38,866 nt of DNA from a virus, in IMG/VR virus record IMGVR_UViG_3300046323_000652, positions 1 to 38,866 of that record. The stretch is one strand, 5' to 3'. Below are positions 1-38,866 of this stretch, piece after piece; position 1 is the first letter of the stretch, and the number at the start of each line of letters is the position of its first letter. Both the position numbers and the translations under genes were made by a program. Under the pieces are notes generated by a model. That model was given only the letters and a program-made list of their open reading frames with translations, was not told the DNA's origin and ran no database searches.

Positions 1-2
1 GT

Positions 3-911
3 AAAATAGACTATGCAATTTTTTGCGATACGGGTACTTGCATACCCGAAACAAAGGATTTTGTAATTGAAACTTGTAAGGCAATGGATATACCTTTGGT
101 TATTGGAACAACTACGGATAAGGATAGTTATGAAAAGTATGTTTTAAGATTTGGCTTTCCGGGTCAGAACCATTCCCAACATACAGTAATGTACCGTATG
201 CTCAAAGACCATTCTTTAAGTCGTTGCATTGCCCAAATCAGACAAAAACGCAGAGGCTACCGTTTGGCTTTGCTTACAGGTGCAAGGCGTGATGAAAGTA
301 CACGCAGAATGGGAACAGTTCAAAATATCCAAATGCGTAAAAATGATGTTTGGGTAAATCCTATTGCGGATTGGTGTAAAAGTGACATACATCACTATTT
401 CAATGAAAACAACATTGAAAGGTCAATCGTAGCAAAAACGATTGGCAGAAGTGGTGAGTGTAATTGCGGTGTTTATGGACACCCTAACGAACTACTTGAA
501 ATCAAACAATGCTCCCCCAAATTCTATGAGTATATAAAGAATTTGGAAAAGCGGGTCAAAGAACGAGGTTTTTTTTGGAAGTGGGGCGAATCGCCTCCAA
601 AAGACTGGGAAAAGGTAAGCGAGGGGCAAATGCAGTTGGACGGCTTACAATCTGAATATTACAGTCAGCAAATGTTTATGTGTACGACTTGCGTAAACAA
701 CAACGCTTATGGAAAATCAAGTTACGATTTGTCAAGTAAGCAAAGGCAGAGAGCAATAGAAGAACACAGAATCTTACAAGAATCTTGTGAAGGGAATGTA
801 AAGGACGTAATGATGATTGGAAAGATGCTTAGAGTAATGGAAAAGTTTAAGTATAATGACGAAAAAAGGGTCGAAAACCTGAAAAAAATAATTGAGGAAG
901 AAATAAAATAA
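3..911 (+). CDS. PAPS reductase-like (adenine nucleotide alpha-hydrolase fold) protein, 5' end cut by window
   Basis: The frame is open from base 3, so the N-terminus, including the expected P-loop SGGKDS segment, lies outside the window. The first visible residues carry a DTG...PET motif (FCDTGTCIPET), which in PAPS/APS reductases and related ATP-pyrophosphatases binds the nucleotide. Further on there are an Arg-rich segment (TGARRDEST), a CNCG pair and a CTTC pair; the cysteines may bind metal or an Fe-S cluster. Family members either reduce PAPS or use ATP to activate a substrate, and phage and DNA-modification homologues (DndC type) exist, so the substrate cannot be named. It is on the opposite strand to the late operon and ends at a shared terminator. 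It may be a phage accessory gene or the first flanking gene. Confidence 0.75.
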   Translation, partial: KIDYAIFCDTGTCIPETKDFVIETCKAMDIPLVIGTTTDKDSYEKYVLRFGFPGQNHSQHTVMYRMLKDHSLSRCIAQIRQKRRGYRLALLTGARRDESTRRMGTVQNIQMRKNDVWVNPIADWCKSDIHHYFNENNIERSIVAKTIGRSGECNCGVYGHPNELLEIKQCSPKFYEYIKNLEKRVKERGFFWKWGESPPKDWEKVSEGQMQLDGLQSEYYSQQMFMCTTCVNNNAYGKSSYDLSSKQRQRAIEEHRILQESCEGNVKDVMMIGKMLRVMEKFKYNDEKRVENLKKIIEEEIK

Positions 912-922
912 GCCTCAAAACT

Positions 923-956
923 AAAAAAGCACTACTTCTGAGGGGAGTAGTGCTTT
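923..956. terminator. Bidirectional intrinsic terminator between convergent genes
   Basis: An 11-bp perfect stem (AAAGCACTACT at 926-936 with AGTAGTGCTTT at 946-956) encloses a 9-nt loop. A-rich sequence on the left gives a U-tract for leftward transcripts, and a T-rich end follows on the right. It lies between the PAPS-reductase-like stop codon (911) and the stop codon of the last late gene (974), so it can end both. Confidence 0.8.
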
Positions 957-973
957 ATATCTACCATCTTATA

Positions 974-2467
974 TTACAAGAATTTAAACAAATTCACAAC
1001 ATCAAAGCCGTGCGCAAGCCCCTGCGGTCTATGGCTTCCTTCGCTTCCTGTATTGGCAAGCGTTGGATAAAGTGAGCCTGAAATATTACCAAGATACAGC
1101 TGCCTCAATGTGTCGTTATTCCAATATAATTCATTTGCCTCGGCTACAAACGCGAATGTTAGCAAGTATTCTCTAAAAGGTGTTAAATTTTCCCTGCCAT
1201 TGATAAGGTAATTTGCATTTCCATTGTTGGCGAGTACATCAGTACCATAGATAAGCCTTTCACCTTTGTAGAGTTTTGCTAATTCAAGCCAAACGTTTAA
1301 TAGTGTTTTTGTTCCTCCAATTGTATTTGCTCCCCCTGCACTATACCCCGCACTTGTAGAATAATCAAACAAGTTTGTAAGACCTGAAACGCCTGCATTG
1401 ATGCACCGAAGTTGATTACTTGCAAAACGGCAAAGCGAATTGAAAGTGTTTGCAACATACGTGAAGCCTCTTTCGCTGTCATTTGCATCTGTTCCTGAAC
1501 TTAAAATACTCCTTTCAAATTCACTTGAAATGTTATCAGCATACACTGAAAAGCGCAAAGTTTCTTTGGTGTAAATGTTTGCATCTCTTATCATTTCGTC
1601 AATTTTGGTATTGACTTCGCCTGTTGTAGTCAGTCCAACATTAGTTGGTAAAATGGTGTGTCCAAAACGCTTTAAAAGCAAACCAATAGAACCAAATAGT
1701 GATACACCTATTGCCCTTCTATTGTTATAGAATCTTTGTCGTGAAAGCGTAGTATTGCCTCCGTAATGCGTAAGCCTTGCTGTAAACTCATAACTACCTG
1801 TCGCTGTCCACGTTTCTGTGTATCTATTATTCCAAATCTTTTCCATAGAAACATTGATGTTCCTATCTTTGAAATAGATTGAGATTTTGAAAAACCATTC
1901 CTGCATTGCTTGCTGTTCCAATGCCGTAAACAAGTTTCTTGTGTATTCATACGCAATCAGATTCTTATGTACCCAACTTGCAAAATAATAACTTGGACTT
2001 AAATCACCTATCACATCCGACGCCCAACGAACTGTATCACCCAAATTCGTTGTGCTTTGCCCTATTTGAGCTAATAGATATTGCTTAACCGCAAGCCCAT
2101 AGTTTAGGTTTTTTTCTGTGGCATACACCAAGGCAGCACATAAGAAATTCCTTTTGTCGTCTGCCACTTCCGCAAGTGAATACAAACTGCCTCCATCACC
2201 CAAAATTGCCGTTCCTACATAAGAAGGGAAGGCTTGGTAAATATCTGCAAGGGGATTGGAAAGGAAAGTGATTGCATTTGCCTTGATAAAATCGTACTCA
2301 CCTGGTGAGTTGGTTTTTACATCATCGCGAGCTTTGTACTTTCCCGAAATAAAATTAGTTTGCCATTTGGAAACATCTTTTTGGGTATAAGATATTCCCT
2401 CAGCTACACCAAAAAAATCAGGCGCATAAGATGTAGTTCTAAGTATTGTGTTTTGCCTTGCTATCAT
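974..2467 (-). CDS. Putative tail-associated polysaccharide lyase (alpha/alpha-toroid, alginate-lyase-like)
   Basis: This 497-residue protein is the last gene of the late operon. Residues about 100-350 are helical with an NNRRAIG...GSIGLLL segment, followed by an ERGFTY...FNSLCRFA segment. Both resemble the Asn/Arg and Arg/Tyr active-site helices of alginate- and heparin-lyase toroids, where the family pattern is NN(H/R)...G and E..R...Y. Such enzymes cleave uronic-acid polysaccharides by beta-elimination, and on a phage they would act as capsule or exopolysaccharide depolymerases at the tail tip. Its position directly after two tail-fibre genes, with an ATGA overlap, supports a virion role. 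No signal peptide is seen. The lyase call is made from pattern only; a plain tail protein remains possible. Confidence 0.45.
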   Translation of the reverse strand: MIARQNTILRTTSYAPDFFGVAEGISYTQKDVSKWQTNFISGKYKARDDVKTNSPGEYDFIKANAITFLSNPLADIYQAFPSYVGTAILGDGGSLYSLAEVADDKRNFLCAALVYATEKNLNYGLAVKQYLLAQIGQSTTNLGDTVRWASDVIGDLSPSYYFASWVHKNLIAYEYTRNLFTALEQQAMQEWFFKISIYFKDRNINVSMEKIWNNRYTETWTATGSYEFTARLTHYGGNTTLSRQRFYNNRRAIGVSLFGSIGLLLKRFGHTILPTNVGLTTTGEVNTKIDEMIRDANIYTKETLRFSVYADNISSEFERSILSSGTDANDSERGFTYVANTFNSLCRFASNQLRCINAGVSGLTNLFDYSTSAGYSAGGANTIGGTKTLLNVWLELAKLYKGERLIYGTDVLANNGNANYLINGRENLTPFREYLLTFAFVAEANELYWNNDTLRQLYLGNISGSLYPTLANTGSEGSHRPQGLAHGFDVVNLFKFL

Positions 2468-3918
2468 ATTGTAGTTAAGAATAAATTATCTGCTTTCAAT
2501 GCTCTATCCGTAGTACCCAAAACACCATAAAGCCCCAATTGAACACCCATTGATTGAGCCGTGCCTTGTGGTATATTTCCTGTGACTGTTACCTCAGCTA
2601 CCTCAGTACCATTGATAAAGAACTCTGCTAAGTTGCCCGCAGCATTGATTTTGATAACAAGTTCTAACCAAGTATCGGCAAGCACTGTTACACCTGTGTC
2701 TATTACGGCAGTGTTTACACTGTTTTTTCTTGCAAGCACCTGCACTTTGCCTGCATTGATATTGTCTTGGATTTTGAAACCCAAAACATTTGCTCCATCC
2801 GTTCCATCGTTTGCACTGTTGAGCCATAATGCCGAAAGAAATCTATCTGTACCATTTGATAGCACAGGGATTTTAATTTCGGAGGATATTTGAAACCCAT
2901 ATTTCCCGCCAATGGCAAAAAAATCAACATTTCCTGCGCTTGTTCCTAAGCCAACACGCCCACGGTTTATTGCGGTAGTCCCACGGTTGATACTCAAAAT
3001 ACCTAACCTGCCTGCTTCTCTATCTGTATAAGTAAAAGTCGCACCTGAACCTCCTGTAATCAACCCATTTAGAGCGGTCGCCTCTTGGAAGTCAGAACCG
3101 TAAATAGGGCTTTGGGTTTGTTTGAATTGGCTACCTACGTAAGTTATTTGAATCCATTTTAGCAGGTTAAAATCCCAAACAAACATAATAGCTTCGTATG
3201 CAGCGGTTGTTATTTGCGTAGCATTTTTTAGTGCTATATTGTCTGCATTGGTAATCGTAAAAACATTTTGAGGAACTAAAATCAGTATTGATGATTTTGC
3301 CGTTGTATTTGCATCCATTACCTCGATGGTGTTTACGGCAGCGCTACTGCTTACAAATATTACATTCCCTGAACTTGCATCCAAACTGATAACCCCCGCG
3401 CTTGCTGCCTGAGTGCTTCGCTTTAATATTACTTGCCCATTGGCATCATACAAGACTGATGAGTTAAGTCCTAATAAAGCGAGCGCTGCTGCTGTGTCAA
3501 TTTCTTCTATGTTTCCTGCTCCTACAGTAACCCTTGCTAAAAATCTTTGAGAGTTGATGTTTTGTGTTTTTGCAAATGTTACAGCATCATCGGCTAATTT
3601 GGGTGTTGTAATGCTTCCATCTGCAACCGAACCGCCTCCACCGCCACCGGTAGAGGCATCAGGAAAAAAATTTGTTTCGAGGAAAGTGCCGATTTGTTGC
3701 GCCGTTGTGCCAACTATGACTGGTGTGCTACCAGCCTTGTCTATTTCGCTGAACAATATACGAAATGAATCAGCATCTTCGTAGGCATTGATTTTTGCGG
3801 ATATGATAATTTCATCTCCTTGCACCGCTACCCTATCACTTGTCTTGAATGAAATCAAAAAATTACCATTTGATTTCAAAAGCACATTACTTGTTTTTTT
3901 CTCGAATGCGTATGGCAT
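2464..3918 (-). CDS. Tail fibre / receptor-binding protein with C-terminal lectin-like (LamG/concanavalin-type) domain
   Basis: This 484-residue protein has three visible parts. Residues 1-90 form an Ig-like or baseplate-attachment region. A glycine linker (GGGGGG) follows, then the fibre signature VADGSITTPKLADDAV, a repeat typical of phage tail fibres. Residues about 330-480 alternate short strands (FQISSEIKIPV, LSALWLNS, LGFKIQD, WLELVIKI, LAEFFINGTEV) in the way of a jelly-roll LamG/concanavalin domain, which usually binds glycans. It overlaps the downstream putative lyase gene by ATGA, so adhesion and degradation functions are probably co-translated. The receptor is unknown. Confidence 0.65.
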   Translation of the reverse strand: MPYAFEKKTSNVLLKSNGNFLISFKTSDRVAVQGDEIIISAKINAYEDADSFRILFSEIDKAGSTPVIVGTTAQQIGTFLETNFFPDASTGGGGGGSVADGSITTPKLADDAVTFAKTQNINSQRFLARVTVGAGNIEEIDTAAALALLGLNSSVLYDANGQVILKRSTQAASAGVISLDASSGNVIFVSSSAAVNTIEVMDANTTAKSSILILVPQNVFTITNADNIALKNATQITTAAYEAIMFVWDFNLLKWIQITYVGSQFKQTQSPIYGSDFQEATALNGLITGGSGATFTYTDREAGRLGILSINRGTTAINRGRVGLGTSAGNVDFFAIGGKYGFQISSEIKIPVLSNGTDRFLSALWLNSANDGTDGANVLGFKIQDNINAGKVQVLARKNSVNTAVIDTGVTVLADTWLELVIKINAAGNLAEFFINGTEVAEVTVTGNIPQGTAQSMGVQLGLYGVLGTTDRALKADNLFLTTI

Positions 3919-3971
3919 ATTATTGTATTTTTTTTAAATATAATTTCCTTAAATAATTTTCATTATTGCGA

Positions 3972-6110
3972 TTAAGTGTATTGAATAGAAACCGTTACCT
4001 CATTAGCACCGATATTCGTTGCATCTGTAAGACCTACTGCATTTGTAATTGCGTATGCTATACCCGTTGCAAACCTATCGCCAAAAGGAGCGGTATTTAT
4101 TGCCAAAGTTGTATTTGGTGGAATTGGTATGTATTTCACAACCAAAGCCGAATCTGTCGCAATTACGGGAGCAGATGCTTTATTGTAAATCCTGAAAAAC
4201 TTAAACGAAGCACTTAAATTACTAATCACCATTGAGTTAATAACACCTGCACTACCTTTTACCGAAACTAAGTTTGTATCAGCACTACTTAACCTTGCGT
4301 GTGATGTACTCGAACCTTGCCCCGTTTGCGGAATAGGTGTGATGTTTTGGTTTGCAGAGATGTTTGCCGTAATCGTTCCCGAAACAGTAGCGTTTAAGTT
4401 CCCTGCTGTTGCTTGCTGAATATTGAATTGATTTGGTATGTGCGAAGCCTGATTCAAAACAGCATAAGGTCTGACATTCGCAGAACCCGAAGTCATATTC
4501 ACCCTCAAATAATTAGCACCCTGCAAATTCATCAAGAATGTGCGTGTTGTATTTGTAGGAGTTATTGCAGCGTTGATTGGGTTCGCATTTTGAACGTCTT
4601 TTTCAAAGAGTTGAAGTGTCTTAACCCCAATTGTGAAAGCAGAATCAAAAGCAACTTGCACTGTATAAGAACCCGTTGTAGCAGTAGAAACGACAATTAG
4701 CTCACCACTTTGATAATCTCTTACGTCTGTCGCAATACCTGTGCCTGCACTATCTAATAAGTTCGTATTGGTAGATGCAACCGAAAGAAAGCCTGTAATG
4801 CTTAGTTTTCTTGGTAATGCAACCCCCAAAGAAGTAGCTAAGAATTGCCCTGCAACTTGAAATTTGCCTAACAGCCTTTTGAATAAGGCAATAAAACTAA
4901 ATGTACCTGAATCGGCTGTTGCAGGTGTATTTCCTTGCAAACCTATTACGGTGTTCAAGTTTGTTACTTGCGCAATTTCATCATTCTGTTTTTCCTCCGT
5001 TGCCGGTGAAGGAATTATTTTGGCTAAGATGTTTTCTAAAGCTGTCTTTGCAAGTAATTGCGTAGCTTCTAAATTGAAGCCTGAAATTTGGTTTGTAACG
5101 CCAACATTGCCACTGATATTCTGTGTTGGATTAGCGTTCAAATGTGATGCTGTTGGTGCGCTTATCGTTGTTTGTTGGGTTCTATTGAACCAAATCTGTG
5201 CAAGATTGACAAAAGGTGAAGCTGTTACATCAATAATATCCACCCTTGAAACAATATCGTTTGTGTTATATCCTGTTCCGTTTGTATTAGCAACAAAATT
5301 AGCCTCAATAACTTCTCTGTCTTTTTCTAATCCTGCAAGCCTTATGTTTCCTATTGGTGTATATGTCGTACCGTTTGGCAAGATATACGCATAAGTAATT
5401 AAACCTGAATCTTGGTTTACAATTGCCTGCCTAACAAAATACACATTATTGTCATCTGTCCATACTGTTTCGGACAATGAAATATCATCTCTTAATTCTG
5501 ATAAAATAGAGTTAAGTGCTGTTATTGTATCATTTTGCTTCGCTTCCGTTGCCGGTGAAGGAATAATTTTAGCTTGTATATTGTCTAAAACTGTTTTGAT
5601 TTGGGAAAGAGTTGAATCAGTTGCAAATCCACTGATTTGATTCGAAACTTGGACAGGTTGCGTATCCGTAAGTTTTGCAAGGAAATTAACAGCAGTAAGC
5701 AAATCATTCAAGGTTGTTTGTGTAGCAAAACCTGAAATTTGATTCGCAACATTTACGGGTTGTGTTTGTAATAAATTCGCTTTCCTTTGCAGTTCTGTAA
5801 GCAACTGTCCAAGTGTTACGTCAAGAGCCAATCCATTTGGAAAATTAGAAATTCCAATTTGTTGGTTCGCATCAAGTTCTGCTTTTACTGGTATTTTTCC
5901 ACCAACCAAAGCAGGGATTCTGTTTAGTAAGGCTGTAAAATATCCTAACAATCTTTTGAAAAAAGACACAATAGAAAACGTACCCGAATCACTTGTAGCT
6001 TCTACATCTGACTTTTGCCCAACGACTTCAATCAGTTCGTTTTGCTCTGCTTCATCTGGTACATACACAGTTTGTATGACACCGTTTGCATCTTTGATAT
6101 TTATCTCCAT
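3972..6110 (-). CDS. Long tail fibre / baseplate protein with duplicated modules
   Basis: The 712-residue protein is built from repeated segments. DSGTFS...FKRLLG occurs near residues 42-55 and again near 395-410. QISGFAT occurs several times after V(N/S)NQ, and AKIIPSPATE.KQND occurs twice. The (P/L)ATE.KQ(N/D)D motif is frequent in phage tail fibres. The C-terminal third is strand-rich and looks like a distal tip. Internal duplication at DNA level is visible (about 4997 and 5546 share a long identical stretch). It lies among the tail-fibre genes at the end of the late operon and probably links the tail to the receptor-binding protein encoded downstream. Confidence 0.6.
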   Translation of the reverse strand: MEINIKDANGVIQTVYVPDEAEQNELIEVVGQKSDVEATSDSGTFSIVSFFKRLLGYFTALLNRIPALVGGKIPVKAELDANQQIGISNFPNGLALDVTLGQLLTELQRKANLLQTQPVNVANQISGFATQTTLNDLLTAVNFLAKLTDTQPVQVSNQISGFATDSTLSQIKTVLDNIQAKIIPSPATEAKQNDTITALNSILSELRDDISLSETVWTDDNNVYFVRQAIVNQDSGLITYAYILPNGTTYTPIGNIRLAGLEKDREVIEANFVANTNGTGYNTNDIVSRVDIIDVTASPFVNLAQIWFNRTQQTTISAPTASHLNANPTQNISGNVGVTNQISGFNLEATQLLAKTALENILAKIIPSPATEEKQNDEIAQVTNLNTVIGLQGNTPATADSGTFSFIALFKRLLGKFQVAGQFLATSLGVALPRKLSITGFLSVASTNTNLLDSAGTGIATDVRDYQSGELIVVSTATTGSYTVQVAFDSAFTIGVKTLQLFEKDVQNANPINAAITPTNTTRTFLMNLQGANYLRVNMTSGSANVRPYAVLNQASHIPNQFNIQQATAGNLNATVSGTITANISANQNITPIPQTGQGSSTSHARLSSADTNLVSVKGSAGVINSMVISNLSASFKFFRIYNKASAPVIATDSALVVKYIPIPPNTTLAINTAPFGDRFATGIAYAITNAVGLTDATNIGANEVTVSIQYT

Positions 6111-6310
6111 AATTTTCTTATAAACAATACTAAATATTGACTATTAATTGGCTTTGAAAAGTCCAACATTAAGTTGTTGCTTTCATCTAAAATTAAACTT
6201 GTTTTGACGATTTCAATGCTTTGTCTATTTTGCGTGTATGTTGTTGCAATGCTTTGATTCTTTTGTTTTAATTCCGAAACTTCAAATCTTTTTATTTTAA
6301 AGTTTGTCAT
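6101..6310 (-). CDS. Small late protein, unknown
   Basis: Sixty-nine residues, charged in the first half and hydrophobic at the end (YLVLFIRKLW). I do not recognise a family. It overlaps the upstream gene by ATGA at 6307-6310 and runs 10 nt into the start of the large tail-fibre gene, so it is translated within the same coupled block. A virion-assembly or fibre-accessory role is only a guess from position. Confidence 0.5.
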   Translation of the reverse strand: MTNFKIKRFEVSELKQKNQSIATTYTQNRQSIEIVKTSLILDESNNLMLDFSKPINSQYLVLFIRKLWR

Positions 6311-6612
6311 TCTATTATAATTTGGACTCTAAAAATATCTATTTGAATCAAATCAACCTCAAATTCTGCGTTTGGCACTCTTATTTCAAACTCCACTATT
6401 AACCTGCCTAATGGTAATGTTTTGGAAATATTTTCTGTGATTTCAAATTCTAATTCATTTGCCACACTTCCTTGCCTTAATTCAGGATTAACACCTAACA
6501 CGTATTCCACGCCGTTTAATTTTACTTTTGCCTCTATTGTTGAAATAGGCAAATCAGCATCATTGGCATCTTTTAGTCTTTTTATTATACGGTCATTTGC
6601 CCCTTTTATCAT
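6307..6612 (-). CDS. Small putative baseplate/tail accessory protein
   Basis: A 101-residue protein without signal peptide or membrane segment. It alternates strand-like segments (TIEAKVKLNGVEYVLGV, GRLIVEFEIRVP, FEVDLIQIDIFRVQIIIE), suggesting a small all-beta fold. It lies between the lysis cassette and the tail fibres, with ATGA overlaps at both ends (6307-6310 and 6609-6612). No family is recognised; a fibre attachment or chaperone role would fit the position but is inference. Confidence 0.5.
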   Translation of the reverse strand: MIKGANDRIIKRLKDANDADLPISTIEAKVKLNGVEYVLGVNPELRQGSVANELEFEITENISKTLPLGRLIVEFEIRVPNAEFEVDLIQIDIFRVQIIIE

Positions 6613-6908
6613 TTTTCTCTAAGTTTTGCGGAAAAAGTTTGCAGCGTACTATTAAGATTATTCAATGTGATTTTCATCTCATAAATAATCTTTGCGAAGT
6701 TTTCATTGTCTTTGTGCCTTTGCTCATTTATTTCTTTGAGCTGTTCTTTCAGCTTCTCTTCTCCTTGCTTTAATTCTAATATTCGCTCTTCGTTTCTTTT
6801 GGTGTTATACCAAGTAGATGAAATAAAACTGATCATTGGCACAAGTCCAATGCTATTCAGAATCACAGCGTAGAAAATAATGTCTTTGTAAAAATCTTCC
6901 TGATTCAT
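6609..6908 (-). CDS. Membrane-anchored coiled-coil protein, lysis-cassette candidate (holin/spanin-like)
   Basis: Ninety-nine residues. Residues about 9-30 (DIIFYAVILNSIGLVPMISF) form one hydrophobic span. The remainder is a highly charged heptad-like helix (ELKQGEEKLKEQLKEINEQ) with no Cys, so it is not a lipoprotein spanin. The architecture of one transmembrane helix plus coiled coil is seen in XhlA-type and other small phage lysis proteins, though XhlA has the reverse order. It follows a 42-codon membrane ORF and the putative lytic enzyme with ATGA overlaps, which supports a lysis role. The exact function cannot be assigned from sequence. Confidence 0.5.
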   Translation of the reverse strand: MNQEDFYKDIIFYAVILNSIGLVPMISFISSTWYNTKRNEERILELKQGEEKLKEQLKEINEQRHKDNENFAKIIYEMKITLNNLNSTLQTFSAKLREK

Positions 6909-7033
6909 TTTTTAAAAAACCATTTAATGATTGTGATAATGCCAACTATGTGAATGAATAGGTTTAATAAAAATAGAATATAAACCAAAATTGCCTGACC
7001 CCATTCACTCCAAAACGCTTTGATATTTTTCAT
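6905..7033 (-). CDS. 42-residue single-span membrane protein, candidate holin
   Basis: A short gene below common length cut-offs. The start ATG (7031-7033) overlaps the stop of the lytic-enzyme gene (7030-7032), and its TGA (6905-6907) overlaps the start of the next gene, so both junctions are ATGA. The product begins MKNIKAFWSEWGQ, continues with about 24 hydrophobic residues (residues 14-36, beginning AILVYILFLLN) and ends KWFFKK. Small size, a single span, a basic tail and placement beside an endolysin candidate fit a class III-type holin or a regulator of one. The precise coupling makes a chance ORF unlikely. Confidence 0.6.
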   Translation of the reverse strand: MKNIKAFWSEWGQAILVYILFLLNLFIHIVGIITIIKWFFKK

Positions 7034-7683
7034 AAGCCTTCAAAATCCTTTCTATGCAACACGGTCAAAGTGAATTCATCGCCCAAATCAGGTCTCATTT
7101 TTATAGCCAATTCAATCAGTTTTTCCAACTTATTGAACTCAGGCTCAGGAGCACCCATACAACCTTGGCTCCAAGGGCTTCCCCAGTAGTTTACAAATCT
7201 TGAAAGTAATCCCGTTGGCGACATCGGATGCAAGTGTGTTTGATAGATACCCACTTGAACAGGTAAGTTTCTGTCAATTTTGAAGTTTCTATTGTTGTCG
7301 CGGAGATACCTGAAAGCCTTAATCTGTTTCAAATATTTCACGAAAGGGTATCTCCAGCCGTTTCTTATCCATTTCAAAGCTTTTCTATACTGTCCTTCCA
7401 AAATAATCGCAACGCCATCTTGACCTGTTCCAGTCTGAGCTGCAGTAAGTGGCGACTGTTCTCCACCAAATCCAAGTGTGCCCGCAAGTGTCGTCCAAGG
7501 CAGTGCCAATATTTGCCATTTACCTAAGTGCTTGTATATGCAGTAGAAAGTATCTGAAAATGTATTTTCAAACACATCATTTTCGCGAATTACAATGAAA
7601 TTAAGATTGTAATCACCCTCATCAAAGAAAGTATATCCTAACTTTTTATAGACCCAAAGTATTTTTTCAATAATTTTATTCAT
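7030..7683 (-). CDS. Putative endolysin with L,D-transpeptidase-like His...SxGC active site
   Basis: A 217-residue protein. The region 140-180 contains VGIYQTHLHP (His150/His152) and WSQGCMG (Cys175). This H...S-x-G-C arrangement is the catalytic signature of YkuD/L,D-transpeptidase-like folds. Proteins I recall from Bacteroidota prophages share the same layout: an N-terminal NxN(F/I)VxIR segment, NTFxDxxxC, TT-x-x-G, (E)GQYR and a terminal WSxGC. It has no signal peptide, so it would need a holin, and two membrane-protein genes follow immediately with ATGA overlaps. I infer peptidoglycan cleavage or cross-link editing during lysis; the bond attacked is unknown. Confidence 0.55.
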   Translation of the reverse strand: MNKIIEKILWVYKKLGYTFFDEGDYNLNFIVIRENDVFENTFSDTFYCIYKHLGKWQILALPWTTLAGTLGFGGEQSPLTAAQTGTGQDGVAIILEGQYRKALKWIRNGWRYPFVKYLKQIKAFRYLRDNNRNFKIDRNLPVQVGIYQTHLHPMSPTGLLSRFVNYWGSPWSQGCMGAPEPEFNKLEKLIELAIKMRPDLGDEFTLTVLHRKDFEGL

Positions 7684-7702
7684 AATTCAGGCTCGTTTTT
7701 TA

Positions 7703-7755
7703 TGAATATTGCTGATTTTGAGGAGTTGTCCGTCAAGTTAAATCAGCAATATTCA
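7703..7755. repeat. 16-bp perfect inverted repeat in the spacer between lipoprotein and lytic-enzyme genes
   Basis: TGAATATTGCTGATTT (7703-7718) is repeated inverted at 7740-7755 with a 21-nt loop. A T-run follows on the + strand (7765 onward), so it would act as an intrinsic terminator for rightward (antisense) transcripts. For the leftward operon it is a strong RNA hairpin without a U-tract, which could be an RNA-processing or attenuation site. Confidence 0.6.
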
Positions 7756-7778
7756 AATAATTATTTTTTTTAAAATTT

Positions 7779-8384
7779 TTAGACTTGTTTAAATAACCTT
7801 TCCCGACTTAGTTTTTTCAGAACCTCTCCAAACTCATAAGCATCTATTGAAATCTTGACACATTTATTGTCAGGACACAATTCAACTAAAATAATTTTAT
7901 TGGGAGATACATAAGATTTGGTTAGAAAGAAAGACCAATCCGCTCTTTTCAATTTGATGGTAAGAGGTTTTAGTTTTTCACTCGCCTTTATGACCGCATA
8001 GTTTAGACTTTGAAATACCAATGCTTCTACGAGGTCATTTTGAGTTTTAAGAAATTTTAATGATTCAACTATTGCCGTATCACGAATAGTAATCCAAGAA
8101 GGAGTAAAAGTAATTTGCAATGAATCATTCGCTTCCAATTTGTCAAGTTTCACAAAGCCAAATTTATCGATGTAAATATGGTTTAATGTGTCCTCAAAAA
8201 TTGGAATTTCAATGGGTTTCAATTTGTCTTTGACTTTGAAAACAGCAACATCAATACTGACATCTACTATTGTAGAAGCCACTTTATTGATTTCATCTTT
8301 TGTTTCTTGTTTTCTAAGTGTCGCACATGACAAAACAAAGAAGCTGAAAAAGGCTAAAAGCGTGATTTTGAAATAACTTTTCAT
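7779..8384 (-). CDS. Phage-encoded lipoprotein, unknown function
   Basis: A 201-residue protein with a classic lipoprotein signal: MKSYFK followed by a hydrophobic core and lipobox VLSC with Cys20. The mature part is a mixed alpha/beta protein with two similar halves (VSIDVAVFKVKDKLKPIEI near 46-64 and QSLNYAVIKASEKLKPLTI near 124-142), hinting at an internal duplication. It sits in the late operon but is set off by a 95-bp spacer with a large hairpin, as expected for an inserted accessory (moron) gene. Possible roles are superinfection exclusion or outer-membrane lysis; neither is shown by motifs. Confidence 0.65.
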   Translation of the reverse strand: MKSYFKITLLAFFSFFVLSCATLRKQETKDEINKVASTIVDVSIDVAVFKVKDKLKPIEIPIFEDTLNHIYIDKFGFVKLDKLEANDSLQITFTPSWITIRDTAIVESLKFLKTQNDLVEALVFQSLNYAVIKASEKLKPLTIKLKRADWSFFLTKSYVSPNKIILVELCPDNKCVKISIDAYEFGEVLKKLSRERLFKQV

Positions 8385-8395
8385 TTTTTAAGAGT

Positions 8396-9148
8396 TTAAG
8401 AGTTTAGAGATTGATTATAATTGATTCTATTTTTAGAAAAAATTGCTATTGGGTTTGAGCTACTGTTCTTGTCTGCGCTCAGCTCATCTTCATAGTTCCA
8501 AAATTCAGCATAGTCAGTTTTGTTTTGATTCAGAAAGTCTATCAATTCATCTTTGTAAATTTTTGCACTTGCTACTTTTTGATTGACTAACCTACCCATC
8601 AATGCGGGCTCAATATGTGTGCTTTGTTGCATCACCTTTTGAACTGTTCCCGAAGCAGTATTTTTAACACTCGAATAGGGCAAATACCTTGAATAAGCAT
8701 CATAAATCAAATAAGGCTCAATGACATTTTTTAATGCTTTGTATTTATCAGTCAATATTCTTTCAATTTTGCCAGCACTTATTGTTTTGCCTGTTGAGTT
8801 GAAATTGATTGAAAAATTATTTGCATCTATGACAGTAACCTCGTATTCTTTGCCGTTCAATTCACTTGCATTAGTTCCCAGCAATCCTACAAATGACACG
8901 AAATAACCACTCTCCAATGCGTGTGCGGTGATTTGGAAAGTCGTTATAGTTCCTATACTGATGCTTGCAATCGCTTTTTCTGTATTGTATAAGTTCATTA
9001 AGTCCGCATAGAAATCTTTGCCAAGCACAGCCTTTAGGCTTTCATTTTGAGATTCAAATACGTATGGCGTAACATCATCCTCACTTGTGTTTAATGACAA
9101 GTTTGGGTATGGACTTTTGAAGTAAGATTTATCAATGAGTAATTTCAT
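8396..9148 (-). CDS. Head-tail connector-like protein (DUF6712-type) with an inserted beta domain
   Basis: A 250-residue protein. Residues 1-60 and 130-215 are helical, with LKAVLGKDFYADLMNLY and KNVIEPYLIYDAYSRYLPYS segments that resemble the Bacteroidota phage DUF6712 connector family. Between them, residues about 65-128 are strand-rich (FQITAHALESGYFVSFVG ... LNGKEYEVTVIDANNFSI), like the small FCCH/Ig-type inserts found in phage virion proteins. It overlaps the portal gene upstream by ATGA, which fits a head-completion (adaptor) role at the portal ring. The family call is from memory of its pattern. Confidence 0.55.
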   Translation of the reverse strand: MKLLIDKSYFKSPYPNLSLNTSEDDVTPYVFESQNESLKAVLGKDFYADLMNLYNTEKAIASISIGTITTFQITAHALESGYFVSFVGLLGTNASELNGKEYEVTVIDANNFSINFNSTGKTISAGKIERILTDKYKALKNVIEPYLIYDAYSRYLPYSSVKNTASGTVQKVMQQSTHIEPALMGRLVNQKVASAKIYKDELIDFLNQNKTDYAEFWNYEDELSADKNSSSNPIAIFSKNRINYNQSLNS

Positions 9149-10461
9149 TCTTTTACGCCAAGGTTTTGAATCCTAAAGTTTTTTGAAGGATTAATGTCAT
9201 CCTTATAGTGAGAAAAAATCTCTTCCAACATCTCCGATATTTTTTGTTGTGTTGGTATCAGCACTGTTTTTTGCACAAAATCTAATAGTTTACCCAACTT
9301 ATCACTATCCCCCAAGAAATCACTTTTACCTGTGAAGCTGTAAAATTCTTCGGGCAAATCAAACGCTGTTCTGATATTGGTCTTTATACTGTTTTCCGCA
9401 TATTGATAAGATGCGCTCATGTCGGGAGTCGTCAAAACCGTTGCATCAGGTTTACTTTGCGGATTGTCTGCATACTGCAAAAGCACACGACCTCCATCGG
9501 GTCCGCTAAAGTTTTGGAATATCGCCTCATCATTCTCTCTTGTCAGGTCATCAGGATTCGCATTTCCGTACTTTGTGATAATTACCTGAGCCTTGAACCT
9601 TTCAATAATGTCAGATTTTTTTGATACTGAAATTTGAAATTCGTTTTCTGCATCTTGCAAAACTGGACCGTACACAGGATAGGGATATTGCCTTGCACCT
9701 GAGCGTGATAAAAAATAGTAATAAACCTGACCTTTGAAGTTCATTTCTATTTTCCCATTTTCATTTTTCACAAGTCCATCTCTATTGATTTGCTTCCTAA
9801 TCACTTCTGAATTAGGATTGTACGCATCAAAATACTCAATAAGTGTCTCGCTTTTTTTTGAACGGTACTTGTCAAATCTATGCAGAACGGCAACATAATA
9901 AGGCTGTTCCCCTTGTCTTACTTTTTCAAAATCAATGTGATTTATCTCACAAATTTGCCCAAACAGATTGTAATTGAAATGCAAACCAAGTCCTTCAAAT
10001 TGCACTAAATCAATGCAAATCTTTTCGAGTAAATCGTTGAGCGTTTCTTTTTTACTATTGATTACTTTGCTGCCTATTTTGGTAGATTTCAAAGTTTTAA
10101 TCTTATCAAAGATGACTTGTGCATCATAATCATTGCCTTGATTCTTGAACTCTTTGGCTTGAATCGCCAACGATTCACACTCTTTTTCAATCAGATAATC
10201 GTGTTCAAACCCCGCTCCTTTGAGTAGGGTTGCCTTTTTATTGATTGCATTAAACAATGTTCCGCTATTCTTAGCGCAGTACACCAAAAATTGAGGGAAA
10301 GAATCGTATAGTTCACCAAAACCATAAGGCAGATATTTGCCACTTTTCAATGAAATTGCACCAACACCGTAAATCTTTTGAAAAGACTTTACAAAGTGTT
10401 GGTATATTTCAGTAGAATCCCTGACATTTCTTTCAGGGGTATTGATGAAGACTAAGCTCAT
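9145..10461 (-). CDS. Phage portal protein
   Basis: A 438-residue protein of portal length. It has the helical N-terminus, a wing-like central region (YYYFLSRSGARQYPYPVYGPVLQDAENEF) and the C-terminal stretch IRTAFDLPEEFYSFTGKSDFLGDSDKLGKLLDFVQKTVLIPTQQ. That last region matches the typical portal ending where a lipid/DNA-proximal helix is followed by long helices. The portal forms the dodecameric DNA channel at the capsid vertex. It lies between a structural gene and the connector gene. It follows the major capsid gene in transcription order, whereas most siphoviruses have the portal before the capsid. Confidence 0.85.
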   Translation of the reverse strand: MSLVFINTPERNVRDSTEIYQHFVKSFQKIYGVGAISLKSGKYLPYGFGELYDSFPQFLVYCAKNSGTLFNAINKKATLLKGAGFEHDYLIEKECESLAIQAKEFKNQGNDYDAQVIFDKIKTLKSTKIGSKVINSKKETLNDLLEKICIDLVQFEGLGLHFNYNLFGQICEINHIDFEKVRQGEQPYYVAVLHRFDKYRSKKSETLIEYFDAYNPNSEVIRKQINRDGLVKNENGKIEMNFKGQVYYYFLSRSGARQYPYPVYGPVLQDAENEFQISVSKKSDIIERFKAQVIITKYGNANPDDLTRENDEAIFQNFSGPDGGRVLLQYADNPQSKPDATVLTTPDMSASYQYAENSIKTNIRTAFDLPEEFYSFTGKSDFLGDSDKLGKLLDFVQKTVLIPTQQKISEMLEEIFSHYKDDINPSKNFRIQNLGVKE

Positions 10462-10473
10462 TACTTACATTGT

Positions 10474-11325
10474 TTATCTTACATCGCCACCACTTGTGTA
10501 GACTAATGCAGTTGTGTTGGTTGCAATCTTGAATGTTTTCTCGTCTATGATTTCAGATATGGCGATGGATTTATTGTTTAATCCGTTTACTGCATCTGAA
10601 CCAACCGTTCCGACAATATCTTTGAAGAAAACAAGCGTTCCTACTTTGGCATCCTGCACGAAAGGCTTATCAACCGTATCATCCAAGACAATCGTTGTAG
10701 TAGCTCCAACAATAATATTTGCAATGTCAAAATATGATGGAATGATAAGCGATTCAAACAAGGCTTTTGATGCTTCATAATTGTATGCACGAGGGCTACT
10801 TGTATAAACAGCTAAGTAATCTGCGTAAGATTTTGCGGTTGCTTGGCTGCTGACACGGTAACCACCCCCTGTGTCAGGAGAAATAACTTCTTGATTGCCT
10901 GACAAAGAAGATAAGCCTCCGGTACGTCCAAGAACCTTGAACCATTCATTGTTCGTTTCTACGATGCCAATACTTTTGCCTGCATTAAATTCTTTGAGTG
11001 CATTTGCGGTTTCTGGTTCGTCATCAAAAACTGTAAAATCCAACAAATGCAAATATTTACCGATTCCTGCGCCATCAAAGTTATTTTGAGGGGCAATCGA
11101 GTTGTTACGTCCTTCAAGTCTGTATGCTCTTTTCGTGAACTTCAATTTGATGCCAGTGATGATTTTCAAGTCTCCACCATCAAAGTTTGCATCAAAAGTA
11201 TATTTGAGTATATCAAAATAATTGATAAGTTGTGCTATATCCTTTGTGCCCTCGGCAGGTGGGGAACATCTTTTTTTCCTTACTAAATCGGCATTGATAC
11301 CGCAAGGTAATTGAAATAAAGCCAT
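10474..11325 (-). CDS. Virion structural protein, possibly tail tube-like, with C-terminal FCCH-like beta domain
   Basis: A 283-residue protein between capsid and portal genes. The central part (KYLHLLDFTVFDDEPETANALKEF ... SIGIVETNNEWFKVLGRTGGL) follows a pattern I associate with an abundant Bacteroidota phage structural family in which a FxVxGxxxGL element is conserved, possibly a tail tube or decoration protein. Residues about 205-283 form a separate strand-rich domain (VGTLVFFKDIVG ... AISEIIDEKTFKIATN), similar in layout to inserts in the connector and capsid proteins. It has no signal or membrane segment. Structural is likely; the exact role is uncertain. Confidence 0.5.
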   Translation of the reverse strand: MALFQLPCGINADLVRKKRCSPPAEGTKDIAQLINYFDILKYTFDANFDGGDLKIITGIKLKFTKRAYRLEGRNNSIAPQNNFDGAGIGKYLHLLDFTVFDDEPETANALKEFNAGKSIGIVETNNEWFKVLGRTGGLSSLSGNQEVISPDTGGGYRVSSQATAKSYADYLAVYTSSPRAYNYEASKALFESLIIPSYFDIANIIVGATTTIVLDDTVDKPFVQDAKVGTLVFFKDIVGTVGSDAVNGLNNKSIAISEIIDEKTFKIATNTTALVYTSGGDVR

Positions 11326-11386
11326 ATATTTTTTATTTTAAAGGGATTGCGTAAACAACCCCTTGTGATGAATCAAAATGAAAAAA

Positions 11387-12688
11387 CTAAGTAGGACGGA
11401 CAATCAAAGCCTGTTCAGGCAAAGGTACTTCCGTGCAAGTAGCCATTGACATACGGTATCTTGAGAAATACTCGTTTGTTGTGCCAAACAAATCTACAAT
11501 GTTCAATACATTGCTATCAGTCACGTCATCTACACCTATAAGTGCGTTTTGGCTTTGAATACCAATCACATTCAAAGGAGACATATTTTGCACTCGCTCC
11601 AATTTCTGCCCCAAGAAAGAAAGTTGTTTCAAGTCAGTTGTGTTGGTGTACAAACCGCCCAAACGACCTGCTTCACTTGCAACAAAAGCATCTTGAATAG
11701 CAGGGTGAACCCACATTTTGAAGTCAGGATTTGCTTTTACTGTTTCAGGGATTGCTCTCCAAGCCTTCAACAAAATAGGAGCAACATTCCCCTCATTGAT
11801 GAAGTAAATCTTTGCATTGGTATATACAGGCGTTCCGATTGTGATACTGTTTGTAGTCGGATTGACATTGACTTTGATAGTATCGCCACTGATTGAAGTT
11901 ACCATAATGTTTTGCGTGGTATCTTCATCATAAGTGCCTTCGTTCCAAATCGCATTGTTCAAGAACGTTGCTACGTTACCACCGCCACCGTTGGCAAGTC
12001 CAGTTACTGTAATCAAATCGCCTTCGCGAAGTTTTGCGCCTCCACCAGTAGCAAGCGTAAATTGCAATTCAGTTCCAGAAATGGCAACCGCAGAGAATGT
12101 TACGAATTCAGGCGTGAGTTTTTTGGAGTTTGCAGCAGCAGCAATTTTCTCTTCAAGTCCGGTGTAAGCTGCCGTAAATCCAGCCTGCGGAGTGCGAGCT
12201 TTACCACGAAGATACAAAGCATCATTGATGTTTGCCATTGTTTCGTCAATAAACGAAATGACAGCTTCTGCAATAACTTCGGGTGGAATCCTGTCATTCA
12301 TTGCGCCTTGCTGAACTTGTTCTGCAAACCAAGTGTCGCGCAAATTGGTGTAATCAAACACTTCTTTGAACTCATATACAACAGGTGTCAATACAATCTT
12401 GTCAAGGGTTTTTGCCTGCGGTGTTACAGTAAAATCAGATGTCCTATCTCCTAACCTGATTTTGGATTTGTACTTGTGCATTGTCCTTTGTTTTTTGATG
12501 CCAGGGACAACAGTAACCAATCCTGAGCCAATAATCTGCGTATTGAACACTGCCCTGCGAATGACTTGTAAGTCTGCATCGCCAGCGTAAGCATTTGAAG
12601 GAAATACAACCTGCTCATTTGCCATTCTTGATAAGGCTTTGAATAAGTCAGACTTATTTTTAATATTCTTGAATTGTTTTAAATTCAT
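11387..12688 (-). CDS. Major capsid protein (HK97-like) with an inserted beta domain
   Basis: A 433-residue protein directly downstream of the protease/scaffold gene. N-terminal residues 85-160 (FTVTPQAKTLDKIVLTPVVYEFKEVFDYTNLRDTW, then a helix rich in Glu/Ala/Ile) and the C-terminal part (FKMWVHPAIQDAFVASEAGRL ... GQKLERVQNM) fit an HK97-type E-loop, P-domain and A-domain order. Residues about 198-296 are an extra Gly/Thr-rich strand domain (KLREGDLITVTGL ... IMVTSISGDTIKVNV), probably displayed on the capsid surface. Gene order protease-capsid is the usual one. Confidence comes mostly from position and overall architecture. Confidence 0.75.
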   Translation of the reverse strand: MNLKQFKNIKNKSDLFKALSRMANEQVVFPSNAYAGDADLQVIRRAVFNTQIIGSGLVTVVPGIKKQRTMHKYKSKIRLGDRTSDFTVTPQAKTLDKIVLTPVVYEFKEVFDYTNLRDTWFAEQVQQGAMNDRIPPEVIAEAVISFIDETMANINDALYLRGKARTPQAGFTAAYTGLEEKIAAAANSKKLTPEFVTFSAVAISGTELQFTLATGGGAKLREGDLITVTGLANGGGGNVATFLNNAIWNEGTYDEDTTQNIMVTSISGDTIKVNVNPTTNSITIGTPVYTNAKIYFINEGNVAPILLKAWRAIPETVKANPDFKMWVHPAIQDAFVASEAGRLGGLYTNTTDLKQLSFLGQKLERVQNMSPLNVIGIQSQNALIGVDDVTDSNVLNIVDLFGTTNEYFSRYRMSMATCTEVPLPEQALIVRPT

Positions 12689-12712
12689 TGTTTTATAAGG
12701 ATTTAAAATTTT

Positions 12713-14458
12713 TTATTTGCGATTCACAAGGGCATTTACTTTGTCGTTGCTGATTTCGGGCAAAGGCAATGCTTTTTTATCACTGTCATCTTCATTGAAG
12801 TATGCAAAGTCATCATCAGACATAATGCTTCCGTTTGATGTGATTTCACCAAGCATTTTTGCCATAGCAGTTACACCATCTTTCATCTCTGCAAAAGAGT
12901 TCATTTGCGTTTTCAAGGTTTGTACTTCATTTTTCAATTCGGCATTTTCCTTTGAAAGTGAATTCAGTACGGCATTTGCAGTATTGATGAACTCACTCAT
13001 TTGTTTTTTCTCATCATCGCCTGATGCTGCATTTTGAGTTCCTGCAGGAGCTTCTTCCGATACTTCGGTAACTACGCCTGCCTCAACTTTGATGCTGATT
13101 TTCTTGCCTGCCTCATCCACCAATATATGAGAACCATCAGGAGCGGGAGTTTCGGTAGGACTGCCTTGTGCGTCTGCAACTACTACACGTTTCCCTTCAA
13201 CAGTTCCATCTTCGCTGTACACAAACACTTTTGTATCAGTGCCTTCTACTTGCAAAGCCATATTTTTCACAAATGTATCTTTCAATTCACCTGCTTTGTA
13301 GGCTTTCAAGGCTTTTTCAGACATTAGGGTTGCAACATTGTACTTTGAATTTGTCAAAGCCAACATCATTGCTTTCCCCTTTTCCCATTCAGTTGGGCTT
13401 ACAATTTGAACATTTTTAGACATTTTTTTTACATTTAATTTGAGGATTTCTATAAATAATTTGCCTGTCATTTGAGGGTCTTCTGACAAGGCTTCGGAAT
13501 AGGTTACTTTTAATTTGTTTGTTTCATCAATCAATTGTCTTATAGGCAATTTGATTTGAGTTGTTTTTACGGTAGCATTTTCATTTACTTCAAGTCCTGC
13601 TGCCCAATCGTGATGCCCATCGAGTAAGTAATTTTCGGATGATACAAGATAGTTTCTTGCTCCCCATCTGCCCGCCAAGACTTTCTCCTGCACTTTGGCT
13701 TTATCAATTTCATTCTGTGCTGGCTTTAAGTCTGCTAATTTAGCTGTGCCTGGCTTGATGAATCTTTTACCATATTTTGCAAGGAAATAGTTTAAAATTA
13801 CTGTTTCAAATTCTGAATCAATTTGAGGCATTTCGCTACGCTTGTAGCCTGCATTGTCGCTAAGTTTGCTCTCGAATTTCATAGGCGTTGCTTGCAATTC
13901 TTTGGCATACATCAAAATAGGTGCTTTTTCTTGGCTATTGGTATGAGACATTACAGATTCATCTATCAATGTTGCAAATCCCATATCTAAGGCTTTTTGA
14001 GCGTTCCAAGCCTTATCAAGTGCCATTTCGGCAAGTAGTATTTCGTAAGTTTTTTTTGTGATATTGCTGTAAACCGAAATGACGTTTTCAATATCGGATT
14101 CCATATCTACAATATAGTCTTTCAACTCTGTATAAGAAAACCCCGATATATTCCCTGCTTTTGGGAGATGGATTAAAAATTTAGTAAATGGATAAAGTAC
14201 GCGTTCTTGACCTGCAATGAAAATCATAGTAGCTGCACTAAATACCATTCCCCATCCTATTGTTTTGACTTTGATGCCTCTTTGTTTTTCTTTTTCCAAA
14301 AACGCATATATGTTTTGTGCAGGGAGGAGATAACCCCCATAGCTATCAATATTGATAATTATTTTTTCATAGTTAGGTGTTTGTGATAGTTTTGATTTGA
14401 ATAAATCAAAAGCATCAATTCCTATTTCGTCACTAATGTCAATTACTGCAACAATCAT
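12713..14458 (-). CDS. Fused ClpP-type head maturation protease, ParB/Srx-like domain and capsid scaffold
   Basis: A 581-residue protein. Residues 1-165 are a ClpP-like S14 protease: INIDSYGG, catalytic Ser74 in MVFSAAT, His97 in FLIHLPK, and Asp148 in LDKAWNAQKALDMGF. Residues about 225-305 carry ParB/sulfiredoxin-like features, LADLKPAQNEID and DGHHDW (280-285), the latter matching the DGHHR(W/Y) nucleotide/DNA-binding motif. The remainder is acidic with an Ala/Thr/Pro linker and a coiled coil (TANAVLNSLSKENAELKNE), as in scaffold proteins that are cleaved during prohead maturation. It sits directly before the capsid gene. The middle domain is unusual for this role. Confidence 0.8.
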   Translation of the reverse strand: MIVAVIDISDEIGIDAFDLFKSKLSQTPNYEKIIINIDSYGGYLLPAQNIYAFLEKEKQRGIKVKTIGWGMVFSAATMIFIAGQERVLYPFTKFLIHLPKAGNISGFSYTELKDYIVDMESDIENVISVYSNITKKTYEILLAEMALDKAWNAQKALDMGFATLIDESVMSHTNSQEKAPILMYAKELQATPMKFESKLSDNAGYKRSEMPQIDSEFETVILNYFLAKYGKRFIKPGTAKLADLKPAQNEIDKAKVQEKVLAGRWGARNYLVSSENYLLDGHHDWAAGLEVNENATVKTTQIKLPIRQLIDETNKLKVTYSEALSEDPQMTGKLFIEILKLNVKKMSKNVQIVSPTEWEKGKAMMLALTNSKYNVATLMSEKALKAYKAGELKDTFVKNMALQVEGTDTKVFVYSEDGTVEGKRVVVADAQGSPTETPAPDGSHILVDEAGKKISIKVEAGVVTEVSEEAPAGTQNAASGDDEKKQMSEFINTANAVLNSLSKENAELKNEVQTLKTQMNSFAEMKDGVTAMAKMLGEITSNGSIMSDDDFAYFNEDDSDKKALPLPEISNDKVNALVNRK

Positions 14459-14496
14459 ATAAGATTCAAAACATTACTGCTTATTTTTTTAATATT

Positions 14497-14504
14497 CAAA
14501 AATA
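14497..14504 (-). promoter_or_regulatory. Possible -7 element for the protease-capsid segment
   Basis: On the minus strand TATTTTTG fits the Bacteroidota -7 consensus TAnnTTTG, about 39 bp upstream of the protease start at 14458. No TTG is found at the expected -33 distance, so this is weak. It would give the head genes their own promoter. Confidence 0.25.
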
Positions 14505-14525
14505 CGCATTTTGAATTTTATTGGT

Positions 14526-14533
14526 TAGATTTG
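14526..14533 (+). promoter_or_regulatory. Possible -7 element for the small rightward gene
   Basis: TAGATTTG matches the Bacteroidota -7 consensus TAnnTTTG. Transcription would start near 14540, just before the GTTAC repeats and 37 bp before the ATG at 14577. No TTG at the ideal -33 spacing is seen. Confidence 0.4.
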
Positions 14534-14545
14534 TGTTTATTTTGT

Positions 14546-14570
14546 GTTACAGTATGTTACATATCGTTAC
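14546..14570 (+). promoter_or_regulatory. Operator candidate: three GTTAC repeats with exact 10-bp period
   Basis: GTTAC occurs at 14546-14550, 14556-14560 and 14566-14570, always one helical turn apart and in the same orientation. The repeats sit between the presumed transcription start and the ATG of a small protein with ribbon-helix-helix features. Ribbon-helix-helix repressors characteristically bind such phased short direct repeats, so autoregulation is a reasonable inference. Confidence 0.5.
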
Positions 14571-14576
14571 AATTAT

Positions 14577-14762
14577 ATGAATAAAACAAAAAGAATTGGC
14601 TACACGCCAACCATAAAACAAAGACAAATAATCGAATCTCATTGCTCCGCACACGAAAAAGATTTTGCGTGCTTGGTGCGCGAAGTAATGCAACTTGTTA
14701 TCAATGGGACTTTGCTTGATAGAGATGGAAAGAATTTTTTTCATAGAGAATTGACCAAGTAA
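14577..14762 (+). CDS. Small ribbon-helix-helix-like DNA-binding protein, antisense inside the late operon
   Basis: This 61-residue product starts at the ATG at 14577. An in-frame ATG at 14544 exists, but it would place the GTTAC repeats inside the gene. The N-terminus KRIGYTPT fits a short beta strand. IKQRQIIESHCSAHE and DFACLVREVMQLVINGTLL fit two helices separated by a turn, which is the ribbon-helix-helix plan of Arc/CopG repressors, followed by a charged tail. It is the only rightward gene between 974 and 26095 and lies in the gap between the tape-measure and protease genes. It could control late transcription or only itself. No database match was tested. Confidence 0.55.
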   Translation: MNKTKRIGYTPTIKQRQIIESHCSAHEKDFACLVREVMQLVINGTLLDRDGKNFFHRELTK

Positions 14763-14764
14763 TT

Positions 14765-17593
14765 CTAACTATCTGCAAATGCCTCTGATGTTTCGACATC
14801 CTTGATTTTTCTTCTTATCTCAGAAACTTCGACAATTGGTCTCATGCTACCCAATGCTTCAAGTTGCCTGATGTTGAAAGAAGAATTATCCAATATTCCT
14901 TTCCCTAAGTTATTGATGTCGGAAGATAGAAGCATACCGGTTTGACCAAAATAAGATTTACCATTACCTCCATAAGTATTGAGGTTGTTTAGTCCGTTTA
15001 TCATTGCGGTATTCTTTTTATTGACTACTGCAAACAATTCGCCTTTTTCTACCTCGATACTTGTGCCATCGTCAAAATACCCCTTTGTCCCTCCTTGACT
15101 GTGAGGCTTTCCGCCAAACACGCCTATTTGTTTTGTGCCTCCAAAAGCCATTTTTTCAATATCAAACAACCCTCCCCTTTCTGCACTATTGATTTTGGCA
15201 ACATTGAATAAGCCTTGTGCAACTATCGCTGTTGCTGCAATGATATTGGCAGGAAAGGGAACTTCTGCCAGAGTTTTATTGGCAGCCAAAAATGTAGAAA
15301 TAACCGCCTGCGTAGTTGCAAGTAATTTGTAAGCCACGCTATTTTCTTCAAATAATTGCGCTGCTTGACCAAAGGCATCACCCAAAGCAGCCAAACTATC
15401 GGTTTCTGCTTTCTCTAATCCTTTGACTATTTGCTTTCTCTCGTTGGCGTATTTTGAATCTATATCCAAAACTCTTTGTTGGTAATCAATTCTTGCTGCT
15501 TCTTTTTGAGCGTCAGACTGTGCGGTAAATTCCAATTCAAAAGCCAATTGCGCTTGTGCCTGCTCTAATTCCTTGACCCTTAATTCTTCCAAGTACAACT
15601 GTCTGTTTTCTAACTTTTTTTGGTTTCTTAGAAATTCGTTTTCTACGGTTGCATCTAAGAAAGCCTCGTCTTGGGCAAGCACTAACTGCCTTTGTTCGTA
15701 TTCATTTTGTAATTCAAGTAATCTTTCCTCTGCTAAACCTTGTTCTAATTGAATACCTCGTTCAGCATTTTGCAAGTCGTTTGCTTTTTGGTCTTCATTG
15801 AACTTAATTTGCAAAGCAAGTAGTTCATCATTAAGCTGTTGCTGTCTTAATTTTAATTGCTCACCCTTTAACTCTGATGTTTTAATCTCTTCTGTTGCCG
15901 ATGCAATAAGCGAATTAATCCTTGCCTGTAATTGTTCTTTTGTGCCTTCCTGCTCCAATAAAACAAGTCTTTGAAAATATGCACTTTGCTCTGCTAATTG
16001 CTTTGCTCTTGCTTCTTTTTCTTTTTCTGCTTTCTTTTCGTTTCCTTCTTTGATTTTTGAAAGGTAATCGTTGTAGTCGTCGACTTGTGTCTGACGAAAG
16101 TCTTTGTCAAGTTGTAATTGCTCATTTTGATTTTGTATGATGAGGAGTTTGGCATTTTCATTTGTTTGGGATAAGGTTTTTAATCTTTCTTCCCTTGATA
16201 GTTTTTCAAGTTTATTGGTTTTATCAAATTGCTTTAACTCTATATCAAGTCTTTCTTGCAATCCCTTCTTTCTTGCATTGAGTTCTTGACCAGAGCCTTC
16301 GCGTATTTTCCCCGATAAAACATCCTGCTCCAATAAGGCATCTTTTATGTCGGCTTGAACAGTCAAGGCTTCTCTAAGTAATGATACTTGATTGGTGATT
16401 TGCTCTGTTATCCTTCCGTAAAAATCCTCTGAAATTTCCGCAACTTTTGCACGCTGTTCTTCAACATTTGCAAGTTGCTCAGTAGTTCTAAGGTTTGCAG
16501 GGATTCTTTTAAATTCTTCTTCAAGTATTTTTAATTTTTGTGTTTCTGCATCCAAAGACCTTTTTACTCGGTCCTGCTCAACTTTCCCCAACCTATTATT
16601 TGCCTCGATACGTTCTTTAAAAGACTTGCTTTCATCGTCCCTTATAGATTTCAGTCTTTCAGCTTCTGCACGGGCAATTTTATCTTGTGAATTTATTTTG
16701 ATGAGTTCTTTTTCAATATTTTGTAATTGTTTGGTAAGTTCTGCCCCACGCTCTAAAGTAGTTCCAAAAACATTGTCAGATATAAAGGTAAAAGCTTTGC
16801 TGATGCCTTCTATCACGCTAAATATAGTTTCTCCAATAAGTGCCAACACGCTATAAACTGCATTGAGTATAGGTTCAAATCTTGCGAAAACTTGCTGTAA
16901 TTTATTCGCGCCTTTTTCCGTACTAAGAAACGCACCTACAACACCCACGAGAACGGAAGCCAATAGAAATATTGGATTGGCAAGCAAGAATTTACCAAGT
17001 GTATTCAAAGCACCTGTTACCAAGTCCAACGCCCCTTTTACACCGCCAGCCAACAAACCTTTTACGTTTTCAGCAGACACGCCAAAAAGATTAAAAGAGC
17101 CTAACGCATCTTCAATCGCGGCTTGATAATTACCAACGTTAGACCGCCCATCTTTTATTCCTTTGTCGAATTCTAATTGCGCGTCTTTGAGTTTTCTTAC
17201 TTTTTCGGCTTGCTGAACATAAGCATCGGTAAGTTCAATAGTGCCGTCTTCATTGACTTTGAGTGTTTCGCCCAAATCTTTGAGTTGCTTTTGTGCCAAA
17301 TTCAATGAAGCTGTAAGTTGTGTGTAACTTCCTGCATTTGCTTGGATTGCCTGATTGCTTAAATCTATTTCCCTTTGAAATGATTTTTGCTCAGAAGTAA
17401 CCCCTTTCAACTTTTCTTTTAACTCTAAATTCTTTTGAATGTAGTCATCTGTGCTTATCTCCCCAGCCTTGAAAGATTTGTTCAATTCCTGCTGTTTGGA
17501 TTTTAAGCCAATGATTGTTTTTTCCAAGTCTGCAACCTTTTGTTTGGCTGCTGCTTGGTTAAAATCTACTTCAAATATTATTTTATCTTCCAT
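14765..17593 (-). CDS. Tail tape-measure protein
   Basis: At 942 residues this is the largest gene. Residues 1-180 are coiled coil with repeated KQ/LE/LK content, including AAKQKVADLEKTI and NAGSYTQLTASLNLAQKQL, a pattern common in tape-measure N-termini of Bacteroidota phages. Residues about 195-225 are hydrophobic (NPIFLLASVLVGVVGAFLS), the usual membrane-penetrating segment. A very long Gln/Glu-rich helical region follows, then a C-terminal Gly-rich part (GGLFDIEKMAFGG). It sets tail length and probably escorts DNA through the inner membrane. It follows two large tail genes and, atypically, precedes the head genes. Confidence 0.85.
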   Translation of the reverse strand: MEDKIIFEVDFNQAAAKQKVADLEKTIIGLKSKQQELNKSFKAGEISTDDYIQKNLELKEKLKGVTSEQKSFQREIDLSNQAIQANAGSYTQLTASLNLAQKQLKDLGETLKVNEDGTIELTDAYVQQAEKVRKLKDAQLEFDKGIKDGRSNVGNYQAAIEDALGSFNLFGVSAENVKGLLAGGVKGALDLVTGALNTLGKFLLANPIFLLASVLVGVVGAFLSTEKGANKLQQVFARFEPILNAVYSVLALIGETIFSVIEGISKAFTFISDNVFGTTLERGAELTKQLQNIEKELIKINSQDKIARAEAERLKSIRDDESKSFKERIEANNRLGKVEQDRVKRSLDAETQKLKILEEEFKRIPANLRTTEQLANVEEQRAKVAEISEDFYGRITEQITNQVSLLREALTVQADIKDALLEQDVLSGKIREGSGQELNARKKGLQERLDIELKQFDKTNKLEKLSREERLKTLSQTNENAKLLIIQNQNEQLQLDKDFRQTQVDDYNDYLSKIKEGNEKKAEKEKEARAKQLAEQSAYFQRLVLLEQEGTKEQLQARINSLIASATEEIKTSELKGEQLKLRQQQLNDELLALQIKFNEDQKANDLQNAERGIQLEQGLAEERLLELQNEYEQRQLVLAQDEAFLDATVENEFLRNQKKLENRQLYLEELRVKELEQAQAQLAFELEFTAQSDAQKEAARIDYQQRVLDIDSKYANERKQIVKGLEKAETDSLAALGDAFGQAAQLFEENSVAYKLLATTQAVISTFLAANKTLAEVPFPANIIAATAIVAQGLFNVAKINSAERGGLFDIEKMAFGGTKQIGVFGGKPHSQGGTKGYFDDGTSIEVEKGELFAVVNKKNTAMINGLNNLNTYGGNGKSYFGQTGMLLSSDINNLGKGILDNSSFNIRQLEALGSMRPIVEVSEIRRKIKDVETSEAFADS

Positions 17594-19581
17594 TATGATA
17601 ATTGATTTAGCCTATACATTTCGCACAATACACTCTCTTTAGAATCCTTGTATTGGACAATCTTACTCAAATAATAATACCCTTGAAAGTCTGCCCCAAG
17701 CCAAACGGCTTTTGAAAAATCAAGATTTTGAATGTCTGTTTCATTTATTATGAGGTATATTTCTTCTCTTTGGCAGCTATCCAAAATCGATGTATAAGTC
17801 TGCCAATTCAAATCTAATAAGTTTTGGAACTCCATATCTTCAAAGGCACTTCTTCGCGGGTTGCTTATGGTAATTGGCGTTCCTGCAAAATTGAAATCTT
17901 CAAATAAATCAAACGGCTCATTGCTTGCAGCAACATCAATGCTTAGTCTCGGCTTTGATTCATTGTTTTTGTACTTGGCTAATTTTGCATCTGTTACGGT
18001 TTCGTCTTGAATCTCAAAGTTTAGGATTTTCAAACTATTGAAGGCTTCTAAAAGATTTTCTATTGGTGCAAATACAAGTGTCAATACATCCTTTGAAAAA
18101 GCAATAGTTTCATTATCTACAATCAATACACCTGAATAGTCTTTTACTATGTCTTCATCTTCCAAATAATTGAAGTAATTGTTTTGGGCAAAGTCCGTAA
18201 AAACAAAACTTGTAGTGGATTGCTTCTCATCTATTTTACTTGTAAAGTCCAAAGCATTGGCAGTAATTTTTACTTTATTGAATGGAGCTATTTTTATGAC
18301 CTTTGTCCAGTTGTCAATTTGCGGAAATAGTCCGTAAATGTGCATCAGGTTTTTTATAAAGTCTTTCTGTTTTATTTTCGGCAAGTTTGGCGCAACCTCC
18401 CAAATACCAGATACCAATGCTTCATTATCTATTACTTCTGTCTTAAAAGACCCCTTATCTACAAAAAAAGAACCGTTGCTGGCTACTGAATAAGTTATTG
18501 AAATAGAATCTCCCAGCAGTAATTCTACAAAAGCCGAATACTTAAAAGTGTAGTCTATTACGCTTCCGTTTGGCGCAGGTTCTGAATAAATAACCGTTCT
18601 GACATTGCTTGCATCAATTCTTATAAGGCTTACTATTCCGTTTGGAGAACCAGTATTTACGGCAGAAGTAAAGTGAATTGAAATATCAACTTTAACTAAT
18701 ATTTTTGGTGCTAAATTATGAAGCGTGTATTCGCTATTGATGTAAGAACCGCCAAGTACTGTTATGCTTTCCGAATTTTGCGTGTTGTTTTTTGGATAGG
18801 TGCTGCCATCAAATTCAACTACAACTTCACCAAGCAAACCAATTGCAGGCACTCCGTACCCATTAACCATTTCAATCTTTCCACTACTACCCTTTGCAAA
18901 CTCTTTGTTTTGCGCCTGAATAGGACGTGTTTTATTTACAAAGGGGATAAGTATATTATTGAAACTATGCGGAATAGTAGGCACTCCATCTGTAAAACTA
19001 TAAGCAAAACCTGATTCAAAAAATATTCTATCCCAAATTATTCGTGCAAATATGGAAGGAGATAAGTTTTGATAAGTATTTGAAAAAAGGTCGTCTATTT
19101 GCCCACGACGATAAATATCATATACATATCCATCTGTATAATCATACAGTTGACTGGCTTGTATTTCGGTTGGCGTGTATGGGTGATTGTATGCTGACAG
19201 GTCAAGTTCTTGGATAGTCTTATCACCAAGTATATCAAAGAAATTGATATTGCCTTCAAATATTTGGCACTCCAAAACTATCTTACCAAGTTTCTTTCTT
19301 TTTATTTTTTTGATGACAATAGTTGCATTTGGCGCAATCTCTATTCCATCACTTACGATTCTTATGCTGATTAGTCTGTAAGGCAATAGGCTGACAAATG
19401 TACGGATATTTGAATATCCAATAAGCCTTTGGTTTTTTGGGGTGTCGGGCAAATCAAAGTTAATAGAATAATTAGACTGAAAAGAATCAGGCTTTTCAGG
19501 AGTGTTAGATTGGTAAGTGATAGGTATAGATTCATCTCCAATCAAATCAAATTCTTCATCTTCTTTGAATATGCGTATCAT
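17593..19581 (-). CDS. Large tail/baseplate protein
   Basis: A 662-residue protein. The N-terminus (IPITYQSNTPEKPDSFQSNYSINFDLPDTPKNQRLIGYSNI) matches the layout of a Bacteroidota phage tail family in which a strand, a SxYSxxxxxPxTxxNxxxxG block and a VDGxE...G element recur; here the last appears as VSDGIEI. The middle contains strand-rich segments and a LPKIKQKDFIKNLMHIYGLFPQID stretch, typical of gp27-like hub or distal-tail proteins. Its stop overlaps the start of the tape-measure gene by a single base pair region, so translation is coupled. Role: tail tip or baseplate; the precise subunit is uncertain. Confidence 0.6.
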   Translation of the reverse strand: MIRIFKEDEEFDLIGDESIPITYQSNTPEKPDSFQSNYSINFDLPDTPKNQRLIGYSNIRTFVSLLPYRLISIRIVSDGIEIAPNATIVIKKIKRKKLGKIVLECQIFEGNINFFDILGDKTIQELDLSAYNHPYTPTEIQASQLYDYTDGYVYDIYRRGQIDDLFSNTYQNLSPSIFARIIWDRIFFESGFAYSFTDGVPTIPHSFNNILIPFVNKTRPIQAQNKEFAKGSSGKIEMVNGYGVPAIGLLGEVVVEFDGSTYPKNNTQNSESITVLGGSYINSEYTLHNLAPKILVKVDISIHFTSAVNTGSPNGIVSLIRIDASNVRTVIYSEPAPNGSVIDYTFKYSAFVELLLGDSISITYSVASNGSFFVDKGSFKTEVIDNEALVSGIWEVAPNLPKIKQKDFIKNLMHIYGLFPQIDNWTKVIKIAPFNKVKITANALDFTSKIDEKQSTTSFVFTDFAQNNYFNYLEDEDIVKDYSGVLIVDNETIAFSKDVLTLVFAPIENLLEAFNSLKILNFEIQDETVTDAKLAKYKNNESKPRLSIDVAASNEPFDLFEDFNFAGTPITISNPRRSAFEDMEFQNLLDLNWQTYTSILDSCQREEIYLIINETDIQNLDFSKAVWLGADFQGYYYLSKIVQYKDSKESVLCEMYRLNQLS

Positions 19582-21035
19582 TAGCTGTTTTGAAATGGTA
19601 ATTCAATGGTTACGTTAATATCGTACAGTTCTTCTTTTGAGTTTTGGGAAGCAATATCGTTGCTTGTCAAAACTACTGGCGTGAGCGAATTATCCTGTTC
19701 AATTAGGTACACAGCCTTTGAAGTCAATAAGGTTTGCAATCCTTCCAAATCTTTTTTCGGAACAGAACTAATGGCTAAATCCATTGTTGTTTGCAGCCCT
19801 TTTTCAAGTACTGTTTTCTGCCTTGCGTTTGGTGCAAGGTAATCACTGGTGCTTACGACTCTGCTATTTTCGCCAAAAAAAGTGAAGCCATATATTTCAA
19901 ATCCACCCAAAGGATTGACCCAAGTAAGGTGTTTTTGATAGCACTCTTTTTTGAATTCTATTTGTTTTATCTCACTTGAAACGTATGTTTCTTGCAAGAA
20001 AGAAAAACTAAGTAAATCAACGTAACTAACTGCAAACCCCGCTCTTATTTCAACACCAATCGTTTTTATGCCGTTACTTGTATTATTGTAGATATATTCA
20101 TTTGCACCCAAAAAAGTGCTTAGTTGCATACCTTGATTGTTTACGTACACTCCATTTACTATGAAGTACACATTCCAAGAACCCCCGCCACTTTGAATGT
20201 AGTCTAATTTGAATTTGTACCTACCTTTTTGAAGATACACATTTTGACTAAGAGTTTTAAAAGTTTGGGTGCCTCCACCTGAGCAGTTTAGCCTTGGCTC
20301 TTCTCCACTTGGGGCTGTGTCAATATTGCTACCAGTTGCTCCAATTGTCCAGCCTTGTAATAATGGGAATAATATAGGGTCGTAAAACGAAGGGTTTGTA
20401 AATTTTTCAACCGAAAAAGAAACTGGTGCTTTCAACTGAATATTGCAAGATGATACAGCAACTAAAAAAGGGATGAGCAGCCTAAAATATTTTGAAGTTA
20501 AATTCATAGGTATTAATTCAAATGATTCTGAGATAATATTTCCGTTTATGTCAAAGTTTTCTCTTGACAGATATAAATTTTCTGAATCTGATACTATTGA
20601 AAGGAAGTAGGTTTTTCCTTCAAAGCAATAATTTATGAGGTTTGTAAATTTTGCATTGCTTCCAAGTCCAGCAACAAATGCTTCAAAGTTTGATGCAAGT
20701 ATATCAACCTTCGCATTTACAACATATCTCCTGTTTGCAGTATCATCAAAGCCAGTACCTGTGATGTAATACTGAAAAATAAAGTTGCTATCAGTATAAC
20801 TATTGCTTTGTACTGTTATGATGCTTTGCAGATATGATTGTAAAGGCTTAGAAATATCAAAGACCGCAAAACCACTCCGCACAGTGGCACGCAATTGGAA
20901 TAGTGTTATGCCTGCCGAATCTTTGACGCTGATTGTTTCAAATGTCAAAACGGAAGATACAGTATATTCAATTGGATTTTTTAGGAATCCACCAACTGCG
21001 GAATACTTAGACGGTCTTTGAGTGATTGTTGCCAT
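19581..21035 (-). CDS. Minor tail protein with an inserted carbohydrate-binding-like jelly roll
   Basis: A 484-residue protein. The N-terminal half is strand-rich. Near residues 365-390, YQKHLTWVNPLGGFEIYGFTF is a signature I recognise from Bacteroidota phage tail proteins (LTWLN.LGG). Between them, about 212-350, is an insert beginning TNPSFYDP...WTIGATGS with LSQNVYLQKGRYKFKLDYI and IGVEIRAGFAVSYVDLLSF. This is the plan of CBM4/9-type galactose-binding domains, which would contact surface glycan. It adjoins the 662-residue tail gene without a gap. Tail-tip adhesion is an inference from the insert. Confidence 0.55.
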   Translation of the reverse strand: MATITQRPSKYSAVGGFLKNPIEYTVSSVLTFETISVKDSAGITLFQLRATVRSGFAVFDISKPLQSYLQSIITVQSNSYTDSNFIFQYYITGTGFDDTANRRYVVNAKVDILASNFEAFVAGLGSNAKFTNLINYCFEGKTYFLSIVSDSENLYLSRENFDINGNIISESFELIPMNLTSKYFRLLIPFLVAVSSCNIQLKAPVSFSVEKFTNPSFYDPILFPLLQGWTIGATGSNIDTAPSGEEPRLNCSGGGTQTFKTLSQNVYLQKGRYKFKLDYIQSGGGSWNVYFIVNGVYVNNQGMQLSTFLGANEYIYNNTSNGIKTIGVEIRAGFAVSYVDLLSFSFLQETYVSSEIKQIEFKKECYQKHLTWVNPLGGFEIYGFTFFGENSRVVSTSDYLAPNARQKTVLEKGLQTTMDLAISSVPKKDLEGLQTLLTSKAVYLIEQDNSLTPVVLTSNDIASQNSKEELYDINVTIELPFQNS

Positions 21036-21454
21036 TACCTCTTTTTATTTTTTTTGACTTCTTGAATTGGAGATTCTTGAACAATAGTTTCTTCTTCTAA
21101 AGCAGGAACTTCGCTTTGAATCTCCTCAATTTTTACTACAGGTATTACCTCTTCCGAAACAATAGGAGCTTCAACTTCTTCTTGAACTGAAAGAGCTTCA
21201 TCCTCATGTACTTGCACAGAGTTTTGTTGCGTCATCAATACGTTGATGTAGGCATCTCCAAAAGTTTCATAAAGCTCCTTGGGCGTGAGACCTGCGATTT
21301 CTCTCAAATTGGCATCCATCGGCTTGCCGTTCTGATTTGTAAGCAATTCTGCCAATTTATCCAGTACTGTTTTGCTTGCTGAAATTGGGAGTTTACCAAA
21401 ATAATTACCTTCTTGAAAATAAAGATGGTCGTTTTCAATTTTTAAAAACTTCAT
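21035..21454 (-). CDS. Tail-region protein with acidic Glu/Val/Pro tail
   Basis: A 139-residue protein. Residues 1-75 are a compact alpha/beta region (YFGKLPISASKTVLDKLAEL, then LTPKELYETFGDAYINVL). Residues 80-130 are a low-complexity Glu/Val/Pro/Ile segment (SEEVIPVVKIEEIQSEVPAL) ending in a Lys cluster. It is flanked by the hidden membrane gene upstream (ATGA overlap) and the tail protein downstream (adjacent). A tail-assembly chaperone or connector with a flexible acidic tail would fit, but I do not recognise the family. Confidence 0.5.
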   Translation of the reverse strand: MKFLKIENDHLYFQEGNYFGKLPISASKTVLDKLAELLTNQNGKPMDANLREIAGLTPKELYETFGDAYINVLMTQQNSVQVHEDEALSVQEEVEAPIVSEEVIPVVKIEEIQSEVPALEEETIVQESPIQEVKKNKKR

Positions 21455-21585
21455 AATGAGAATAATTTAAGGGTTTGTAAATAAATAAAATAGCCTAATG
21501 CAGCCGAAAAGCCTACCGCAATACTTGTAAGTATCAAAGCAGAAAGCAGGATTAGAATTCCTTGAAATAAGTTTGTTTTTTTCAT
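21451..21585 (-). CDS. 44-residue membrane protein, hidden between tail genes
   Basis: Both ends are ATGA overlaps: the start ATG (21583-21585) sits in the stop of the gp10-like gene and the TGA (21451-21453) sits in the start of the next gene. The product MKKTNLFQGILILLSALIL continues with a second hydrophobic stretch (SIAVGFSAALGYFIYLQ), so it has one or two membrane spans or a signal anchor. Membrane proteins are not expected among tail-completion genes. The exact coupling argues that it is translated; the function is unknown. Confidence 0.55.
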   Translation of the reverse strand: MKKTNLFQGILILLSALILTSIAVGFSAALGYFIYLQTLKLFSL

Positions 21586-22052
21586 TGTATTATTTTTCTA
21601 ATTTCAGTTTTATAAGATTCAAGAACCGCAAATGCAGTCCTTGTTTTTATTTCTTCTACAAGCATTTCATTGATTACATCAGTTATTACTTTGCTTTGAT
21701 TCCCAGAGAAACGAGGGTCTTGCCCACGATGTAATCTTGTACCAAATTTGTTGATGTAATATTTCAAGAACCTTACTCTCCATTCAGGAAAGCCGACAGC
21801 TTTTGCCCATTCAAGTAAGTTGTCCAAAAAATTACTACCCCCTTGCCCTGAGCCTTGTGACGGTCCTCTTCCAAATTCTGTAAAGTCTATCCACTTTGCA
21901 CCAAATATTTTAAATCCTTTTTCGGTTACTTCTTTTCTAAGCGAAGCGACTGTTTTACCAGTTGCAACCATTTTTTTTTCTTGATAGGACTTTTTGAGTC
22001 TTTCAAGTATTTCACTTGCGATTTGGTCTAACTTATCTTGAAAGGTGGTCAT
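21582..22052 (-). CDS. HK97-gp10-like head-tail joining/tail completion protein
   Basis: The start is chosen at the ATG at 22050-22052, which overlaps the upstream stop by ATGA. A further ATG 7 codons upstream would overlap more. The product is about 156 residues. The motif ATGKTVASLRKEVTEKGF, followed by GAKWIDFTEFGRGP, follows the gp10/HK97 connector pattern TG.L..S......G.......Y..F.E.G. Such proteins join head and tail or complete the tail terminus. The protein is basic at its C-terminus. It sits in a run of small neck/tail genes downstream of the terminase. Confidence 0.6.
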   Translation of the reverse strand: MTTFQDKLDQIASEILERLKKSYQEKKMVATGKTVASLRKEVTEKGFKIFGAKWIDFTEFGRGPSQGSGQGGSNFLDNLLEWAKAVGFPEWRVRFLKYYINKFGTRLHRGQDPRFSGNQSKVITDVINEMLVEEIKTRTAFAVLESYKTEIRKIIQ

Positions 22053-22570
22053 AAAATAAAATCGTTTAAGCACTTCTCAAATTTATCGTATAGCGTTATT
22101 TGAAAATTGGATAGCATCAACCCATCTGTATTTGCATCAAATAGGTTTTTGGCTCTTAGTCCTCGAACTCCCGATATTTCGGAAATAACTTTCGTGCCTG
22201 AAAAGAAATCGTGATTCACCGGGTTGATGACAAATTCTTGGCTTGTCTTATCATATCCAAGCAAATTAAGATTTGATAGAAACTCCCTGAGTGCAATTTC
22301 ACTATTGCGGTAAGCGTCCTCTCTTTGTTCTGCCTGCAATGGGAGAGATGATTTGAATAAAATGTAAAGCACAAGATTATACTTTGTCTTGTACCCAATA
22401 TTTTGCCCTATCAAATCAAAAGCAAAGTTTTCTTCCATTCCAAACACGGGCAATTCTTCATTGTCTAACTTCAAATTCAGTTCATCTGCATTGCCCTCTA
22501 TGAAAGTGAATTGAAAAGACGTGAGGCTTTCAACTGCTTTCTTGACTATACTTGTAATGATGGTATCCAT
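22049..22570 (-). CDS. Putative tail terminator / tail completion protein
   Basis: A 173-residue alpha/beta protein with FDLIGQNIGYKTKYNLVLYILFK and NSEIALREFLSNLNLLGYD segments. The strand-helix layout and small size fit minor neck/tail-terminator proteins in this operon position. It overlaps the gp10-like gene downstream by ATGA and adjoins the 239-residue gene upstream. The call rests mainly on context. Confidence 0.45.
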   Translation of the reverse strand: MDTIITSIVKKAVESLTSFQFTFIEGNADELNLKLDNEELPVFGMEENFAFDLIGQNIGYKTKYNLVLYILFKSSLPLQAEQREDAYRNSEIALREFLSNLNLLGYDKTSQEFVINPVNHDFFSGTKVISEISGVRGLRAKNLFDANTDGLMLSNFQITLYDKFEKCLNDFIL

Positions 22571-23289
22571 TATCTGCGTTTTAATTTATTTGATGCTTCT
22601 TCCTGCTTTCTTCGCATAACGTCTCTTAATTTTTGTAAGTAATAATCTACTTGATTTTGGTAAATCATTTTAAAATTTACCTCTGCTATGCTCAAAGCAA
22701 GCACTTCTTTGTGTTTCAATATATCACCATTGGCAAGCCTGTCAATAGCACTGTAATTACCAAAAACACTTAACTCATCTACGCCTGCCTCTATTTGCTC
22801 AGGTTCTTTGCGAAGCTCAATAAGTGAATTTTTCAAAAACTCCTCTTCTTTGGCGAGTGCATTTAGGTAATACATTGCTTGCGGATATGCTACTGACCAA
22901 GCCGTTTGTCTGACCTCTTTTTCAATTTGTTCATTTTGCTTTCTGTCATATAGTTCTTGGCTAAAAACAGCCACAATGTAAGGCAGGGCAAGCACTTGTT
23001 TATCCTTATAAATATTCATTATTTCAATTGCATCTAACTTTTGAGCAAATGACTTTTCAAGAATATTGCTTTTGTCTTTTGGCAATTCTAAGCAGTTAGG
23101 CATTTCATTTAAGAATGTAAGCCAATTAGCAATCAAACTTTGAAAAGTTGTATTTTCACTCAAATACCTATCTTCATCTATCTTTGCAAAATATTTCAAA
23201 GCACTTTTCCCCGAAGCCTGCCAATCGCACCACTGACCAAAAGTAAGTGTGTCGTAATCTTTGAATGATATTTTGACGGCTTCAATCAT
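22570..23289 (-). CDS. Protein of tail-assembly-chaperone type (tentative)
   Basis: A 239-residue mostly helical protein. KISFKDYDTLTFGQWCDWQ at the start and LALPYIVAVFSQELYD with VAYPQAMYYLNAL in the middle resemble the L.hG.(F/W).D...LP..hA....YP.A.(F/Y)hL pattern seen in Bacteroidota phage chaperone-like proteins that precede tail genes. The C-terminal part is Glu/Lys-rich and ends in a basic patch. It follows the large terminase with an ATGA overlap. It could equally be an unknown neck protein. Confidence 0.4.
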   Translation of the reverse strand: MIEAVKISFKDYDTLTFGQWCDWQASGKSALKYFAKIDEDRYLSENTTFQSLIANWLTFLNEMPNCLELPKDKSNILEKSFAQKLDAIEIMNIYKDKQVLALPYIVAVFSQELYDRKQNEQIEKEVRQTAWSVAYPQAMYYLNALAKEEEFLKNSLIELRKEPEQIEAGVDELSVFGNYSAIDRLANGDILKHKEVLALSIAEVNFKMIYQNQVDYYLQKLRDVMRRKQEEASNKLKRR

Positions 23290-24590
23290 ACGTTTGCAAA
23301 TTTTGAAATTTTCTTTTTTGGGTGACCTGTACTTCTTTGAGTGCTTGGTGTTATTGAGTTTTTCAAATGTGTATTTACACCATACCGAAACGCATCCATA
23401 AAGTGATTGTATTTATCGGCTGGCTCATTCGTTGGATTTTTAAATCTATCCAAAGCATAAGAATAATTCTCATATTCAAAATTTGCATTGCTTGCAGTTT
23501 CAACCAAATGGATTGTAAAGTTTTTCAAAAAAGAAATACCGTTCTTGACACTATCCTGACCTTTTTCGGCAGGCAAAGCGTTAATTCCAAGCCTTCTAAG
23601 TTCTTCAATACTTTTAGGTTCTGCCGAATCCAAGTACACAGGAGAAGAAGCACTTACACCAAAATCTATCAAACGCTTGGCGATGTCAGGGTTTGTCATA
23701 TCTGTTTCATATATGAGTTCATCTGTCCATATATTTTTATTATGCCTTTCTATTTCACAAACGCAAGTAGGGTCGTTTGAATAGCCAAAATCGCCCCCAT
23801 AAAATTTTTGGTATAGATTAGGCATTGATTTGACAAACACCCAGTTTTTGAATATCCTACCACGCACTCCTTCAGGGATTAATCCGCAAATCATTGTGTA
23901 GTAATACTCTTCGTTTTCTATTTTATAGGCTTCGTACAAATTTATAGTAGTGCTATTGATATTATCAATATTATCTTTGTACGTGCCAAAAATTGAGAGT
24001 AACTGTTCCGAAAATTTCTGTTTTGGCTTTGCAATGAAATACCCCTCTACATCAGAAGGCTCTAAATTGTAATAGTCCTTTATTAGCCAATGGTTCTTTG
24101 GCGGAGGGTTGAACACCCTAAATATTTGTATTTGTCCTTTTGTAGTTCTTAGTGAGGCATCAAGGTTTGTGAAATCTTCCTTTGAGACTTCCTCACATTC
24201 TTCAATGGCAATGTGCGTAAACCCGGCAAGTGATTTCATCTTGGCTGTTGCTTTGCCAGAAGATTTTTTGAAGCCTTTGGCAAATATTTGATTGTTAGTT
24301 GGTAGATACGTAATCGTCATAGAGGATTCATTGATTTGAAATAAATCCTCATTGATTGTATCATTTTCATTAATCCTGTCTTTGAACTCTTGAAACAATG
24401 AAATCCTCACATCAGACAACACATCACGCATAAAAAGTCCGCGAAAATAATTAGGCTGTGTAATCAAAAATAAAAAATAATCGGTAACAAAGTATGAACC
24501 GCCACGACCACGCCCCCCAAACAAGTCTATGTATCTTGCAGAAGTGGTAAATACGTCTTCGTATATTTGGTTAAATACTTGTGTTATCAT
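23286..24590 (-). CDS. terL: Terminase large subunit
   Basis: A 434-residue packaging motor. The ATPase half has the Walker A-like GGRGRGGS (residues 25-32), in which the usual Lys of GKS/T is Gly, and Walker B FTHIAIEECEEV with the catalytic Glu. SGKATAKMKSLAG and FRVFNPPPKNHW follow. The nuclease half shows GGDFGYSNDPT, VYLDSAEPKSIEELRRLG and NHFMDAFRYG, the three acidic motifs of the RNase H-like terminase nuclease. It hydrolyses ATP to pump DNA through the portal and cuts genome ends. It overlaps the small subunit gene by 20 nt. Confidence 0.9.
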   Translation of the reverse strand: MITQVFNQIYEDVFTTSARYIDLFGGRGRGGSYFVTDYFLFLITQPNYFRGLFMRDVLSDVRISLFQEFKDRINENDTINEDLFQINESSMTITYLPTNNQIFAKGFKKSSGKATAKMKSLAGFTHIAIEECEEVSKEDFTNLDASLRTTKGQIQIFRVFNPPPKNHWLIKDYYNLEPSDVEGYFIAKPKQKFSEQLLSIFGTYKDNIDNINSTTINLYEAYKIENEEYYYTMICGLIPEGVRGRIFKNWVFVKSMPNLYQKFYGGDFGYSNDPTCVCEIERHNKNIWTDELIYETDMTNPDIAKRLIDFGVSASSPVYLDSAEPKSIEELRRLGINALPAEKGQDSVKNGISFLKNFTIHLVETASNANFEYENYSYALDRFKNPTNEPADKYNHFMDAFRYGVNTHLKNSITPSTQRSTGHPKKKISKFANV

Positions 24591-25026
24591 TTTCAGAAAA
24601 TTTTTTGAAAATAACCTCGTGCTTGTTATCGCTATCTACTTTGCCCGAATGCTCAATTTTTTGCACATACAGACCTTCCAATTCTGCAATGTCTTTGAGT
24701 ACGGCAAGGGAGTTTTTAACATCTTTGTTTTTTAAAGCCGTTTCATAAAGCTTCATTCGGGCTGCAATATGAAACGCTTTTTTCTCTTCAATTTCGGAAT
24801 GGCACTGTTCAATAAACAATACCCTCGCTTCCTTGACATATCTTTTTGCCTGCCTATCGCATACATTCCAATTCCTTGAAATGTTCATATAAATATCAGA
24901 CACAGGAACGCCCGCAAGAATCCACTCTTGTATGCTTCTGATGCGGTTGTAGAATTCTATTTTATCGGACCTGTTTCTTTGAAATTCTACTTCTACGTCT
25001 GTGTCTGCTAATTGTATTTCTGTCAT
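24571..25026 (-). CDS. terS: Terminase small subunit
   Basis: A 151-residue helical protein. An N-terminal HTH-like region (RIRSIQEWILAGVPVSDIYMNISRNWNVCDRQAKRYVKEA) is followed by a helical oligomerisation segment and a charged tail. This plan, directly before the large terminase gene, is that of small terminases that recognise the packaging site. The overlap with the large subunit gene (20 nt) suggests coupled translation. Confidence 0.7.
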   Translation of the reverse strand: MTEIQLADTDVEVEFQRNRSDKIEFYNRIRSIQEWILAGVPVSDIYMNISRNWNVCDRQAKRYVKEARVLFIEQCHSEIEEKKAFHIAARMKLYETALKNKDVKNSLAVLKDIAELEGLYVQKIEHSGKVDSDNKHEVIFKKFSENDNTSI

Positions 25027-25286
25027 TAGATTAGTCCTAAAATCATTTTTACCTGTTCATAATCATCCAACACAGTTGATAACTGTATTTCAAGTTCAAA
25101 ACGCTTCTGCTCATACTGCCTTTTTACATTCTCGTCTGTAATAAAAGTATTGGACGAAAAAGCAATAATCCTGTCCCTGATAAATTTTACTCTGTTTTCA
25201 TAGTATCGTAAAATACTTTTTGCCTTTGTTTCGGCATCTTTGATTTTCACTTCTGCGAAGTTTATCCCCCACTCTTCGTTATTCAT
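25026..25286 (-). CDS. Small helical protein upstream of terminase, unknown
   Basis: Eighty-six residues, almost entirely helical and charged (KDAETKAKSILRYYENRVKFIRDRI, then QYEQKRFELEIQLSTVLDDYEQVKMIL), likely a coiled coil. It abuts the small terminase gene. No family is recognised; a packaging accessory role is possible from position only. Confidence 0.45.
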   Translation of the reverse strand: MNNEEWGINFAEVKIKDAETKAKSILRYYENRVKFIRDRIIAFSSNTFITDENVKRQYEQKRFELEIQLSTVLDDYEQVKMILGLI

Positions 25287-25294
25287 ATATATTT

Positions 25295-26095
25295 TTAATT
25301 TAACTTTAACATTTTGAAATTTACGGCTTCGGAAACAACCAATCTAACAAGCCTTTCAATTATTTTTCCGTGGGTAGCTTCGTCTTTGCTATACATTTCT
25401 TTATCCGTAATTCTAAAAACTTTATACCCTGCCTTAGTTAAGTAAGAATCCTGACTATCATCTAACTTTTTGCGTTTTGGGTTTGTGTGCCAATATTCGC
25501 CATCGAATTGAATAACTAATTTCATTTCTTCACATACAGCATCGACACAAAACTTATCAAATAAAAGAACCTGTTCTTTAAAATCAATATTAAGTTTGTA
25601 CCCTAAATTTTGTAAAAACTCCCTGCCTGCCATTTCCAATTTATTCAATCCTTTCTTGTTTAGTTGTATGCTATTCATATTTTGAGCCTTTTCAGTCATT
25701 CTTTCTTTATCATTATCCCTGCATTGAATCGAGCAATATTGAATAGTATGGTTTCTTTTGTCTGCCTTGACTAAATAAGAAGGGGAGGTTTTAAATTCTT
25801 TTTTACAGACAACACAATTAAAAGATACTTTATTTCTGCTTTGGTATTGGTCGTGGCATACTTTATTGCAAAATATATTCTTGCTTTTTTCTACCCTTGA
25901 TTTTTTTACTTCAACATCTTTCGTACAATTAGCGCATTTTTCAATCGAACTGCCTTGATGCTTTTTTTTACACCCAATAGAGCAATAATTATTTTTAGAG
26001 CCTCTATTTAATCTGCCAACGCTCACATAAAACTCTTTTGAGCAATTATCGCAATTAATATTTTTGCCTGTTTTTTTAGATTCTATTTCACTCAT
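25295..26095 (-). CDS. Zinc-finger array fused to a Vsr/EDxHD-type PD-(D/E)XK nuclease, probable mobile endonuclease
   Basis: A 266-residue protein. Residues 15-125 hold three zinc-finger units of the form CxxC...CxxxC (15/18/38/42, 54/57/76/80, 94/97/121/125). Residues 150-235 form a nuclease: Glu154, Asp185 in FCVDAVC, then LVIQFDGEYWHT and GYKVFRITDKE. The I-x-(F/D)-D-G-x-(Y/W)-W-H element is typical of Vsr-like, DUF559 and EDxHD homing nucleases. Free-standing versions often sit beside terminase genes, as here. It is the first gene of the leftward late block, next to the repeat-rich intergenic region. A homing-like role is inferred. Confidence 0.7.
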   Translation of the reverse strand: MSEIESKKTGKNINCDNCSKEFYVSVGRLNRGSKNNYCSIGCKKKHQGSSIEKCANCTKDVEVKKSRVEKSKNIFCNKVCHDQYQSRNKVSFNCVVCKKEFKTSPSYLVKADKRNHTIQYCSIQCRDNDKERMTEKAQNMNSIQLNKKGLNKLEMAGREFLQNLGYKLNIDFKEQVLLFDKFCVDAVCEEMKLVIQFDGEYWHTNPKRKKLDDSQDSYLTKAGYKVFRITDKEMYSKDEATHGKIIERLVRLVVSEAVNFKMLKLN

Positions 26096-26311
26096 AAATC
26101 AATAAAATATTTTTTATATGCTAAAAAATTTTAACCTTTGCTTTTTGCCAATCTATGTTTTCAGTTCGTAAAATGCGGGATTTTATTTCGGACATAAAGT
26201 AATATTTTTAGGTCAGTAAATCGGTCAGGTCTTTTATTTTCTTAAATACAACCTACTGATTTACAAACATTTACCTAAAAGTAATTTATCCCTCCCTCTC
26301 TGCAACATTAT

Positions 26312-26343
26312 GCTACAAATCAAATTAACGTTTGGTTTGTAGC
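26312..26343. repeat. Inverted repeat with CTACAAATC arms, copy 1
   Basis: GCTACAAATCAAA (26312-26324) faces TTTGGTTTGTAGC (26331-26343) with one mismatch and a 6-nt centre. The size fits the core-type sites bound by tyrosine recombinases (two inverted 11-13 bp sites around a 6-8 bp overlap), so this may be an attP core candidate, close upstream of the integrase gene. Confidence 0.5.
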
Positions 26344-26382
26344 TTTTTTACGGGATTTCATTATAATTTTATAAAAATTTTA

Positions 26383-26412
26383 CTACAAATCAAAGAAATA
26401 ATCGGTTTGTAG
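26383..26412. repeat. Inverted repeat with CTACAAATC arms, copy 2
   Basis: CTACAAATC (26383-26391) faces GGTTTGTAG (26404-26412), a second version of the 26312-26343 repeat 71 bp away. A fifth CTACAAAT motif occurs at 26474-26481, next to TGTAG, shortly before the integrase start. Several copies of the same half-site point to a shared binding protein. Confidence 0.5.
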
Positions 26413-26513
26413 CAAAATGTAAAGTTTGTAAATCAGTCAGTCAAGTAAACGTAAAAATTACTGACTTTGGTTTCTACAAATGTAGCTATTTTTTTGTGAA
26501 AATAACTAAAATT

Positions 26514-27740
26514 ATGATTGATATTACATTCCTCGTAAAACCTTCCGAAATCAACGCCAAAGGGCAGTGCATCATCTATTGTAGATTCAAGTGTGATGGA
26601 ACTCCCAAAAAAGAAATCAGCACTGGCATACAAGTTAGTCCGGATGAATTTGATACCAACTCAAAACGTATCATTACAAAAGGCAAGAAATCCGATAGCG
26701 ACAGCCTCAAAGAAAAGAACAATACTTTGAATGTCCTTGAAACTCGTTTGCGCCAAATCTATAACAACCAGATTGACAAAGGCAAAACGCCCACGGCTCA
26801 GACAATCAAAGAAGAGTTTGAAGCAAAAAAGGAAAGACGCACCCTTGCACAAGCCATTGAGTTGCTTAAAAAGCGAGTGAAGGATAATAAAGCTCTACTG
26901 AGTAAAGTAGGGGTAATTGAAAAAGTGACGGAGCTATTCATTAAGGACAAATACAAAGTCGATAATATCTACCTAAACGAGCTTGACAACTATACAAACT
27001 TTGGCGATGACTTTGAAAGCTATGTCAAGTTGGGAGGCAACAAAAGACAAATTTCGTGGAGCAGAAGCTATCTCCAAAAAATGTTTCCTTATATCAAACG
27101 CAGCGTAGAACTTGCAGTAAAACAAAAATGGGTTGAAAGTAACCCTTTGGCTTCGCACCAAATTATTTTGACCAAACAAGATAAGCAGAAAGAAAAGGTT
27201 TTTCTTACAAAACAGGAACTCAAGAAAATAATTGATGAACCGTTTGAAACGGATTCAATACAGCGGATAGCAGATATATTTGTGTTTCAGTGCTATACCG
27301 GGTTGGCTTATGGGGATGTAAAAAAACTGACCTATAAAGACATAAGAAAAAATGATGATGGTGTGTATTACTTGCACGACCCGCGAAAAAAAACTGCTGT
27401 TGAATTTACAATACCTTTGATAGAACAGGCAATTGAGTTGATTGAAAAATATAAGAAAGATACACACAGAGAAATATTCCACGCAGATAAAGTTTTCCCT
27501 GTCAAGTCAAACAAGACTTATAATCTACACCTCAAAACTATTGCGGAAATAATAGGGCTTGAAAAAGTTTTGAAAACTCACGTGGCGAGGTACACCTGCA
27601 ACCAGTTACTCTACGAAGCAGGTGTGAGTGATGAAGTGCGTAAGCAGATTCTTGGGCACACAACCGTAAAGATGACCGCTCATTACACCACTGCCTCAAC
27701 CAAATTAATGAATGAGGCAATGAGTAAGATTGATATTTAA
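26514..27740 (+). CDS. int: Tyrosine recombinase / integrase (IntDOT-like, phage_int_SAM_5 type)
   Basis: A 408-residue protein from the ATG at 26514 (a GTG at 26496 is possible). The N-terminus is an arm-binding domain (ITFLVKPSE...GQCIIYCRF), the middle a core-binding helical domain, and the C-terminus the catalytic domain. Visible catalytic residues are Lys (RKK at 291-293), HVAR (His356, Arg359), LGH (His382) and Tyr391 in TAHYT. The first Arg is replaced by Ala265 in CYTGLAYGDV, as known for the Bacteroidota IntDOT family. It recombines phage and target att sites. A repeat-rich 400-bp region lies directly upstream. Confidence 0.9.
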   Translation: MIDITFLVKPSEINAKGQCIIYCRFKCDGTPKKEISTGIQVSPDEFDTNSKRIITKGKKSDSDSLKEKNNTLNVLETRLRQIYNNQIDKGKTPTAQTIKEEFEAKKERRTLAQAIELLKKRVKDNKALLSKVGVIEKVTELFIKDKYKVDNIYLNELDNYTNFGDDFESYVKLGGNKRQISWSRSYLQKMFPYIKRSVELAVKQKWVESNPLASHQIILTKQDKQKEKVFLTKQELKKIIDEPFETDSIQRIADIFVFQCYTGLAYGDVKKLTYKDIRKNDDGVYYLHDPRKKTAVEFTIPLIEQAIELIEKYKKDTHREIFHADKVFPVKSNKTYNLHLKTIAEIIGLEKVLKTHVARYTCNQLLYEAGVSDEVRKQILGHTTVKMTAHYTTASTKLMNEAMSKIDI

Positions 27741-28080
27741 TCTTTATGCACCTGCTCAAAAACGTAGCACACTACAACCCTTGCTTTATATACCAATACA
27801 CCCTTTTTCTCTTTTATCAATTTGTATTCTCTTACAAGCGCATCGTAAGACGTAACACCACTTGCTTTTAGTATGCTTGATATTGTTTTTTGCCGTTACG
27901 AAATTGTTCGTAACGGTCAAACAAGTAGCCTCTAAACCGTTCTTGATACTTGCTTGCATCAACTTTGTTTTGCGTATCATTGACTACAACAATACTAATT
28001 TTAGGAAATCGAGATTGAAGTGCCTCAATAATACCTACACTTGGATTGCCTCCTATAATTGCTATTTTTTTGTTTTCCAT
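27737..28080 (-). pseudogene. Split gene: frame change at an A6 run (frameshifted or programmed -1)
   Basis: Frame 0 begins at 28080 with MENKKIAIIGGNPSVGIIEAL and stops early (27868) just after a GGC AAA AAA CAA sequence; the six A residues are 27886-27891 (T on the + strand). A -1 shift on this run continues smoothly as KKTISSILKASGVTSYDALVRE to a TAA at 27737-27739, overlapping the integrase stop by 3 nt. The fused product would be 114 residues. No other reading of the second half has a credible start; a TAA precedes it closely. It could be a programmed frameshift, a real mutation or a sequencing error. No known function is recognised. Confidence 0.5.
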
Positions 28081-28087
28081 AATTTTA

Positions 28088-28345
28088 TCAGTATTGTGTC
28101 ATTGCAACCTTTTTCAATTTGTATGCTTGCAAGTCCTTCATATCATACAGCCACAACTTACCAACCTTTTCACAAGGCAAATCAGTCGTTGGTATGCTAC
28201 GCATCGAGTCATAGCCATATCCAAGAAACTCAGCAGCTTCTTTACGACTTATTTTTTTACTTGGAGTCAGCGTATTTAAGATAAAATCAAATATATCCTG
28301 CTTTTGCTTATCAAGCAGGAGTTGTATTTCTGTTAGTTCCATCAT
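28088..28345 (-). CDS. Excisionase-like helix-turn-helix (MerR/HTH_17-type) protein
   Basis: Eighty-five residues. Residues 32-75 (ISRKEAAEFLGYGYDSMRSIPTTDLP, then KVGKLWLYDMKDLQAYK) show the excisionase/HTH_17 pattern: a winged helix with a short loop and a (G)KLWLYxxxDL(xA)Y ending. Proteins of this kind act as recombination directionality factors or repressors. The gene is near the integrase, separated only by the split gene, and overlaps the next upstream gene by ATGA. A directionality role is an inference from position. Confidence 0.65.
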   Translation of the reverse strand: MMELTEIQLLLDKQKQDIFDFILNTLTPSKKISRKEAAEFLGYGYDSMRSIPTTDLPCEKVGKLWLYDMKDLQAYKLKKVAMTQY

Positions 28346-28791
28346 TTTTTAAAGTTCTTGAAAAATTCCATTTGAGCCTTTGCCAAATCAATCAATGTGC
28401 CGACAGCCTTGTTTACTGCTTCTGCTTGCGGAATGTAATTTGCATCTTCTTGCACTTTTTTGATGCTGTCAATAAGCGTGTGCTTCAAATAAGCAATAGT
28501 GTCTTTGTCCTGCATCAGTGGTTCTTGCATTGGCACAAAATCAACTGCTGTTTGAGGGTTTGTAATAACTACATCCTTAACTTCTTCTTTTAGATTTTGA
28601 GGCTCAATAGGGAGAAAGTTGTTTTGCAAAAACGTTTCAGCATTTTCGATAGGTATTCGAAATTCTTTTTTGCTTGTTTTTATGATGGCAGAGTTGCCAT
28701 CTTGACTTATTTCAGCAACAACTATTCTATTTGTTTGGTACAAGTATTCTTTACCTTCCCATTCTTTTTTGATTTTCTTTAGATTGTACAT
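28342..28791 (-). CDS. Hypothetical early protein
   Basis: A 149-residue protein. The first 60 residues are strand-rich and basic (YLYQTNRIVVAEISQDGNSAIIKTSKKEFRIPI), followed by a Pro/Glu linker and a C-terminal helix (TLIDSIKKVQEDANYIPQAEAVNKAVGTLIDLAKAQMEFFKNFKK). It resembles small phage accessory proteins but no family is recognised. It overlaps the upstream gene's end by 13 nt and the excisionase-like gene by ATGA. Confidence 0.45.
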   Translation of the reverse strand: MYNLKKIKKEWEGKEYLYQTNRIVVAEISQDGNSAIIKTSKKEFRIPIENAETFLQNNFLPIEPQNLKEEVKDVVITNPQTAVDFVPMQEPLMQDKDTIAYLKHTLIDSIKKVQEDANYIPQAEAVNKAVGTLIDLAKAQMEFFKNFKK

Positions 28792-29486
28792 TTTTTTATT
28801 GTTCTTTTTAAGATGATTTGAGTTCTTTTTAGCTCTAAAATTTCAGGCATATTCATTATTTCCGCACGGATGTTTGGGGTTTTAAGCGTAATAAGCGAAG
28901 CAATTTTCTTGTCTGACAAGTCTGTATTTTCAGCGTACTTACGTTTTGCCGTTTGACCCGCCTTTTGTGAATTTCGGTTATTTTGAGCGTTTTGTTTTCT
29001 GCTCACCATTTCTAAATTTTCTAATTCGCAATTGAGCGAGTTTTTATCTTTGAATCTGATAATATACCCTTTCGGAATCTCTCCGTAAGCCTGCTCCCAA
29101 ACGTATCTGCTGAAAAACACCAACTTCCTACTGCCTGCCGGCTTAATCATTTTGTAGTATTCATTGTATTTTTTATGAAACCTTGTAACAATAGTCCCTT
29201 CGGGCAAAGCATTATGAGGTATGCTGTTCTTTTTGAACTGTGTTTCAGGGGAAAGCTGTAAGCCTTTTATTCCTTTGTTCCATACTTCAATACCTTTTTT
29301 GAATATTCCATTATTAGGATATTTCTTTGCCATAATGCTAAGTTGCTCAGGTGTTCTTTTGATTTTTAACTTAAATAGTTTTGCATTGATAGCACTTTCT
29401 GTAGTTCCCAGCATTTCAGCTATCTCCTTATTCCTACAAGTCAGGTTTTCTTTGATGAATTTTATTTTTTCTTCTGTCCAGTTCAT
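28779..29486 (-). CDS. HNH-type (HNH_3-like) endonuclease-related protein with N-terminal HTH
   Basis: The start is taken at the ATG at 29486, which begins MNWTEEKIKFIKENL; an ATG 9 codons further upstream is possible. Residues 1-45 form a SANT/HTH-like module (NKEIAEMLGTTESAINAKLFKLKI). Residues 120-165 match the HNH_3 scheme (YVWEQAYGEIPKGY...FKDKNSLNCELENLEMVSR) with the final Asn retained. The usual HH of the HNH centre is RF here, so catalysis is questionable. A 28-codon ORF precedes it by two bases. Such genes are typically mobile or regulatory in Bacteroidota phages. Confidence 0.6.
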   Translation of the reverse strand: MNWTEEKIKFIKENLTCRNKEIAEMLGTTESAINAKLFKLKIKRTPEQLSIMAKKYPNNGIFKKGIEVWNKGIKGLQLSPETQFKKNSIPHNALPEGTIVTRFHKKYNEYYKMIKPAGSRKLVFFSRYVWEQAYGEIPKGYIIRFKDKNSLNCELENLEMVSRKQNAQNNRNSQKAGQTAKRKYAENTDLSDKKIASLITLKTPNIRAEIMNMPEILELKRTQIILKRTIKKCTI

Positions 29487-29488
29487 AA

Positions 29489-29575
29489 TTATTTTGGTGA
29501 ATATGCAGGGCAATTATTATCCATATTTTTGAGCCCTATATCTTCTTTGAAGTATTCAATTATTTGTTCTGTCAT
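29489..29575 (-). CDS. Possible 28-residue ORF upstream of the HNH gene
   Basis: ATG at 29573-29575, TAA at 29489-29491. The product begins MTEQIIEYFKEDIGLK and ends NNCPAYSPK. It lies between the AP2-like gene (ends 29578) and the HNH start (29486), exactly filling the gap. It could encode a peptide or act as a translated leader; length alone keeps confidence low. Confidence 0.35.
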   Translation of the reverse strand: MTEQIIEYFKEDIGLKNMDNNCPAYSPK

Positions 29576-29577
29576 AT

Positions 29578-29784
29578 CTATTTTTTTGGGATTAATATAT
29601 TTACCGCTTCCATTCCATTTTCTAATAATTTCTTATCTACTGCAACCGCCGCATCGCGCTCAACATCAAAACATTTACTCCAACCAAGTTTAGAAATTTG
29701 AGCGCGATAAAAAAGTTGGTTTTTTTTCTCGAAAATTTGAACGTGCTTAAAAACACTAATTCTTCTATATTTTGGGTATGCCAT
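29578..29784 (-). CDS. Stand-alone AP2/ERF-like DNA-binding domain (tentative)
   Basis: Sixty-eight residues. FYRAQISKLGWSKCFDVERD followed by AAVAVDKKLLENGMEAVNIL (residues 25-63) matches the AP2 plan of three strands and a helix, with W/F-R-A-x-I...EAA..(Y/V)D......G..A..N. In phages and mobile elements, AP2 domains usually form part of HNH homing endonucleases. Here the domain is separate, followed closely by an HNH gene. It may be a solitary DNA-binding protein or part of a split endonuclease. The call needs a profile search. Confidence 0.45.
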   Translation of the reverse strand: MAYPKYRRISVFKHVQIFEKKNQLFYRAQISKLGWSKCFDVERDAAVAVDKKLLENGMEAVNILIPKK

Positions 29785-29792
29785 CTTTATAA

Positions 29793-30104
29793 TTAATTTT
29801 CATCAAAAAATTTACTGATATGCTGCGAGAACCTATTCTTAGTTTCCAAGTCCATTTTGGAAATCATCATAATCATTTCCGAAAACGGTTCTGCTACTTC
29901 TTCTTGTTCTTTAACAATATCAGCCTGCGAATTTTTTATGATAAATCTTTCGTAAGCTCTCGTTGCTTCCAAAGCCTTTTTGAAAGTCCACTTTGCTTCG
30001 TGCCTCAATCCTTTGTGCTCCAAAGCCATTAGCCACTTGGTAGCCTCGTTCAATAGCGTTGTGAAAATCAAAAGTTGGTTTACAAATTCATCTTGTCTAT
30101 CCAT
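29793..30104 (-). CDS. Hypothetical early helical protein
   Basis: About 103 residues (start at MDRQD at 30104; an upstream Met at 30113 is also possible). It is helical with WLMALEHKGLRHEAKWTFKKALEATRAYERFI in the middle. It has no signal, membrane span or motif. It overlaps the end of the upstream gene (30097), so translation is probably coupled. Function is unknown. Confidence 0.45.
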   Translation of the reverse strand: MDRQDEFVNQLLIFTTLLNEATKWLMALEHKGLRHEAKWTFKKALEATRAYERFIIKNSQADIVKEQEEVAEPFSEMIMMISKMDLETKNRFSQHISKFFDEN

Positions 30105-30369
30105 TCCTCTCAATCTCCCTTATATCTTGGCATACTTGAGAAAAGGTTACAAAGTCTCCGTTTAGGGCAGCGAGTCTTTTGATGAGATACTTTTGCTTTA
30201 AGTTCTCGTTTTTGTGCCAAATCTCGCCCAACTCGGATTTGGTTTTTTCGTTAGCTACCCCTTTTACCAACTCTGCGAAATGATTATTTGCAGAGTTGAT
30301 GTAGTATTGTGAAAGTTCAAGCAGTTCATTGACGCTTGCTTTTTCTATTTGTTCGATTGTTAGTTCCAT
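30097..30369 (-). CDS. Hypothetical early helical protein
   Basis: Ninety residues, helical (IEKASVNELLELSQYYINSANNHFAELVKG) and weakly acidic. It lies directly downstream of the 39-codon gene. No family is recognised. Confidence 0.4.
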   Translation of the reverse strand: MELTIEQIEKASVNELLELSQYYINSANNHFAELVKGVANEKTKSELGEIWHKNENLKQKYLIKRLAALNGDFVTFSQVCQDIREIERNG

Positions 30370-30373
30370 ATTA

Positions 30374-30493
30374 TTATTCTATTGATGCTCTGGTAAGACA
30401 CTGTTCGTAAGTGCCAGTGAATATAAGGTTTCCGTAAATGTACACTCCCCATTCTGTTGAGGAGTGTTGTAATATTTCTACTGCTTTTTTCAT
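30374..30493 (-). CDS. 39-residue early peptide gene (coupled by ATGA)
   Basis: ATG at 30491-30493 overlaps the upstream stop (30490-30492) by ATGA; TAA at 30374-30376. The product begins MKKAVEILQHSSTEWGVYIY and continues GNLIFTGTYEQC. The overlap and the length close to the next start (30369) support it. Function is unknown. Confidence 0.5.
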   Translation of the reverse strand: MKKAVEILQHSSTEWGVYIYGNLIFTGTYEQCLTRASIE

Positions 30494-30765
30494 CTTTTTT
30501 CTGCGGGTAAGTGGTTAATTGTTTCTTCTTCTTTTTCTGCTTCGGCAATCAGTTTAAGGAAGTCTGACTGCTTAATTGTGATTGCTATATTGCCAACCTG
30601 AACATTAATGCAGTCTTTGAACCTGCCTGATTTCTCAAAATATGCGCCTTGTGATTCAATACTTGCATTATTCAAATCCAAGTCTGCAATTAAGTCTCTT
30701 AATTCCCTTGCACTGAATTGCGACAGTACAAAGGCAATGATGGAGAGTTTGATGTATTTATTCAT
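30490..30765 (-). CDS. Hypothetical early protein
   Basis: Ninety-one residues. N-terminal MNKYIKLSIIAFVLSQFSA is hydrophobic but contains no clear signal. GRFKDCINVQVGNIAITIKQ is strand-like and the end is acidic. It overlaps the 51-residue gene downstream of the 143-residue one by 8 nt at 30758-30765. I do not recognise it. Confidence 0.45.
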   Translation of the reverse strand: MNKYIKLSIIAFVLSQFSARELRDLIADLDLNNASIESQGAYFEKSGRFKDCINVQVGNIAITIKQSDFLKLIAEAEKEEETINHLPAEKR

Positions 30766-30913
30766 TGTTTTTGCTCCTTTCTTTGATATTTTTTCTTTGT
30801 TTTAACCATTTTCGTTTTTCTTCTAATTTTTCTACTGCTTTTACTAAGGCAGATAGAAAATCAACCGCAGTTGGGCTACCTTGTATTCTTGCCCTCATAT
30901 CAAGTCTTTGCAT
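30758..30913 (-). CDS. Small basic early protein
   Basis: Fifty-one residues starting at ATG 30911-30913, just 4 nt after the stop of the 143-residue gene; longer upstream reading would overlap that gene heavily. DFLSALVKAVEKLEEKRKWLKQRK forms an amphipathic basic helix that could bind nucleic acid. Function is unknown. Confidence 0.4.
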   Translation of the reverse strand: MQRLDMRARIQGSPTAVDFLSALVKAVEKLEEKRKWLKQRKNIKERSKNNE

Positions 30914-30917
30914 TGCT

Positions 30918-31349
30918 TCACTCACTTGTCTTGCTCCTTTCTGCAAGCATTGCGTCTGCGTATTCGTATGCTCGTAAGGCGATTTTTTTAGGTAGCCCAA
31001 ATTCGTCTGTTTCGTATGCAGTAACAAGGCTTTGCATTGCCTTTGCAGCGAAATAGTCGCGTAGGCTTATTTCCGTTTCTTTCGGCTTTACGGGTTCGGA
31101 ATGTTCTTGCAAAAGAAGCCTTGCATACTCATTCAACTGCTCCAGTTTAATATTTCCTTTTTCGTATTGAAGATAACAATCGTCAATTGTAAGTGCTTTT
31201 TTTTCTGATTCTTCGGAGTTTAATCTCTCGCAAATTCTTTCGGCATATGCTAAACTTTTACATTCAGCAACTATTTCAAAAGGCTTGTCTAAATAAGTTA
31301 CAGCGTAAACTCCGTATTTTTCCATTAAATCCTCTACATGGTATTTCAT
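30918..31349 (-). CDS. Phage-type small protein with DYFAAKAMQ motif
   Basis: A 143-residue protein. The C-terminal half ISLRDYFAAKAMQSL ... RAYEYADAMLAER is a motif widespread in temperate phage genomes of many phyla, near-identical in spacing. The N-terminal half (YGVYAVTYLDKPFEIVAECKSLAYAERICERLN) is an alpha/beta segment. The function of the motif is not known to me. It supports the prophage origin of the block. Confidence 0.55.
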   Translation of the reverse strand: MKYHVEDLMEKYGVYAVTYLDKPFEIVAECKSLAYAERICERLNSEESEKKALTIDDCYLQYEKGNIKLEQLNEYARLLLQEHSEPVKPKETEISLRDYFAAKAMQSLVTAYETDEFGLPKKIALRAYEYADAMLAERSKTSE

Positions 31350-31401
31350 TATTTTCAGTTTTTAGTTTTCAGTTTATTTCGTAAAAATGACTTAAAATGA
31401 C

Positions 31402-31743
31402 TTATTCATTTTCAATTTCAAAATTCAAGTACAATTGCTTGGCTTCTTCAAGCGTTACAAATTCAATTCTTTCTCCGGTGTCTGAATCAAACCAAAACCC
31501 AATATTCGGTTCTGTTTCTCTCCATTCAATCGTGCGAGTGCCAATACTGTAAAGCGTAACAAGTGATTCTCTGCATTTTGCTACTTCTTTCCTGCATTCA
31601 GCAATTCGCTCTTGGTATGCTTTGATTTGCTTCAATAGCATTTCAAATTCCATTGCTTGTTCTGCAATATTGACTGGGGCAAGCCTGTACCTTTGCACCA
31701 ACTTTTCTAATTGTTCCGATGTAATTTCAAGGGTGTTACTCAT
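31402..31743 (-). CDS. Hypothetical early coiled-coil protein
   Basis: A 113-residue protein. Residues 15-65 are a charged helix (AEQAMEFEMLLKQIKAYQERIAECRKEVAKCRES) followed by strand-like TIEWRETEPNIGFWFDSDTGERIEFV. No family is recognised. Confidence 0.45.
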   Translation of the reverse strand: MSNTLEITSEQLEKLVQRYRLAPVNIAEQAMEFEMLLKQIKAYQERIAECRKEVAKCRESLVTLYSIGTRTIEWRETEPNIGFWFDSDTGERIEFVTLEEAKQLYLNFEIENE

Positions 31744-31760
31744 TATTTTTAATTTATTGT

Positions 31761-32156
31761 TTAAAATCTACTCATTTCGAAAAGCTCTGCATCTGAATCT
31801 TCAAATTTTGGCACTATGGAAGTATCAAAGATTGAGATGTGTTTTTTGCCAATCAGGTATTTTACGCTTTGAATTTTATCGGTGCAAAGCATTACGACCT
31901 TATGCCTTATCAGGGCGATTTCGTATTTATCCAGCGAGAACATATCCGCCTTTGGTTTTACTTCAATCAGGGCATAAAAATCACCAATTTGAACACTGAA
32001 ATCAGGCAGCCAAGTAACTATACTGAATGGTTCATACTTCCAAACCCAACCTTTAGCATCAAAAAACTTAGCCCATTGCGCCTCTAATTTACTTTTGAAC
32101 TTCACGCCTTTGTAAACAATTGGCTTAGAGGGTATTTTGTAATTGAGCTTCTTCAT
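31761..32156 (-). CDS. PD-(D/E)XK endonuclease, early DNA-processing
   Basis: A 131-residue protein. SKLEAQWAKFFDAKGWVWKYEP gives Glu25, TWLPDFSV gives Asp52, and LIEVKPK gives Glu65-x-Lys67, which together are the PD-(D/E)XK core. This small single-domain plan occurs in phage-encoded structure-specific or restriction-like nucleases. It is followed upstream by an HNH nuclease gene, with one base between them, so both may process replication or recombination intermediates. The precise substrate is not seen. Confidence 0.7.
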   Translation of the reverse strand: MKKLNYKIPSKPIVYKGVKFKSKLEAQWAKFFDAKGWVWKYEPFSIVTWLPDFSVQIGDFYALIEVKPKADMFSLDKYEIALIRHKVVMLCTDKIQSVKYLIGKKHISIFDTSIVPKFEDSDAELFEMSRF

Positions 32157-32157
32157 T

Positions 32158-32574
32158 TTAAAATAGGTTTAATTGTATTCTTTGTAATTTTTTTCCAAAT
32201 TTTCTACGATTCCAGTTGTCTGTTTTATCATAATCCAAATGGCATTTTTGACATAAGGCTTTCAGATTAGAATAATCATTGTTTTCAATATCGTGGTCAA
32301 GATGGGCTATCGTAAGCACAATCTTTATAGCCTTTTTGATTAATCCATTTTTTAGGCGGTTATTTTTTAATTCAAAATCAAAAAAATCATATCCTTTTCT
32401 TTCCAATTCATCTTCAATATGACTCCATTGATAGAATTTACCGTTTGAATCTCTGTATCCAACAGAATAATTGGCTAATCCGCAATTTTCGCATTTGTGT
32501 TCAGCTCTTTCGAGTACCGATGGGCGAATCTCTGTAAGCCAATTTTTTGCATAATCTTTATAATTGATTGGCAT
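32158..32574 (-). CDS. HNH endonuclease
   Basis: A 138-residue protein. CENC (Cys28, Cys31) and CQKCH (Cys108, Cys111) make a zinc-binding pair, and LTIAHLDHDIENNDYSNL carries the HNH centre with His91, Asp93, His94 and Asn103. It is a complete small HNH nuclease of the phage type. It sits next to the PD-(D/E)XK nuclease gene, giving two nucleases in tandem within the early operon. Target and role are unknown; both replication processing and homing are possible. Confidence 0.7.
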   Translation of the reverse strand: MPINYKDYAKNWLTEIRPSVLERAEHKCENCGLANYSVGYRDSNGKFYQWSHIEDELERKGYDFFDFELKNNRLKNGLIKKAIKIVLTIAHLDHDIENNDYSNLKALCQKCHLDYDKTDNWNRRKFGKKLQRIQLNLF

Positions 32575-32575
32575 A

Positions 32576-33214
32576 TTATTTTGATTTTAAGAACTCTTCT
32601 TCAAATTTTCGTAACTGTTCCTTTTTCTTTTGCTCAAAATCGGAGATGCTTTGGGCATCGGGTTCTACTGCTTGCATATTGACAAGTACCCGCTTCAATT
32701 TGGCTTTCTTTGACTGCTTCTCTATGTCGTTGAGCAACTTAGCGTTGTGTTGGGCGTGTTCGTAGAGTGCTTGCGCAGGAAGTTCGGAAGCCTCAATCAA
32801 TTGTTTTTTGTTGGTATGGGCAGTTACGAACAGGCACCGCTCATGGTCGTTGTAATGCTGAAACCAACCAAGCACAGTTTCCAAATCAAAGGTCTGATGG
32901 GTGAATTGCTGAGGGTTTTTGTACTTTCCGATTACACCATTTCTCAAGACTAAACAAATCTCCTCATACGTGAGAAACCAATAATTTTGAATCAACTCGT
33001 TTGCTATTTCAGGAATCACAAAATCAAGTGCAGCATTATTTTGGCTCATCAGCGAAGCAAAATAAGTGCAAGTAATTTCAAGGGTATCAAGCAAATCCGC
33101 TTCATCTTGCTTTCTGAGTAATGAAACTTGCTTTCGGTCTGGGGAATCTAACTGGACAGCACTTGCAACATCCAACTTCCTGACAATCTGCTTAAATTCT
33201 TGCAGATTAGTCAT
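32576..33214 (-). CDS. Hypothetical early protein, replication-neighbourhood
   Basis: About 212 residues from the ATG at 33212-33214 (another at 33221-33223), overlapping the end of the replication gene by 8 nt. Longer upstream reading would sit inside that gene. YWFLTYEEICLVLRNGVIGKYKNPQQFTHQTF resembles a segment I recall from Bacteroidota phage proteins downstream of replication initiators. The C-terminal third is a basic coiled coil. Its function is unknown; a replication accessory role is inferred from context. Confidence 0.5.
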   Translation of the reverse strand: MTNLQEFKQIVRKLDVASAVQLDSPDRKQVSLLRKQDEADLLDTLEITCTYFASLMSQNNAALDFVIPEIANELIQNYWFLTYEEICLVLRNGVIGKYKNPQQFTHQTFDLETVLGWFQHYNDHERCLFVTAHTNKKQLIEASELPAQALYEHAQHNAKLLNDIEKQSKKAKLKRVLVNMQAVEPDAQSISDFEQKKKEQLRKFEEEFLKSK

Positions 33215-34070
33215 TATGACCATTTTCAGATTGCTTCCTTGCCTGCATTCTTGCAAGGCGTTCTTGGACGAAGCTGTTTGCATCAAAATTTGATTTTCCA
33301 TTTTTTGAAACATTTTTAGTTAAAAATTTATCTGTTTTTTCCTTGATGCACCATTTTTTAGCGGTTACAAGCCAATCAAGATACATCAACCCTTTTTCAG
33401 AAGAAGTTAGTTTTAGCTCTTCGTGAATTACTCTTGCAGAATAGCAAGCATACAACTCGTCTTTTTCAAATTCTACCCTAAACACCTCAAAGTCATAATA
33501 TTTTGAATCTTTGAAATAGTGTTTTAAATTAGTAGTGTCCTCTTTTGGGTACACTGCTTTAGTGTTTGTGCTGCTTTGCCCATTAAAAGTGTATTTTTTC
33601 GACTTTACAAAATCCTCTTTTTGCTGTTGCTGCGCATCATCAACATTGGTAAGTTGTATAGTTGTATAGTTGAGTGTATCGTCTACCTCAGTGTCTACCT
33701 CAGTGTCTACCTCAGTGTCCTCTTTTGGGTACGCTTCTTTTTTGTTAGTGTCCTCTTTTGGGTACACTGCTTTTTCATTTTCGTATAGAGGGGTAAGGTA
33801 AAACACACATTTTTTCAATGAGTTTATCCCATCATCTATCTTTATCAATCCTGCTTCTACCAAATCATTACGACTTGCATAGTAAGCCTTTTTTGAGAAC
33901 CCGCAATCCTTTAGAATATCCTCTCTGTATATTGAAACTTGCCACTTATTAAAAGTATTCGCATAATCGCACAGAGAAAGATAAAGCAATCGTGCCGATG
34001 ACCTTACGTCAGGCTTTTCTTTGATTACTTTCCAAAATGCTTTCATTTGACGCGGGTAATTAAAATTCAT
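33207..34070 (-). CDS. DnaD-like / winged-helix replication initiator (putative)
   Basis: A 287-residue protein. Residues 1-95 (MKAFWKVIKEKPDVRSSARLLYLSLCDYANTFN ... FSKKAYYASRNDLVEAGLIKI) form a winged-helix region typical of phage replication initiators. Residues 100-160 are a low-complexity repeat part with AVYPKEDT, EAYPKEDT and TEVDTEVDTEVD. The C-terminal half is helical and ends in a Lys/Arg/Asn tail. The repeat codons lie over iteron-like DNA repeats (33537-33765), as in lambda O. It sits between the exonuclease and the hypothetical gene. The DnaD family match was not tested. Confidence 0.6.
   Translation of the reverse strand: MNFNYPRQMKAFWKVIKEKPDVRSSARLLYLSLCDYANTFNKWQVSIYREDILKDCGFSKKAYYASRNDLVEAGLIKIDDGINSLKKCVFYLTPLYENEKAVYPKEDTNKKEAYPKEDTEVDTEVDTEVDDTLNYTTIQLTNVDDAQQQQKEDFVKSKKYTFNGQSSTNTKAVYPKEDTTNLKHYFKDSKYYDFEVFRVEFEKDELYACYSARVIHEELKLTSSEKGLMYLDWLVTAKKWCIKEKTDKFLTKNVSKNGKSNFDANSFVQERLARMQARKQSENGHND
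33537..33765. repeat. Iteron-like repeats, replication-origin candidate inside the initiator gene
   Basis: GTCCTCTTTTGGGTAC occurs exactly three times (33537-33552, 33717-33732, 33750-33765). GTCTACCTCAGT occurs three times in tandem (33681-33692, 33693-33704, 33705-33716). The 12-bp tandem feeds directly into the second 16-bp copy. All lie within the gene of a likely replication initiator, the location used by lambda-type origins. They also encode YPKEDT and TEVD repeats, so a protein-level explanation is possible. Confidence 0.5.
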
Positions 34071-34095
34071 TTTTTTTCAAACTTTTTAAAATTTG

Positions 34096-34170
34096 GCATT
34101 ACGCCTCAACTGGATATTACATCCTATTGCAGTGCATTACGCTACTGCGGTTTATCAGCATTACGCTGAT
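34096..34170 (-). repeat. Cluster of four short hairpins with the same GTAAT (minus-strand) pentaloop
   Basis: Four hairpins lie within 75 bp: GGC-ATTAC-GCC (about 34095-34106), GGAT-ATTAC-ATCC (34112-34124), GC-ATTAC-GC inside GCAGT...ACTGC (about 34130-34149) and ATCAGC-ATTAC-GCTGAT (34154-34170). GCATTACGC recurs at 34096, 34134 and 34158. On the minus-strand mRNA each loop reads GTAAT. They lie between the exonuclease stop and the initiator start; the rightmost includes the exonuclease stop. Confidence 0.65.
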
Positions 34171-34754
34171 TGCATTGCCCGATACTTGTCAAGTAAATCG
34201 AGGTACTTCTGCTTACCAGATATATACAGCGATGAATCTTTCTTGACCAAGAATTTGAAAATCGGGTGTTTTTTGCGGATAGTTTTCTTGCTTACGCCTA
34301 CTATCAGCATTTGAGGGACTTCGGCAAGGTCGATATACCATGCACACTGCCTGTCATAGTCATATTTTAAAATTGATTGCTGAAAGGCAAGTGCATTGGT
34401 AGCAGAAGTGGATTTCAACTCCAAGCCCATAAAGCCCTGTATCCATCTGTCCAACTTGCCTTTGCATTGAAAGCCTAACATTTCACGATAGAATTCTTTT
34501 TCATTGATACCCGACTTATGTGCCAAGACGCTTCTTACAAGCGAATCTTCCAGCAGACATTCTTTCATTGCATCAGCAATGAGTAAATCCTTATGATTTA
34601 AGTCTGCCTTTTCAGGCTCAAGCACAAGGGCGTGAAAAAGACTACCAAACTCGAACACCTCTTCCAAGTCTTGTTCAGGCTCTCCATTAATGATTCGCTT
34701 GACTTCGGTCAAGTATGAGTTAGAAATATTCGAGTGTTGGTAGTAGTCTATCAT
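34161..34754 (-). CDS. RecB-family PD-(D/E)XK exonuclease (RecE/DUF3799-like)
   Basis: A 197-residue protein. FGSLFHALVLEPE (36-47) gives the G-x-x-x-H motif, CKGKLDRW (97-104) Asp102, LELKSTSA (111-118) Glu112 and Lys114, and DRQCAWY (134-140) the QxxxY motif of RecB-type nucleases. This order is that of RecE and of phage DUF3799 exonucleases, which degrade double-stranded DNA to make single strands for annealing. The TAA stop lies in a hairpin loop of the 34096-34170 repeat cluster. It overlaps the upstream gene by ATGA. A phage recombination module is likely. Confidence 0.75.
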   Translation of the reverse strand: MIDYYQHSNISNSYLTEVKRIINGEPEQDLEEVFEFGSLFHALVLEPEKADLNHKDLLIADAMKECLLEDSLVRSVLAHKSGINEKEFYREMLGFQCKGKLDRWIQGFMGLELKSTSATNALAFQQSILKYDYDRQCAWYIDLAEVPQMLIVGVSKKTIRKKHPIFKFLVKKDSSLYISGKQKYLDLLDKYRAMQSA

Positions 34755-35569
34755 TTAGCGATTGCTTTTAAATTTTCTTCATAAATCACCCCATCAATAG
34801 GAGGGCATCCGTTTTTTTCAGCGTGTTTTAGGAGAAAATCTAATTTAGACCAATCTCCTTTGCCTTTCCCCATGTAGAAAGCGAGCAGCTTGATATAGGC
34901 TTGCACCGGGTTTCCTGTTATTTGGGCAGTGTAAGATTTCCTAACATTTTTAAGGGCAGGATTTTCGGCTTGTAGTTCCTGTTCTTTCACTTGTGCCAAT
35001 AGCTGAACATTGAGTTTTTCGGCTTCCCAAGCATCTTCCAACCCTTCCTTAGCTTTCCATTTCTCCATTGCTTGGAGTTGGGCTTCGGTTTCTTTTCGGA
35101 TGCGTTCCTGTTCTGCTTTGCGTTCTGCTTCTACCTTCTTTGCGAAGTTATTGCGAGACTTGGTAACTGCGTCAATGTTTTGATTCAACCCTTCTACAAG
35201 TCTTTTGCAAAAACTGTCAATCGTTGCTTTTGCATCAAGTATAGGTCCTGTGATGCTTTTTCTTGAATTGTCTACTTCTCCAACTAATTTCTTTGCAAGA
35301 TTCAGAGACTTGCCCGAATCCTCGAAGTCTTCAGTACATAGAATTGCAGAATACTGAGATAAACCAAGTTCTATAGTAGTGATTGCGTCATAGAACTCTA
35401 CAAATATTTTTCTTAAAGTATCAGCATCAGCAAGCTTGTTCAATTCGAGTACCTCTACCGGGCGCAATGCGGGTAGGTTTACCTCAGCCTTTGCAGGCTT
35501 GAGGTTTCCATTGAGGGCATCTCCAATCAATGCCCTCATAGAATCATCTAATTTTTTTTCTATCAACAT
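34751..35569 (-). CDS. Coiled-coil protein in the recombination module
   Basis: A 272-residue protein. The centre is a strongly charged helix (FAKKVEAERKAEQERIRKETEAQLQAMEKW). The end (VRKSYTAQITGNPVQAYIKLLAFYMGKGKGDWSKLDFLLKHAEKNGCPPIDGVIYEENL) forms a compact alpha/beta domain in a layout I associate with DUF1351-type phage proteins. It precedes the exonuclease with an ATGA overlap. Candidate roles are exonuclease partner, host-nuclease inhibitor (Gam-like) or ssDNA-annealing protein; none is proven by motifs. Confidence 0.5.
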   Translation of the reverse strand: MLIEKKLDDSMRALIGDALNGNLKPAKAEVNLPALRPVEVLELNKLADADTLRKIFVEFYDAITTIELGLSQYSAILCTEDFEDSGKSLNLAKKLVGEVDNSRKSITGPILDAKATIDSFCKRLVEGLNQNIDAVTKSRNNFAKKVEAERKAEQERIRKETEAQLQAMEKWKAKEGLEDAWEAEKLNVQLLAQVKEQELQAENPALKNVRKSYTAQITGNPVQAYIKLLAFYMGKGKGDWSKLDFLLKHAEKNGCPPIDGVIYEENLKAIAK

Positions 35570-36126
35570 TATTCTGCGATGGTGATTTTGAAACGGTCAG
35601 ATGAAAACTCATTTTTCTTGTTTTTCTCATTGCCTTTGTATTCTATCCAAAAAGCAACGCCTTCGAGTGTTCCACCCTGCTCACGAATCATTTTTTCAAT
35701 CTCGATAAATTTGCCTACGATGATTGCTTGACCCATGTCAATCATTTTGTCGGAGTATGAATCGTAGAACCGAACTACTTTTGAAATCTTCACTTCGCCT
35801 GTTTTCTCGTCCACACCTTCGCGGTCGGAGAAACACATAAAGTTGAGCCTTCTTTTGAAATCTCTCACTTTCTCGAATACTTCTTTGGCTTCTTTCGATT
35901 CGGGTGCGAGTTCTCTTAGTTTGTCGGATAGCTCCGATACGATGTTTTCATTTTTGATGAAGTCCTTTTTCTTGTCATCAAATGACCAATACTCAGTCAT
36001 CAAGTCAATGTTTTGAGGAGCTTGCAAAAATTCTTCAATCGCTTGCGAAGGCTTCAATTTATCTGCTTCCTTGCGTCGGTAAATTGAAAAAGATGTTTCT
36101 TGTTTTACTAAATCCGTTGTTTCCAT
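35569..36126 (-). CDS. Recombination-module protein, unknown
   Basis: A 185-residue protein. Residues 20-90 are helical and acidic (LKPSQAIEEFLQAPQNIDLM). Residues 120-185 alternate strands (KVVRFYDSYSDKMIDMGQAI, GVAFWIEYKGNEK, DRFKITIAE) as in small OB- or beta-barrel proteins. Its TAA overlaps the next start by one base. Together with the 272-residue protein it forms a recombination cassette with the exonuclease. An SSB or annealing role is possible but not shown. Confidence 0.45.
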   Translation of the reverse strand: METTDLVKQETSFSIYRRKEADKLKPSQAIEEFLQAPQNIDLMTEYWSFDDKKKDFIKNENIVSELSDKLRELAPESKEAKEVFEKVRDFKRRLNFMCFSDREGVDEKTGEVKISKVVRFYDSYSDKMIDMGQAIIVGKFIEIEKMIREQGGTLEGVAFWIEYKGNEKNKKNEFSSDRFKITIAE

Positions 36127-36152
36127 AAAAAATAAATAAATTTTGTTTTGTT

Positions 36153-36202
36153 AAAAAAAATGCAGGTTTACTTGTACTTTCAACCTTTTCCGCTTGACCT
36201 GC
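36153..36202 (-). terminator. Possible terminator or processing hairpin downstream of the tRNA-like element
   Basis: On the minus strand GCAGGT (36202-36197) pairs with ACCTGC (36167-36162) across about 29 nt, followed by an A and eight T residues. Stem and U-tract would be suitable for an intrinsic terminator, but the loop is long. It lies between the tRNA-like element and the 185-residue gene. Confidence 0.35.
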
Positions 36203-36220
36203 GTGCGGTAGGATTTTTCG

Positions 36221-36331
36221 AGATGCAGGCAGGATTCGAACCTGCAAACAGTGTTACTATGGTTTTCTTTCCATTCCTTCACACTAAGGGTATTATCTTA
36301 TCCCCGACTTTACCAATTTGTCCACTGCACC
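36221..36331 (-). tRNA. tRNA-like element with large variable region; anticodon unclear (possibly degenerate)
   Basis: Read on the minus strand: acceptor strand GGTGCAG pairs with CTGCATC (one G-U pair). The D-arm has GAC/GTC with a loop containing TTGG. The T-arm is perfect (GCAGG-TTCGAAT-CCTGC). The anticodon arm is poor: GGGAT...TACCC pairs only at three positions, and no T33 precedes a clear anticodon. After it, about 41 nt form a two-part hairpin (AGTGT...ACACT around ATGG...CCAT). The total of 111 nt exceeds class II tRNAs. No CCA is encoded. It could be a degenerate phage tRNA or a tRNA mimic. The bases from 36127 to 36220 hold no gene. Confidence 0.55.
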
Positions 36332-36382
36332 TTATAAAAAAAGGCAAATCACCCGCAATACTGGTAAAATGCCTACGACACG

Positions 36383-36904
36383 TTAATCGTGATAATATGC
36401 AAACACTTGTCCTTCAATGTTATCCAATTCCTCACTTGTGAGTACACTCATGAGTGATACGCCTCTGAATTTTACATCAACGATTTGAATTTCGTCTGCT
36501 TCGTCTTCATCTGCGGGCAAATCCCAAGTTCCTTTGAAGGTTGATTTTCTGCCTTTCCTTTCGTGGTATTCTACAAACAAGTCCGAAATATTATCTAAAT
36601 CTGCGGTGCAAGTTCCTGTGTATTTTTTCTCTTTTTTTACAATTGGCTGCCCTGAAAGGAAGCTGATTACACCAAGAACGTTTTGGTTGGTTACAGTGCG
36701 GTCAATCGGGTAAGCGAGTGCCATTGATTTGAGGCGAAACGTGCCATCACTGTTTTGCTCAATGGAACATCCCCAGTATGGGTTTGGACTGCCTTCAAAT
36801 TTTACTTCTATCGTTCCATCAATAAAAGAAGTATTAAGATTGTATGCTTGCAGTTGGTCATACATTTGCATTATTCCTGATTTTAATACGATTGTCTTAT
36901 TCAT
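36383..36904 (-). CDS. Hypothetical early protein
   Basis: A 173-residue strand-rich protein: SFIDGTIEVKFEGSPNPYWGCSIEQ, then YTGTCTADLDNISDLFVEYHERKGRKS and an acidic linker (LPADEDEADEIQIV) before VDVKFRGVSLMSV. No motif or family is recognised. It is the third gene of the leftward early operon. Confidence 0.45.
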   Translation of the reverse strand: MNKTIVLKSGIMQMYDQLQAYNLNTSFIDGTIEVKFEGSPNPYWGCSIEQNSDGTFRLKSMALAYPIDRTVTNQNVLGVISFLSGQPIVKKEKKYTGTCTADLDNISDLFVEYHERKGRKSTFKGTWDLPADEDEADEIQIVDVKFRGVSLMSVLTSEELDNIEGQVFAYYHD

Positions 36905-36908
36905 AATT

Positions 36909-37241
36909 TTAGATTTTATTGATTAGAAAGTTTACAGCTTCATTCATTGTGTCAAATACTGACAACTTAAATTCATTTTTTGATACTTGGAATTTCCCAT
37001 TACCCAACTCATCTATGAAATATCCGTTTTCGGTAGAAACTACTGTTTTGGCAATTTCCCAATTCTTTGCCTCAGTTATCTTTTTCATTGCGTACTCGAA
37101 TAAGTCATTTAATGTCCTATTTTCGTTTCTTGCCTCTACTCGGGCATCAATTACTTGCATCGCATCTCTCAAAAAGTCAACTGTTTTTATGGGATTGTCT
37201 TTCCCATATACTTTGTCTATAAATTCCGAAATCTCCAACAT
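36909..37241 (-). CDS. Hypothetical early protein
   Basis: A 110-residue alpha/beta protein with FLRDAMQVIDARVEARNENRTLNDLFEYAMKK and GNGKFQVSKNEFKLSVFDTMNEAVNFL. The last part resembles short DUF-type repeats with an E/N helix. It lies three bases from the next upstream gene. No function is recognised. Confidence 0.45.
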   Translation of the reverse strand: MLEISEFIDKVYGKDNPIKTVDFLRDAMQVIDARVEARNENRTLNDLFEYAMKKITEAKNWEIAKTVVSTENGYFIDELGNGKFQVSKNEFKLSVFDTMNEAVNFLINKI

Positions 37242-37243
37242 AT

Positions 37244-37576
37244 CTATACAAGTTTTAGGGTTACACCATCTATTGGGTTTATAGTCAATATTTCATCAAT
37301 TACAGCACTCCTAAATCCGTTGTCTGTGATGGAGAAGAATAATAAGGTGTTGCCTTTGATTCTTGCATTGCTTGCTGTTCTTTTGGTTATCTCGCCAGTG
37401 CTTACTTTCACAAATTCAATCTCAAAATAATTGCTCGCAATCGCCATGACACATTTGATGCTTTGCTTGATTTGTTTCCAAGCTCTTTTGATTGCATCTC
37501 CCCAACTTGCTTTTGTTTCTTTGATGATTGACCAAGCCGTTTTATTTACTTCTTGCATTACTTGTCTTTTGTTCAT
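37244..37576 (-). CDS. First gene of the early operon, small phage-type protein
   Basis: A 110-residue protein. The N-terminus (NKTAWSIIKETKASWGDAIKRAWKQIK) matches a frequent Bacteroidota phage motif in which Ala-Trp helices recur. The end is strand-rich (FEIEFVKVSTGEITKRTASNARIKGN). The start is about 34 bp downstream of a promoter with an operator-like repeat. Function is unknown. Confidence 0.55.
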   Translation of the reverse strand: MNKRQVMQEVNKTAWSIIKETKASWGDAIKRAWKQIKQSIKCVMAIASNYFEIEFVKVSTGEITKRTASNARIKGNTLLFFSITDNGFRSAVIDEILTINPIDGVTLKLV

Positions 37577-37616
37577 TGTCGTATCGTTTTAAAGTGTTTA
37601 TACTTGTTTAACGGTA

Positions 37617-37646
37617 CAAAGCTAACAAAAGTTTGTTAATTAACAA
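37617..37646 (-). promoter_or_regulatory. Early-operon promoter, TTG-N19-TAGCTTTG
   Basis: On the minus strand TTG (37646-37644) and TAGCTTTG (37624-37617) are separated by exactly 19 bp, which fits the Bacteroidota promoter TTG-N19-TAnnTTTG. Transcription would begin near 37610, before the early operon start at 37576. The -33 part lies within a perfect 16-bp palindrome TTTGTTAATTAACAAA (37632-37647), suggesting repressor control. Confidence 0.75.
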
Positions 37647-37667
37647 AATAATCTAAGATATTTTTGT
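37633..37667. promoter_or_regulatory. Operator-like 35-bp repeat, copy 1
   Basis: This 35-bp block is repeated in the same orientation at 37993-38027 with three differences. It contains half of the palindrome at 37632-37647. The neighbouring TGTTAGTTTT (37665-37674) also occurs at 37930-37939 and inverted at 37978-37987. Repeated TTTTGTTAG-type half-sites across the immunity region fit a dimeric XRE repressor. Confidence 0.6.
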
Positions 37668-37686
37668 TAGTTTTATCGAAAAAAAA

Positions 37687-37911
37687 TTAGTTGTCCGAAT
37701 ATGTCTGCTTCATCTTATCTAAGATATCCCAATCAACAACTAATTTTTTTCTAACATTGTAAATTCTGTTTTTTAATTTTGTTATTTTTTCAGGGTCGTC
37801 AATACCCTTACTCATGTCCCTCAAAATGAACATAGCCCATCCCCACTGCAATTTTGGGGTAACTATTTCTAATTCTTGCAAAAATTTTTCCTTATCTTTT
37901 CTTATTCTCAT
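37687..37911 (-). CDS. Small regulatory-region protein, Cro-position
   Basis: A 74-residue basic protein with KLKNRIYNVRKKLVVDWDILDKMKQTY. It is the first leftward gene opposite the repressor, in the place where Cro-type or early regulatory proteins lie. It is preceded by a promoter that overlaps an operator-like repeat. No HTH is visible, so a Cro-like call is based only on position. Confidence 0.5.
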   Translation of the reverse strand: MRIRKDKEKFLQELEIVTPKLQWGWAMFILRDMSKGIDDPEKITKLKNRIYNVRKKLVVDWDILDKMKQTYSDN

Positions 37912-37976
37912 TGTTTTTTACTAAACTTTTGTTAGTTTTGATAAGTATAATACTATATTACTTTATTCTTTACTCA

Positions 37977-38006
37977 CAAAACTAACATAAAATTGATAAT
38001 TAACAA
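37977..38006 (-). promoter_or_regulatory. Leftward promoter for the Cro-position gene, TTG-N19-TAGTTTTG
   Basis: On the minus strand TTG (38006-38004) and TAGTTTTG (37984-37977) are 19 bp apart. Start of transcription is expected near 37970, upstream of the gene at 37911. The -33 part lies within copy 2 of the 35-bp repeat, and the -7 part overlaps an inverted TGTTAGTTTT motif. Confidence 0.75.
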
Positions 38007-38027
38007 AATAATCTAATAAATTTTTGT
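37993..38027. promoter_or_regulatory. Operator-like 35-bp repeat, copy 2
   Basis: This block matches 37633-37667 at 32 of 35 bases and lies just before the repressor ATG (38029), covering the leftward -33 element. Binding here would repress the leftward promoter and could also regulate the repressor gene itself. Confidence 0.6.
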
Positions 38028-38028
38028 G

Positions 38029-38412
38029 ATGACAACAATAGGACAAAGAATTACAGCTCTAAAAAAATACAAAGGAATGAACCAAACAGAGTTAGCAAAC
38101 TTTTTGGGCGTTTCACCTTCTACAATTTCAACTCTTGAAAGAGATGAAAGCCAGCCGAGTTACGATGTAACTTCGGCAGTAAGAAAAAGGATTCCAGAAA
38201 TTAATATTTATTGGTTTTTATATGGCGAGGGAGGTATGATACTATCAAATGGGGAAAATGTAACTAATGAAGATATTGAAGCTGTTGAATTTTGGAAGGG
38301 GATGGCTATTTTAAGAGAGAAAGAGGTAGAAATGAAAACAAAGGAACTTGAACGAGTCAAGAGCTTACTAAAAATAAATCAAACCAGCGATAAGGCTGGT
38401 TTGTCTGTTTAA
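38029..38412 (+). CDS. XRE-family phage repressor (CI-like)
   Basis: A 127-residue protein (a GTG at 38026 could add one residue). Residues 4-60 form an XRE helix-turn-helix with QTELANFLGVSPSTISTLERDE, followed by INIYWFLYGEGGM, the hallmark C-side element of Bacteroidota phage repressors. A charged coiled coil (ILREKEVEMKTKELERVKSLL) would mediate dimerisation. There is no Ser-Lys protease domain, so RecA-linked self-cleavage is not expected. It faces the early genes divergently, and its start abuts operator-like copy 2. It is the likely lysogeny repressor. Confidence 0.85.
   Translation: MTTIGQRITALKKYKGMNQTELANFLGVSPSTISTLERDESQPSYDVTSAVRKRIPEINIYWFLYGEGGMILSNGENVTNEDIEAVEFWKGMAILREKEVEMKTKELERVKSLLKINQTSDKAGLSV
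38380..38403 (+). terminator. Hairpin overlapping the repressor 3' end
   Basis: CAAACCAGC (38380-38388) and GCTGGTTTG (38395-38403) form a 9-bp perfect stem with a 6-nt loop, inside the last codons of the repressor. It is followed by TCTGTTT rather than a pure T-run, so termination may be incomplete. Confidence 0.55.
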
Positions 38413-38478
38413 TATGGGTTGCTAAATTTTTAATATCTATTTTTTAATAAATGCACAATACTAAGTAATTTAACAAAA

Positions 38479-38706
38479 ATGCAAGAAAAACAATTATACT
38501 ATATTGCACAAGAGTTAACTGATTTGCAAGCAAGGGTGACTGCTTTAGAAATAATGGTGCAAAATCACTTATCTACGATGTTGCATATTAATAAAGATGA
38601 TTTAAGTAAAGAGGTTCAAGGAAATTATTTGGATGTGCTTAGTAAATTACAAAACGGATTACAAGTTCTTCACGAAGAATGTTTAGGGCTGCCGAAAAGC
38701 ATCTAA
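38479..38706 (+). CDS. Small helical protein downstream of repressor
   Basis: A 75-residue helical, acidic protein (QELTDLQARVTALEIMVQNHLSTML), likely a coiled coil. It follows the repressor on the same strand beyond a hairpin. No family is recognised; it could be a lysogenic accessory gene or a host gene. Confidence 0.5.
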   Translation: MQEKQLYYIAQELTDLQARVTALEIMVQNHLSTMLHINKDDLSKEVQGNYLDVLSKLQNGLQVLHEECLGLPKSI

Positions 38707-38782
38707 ACGTTTAATTTTGATGCCTGATAAGTATTGCTCAAAAAAATAAGACTTAAAAAATAAACATCTATTATAAATCAAA

Positions 38783-38866
38783 ATGAAAAAATCAATCATA
38801 TTTATTTTTTTACTGATGACTTCTTGTTATTTATTTTCCCAAGAAGCAACAACAAATGATGGTAAA
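38783..38866 (+). CDS. Exported protein, 3' end cut by window
   Basis: Only the first 28 codons are visible: MKKSIIFIFLLMTSCYLFSQ. The basic start, hydrophobic core and small residues mark a signal peptide; LMTSC could be a lipobox, and the SQ-type ending is also common in Bacteroidota exported proteins. The mature part is outside the window. It may be a lysogeny-expressed (moron) gene or a host gene. Confidence 0.5.
   Translation, partial: MKKSIIFIFLLMTSCYLFSQEATTNDGK

Follow-up and report, generated by a model that had tools for sequence, protein, structure and literature searches.

The early operon of a temperate tailed phage carries four hairpins that present one identical loop on four different stems. 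They lie at 34095–34170 of the window, the whole 38,866-base stretch of DNA analysed here, which is an IMG/VR virus record of class linear. The loop reads ATTAC on the + strand and GUAAU in the leftward mRNA. A sequence-only reading had described four stem-loops with differing stems and an identical loop, and all four were located. Four differing self-complementary stems around one loop constitute covariation within a single array, which supports a fixed-loop hairpin under selection. We infer post-transcriptional control of the replication gene as the most plausible function. More specifically, and tentatively, we propose that the array serves as an RNA operator with four sites, which would control translation of the initiator and be bound by the initiator or by another protein.

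The window encodes the gene set of a temperate tailed phage, comprising terminase, portal, head protease, integrase, a repressor-like HTH protein and a leftward early operon. Bacteroidota bacteria are probably its host group. The array occupies a 90-nt gap in this operon that runs from an exonuclease gene to an initiator-like gene, a boundary that is one of the few gaps within the operon. The exonuclease gene (34161–34754, − strand) encodes a 197-aa DUF3799 PDDEXK protein matching phrog_412 exonuclease VIII (3e-19). The gene that follows (33207–34070, − strand) encodes a 287-aa protein with matches to HTH_36 (8.4e-6) and to the phrog_270 replication initiation protein (3e-7). These domain scores are modest, and we describe the protein as resembling a replication initiator. 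Its AlphaFold model, run without an alignment, gave a pLDDT of 41.

The array is probably read as mRNA, because perfect − strand promoters lie upstream of it and none at 0–1 mismatch lies within it. A promoter at 37617–37647 (−), TTTG-N19-TAGCTTTG, is a perfect match to the Bacteroidota primary-sigma consensus (PMC7366714), and a second perfect match, TTTG-N19-TAnnTTTG, lies at 38007–37977 (−). Both sit in the immunity region and point leftward into the operon. Judged from sequence, the 37647 promoter is the probable driver of the early operon that holds the hairpins, and counted from it the array lies ~3.5 kb into the operon. On the − strand of the gap itself, no Bacteroidota promoter was found at 0–1 mismatch. 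The two perfect promoters both start with TTTGTTAATTA and possibly overlap repressor operators.

Each hairpin closes the same loop with a stem of its own. Hairpin A (34154–34170, −), AUCAGC[GUAAU]GCUGAU, comes first in transcript order and has 6 bp. The exonuclease stop codon UAA (34163–34161) falls within its loop, just as the sequence-only reading had noticed, and is overlapped there by an AUG. Hairpin B (34129–34148, −), GCAGU-A-GC[GUAAU]GC-ACUGC, has 7 bp and a bulged A two pairs under the loop. Hairpin C (34112–34124, −), GGAU[GUAAU]AUCC, has 4 bp, to which RNAfold adds a G-U pair that leaves a UAA triloop. Hairpin D (34095–34105, −), GGC[GUAAU]GCC, has 3 bp; 24 nt separate its end from the initiator ATG. 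From left to right, the corresponding + strand units are GGC[ATTAC]GCC, GGAT[ATTAC]ATCC, GCAGTGC[ATTAC]GC-T-ACTGC (with a bulged T for the bulged A of the − strand) and ATCAGC[ATTAC]GCTGAT. The two stems singled out at first, the 6-bp ATCAGC/GCTGAT and the 4-bp GGAT/ATCC, hold; the set as a whole is corrected to 3, 4, 7 (bulged) and 6 bp, with hairpins C and D weak alone (−1.9 and −2.5 kcal/mol as RNA).

Directly 5' of the initiator start lies a weakly structured A/U-rich leader, AAAUUUUAAAAAGUUUGAAAAAAA (34071–34094, −). An in-frame stop codon within it, 7–9 nt ahead of the ATG, makes the array untranslated leader in the initiator frame. From loop to loop the distances are 18, 20 and 24 nt, an irregularity that suits packed hairpins better than DNA sites in helical phase. 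The 9-mer GCATTACGC is common to three of the four hairpins, within 71 bp; 0.22 copies would be expected in the window, which holds just these three. Past two positions around the loop, the arms share no sequence. A search for further GTAAT-loop hairpins had been suggested; across the whole window, no GTAAT/ATTAC hairpin with a stem of at least 4 bp was found outside the array, which is the sole such same-loop cluster there.

The pairing of the stems exceeds what shuffled sequence produces. We scored clusters as the summed stem base pairs over same-loop hairpins within 80 nt, permitting one 1-nt bulge at a penalty of 1. The array reaches 19. In 150 whole-window dinucleotide shuffles the highest score was 14 for loops of 4–8 nt and 12 when only 5-nt loops were counted. 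When the flanks were shuffled around the four fixed ATTAC cores, 0 of 200,000 trials reached 19; with the three GCATTACGC 9-mers fixed as well, 2 of 200,000 did. The outer stem complementarity is thus not a by-product of the copied 9-mer. The array also leads a set of 254 sequences (2.63 Mb, mostly phages and prophages) when only clusters whose stems all differ are ranked. The other clusters scoring above 15, including those that score higher than the array, are tandem repeats with repeated stems.

Selection on RNA structure or on a loop-binding protein had been suggested from the conserved loop. The within-array covariation supports a hairpin with a conserved loop, but the stems cannot separate RNA from single-stranded DNA because they contain only Watson-Crick pairs. 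Single-strand folding gives z scores of −2.2 as RNA (− strand) and −3.5 as DNA (+ strand), and the RNA fold of the whole region includes competing long-range pairing.

As an RNA operator, the array would form part of the leftward transcript made early by a temperate Bacteroidota phage. A protein would recognise the GUAAU loop largely independently of stem sequence and, once bound to the array, would block ribosome entry at the A/U-rich leader. Initiator output would then fall as the protein accumulates. The candidate ligand is the initiator itself, which would make the control autogenous, or another phage or host RNA-binding protein. Four sites could yield a stepped or cooperative response, and ribosomes ending exonuclease translation may open hairpin A, which could couple both genes.

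Several features point to this operator. Its stems compensate around a constant loop beyond what chance or duplication of the 9-mer delivers. The array is noncoding, given that loop A contains the exonuclease stop and that a stop closes the initiator frame ahead of the ATG, and the motif is limited to a single site in the window. Like a translational operator, the last hairpin stands in an untranslated leader near a start codon, 24 nt before the ATG. Against the operator stand the weakness of hairpins C and D, the regional RNA z score of only −2.2 beside a better value for + strand single-stranded DNA, the modest domain scores behind the initiator assignment, and the finding of a homologous array in no relative. 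One candidate ligand, the Bacteroides RNA-binding protein RbpB, was rejected: it is described as binding in single-stranded regions and as having a 41-nt primary sequence motif, and a search of the text that describes it met no reference to loops (PMC11697453). We also regard as unlikely the bolder proposal of a novel type of RNA operator with multiple sites in a double-stranded DNA phage, in which four tandem GUAAU hairpins with freely varying stems would titrate an RNA-binding initiator and so form a counted, cooperative switch.

It is somewhat unlikely that the array acts at the DNA level instead. On this reading the palindromic sites, which adjoin an AT-rich stretch, would belong to an origin or serve as a transcriptional operator. 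The initiator or a host factor would bind them in duplex form, or else as hairpins that are extruded or become exposed on single-stranded DNA. The array does lie directly 5' of the initiator-like gene and an AT-rich run, three of its copies share the 9-bp core GCATTACGC, and its + strand folds well as DNA (z −3.5). It also resembles lambda-type origins, which likewise consist of four interrupted palindromes by an A-rich stretch near an initiator gene. Lambda origin iterons, however, have arms conserved in sequence and are located inside the gene, whereas the arms here differ beyond two positions and the centre alone is conserved. The asymmetry of the core, the irregular spacing (18, 20, 24) and the lack of a − strand promoter in the gap at 0–1 mismatch also speak against sites of this kind. 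Moreover, better iteron candidates lie in the interior of the initiator gene, where direct repeats at 33534–33783 (−) comprise a 37-nt unit in three copies (84–100% identity) and the 15-nt GTCTACCTCAGTGTC in three copies. By their sequence these are likely the iterons of the replication origin, and since the initiator gene has such iteron-like repeats of its own, a possible origin role for the array is not required. The same repeats encode repeated AVYPKEDT and EVDT peptides.

A ladder of termination and reinitiation is distinctly unlikely as the purpose of the loops. In such a ladder the overlapping stop and start in the loops (UAAUG in A, B and D) would couple the exonuclease to the initiator, with tiny open reading frames passing ribosomes on and setting initiator dose without a binding protein. 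An AUG overlaps the exonuclease stop UAA in loop A; a 14-codon frame (34161–34117) ends at the UAA of loop C; and a 10-codon frame from loop D (34099) ends in a UGA (34069–34067) that overlaps the initiator AUG as AUGA. But loop C reads UAAUA and misses a start, short open frames of this sort easily arise by chance, and the ladder leaves the differing yet paired stems around GUAAU unexplained.

We consider an RNA-stability or processing element improbable. Hairpins exactly between two cistrons of one early operon are well placed to shield the initiator mRNA from nucleases or expose it to them, so that the halves of the operon are separately controlled; elements of this type have no need of a single conserved loop, though, and two of the hairpins are very weak. 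Chance combined with local duplication, in which a palindrome-prone 9-mer was copied three times within 71 bp and the flanking complementarity is accidental, is very improbable, and local duplication of GCATTACGC as the whole explanation is rejected, given that 2 of 200,000 flank shuffles with the 9-mers fixed and 0 of 150 whole-window shuffles reach the score.

The RNA operator finds its nearest documented parallel in T4 and RB69. Phage replication proteins control their own translation through upstream RNA hairpins, and the DNA polymerase gp43 of these phages binds its own operator hairpin and represses its own translation; in T4 this hairpin carries the loop UAAC and precedes the start codon by ~40 nt (PMC3014915). 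Like the gp43 operator, the array presents UAA-containing loops upstream of a phage replication gene and is probably read as mRNA, and we offer the parallel as an analogy of how the array may work. The gp43 operator is a single hairpin before a polymerase gene, whereas the array has four hairpins before an HTH_36 initiator-like gene, its loop is GUAAU (UAA present, UAAC absent), and its ligand is putative.

Other known hairpins resemble the array in part. The sequence-only reading had likened it to boxB-type antitermination hairpins, a comparison that its loop and surroundings do not support. BoxB has a GNRNA-type loop, lies near a boxA and recruits N for antitermination. Lambda-type nut boxB, an RNA hairpin, has in common with the array its pentaloop and its place in the early operon of a phage, but the array loop is GUAAU, which ends in U, and occurs in four copies; no boxA-like GCTCTTTA was found at 0–1 mismatch from 32511 to 37482. 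The MS2 operator is a single hairpin with a four-nucleotide loop and a bulged A two pairs below it. MS2-type coat protein operators share with the array a stem-loop before or at a start codon, and their bulged A recurs in hairpin B; three of the four array hairpins are nevertheless unbulged, and the array comes from a double-stranded DNA phage. RNAs that bind CsrA/RsmA carry a GGA loop motif and, like the array, offer one loop motif to one protein on successive hairpins, but the array loops are GUAAU and not GGA. Rfam gave no gathering-level match in the window and one chance-level match near the site. No terminator-like site, in the form of a stable G+C-rich stem with a T run behind it, was found in the gap.

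A tRNA-like RNA of 111 nt lies elsewhere in the window, at 36331–36221 (−), within a 256-nt gap (36127–36382). Its minimum-energy fold is a cloverleaf with a 7-bp acceptor stem (GGUGCAG/CUGCAUC), a D-arm with UUGGUAAA and a canonical T-arm (GCAGG-UUCGAAU-CCUGC). The anticodon arm is degenerate (3 bp and a 12-nt loop), and the variable arm is oversized at ~40 nt. Neither ARAGORN in its default mode nor Rfam at threshold calls this RNA. A terminator-like GCAGG..CCTGC hairpin followed by eight T lies 3' of it.

Searches for relatives returned no second example of the array. No close relatives came up when the exonuclease, initiator and terminase served as queries, whether by blastn and tblastn against phages or by scanning contigs from IMG/VR and GTDB; some of these searches possibly left out records very near the window. 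Among 395 genomes of the phylum, searched with the initiator and the terminase, no homologous array was found. A comparable array is also absent from ~150 loci, chiefly Bacteroidota prophages and phages, that alignment-based scans identified by distant exonuclease homologues (about 26–36% identity); the loci examined closely have other genes 3' of the exonuclease. In the prophage with the best terminase match (45%), another gene follows the exonuclease and the array is missing. At a weak initiator match (L080), another gene runs into the initiator start and the array is absent there. Among the matches listed, IMG/VR pairs and triples of GCATTACGC, CGTAATG or GTAAT were pentapeptide-repeat genes, simple repeats, tandem direct repeats or chance. 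In an unrelated phage contig (L324, 8491–8625), a 45-bp direct repeat stands three times in tandem, and every copy holds the hairpin ACATC-GTAAT-GATGT; the stems are identical, so these repeats are a simple duplication. Noncoding runs of the palindrome AGCGTAATGCT occur in viral contigs of 42–116 kb (L037, 1–2373; L043, ~4706–4833; L052, ~1446–1573); they may adjoin tRNA sequence, and we set them aside as unrelated to the hairpin array.

To our knowledge, what is known of translational operators in phages comes mostly from a handful of models, T4 and the RNA phages among them, and little has been described of post-transcriptional control in Bacteroidota phages. If the array is an RNA operator, it would be a compact natural binding platform of four hairpins with a constant loop, and it would imply an RNA-binding protein not yet recognised. 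An operator of this kind would make the setting of initiator dose in these temperate phages directly testable.
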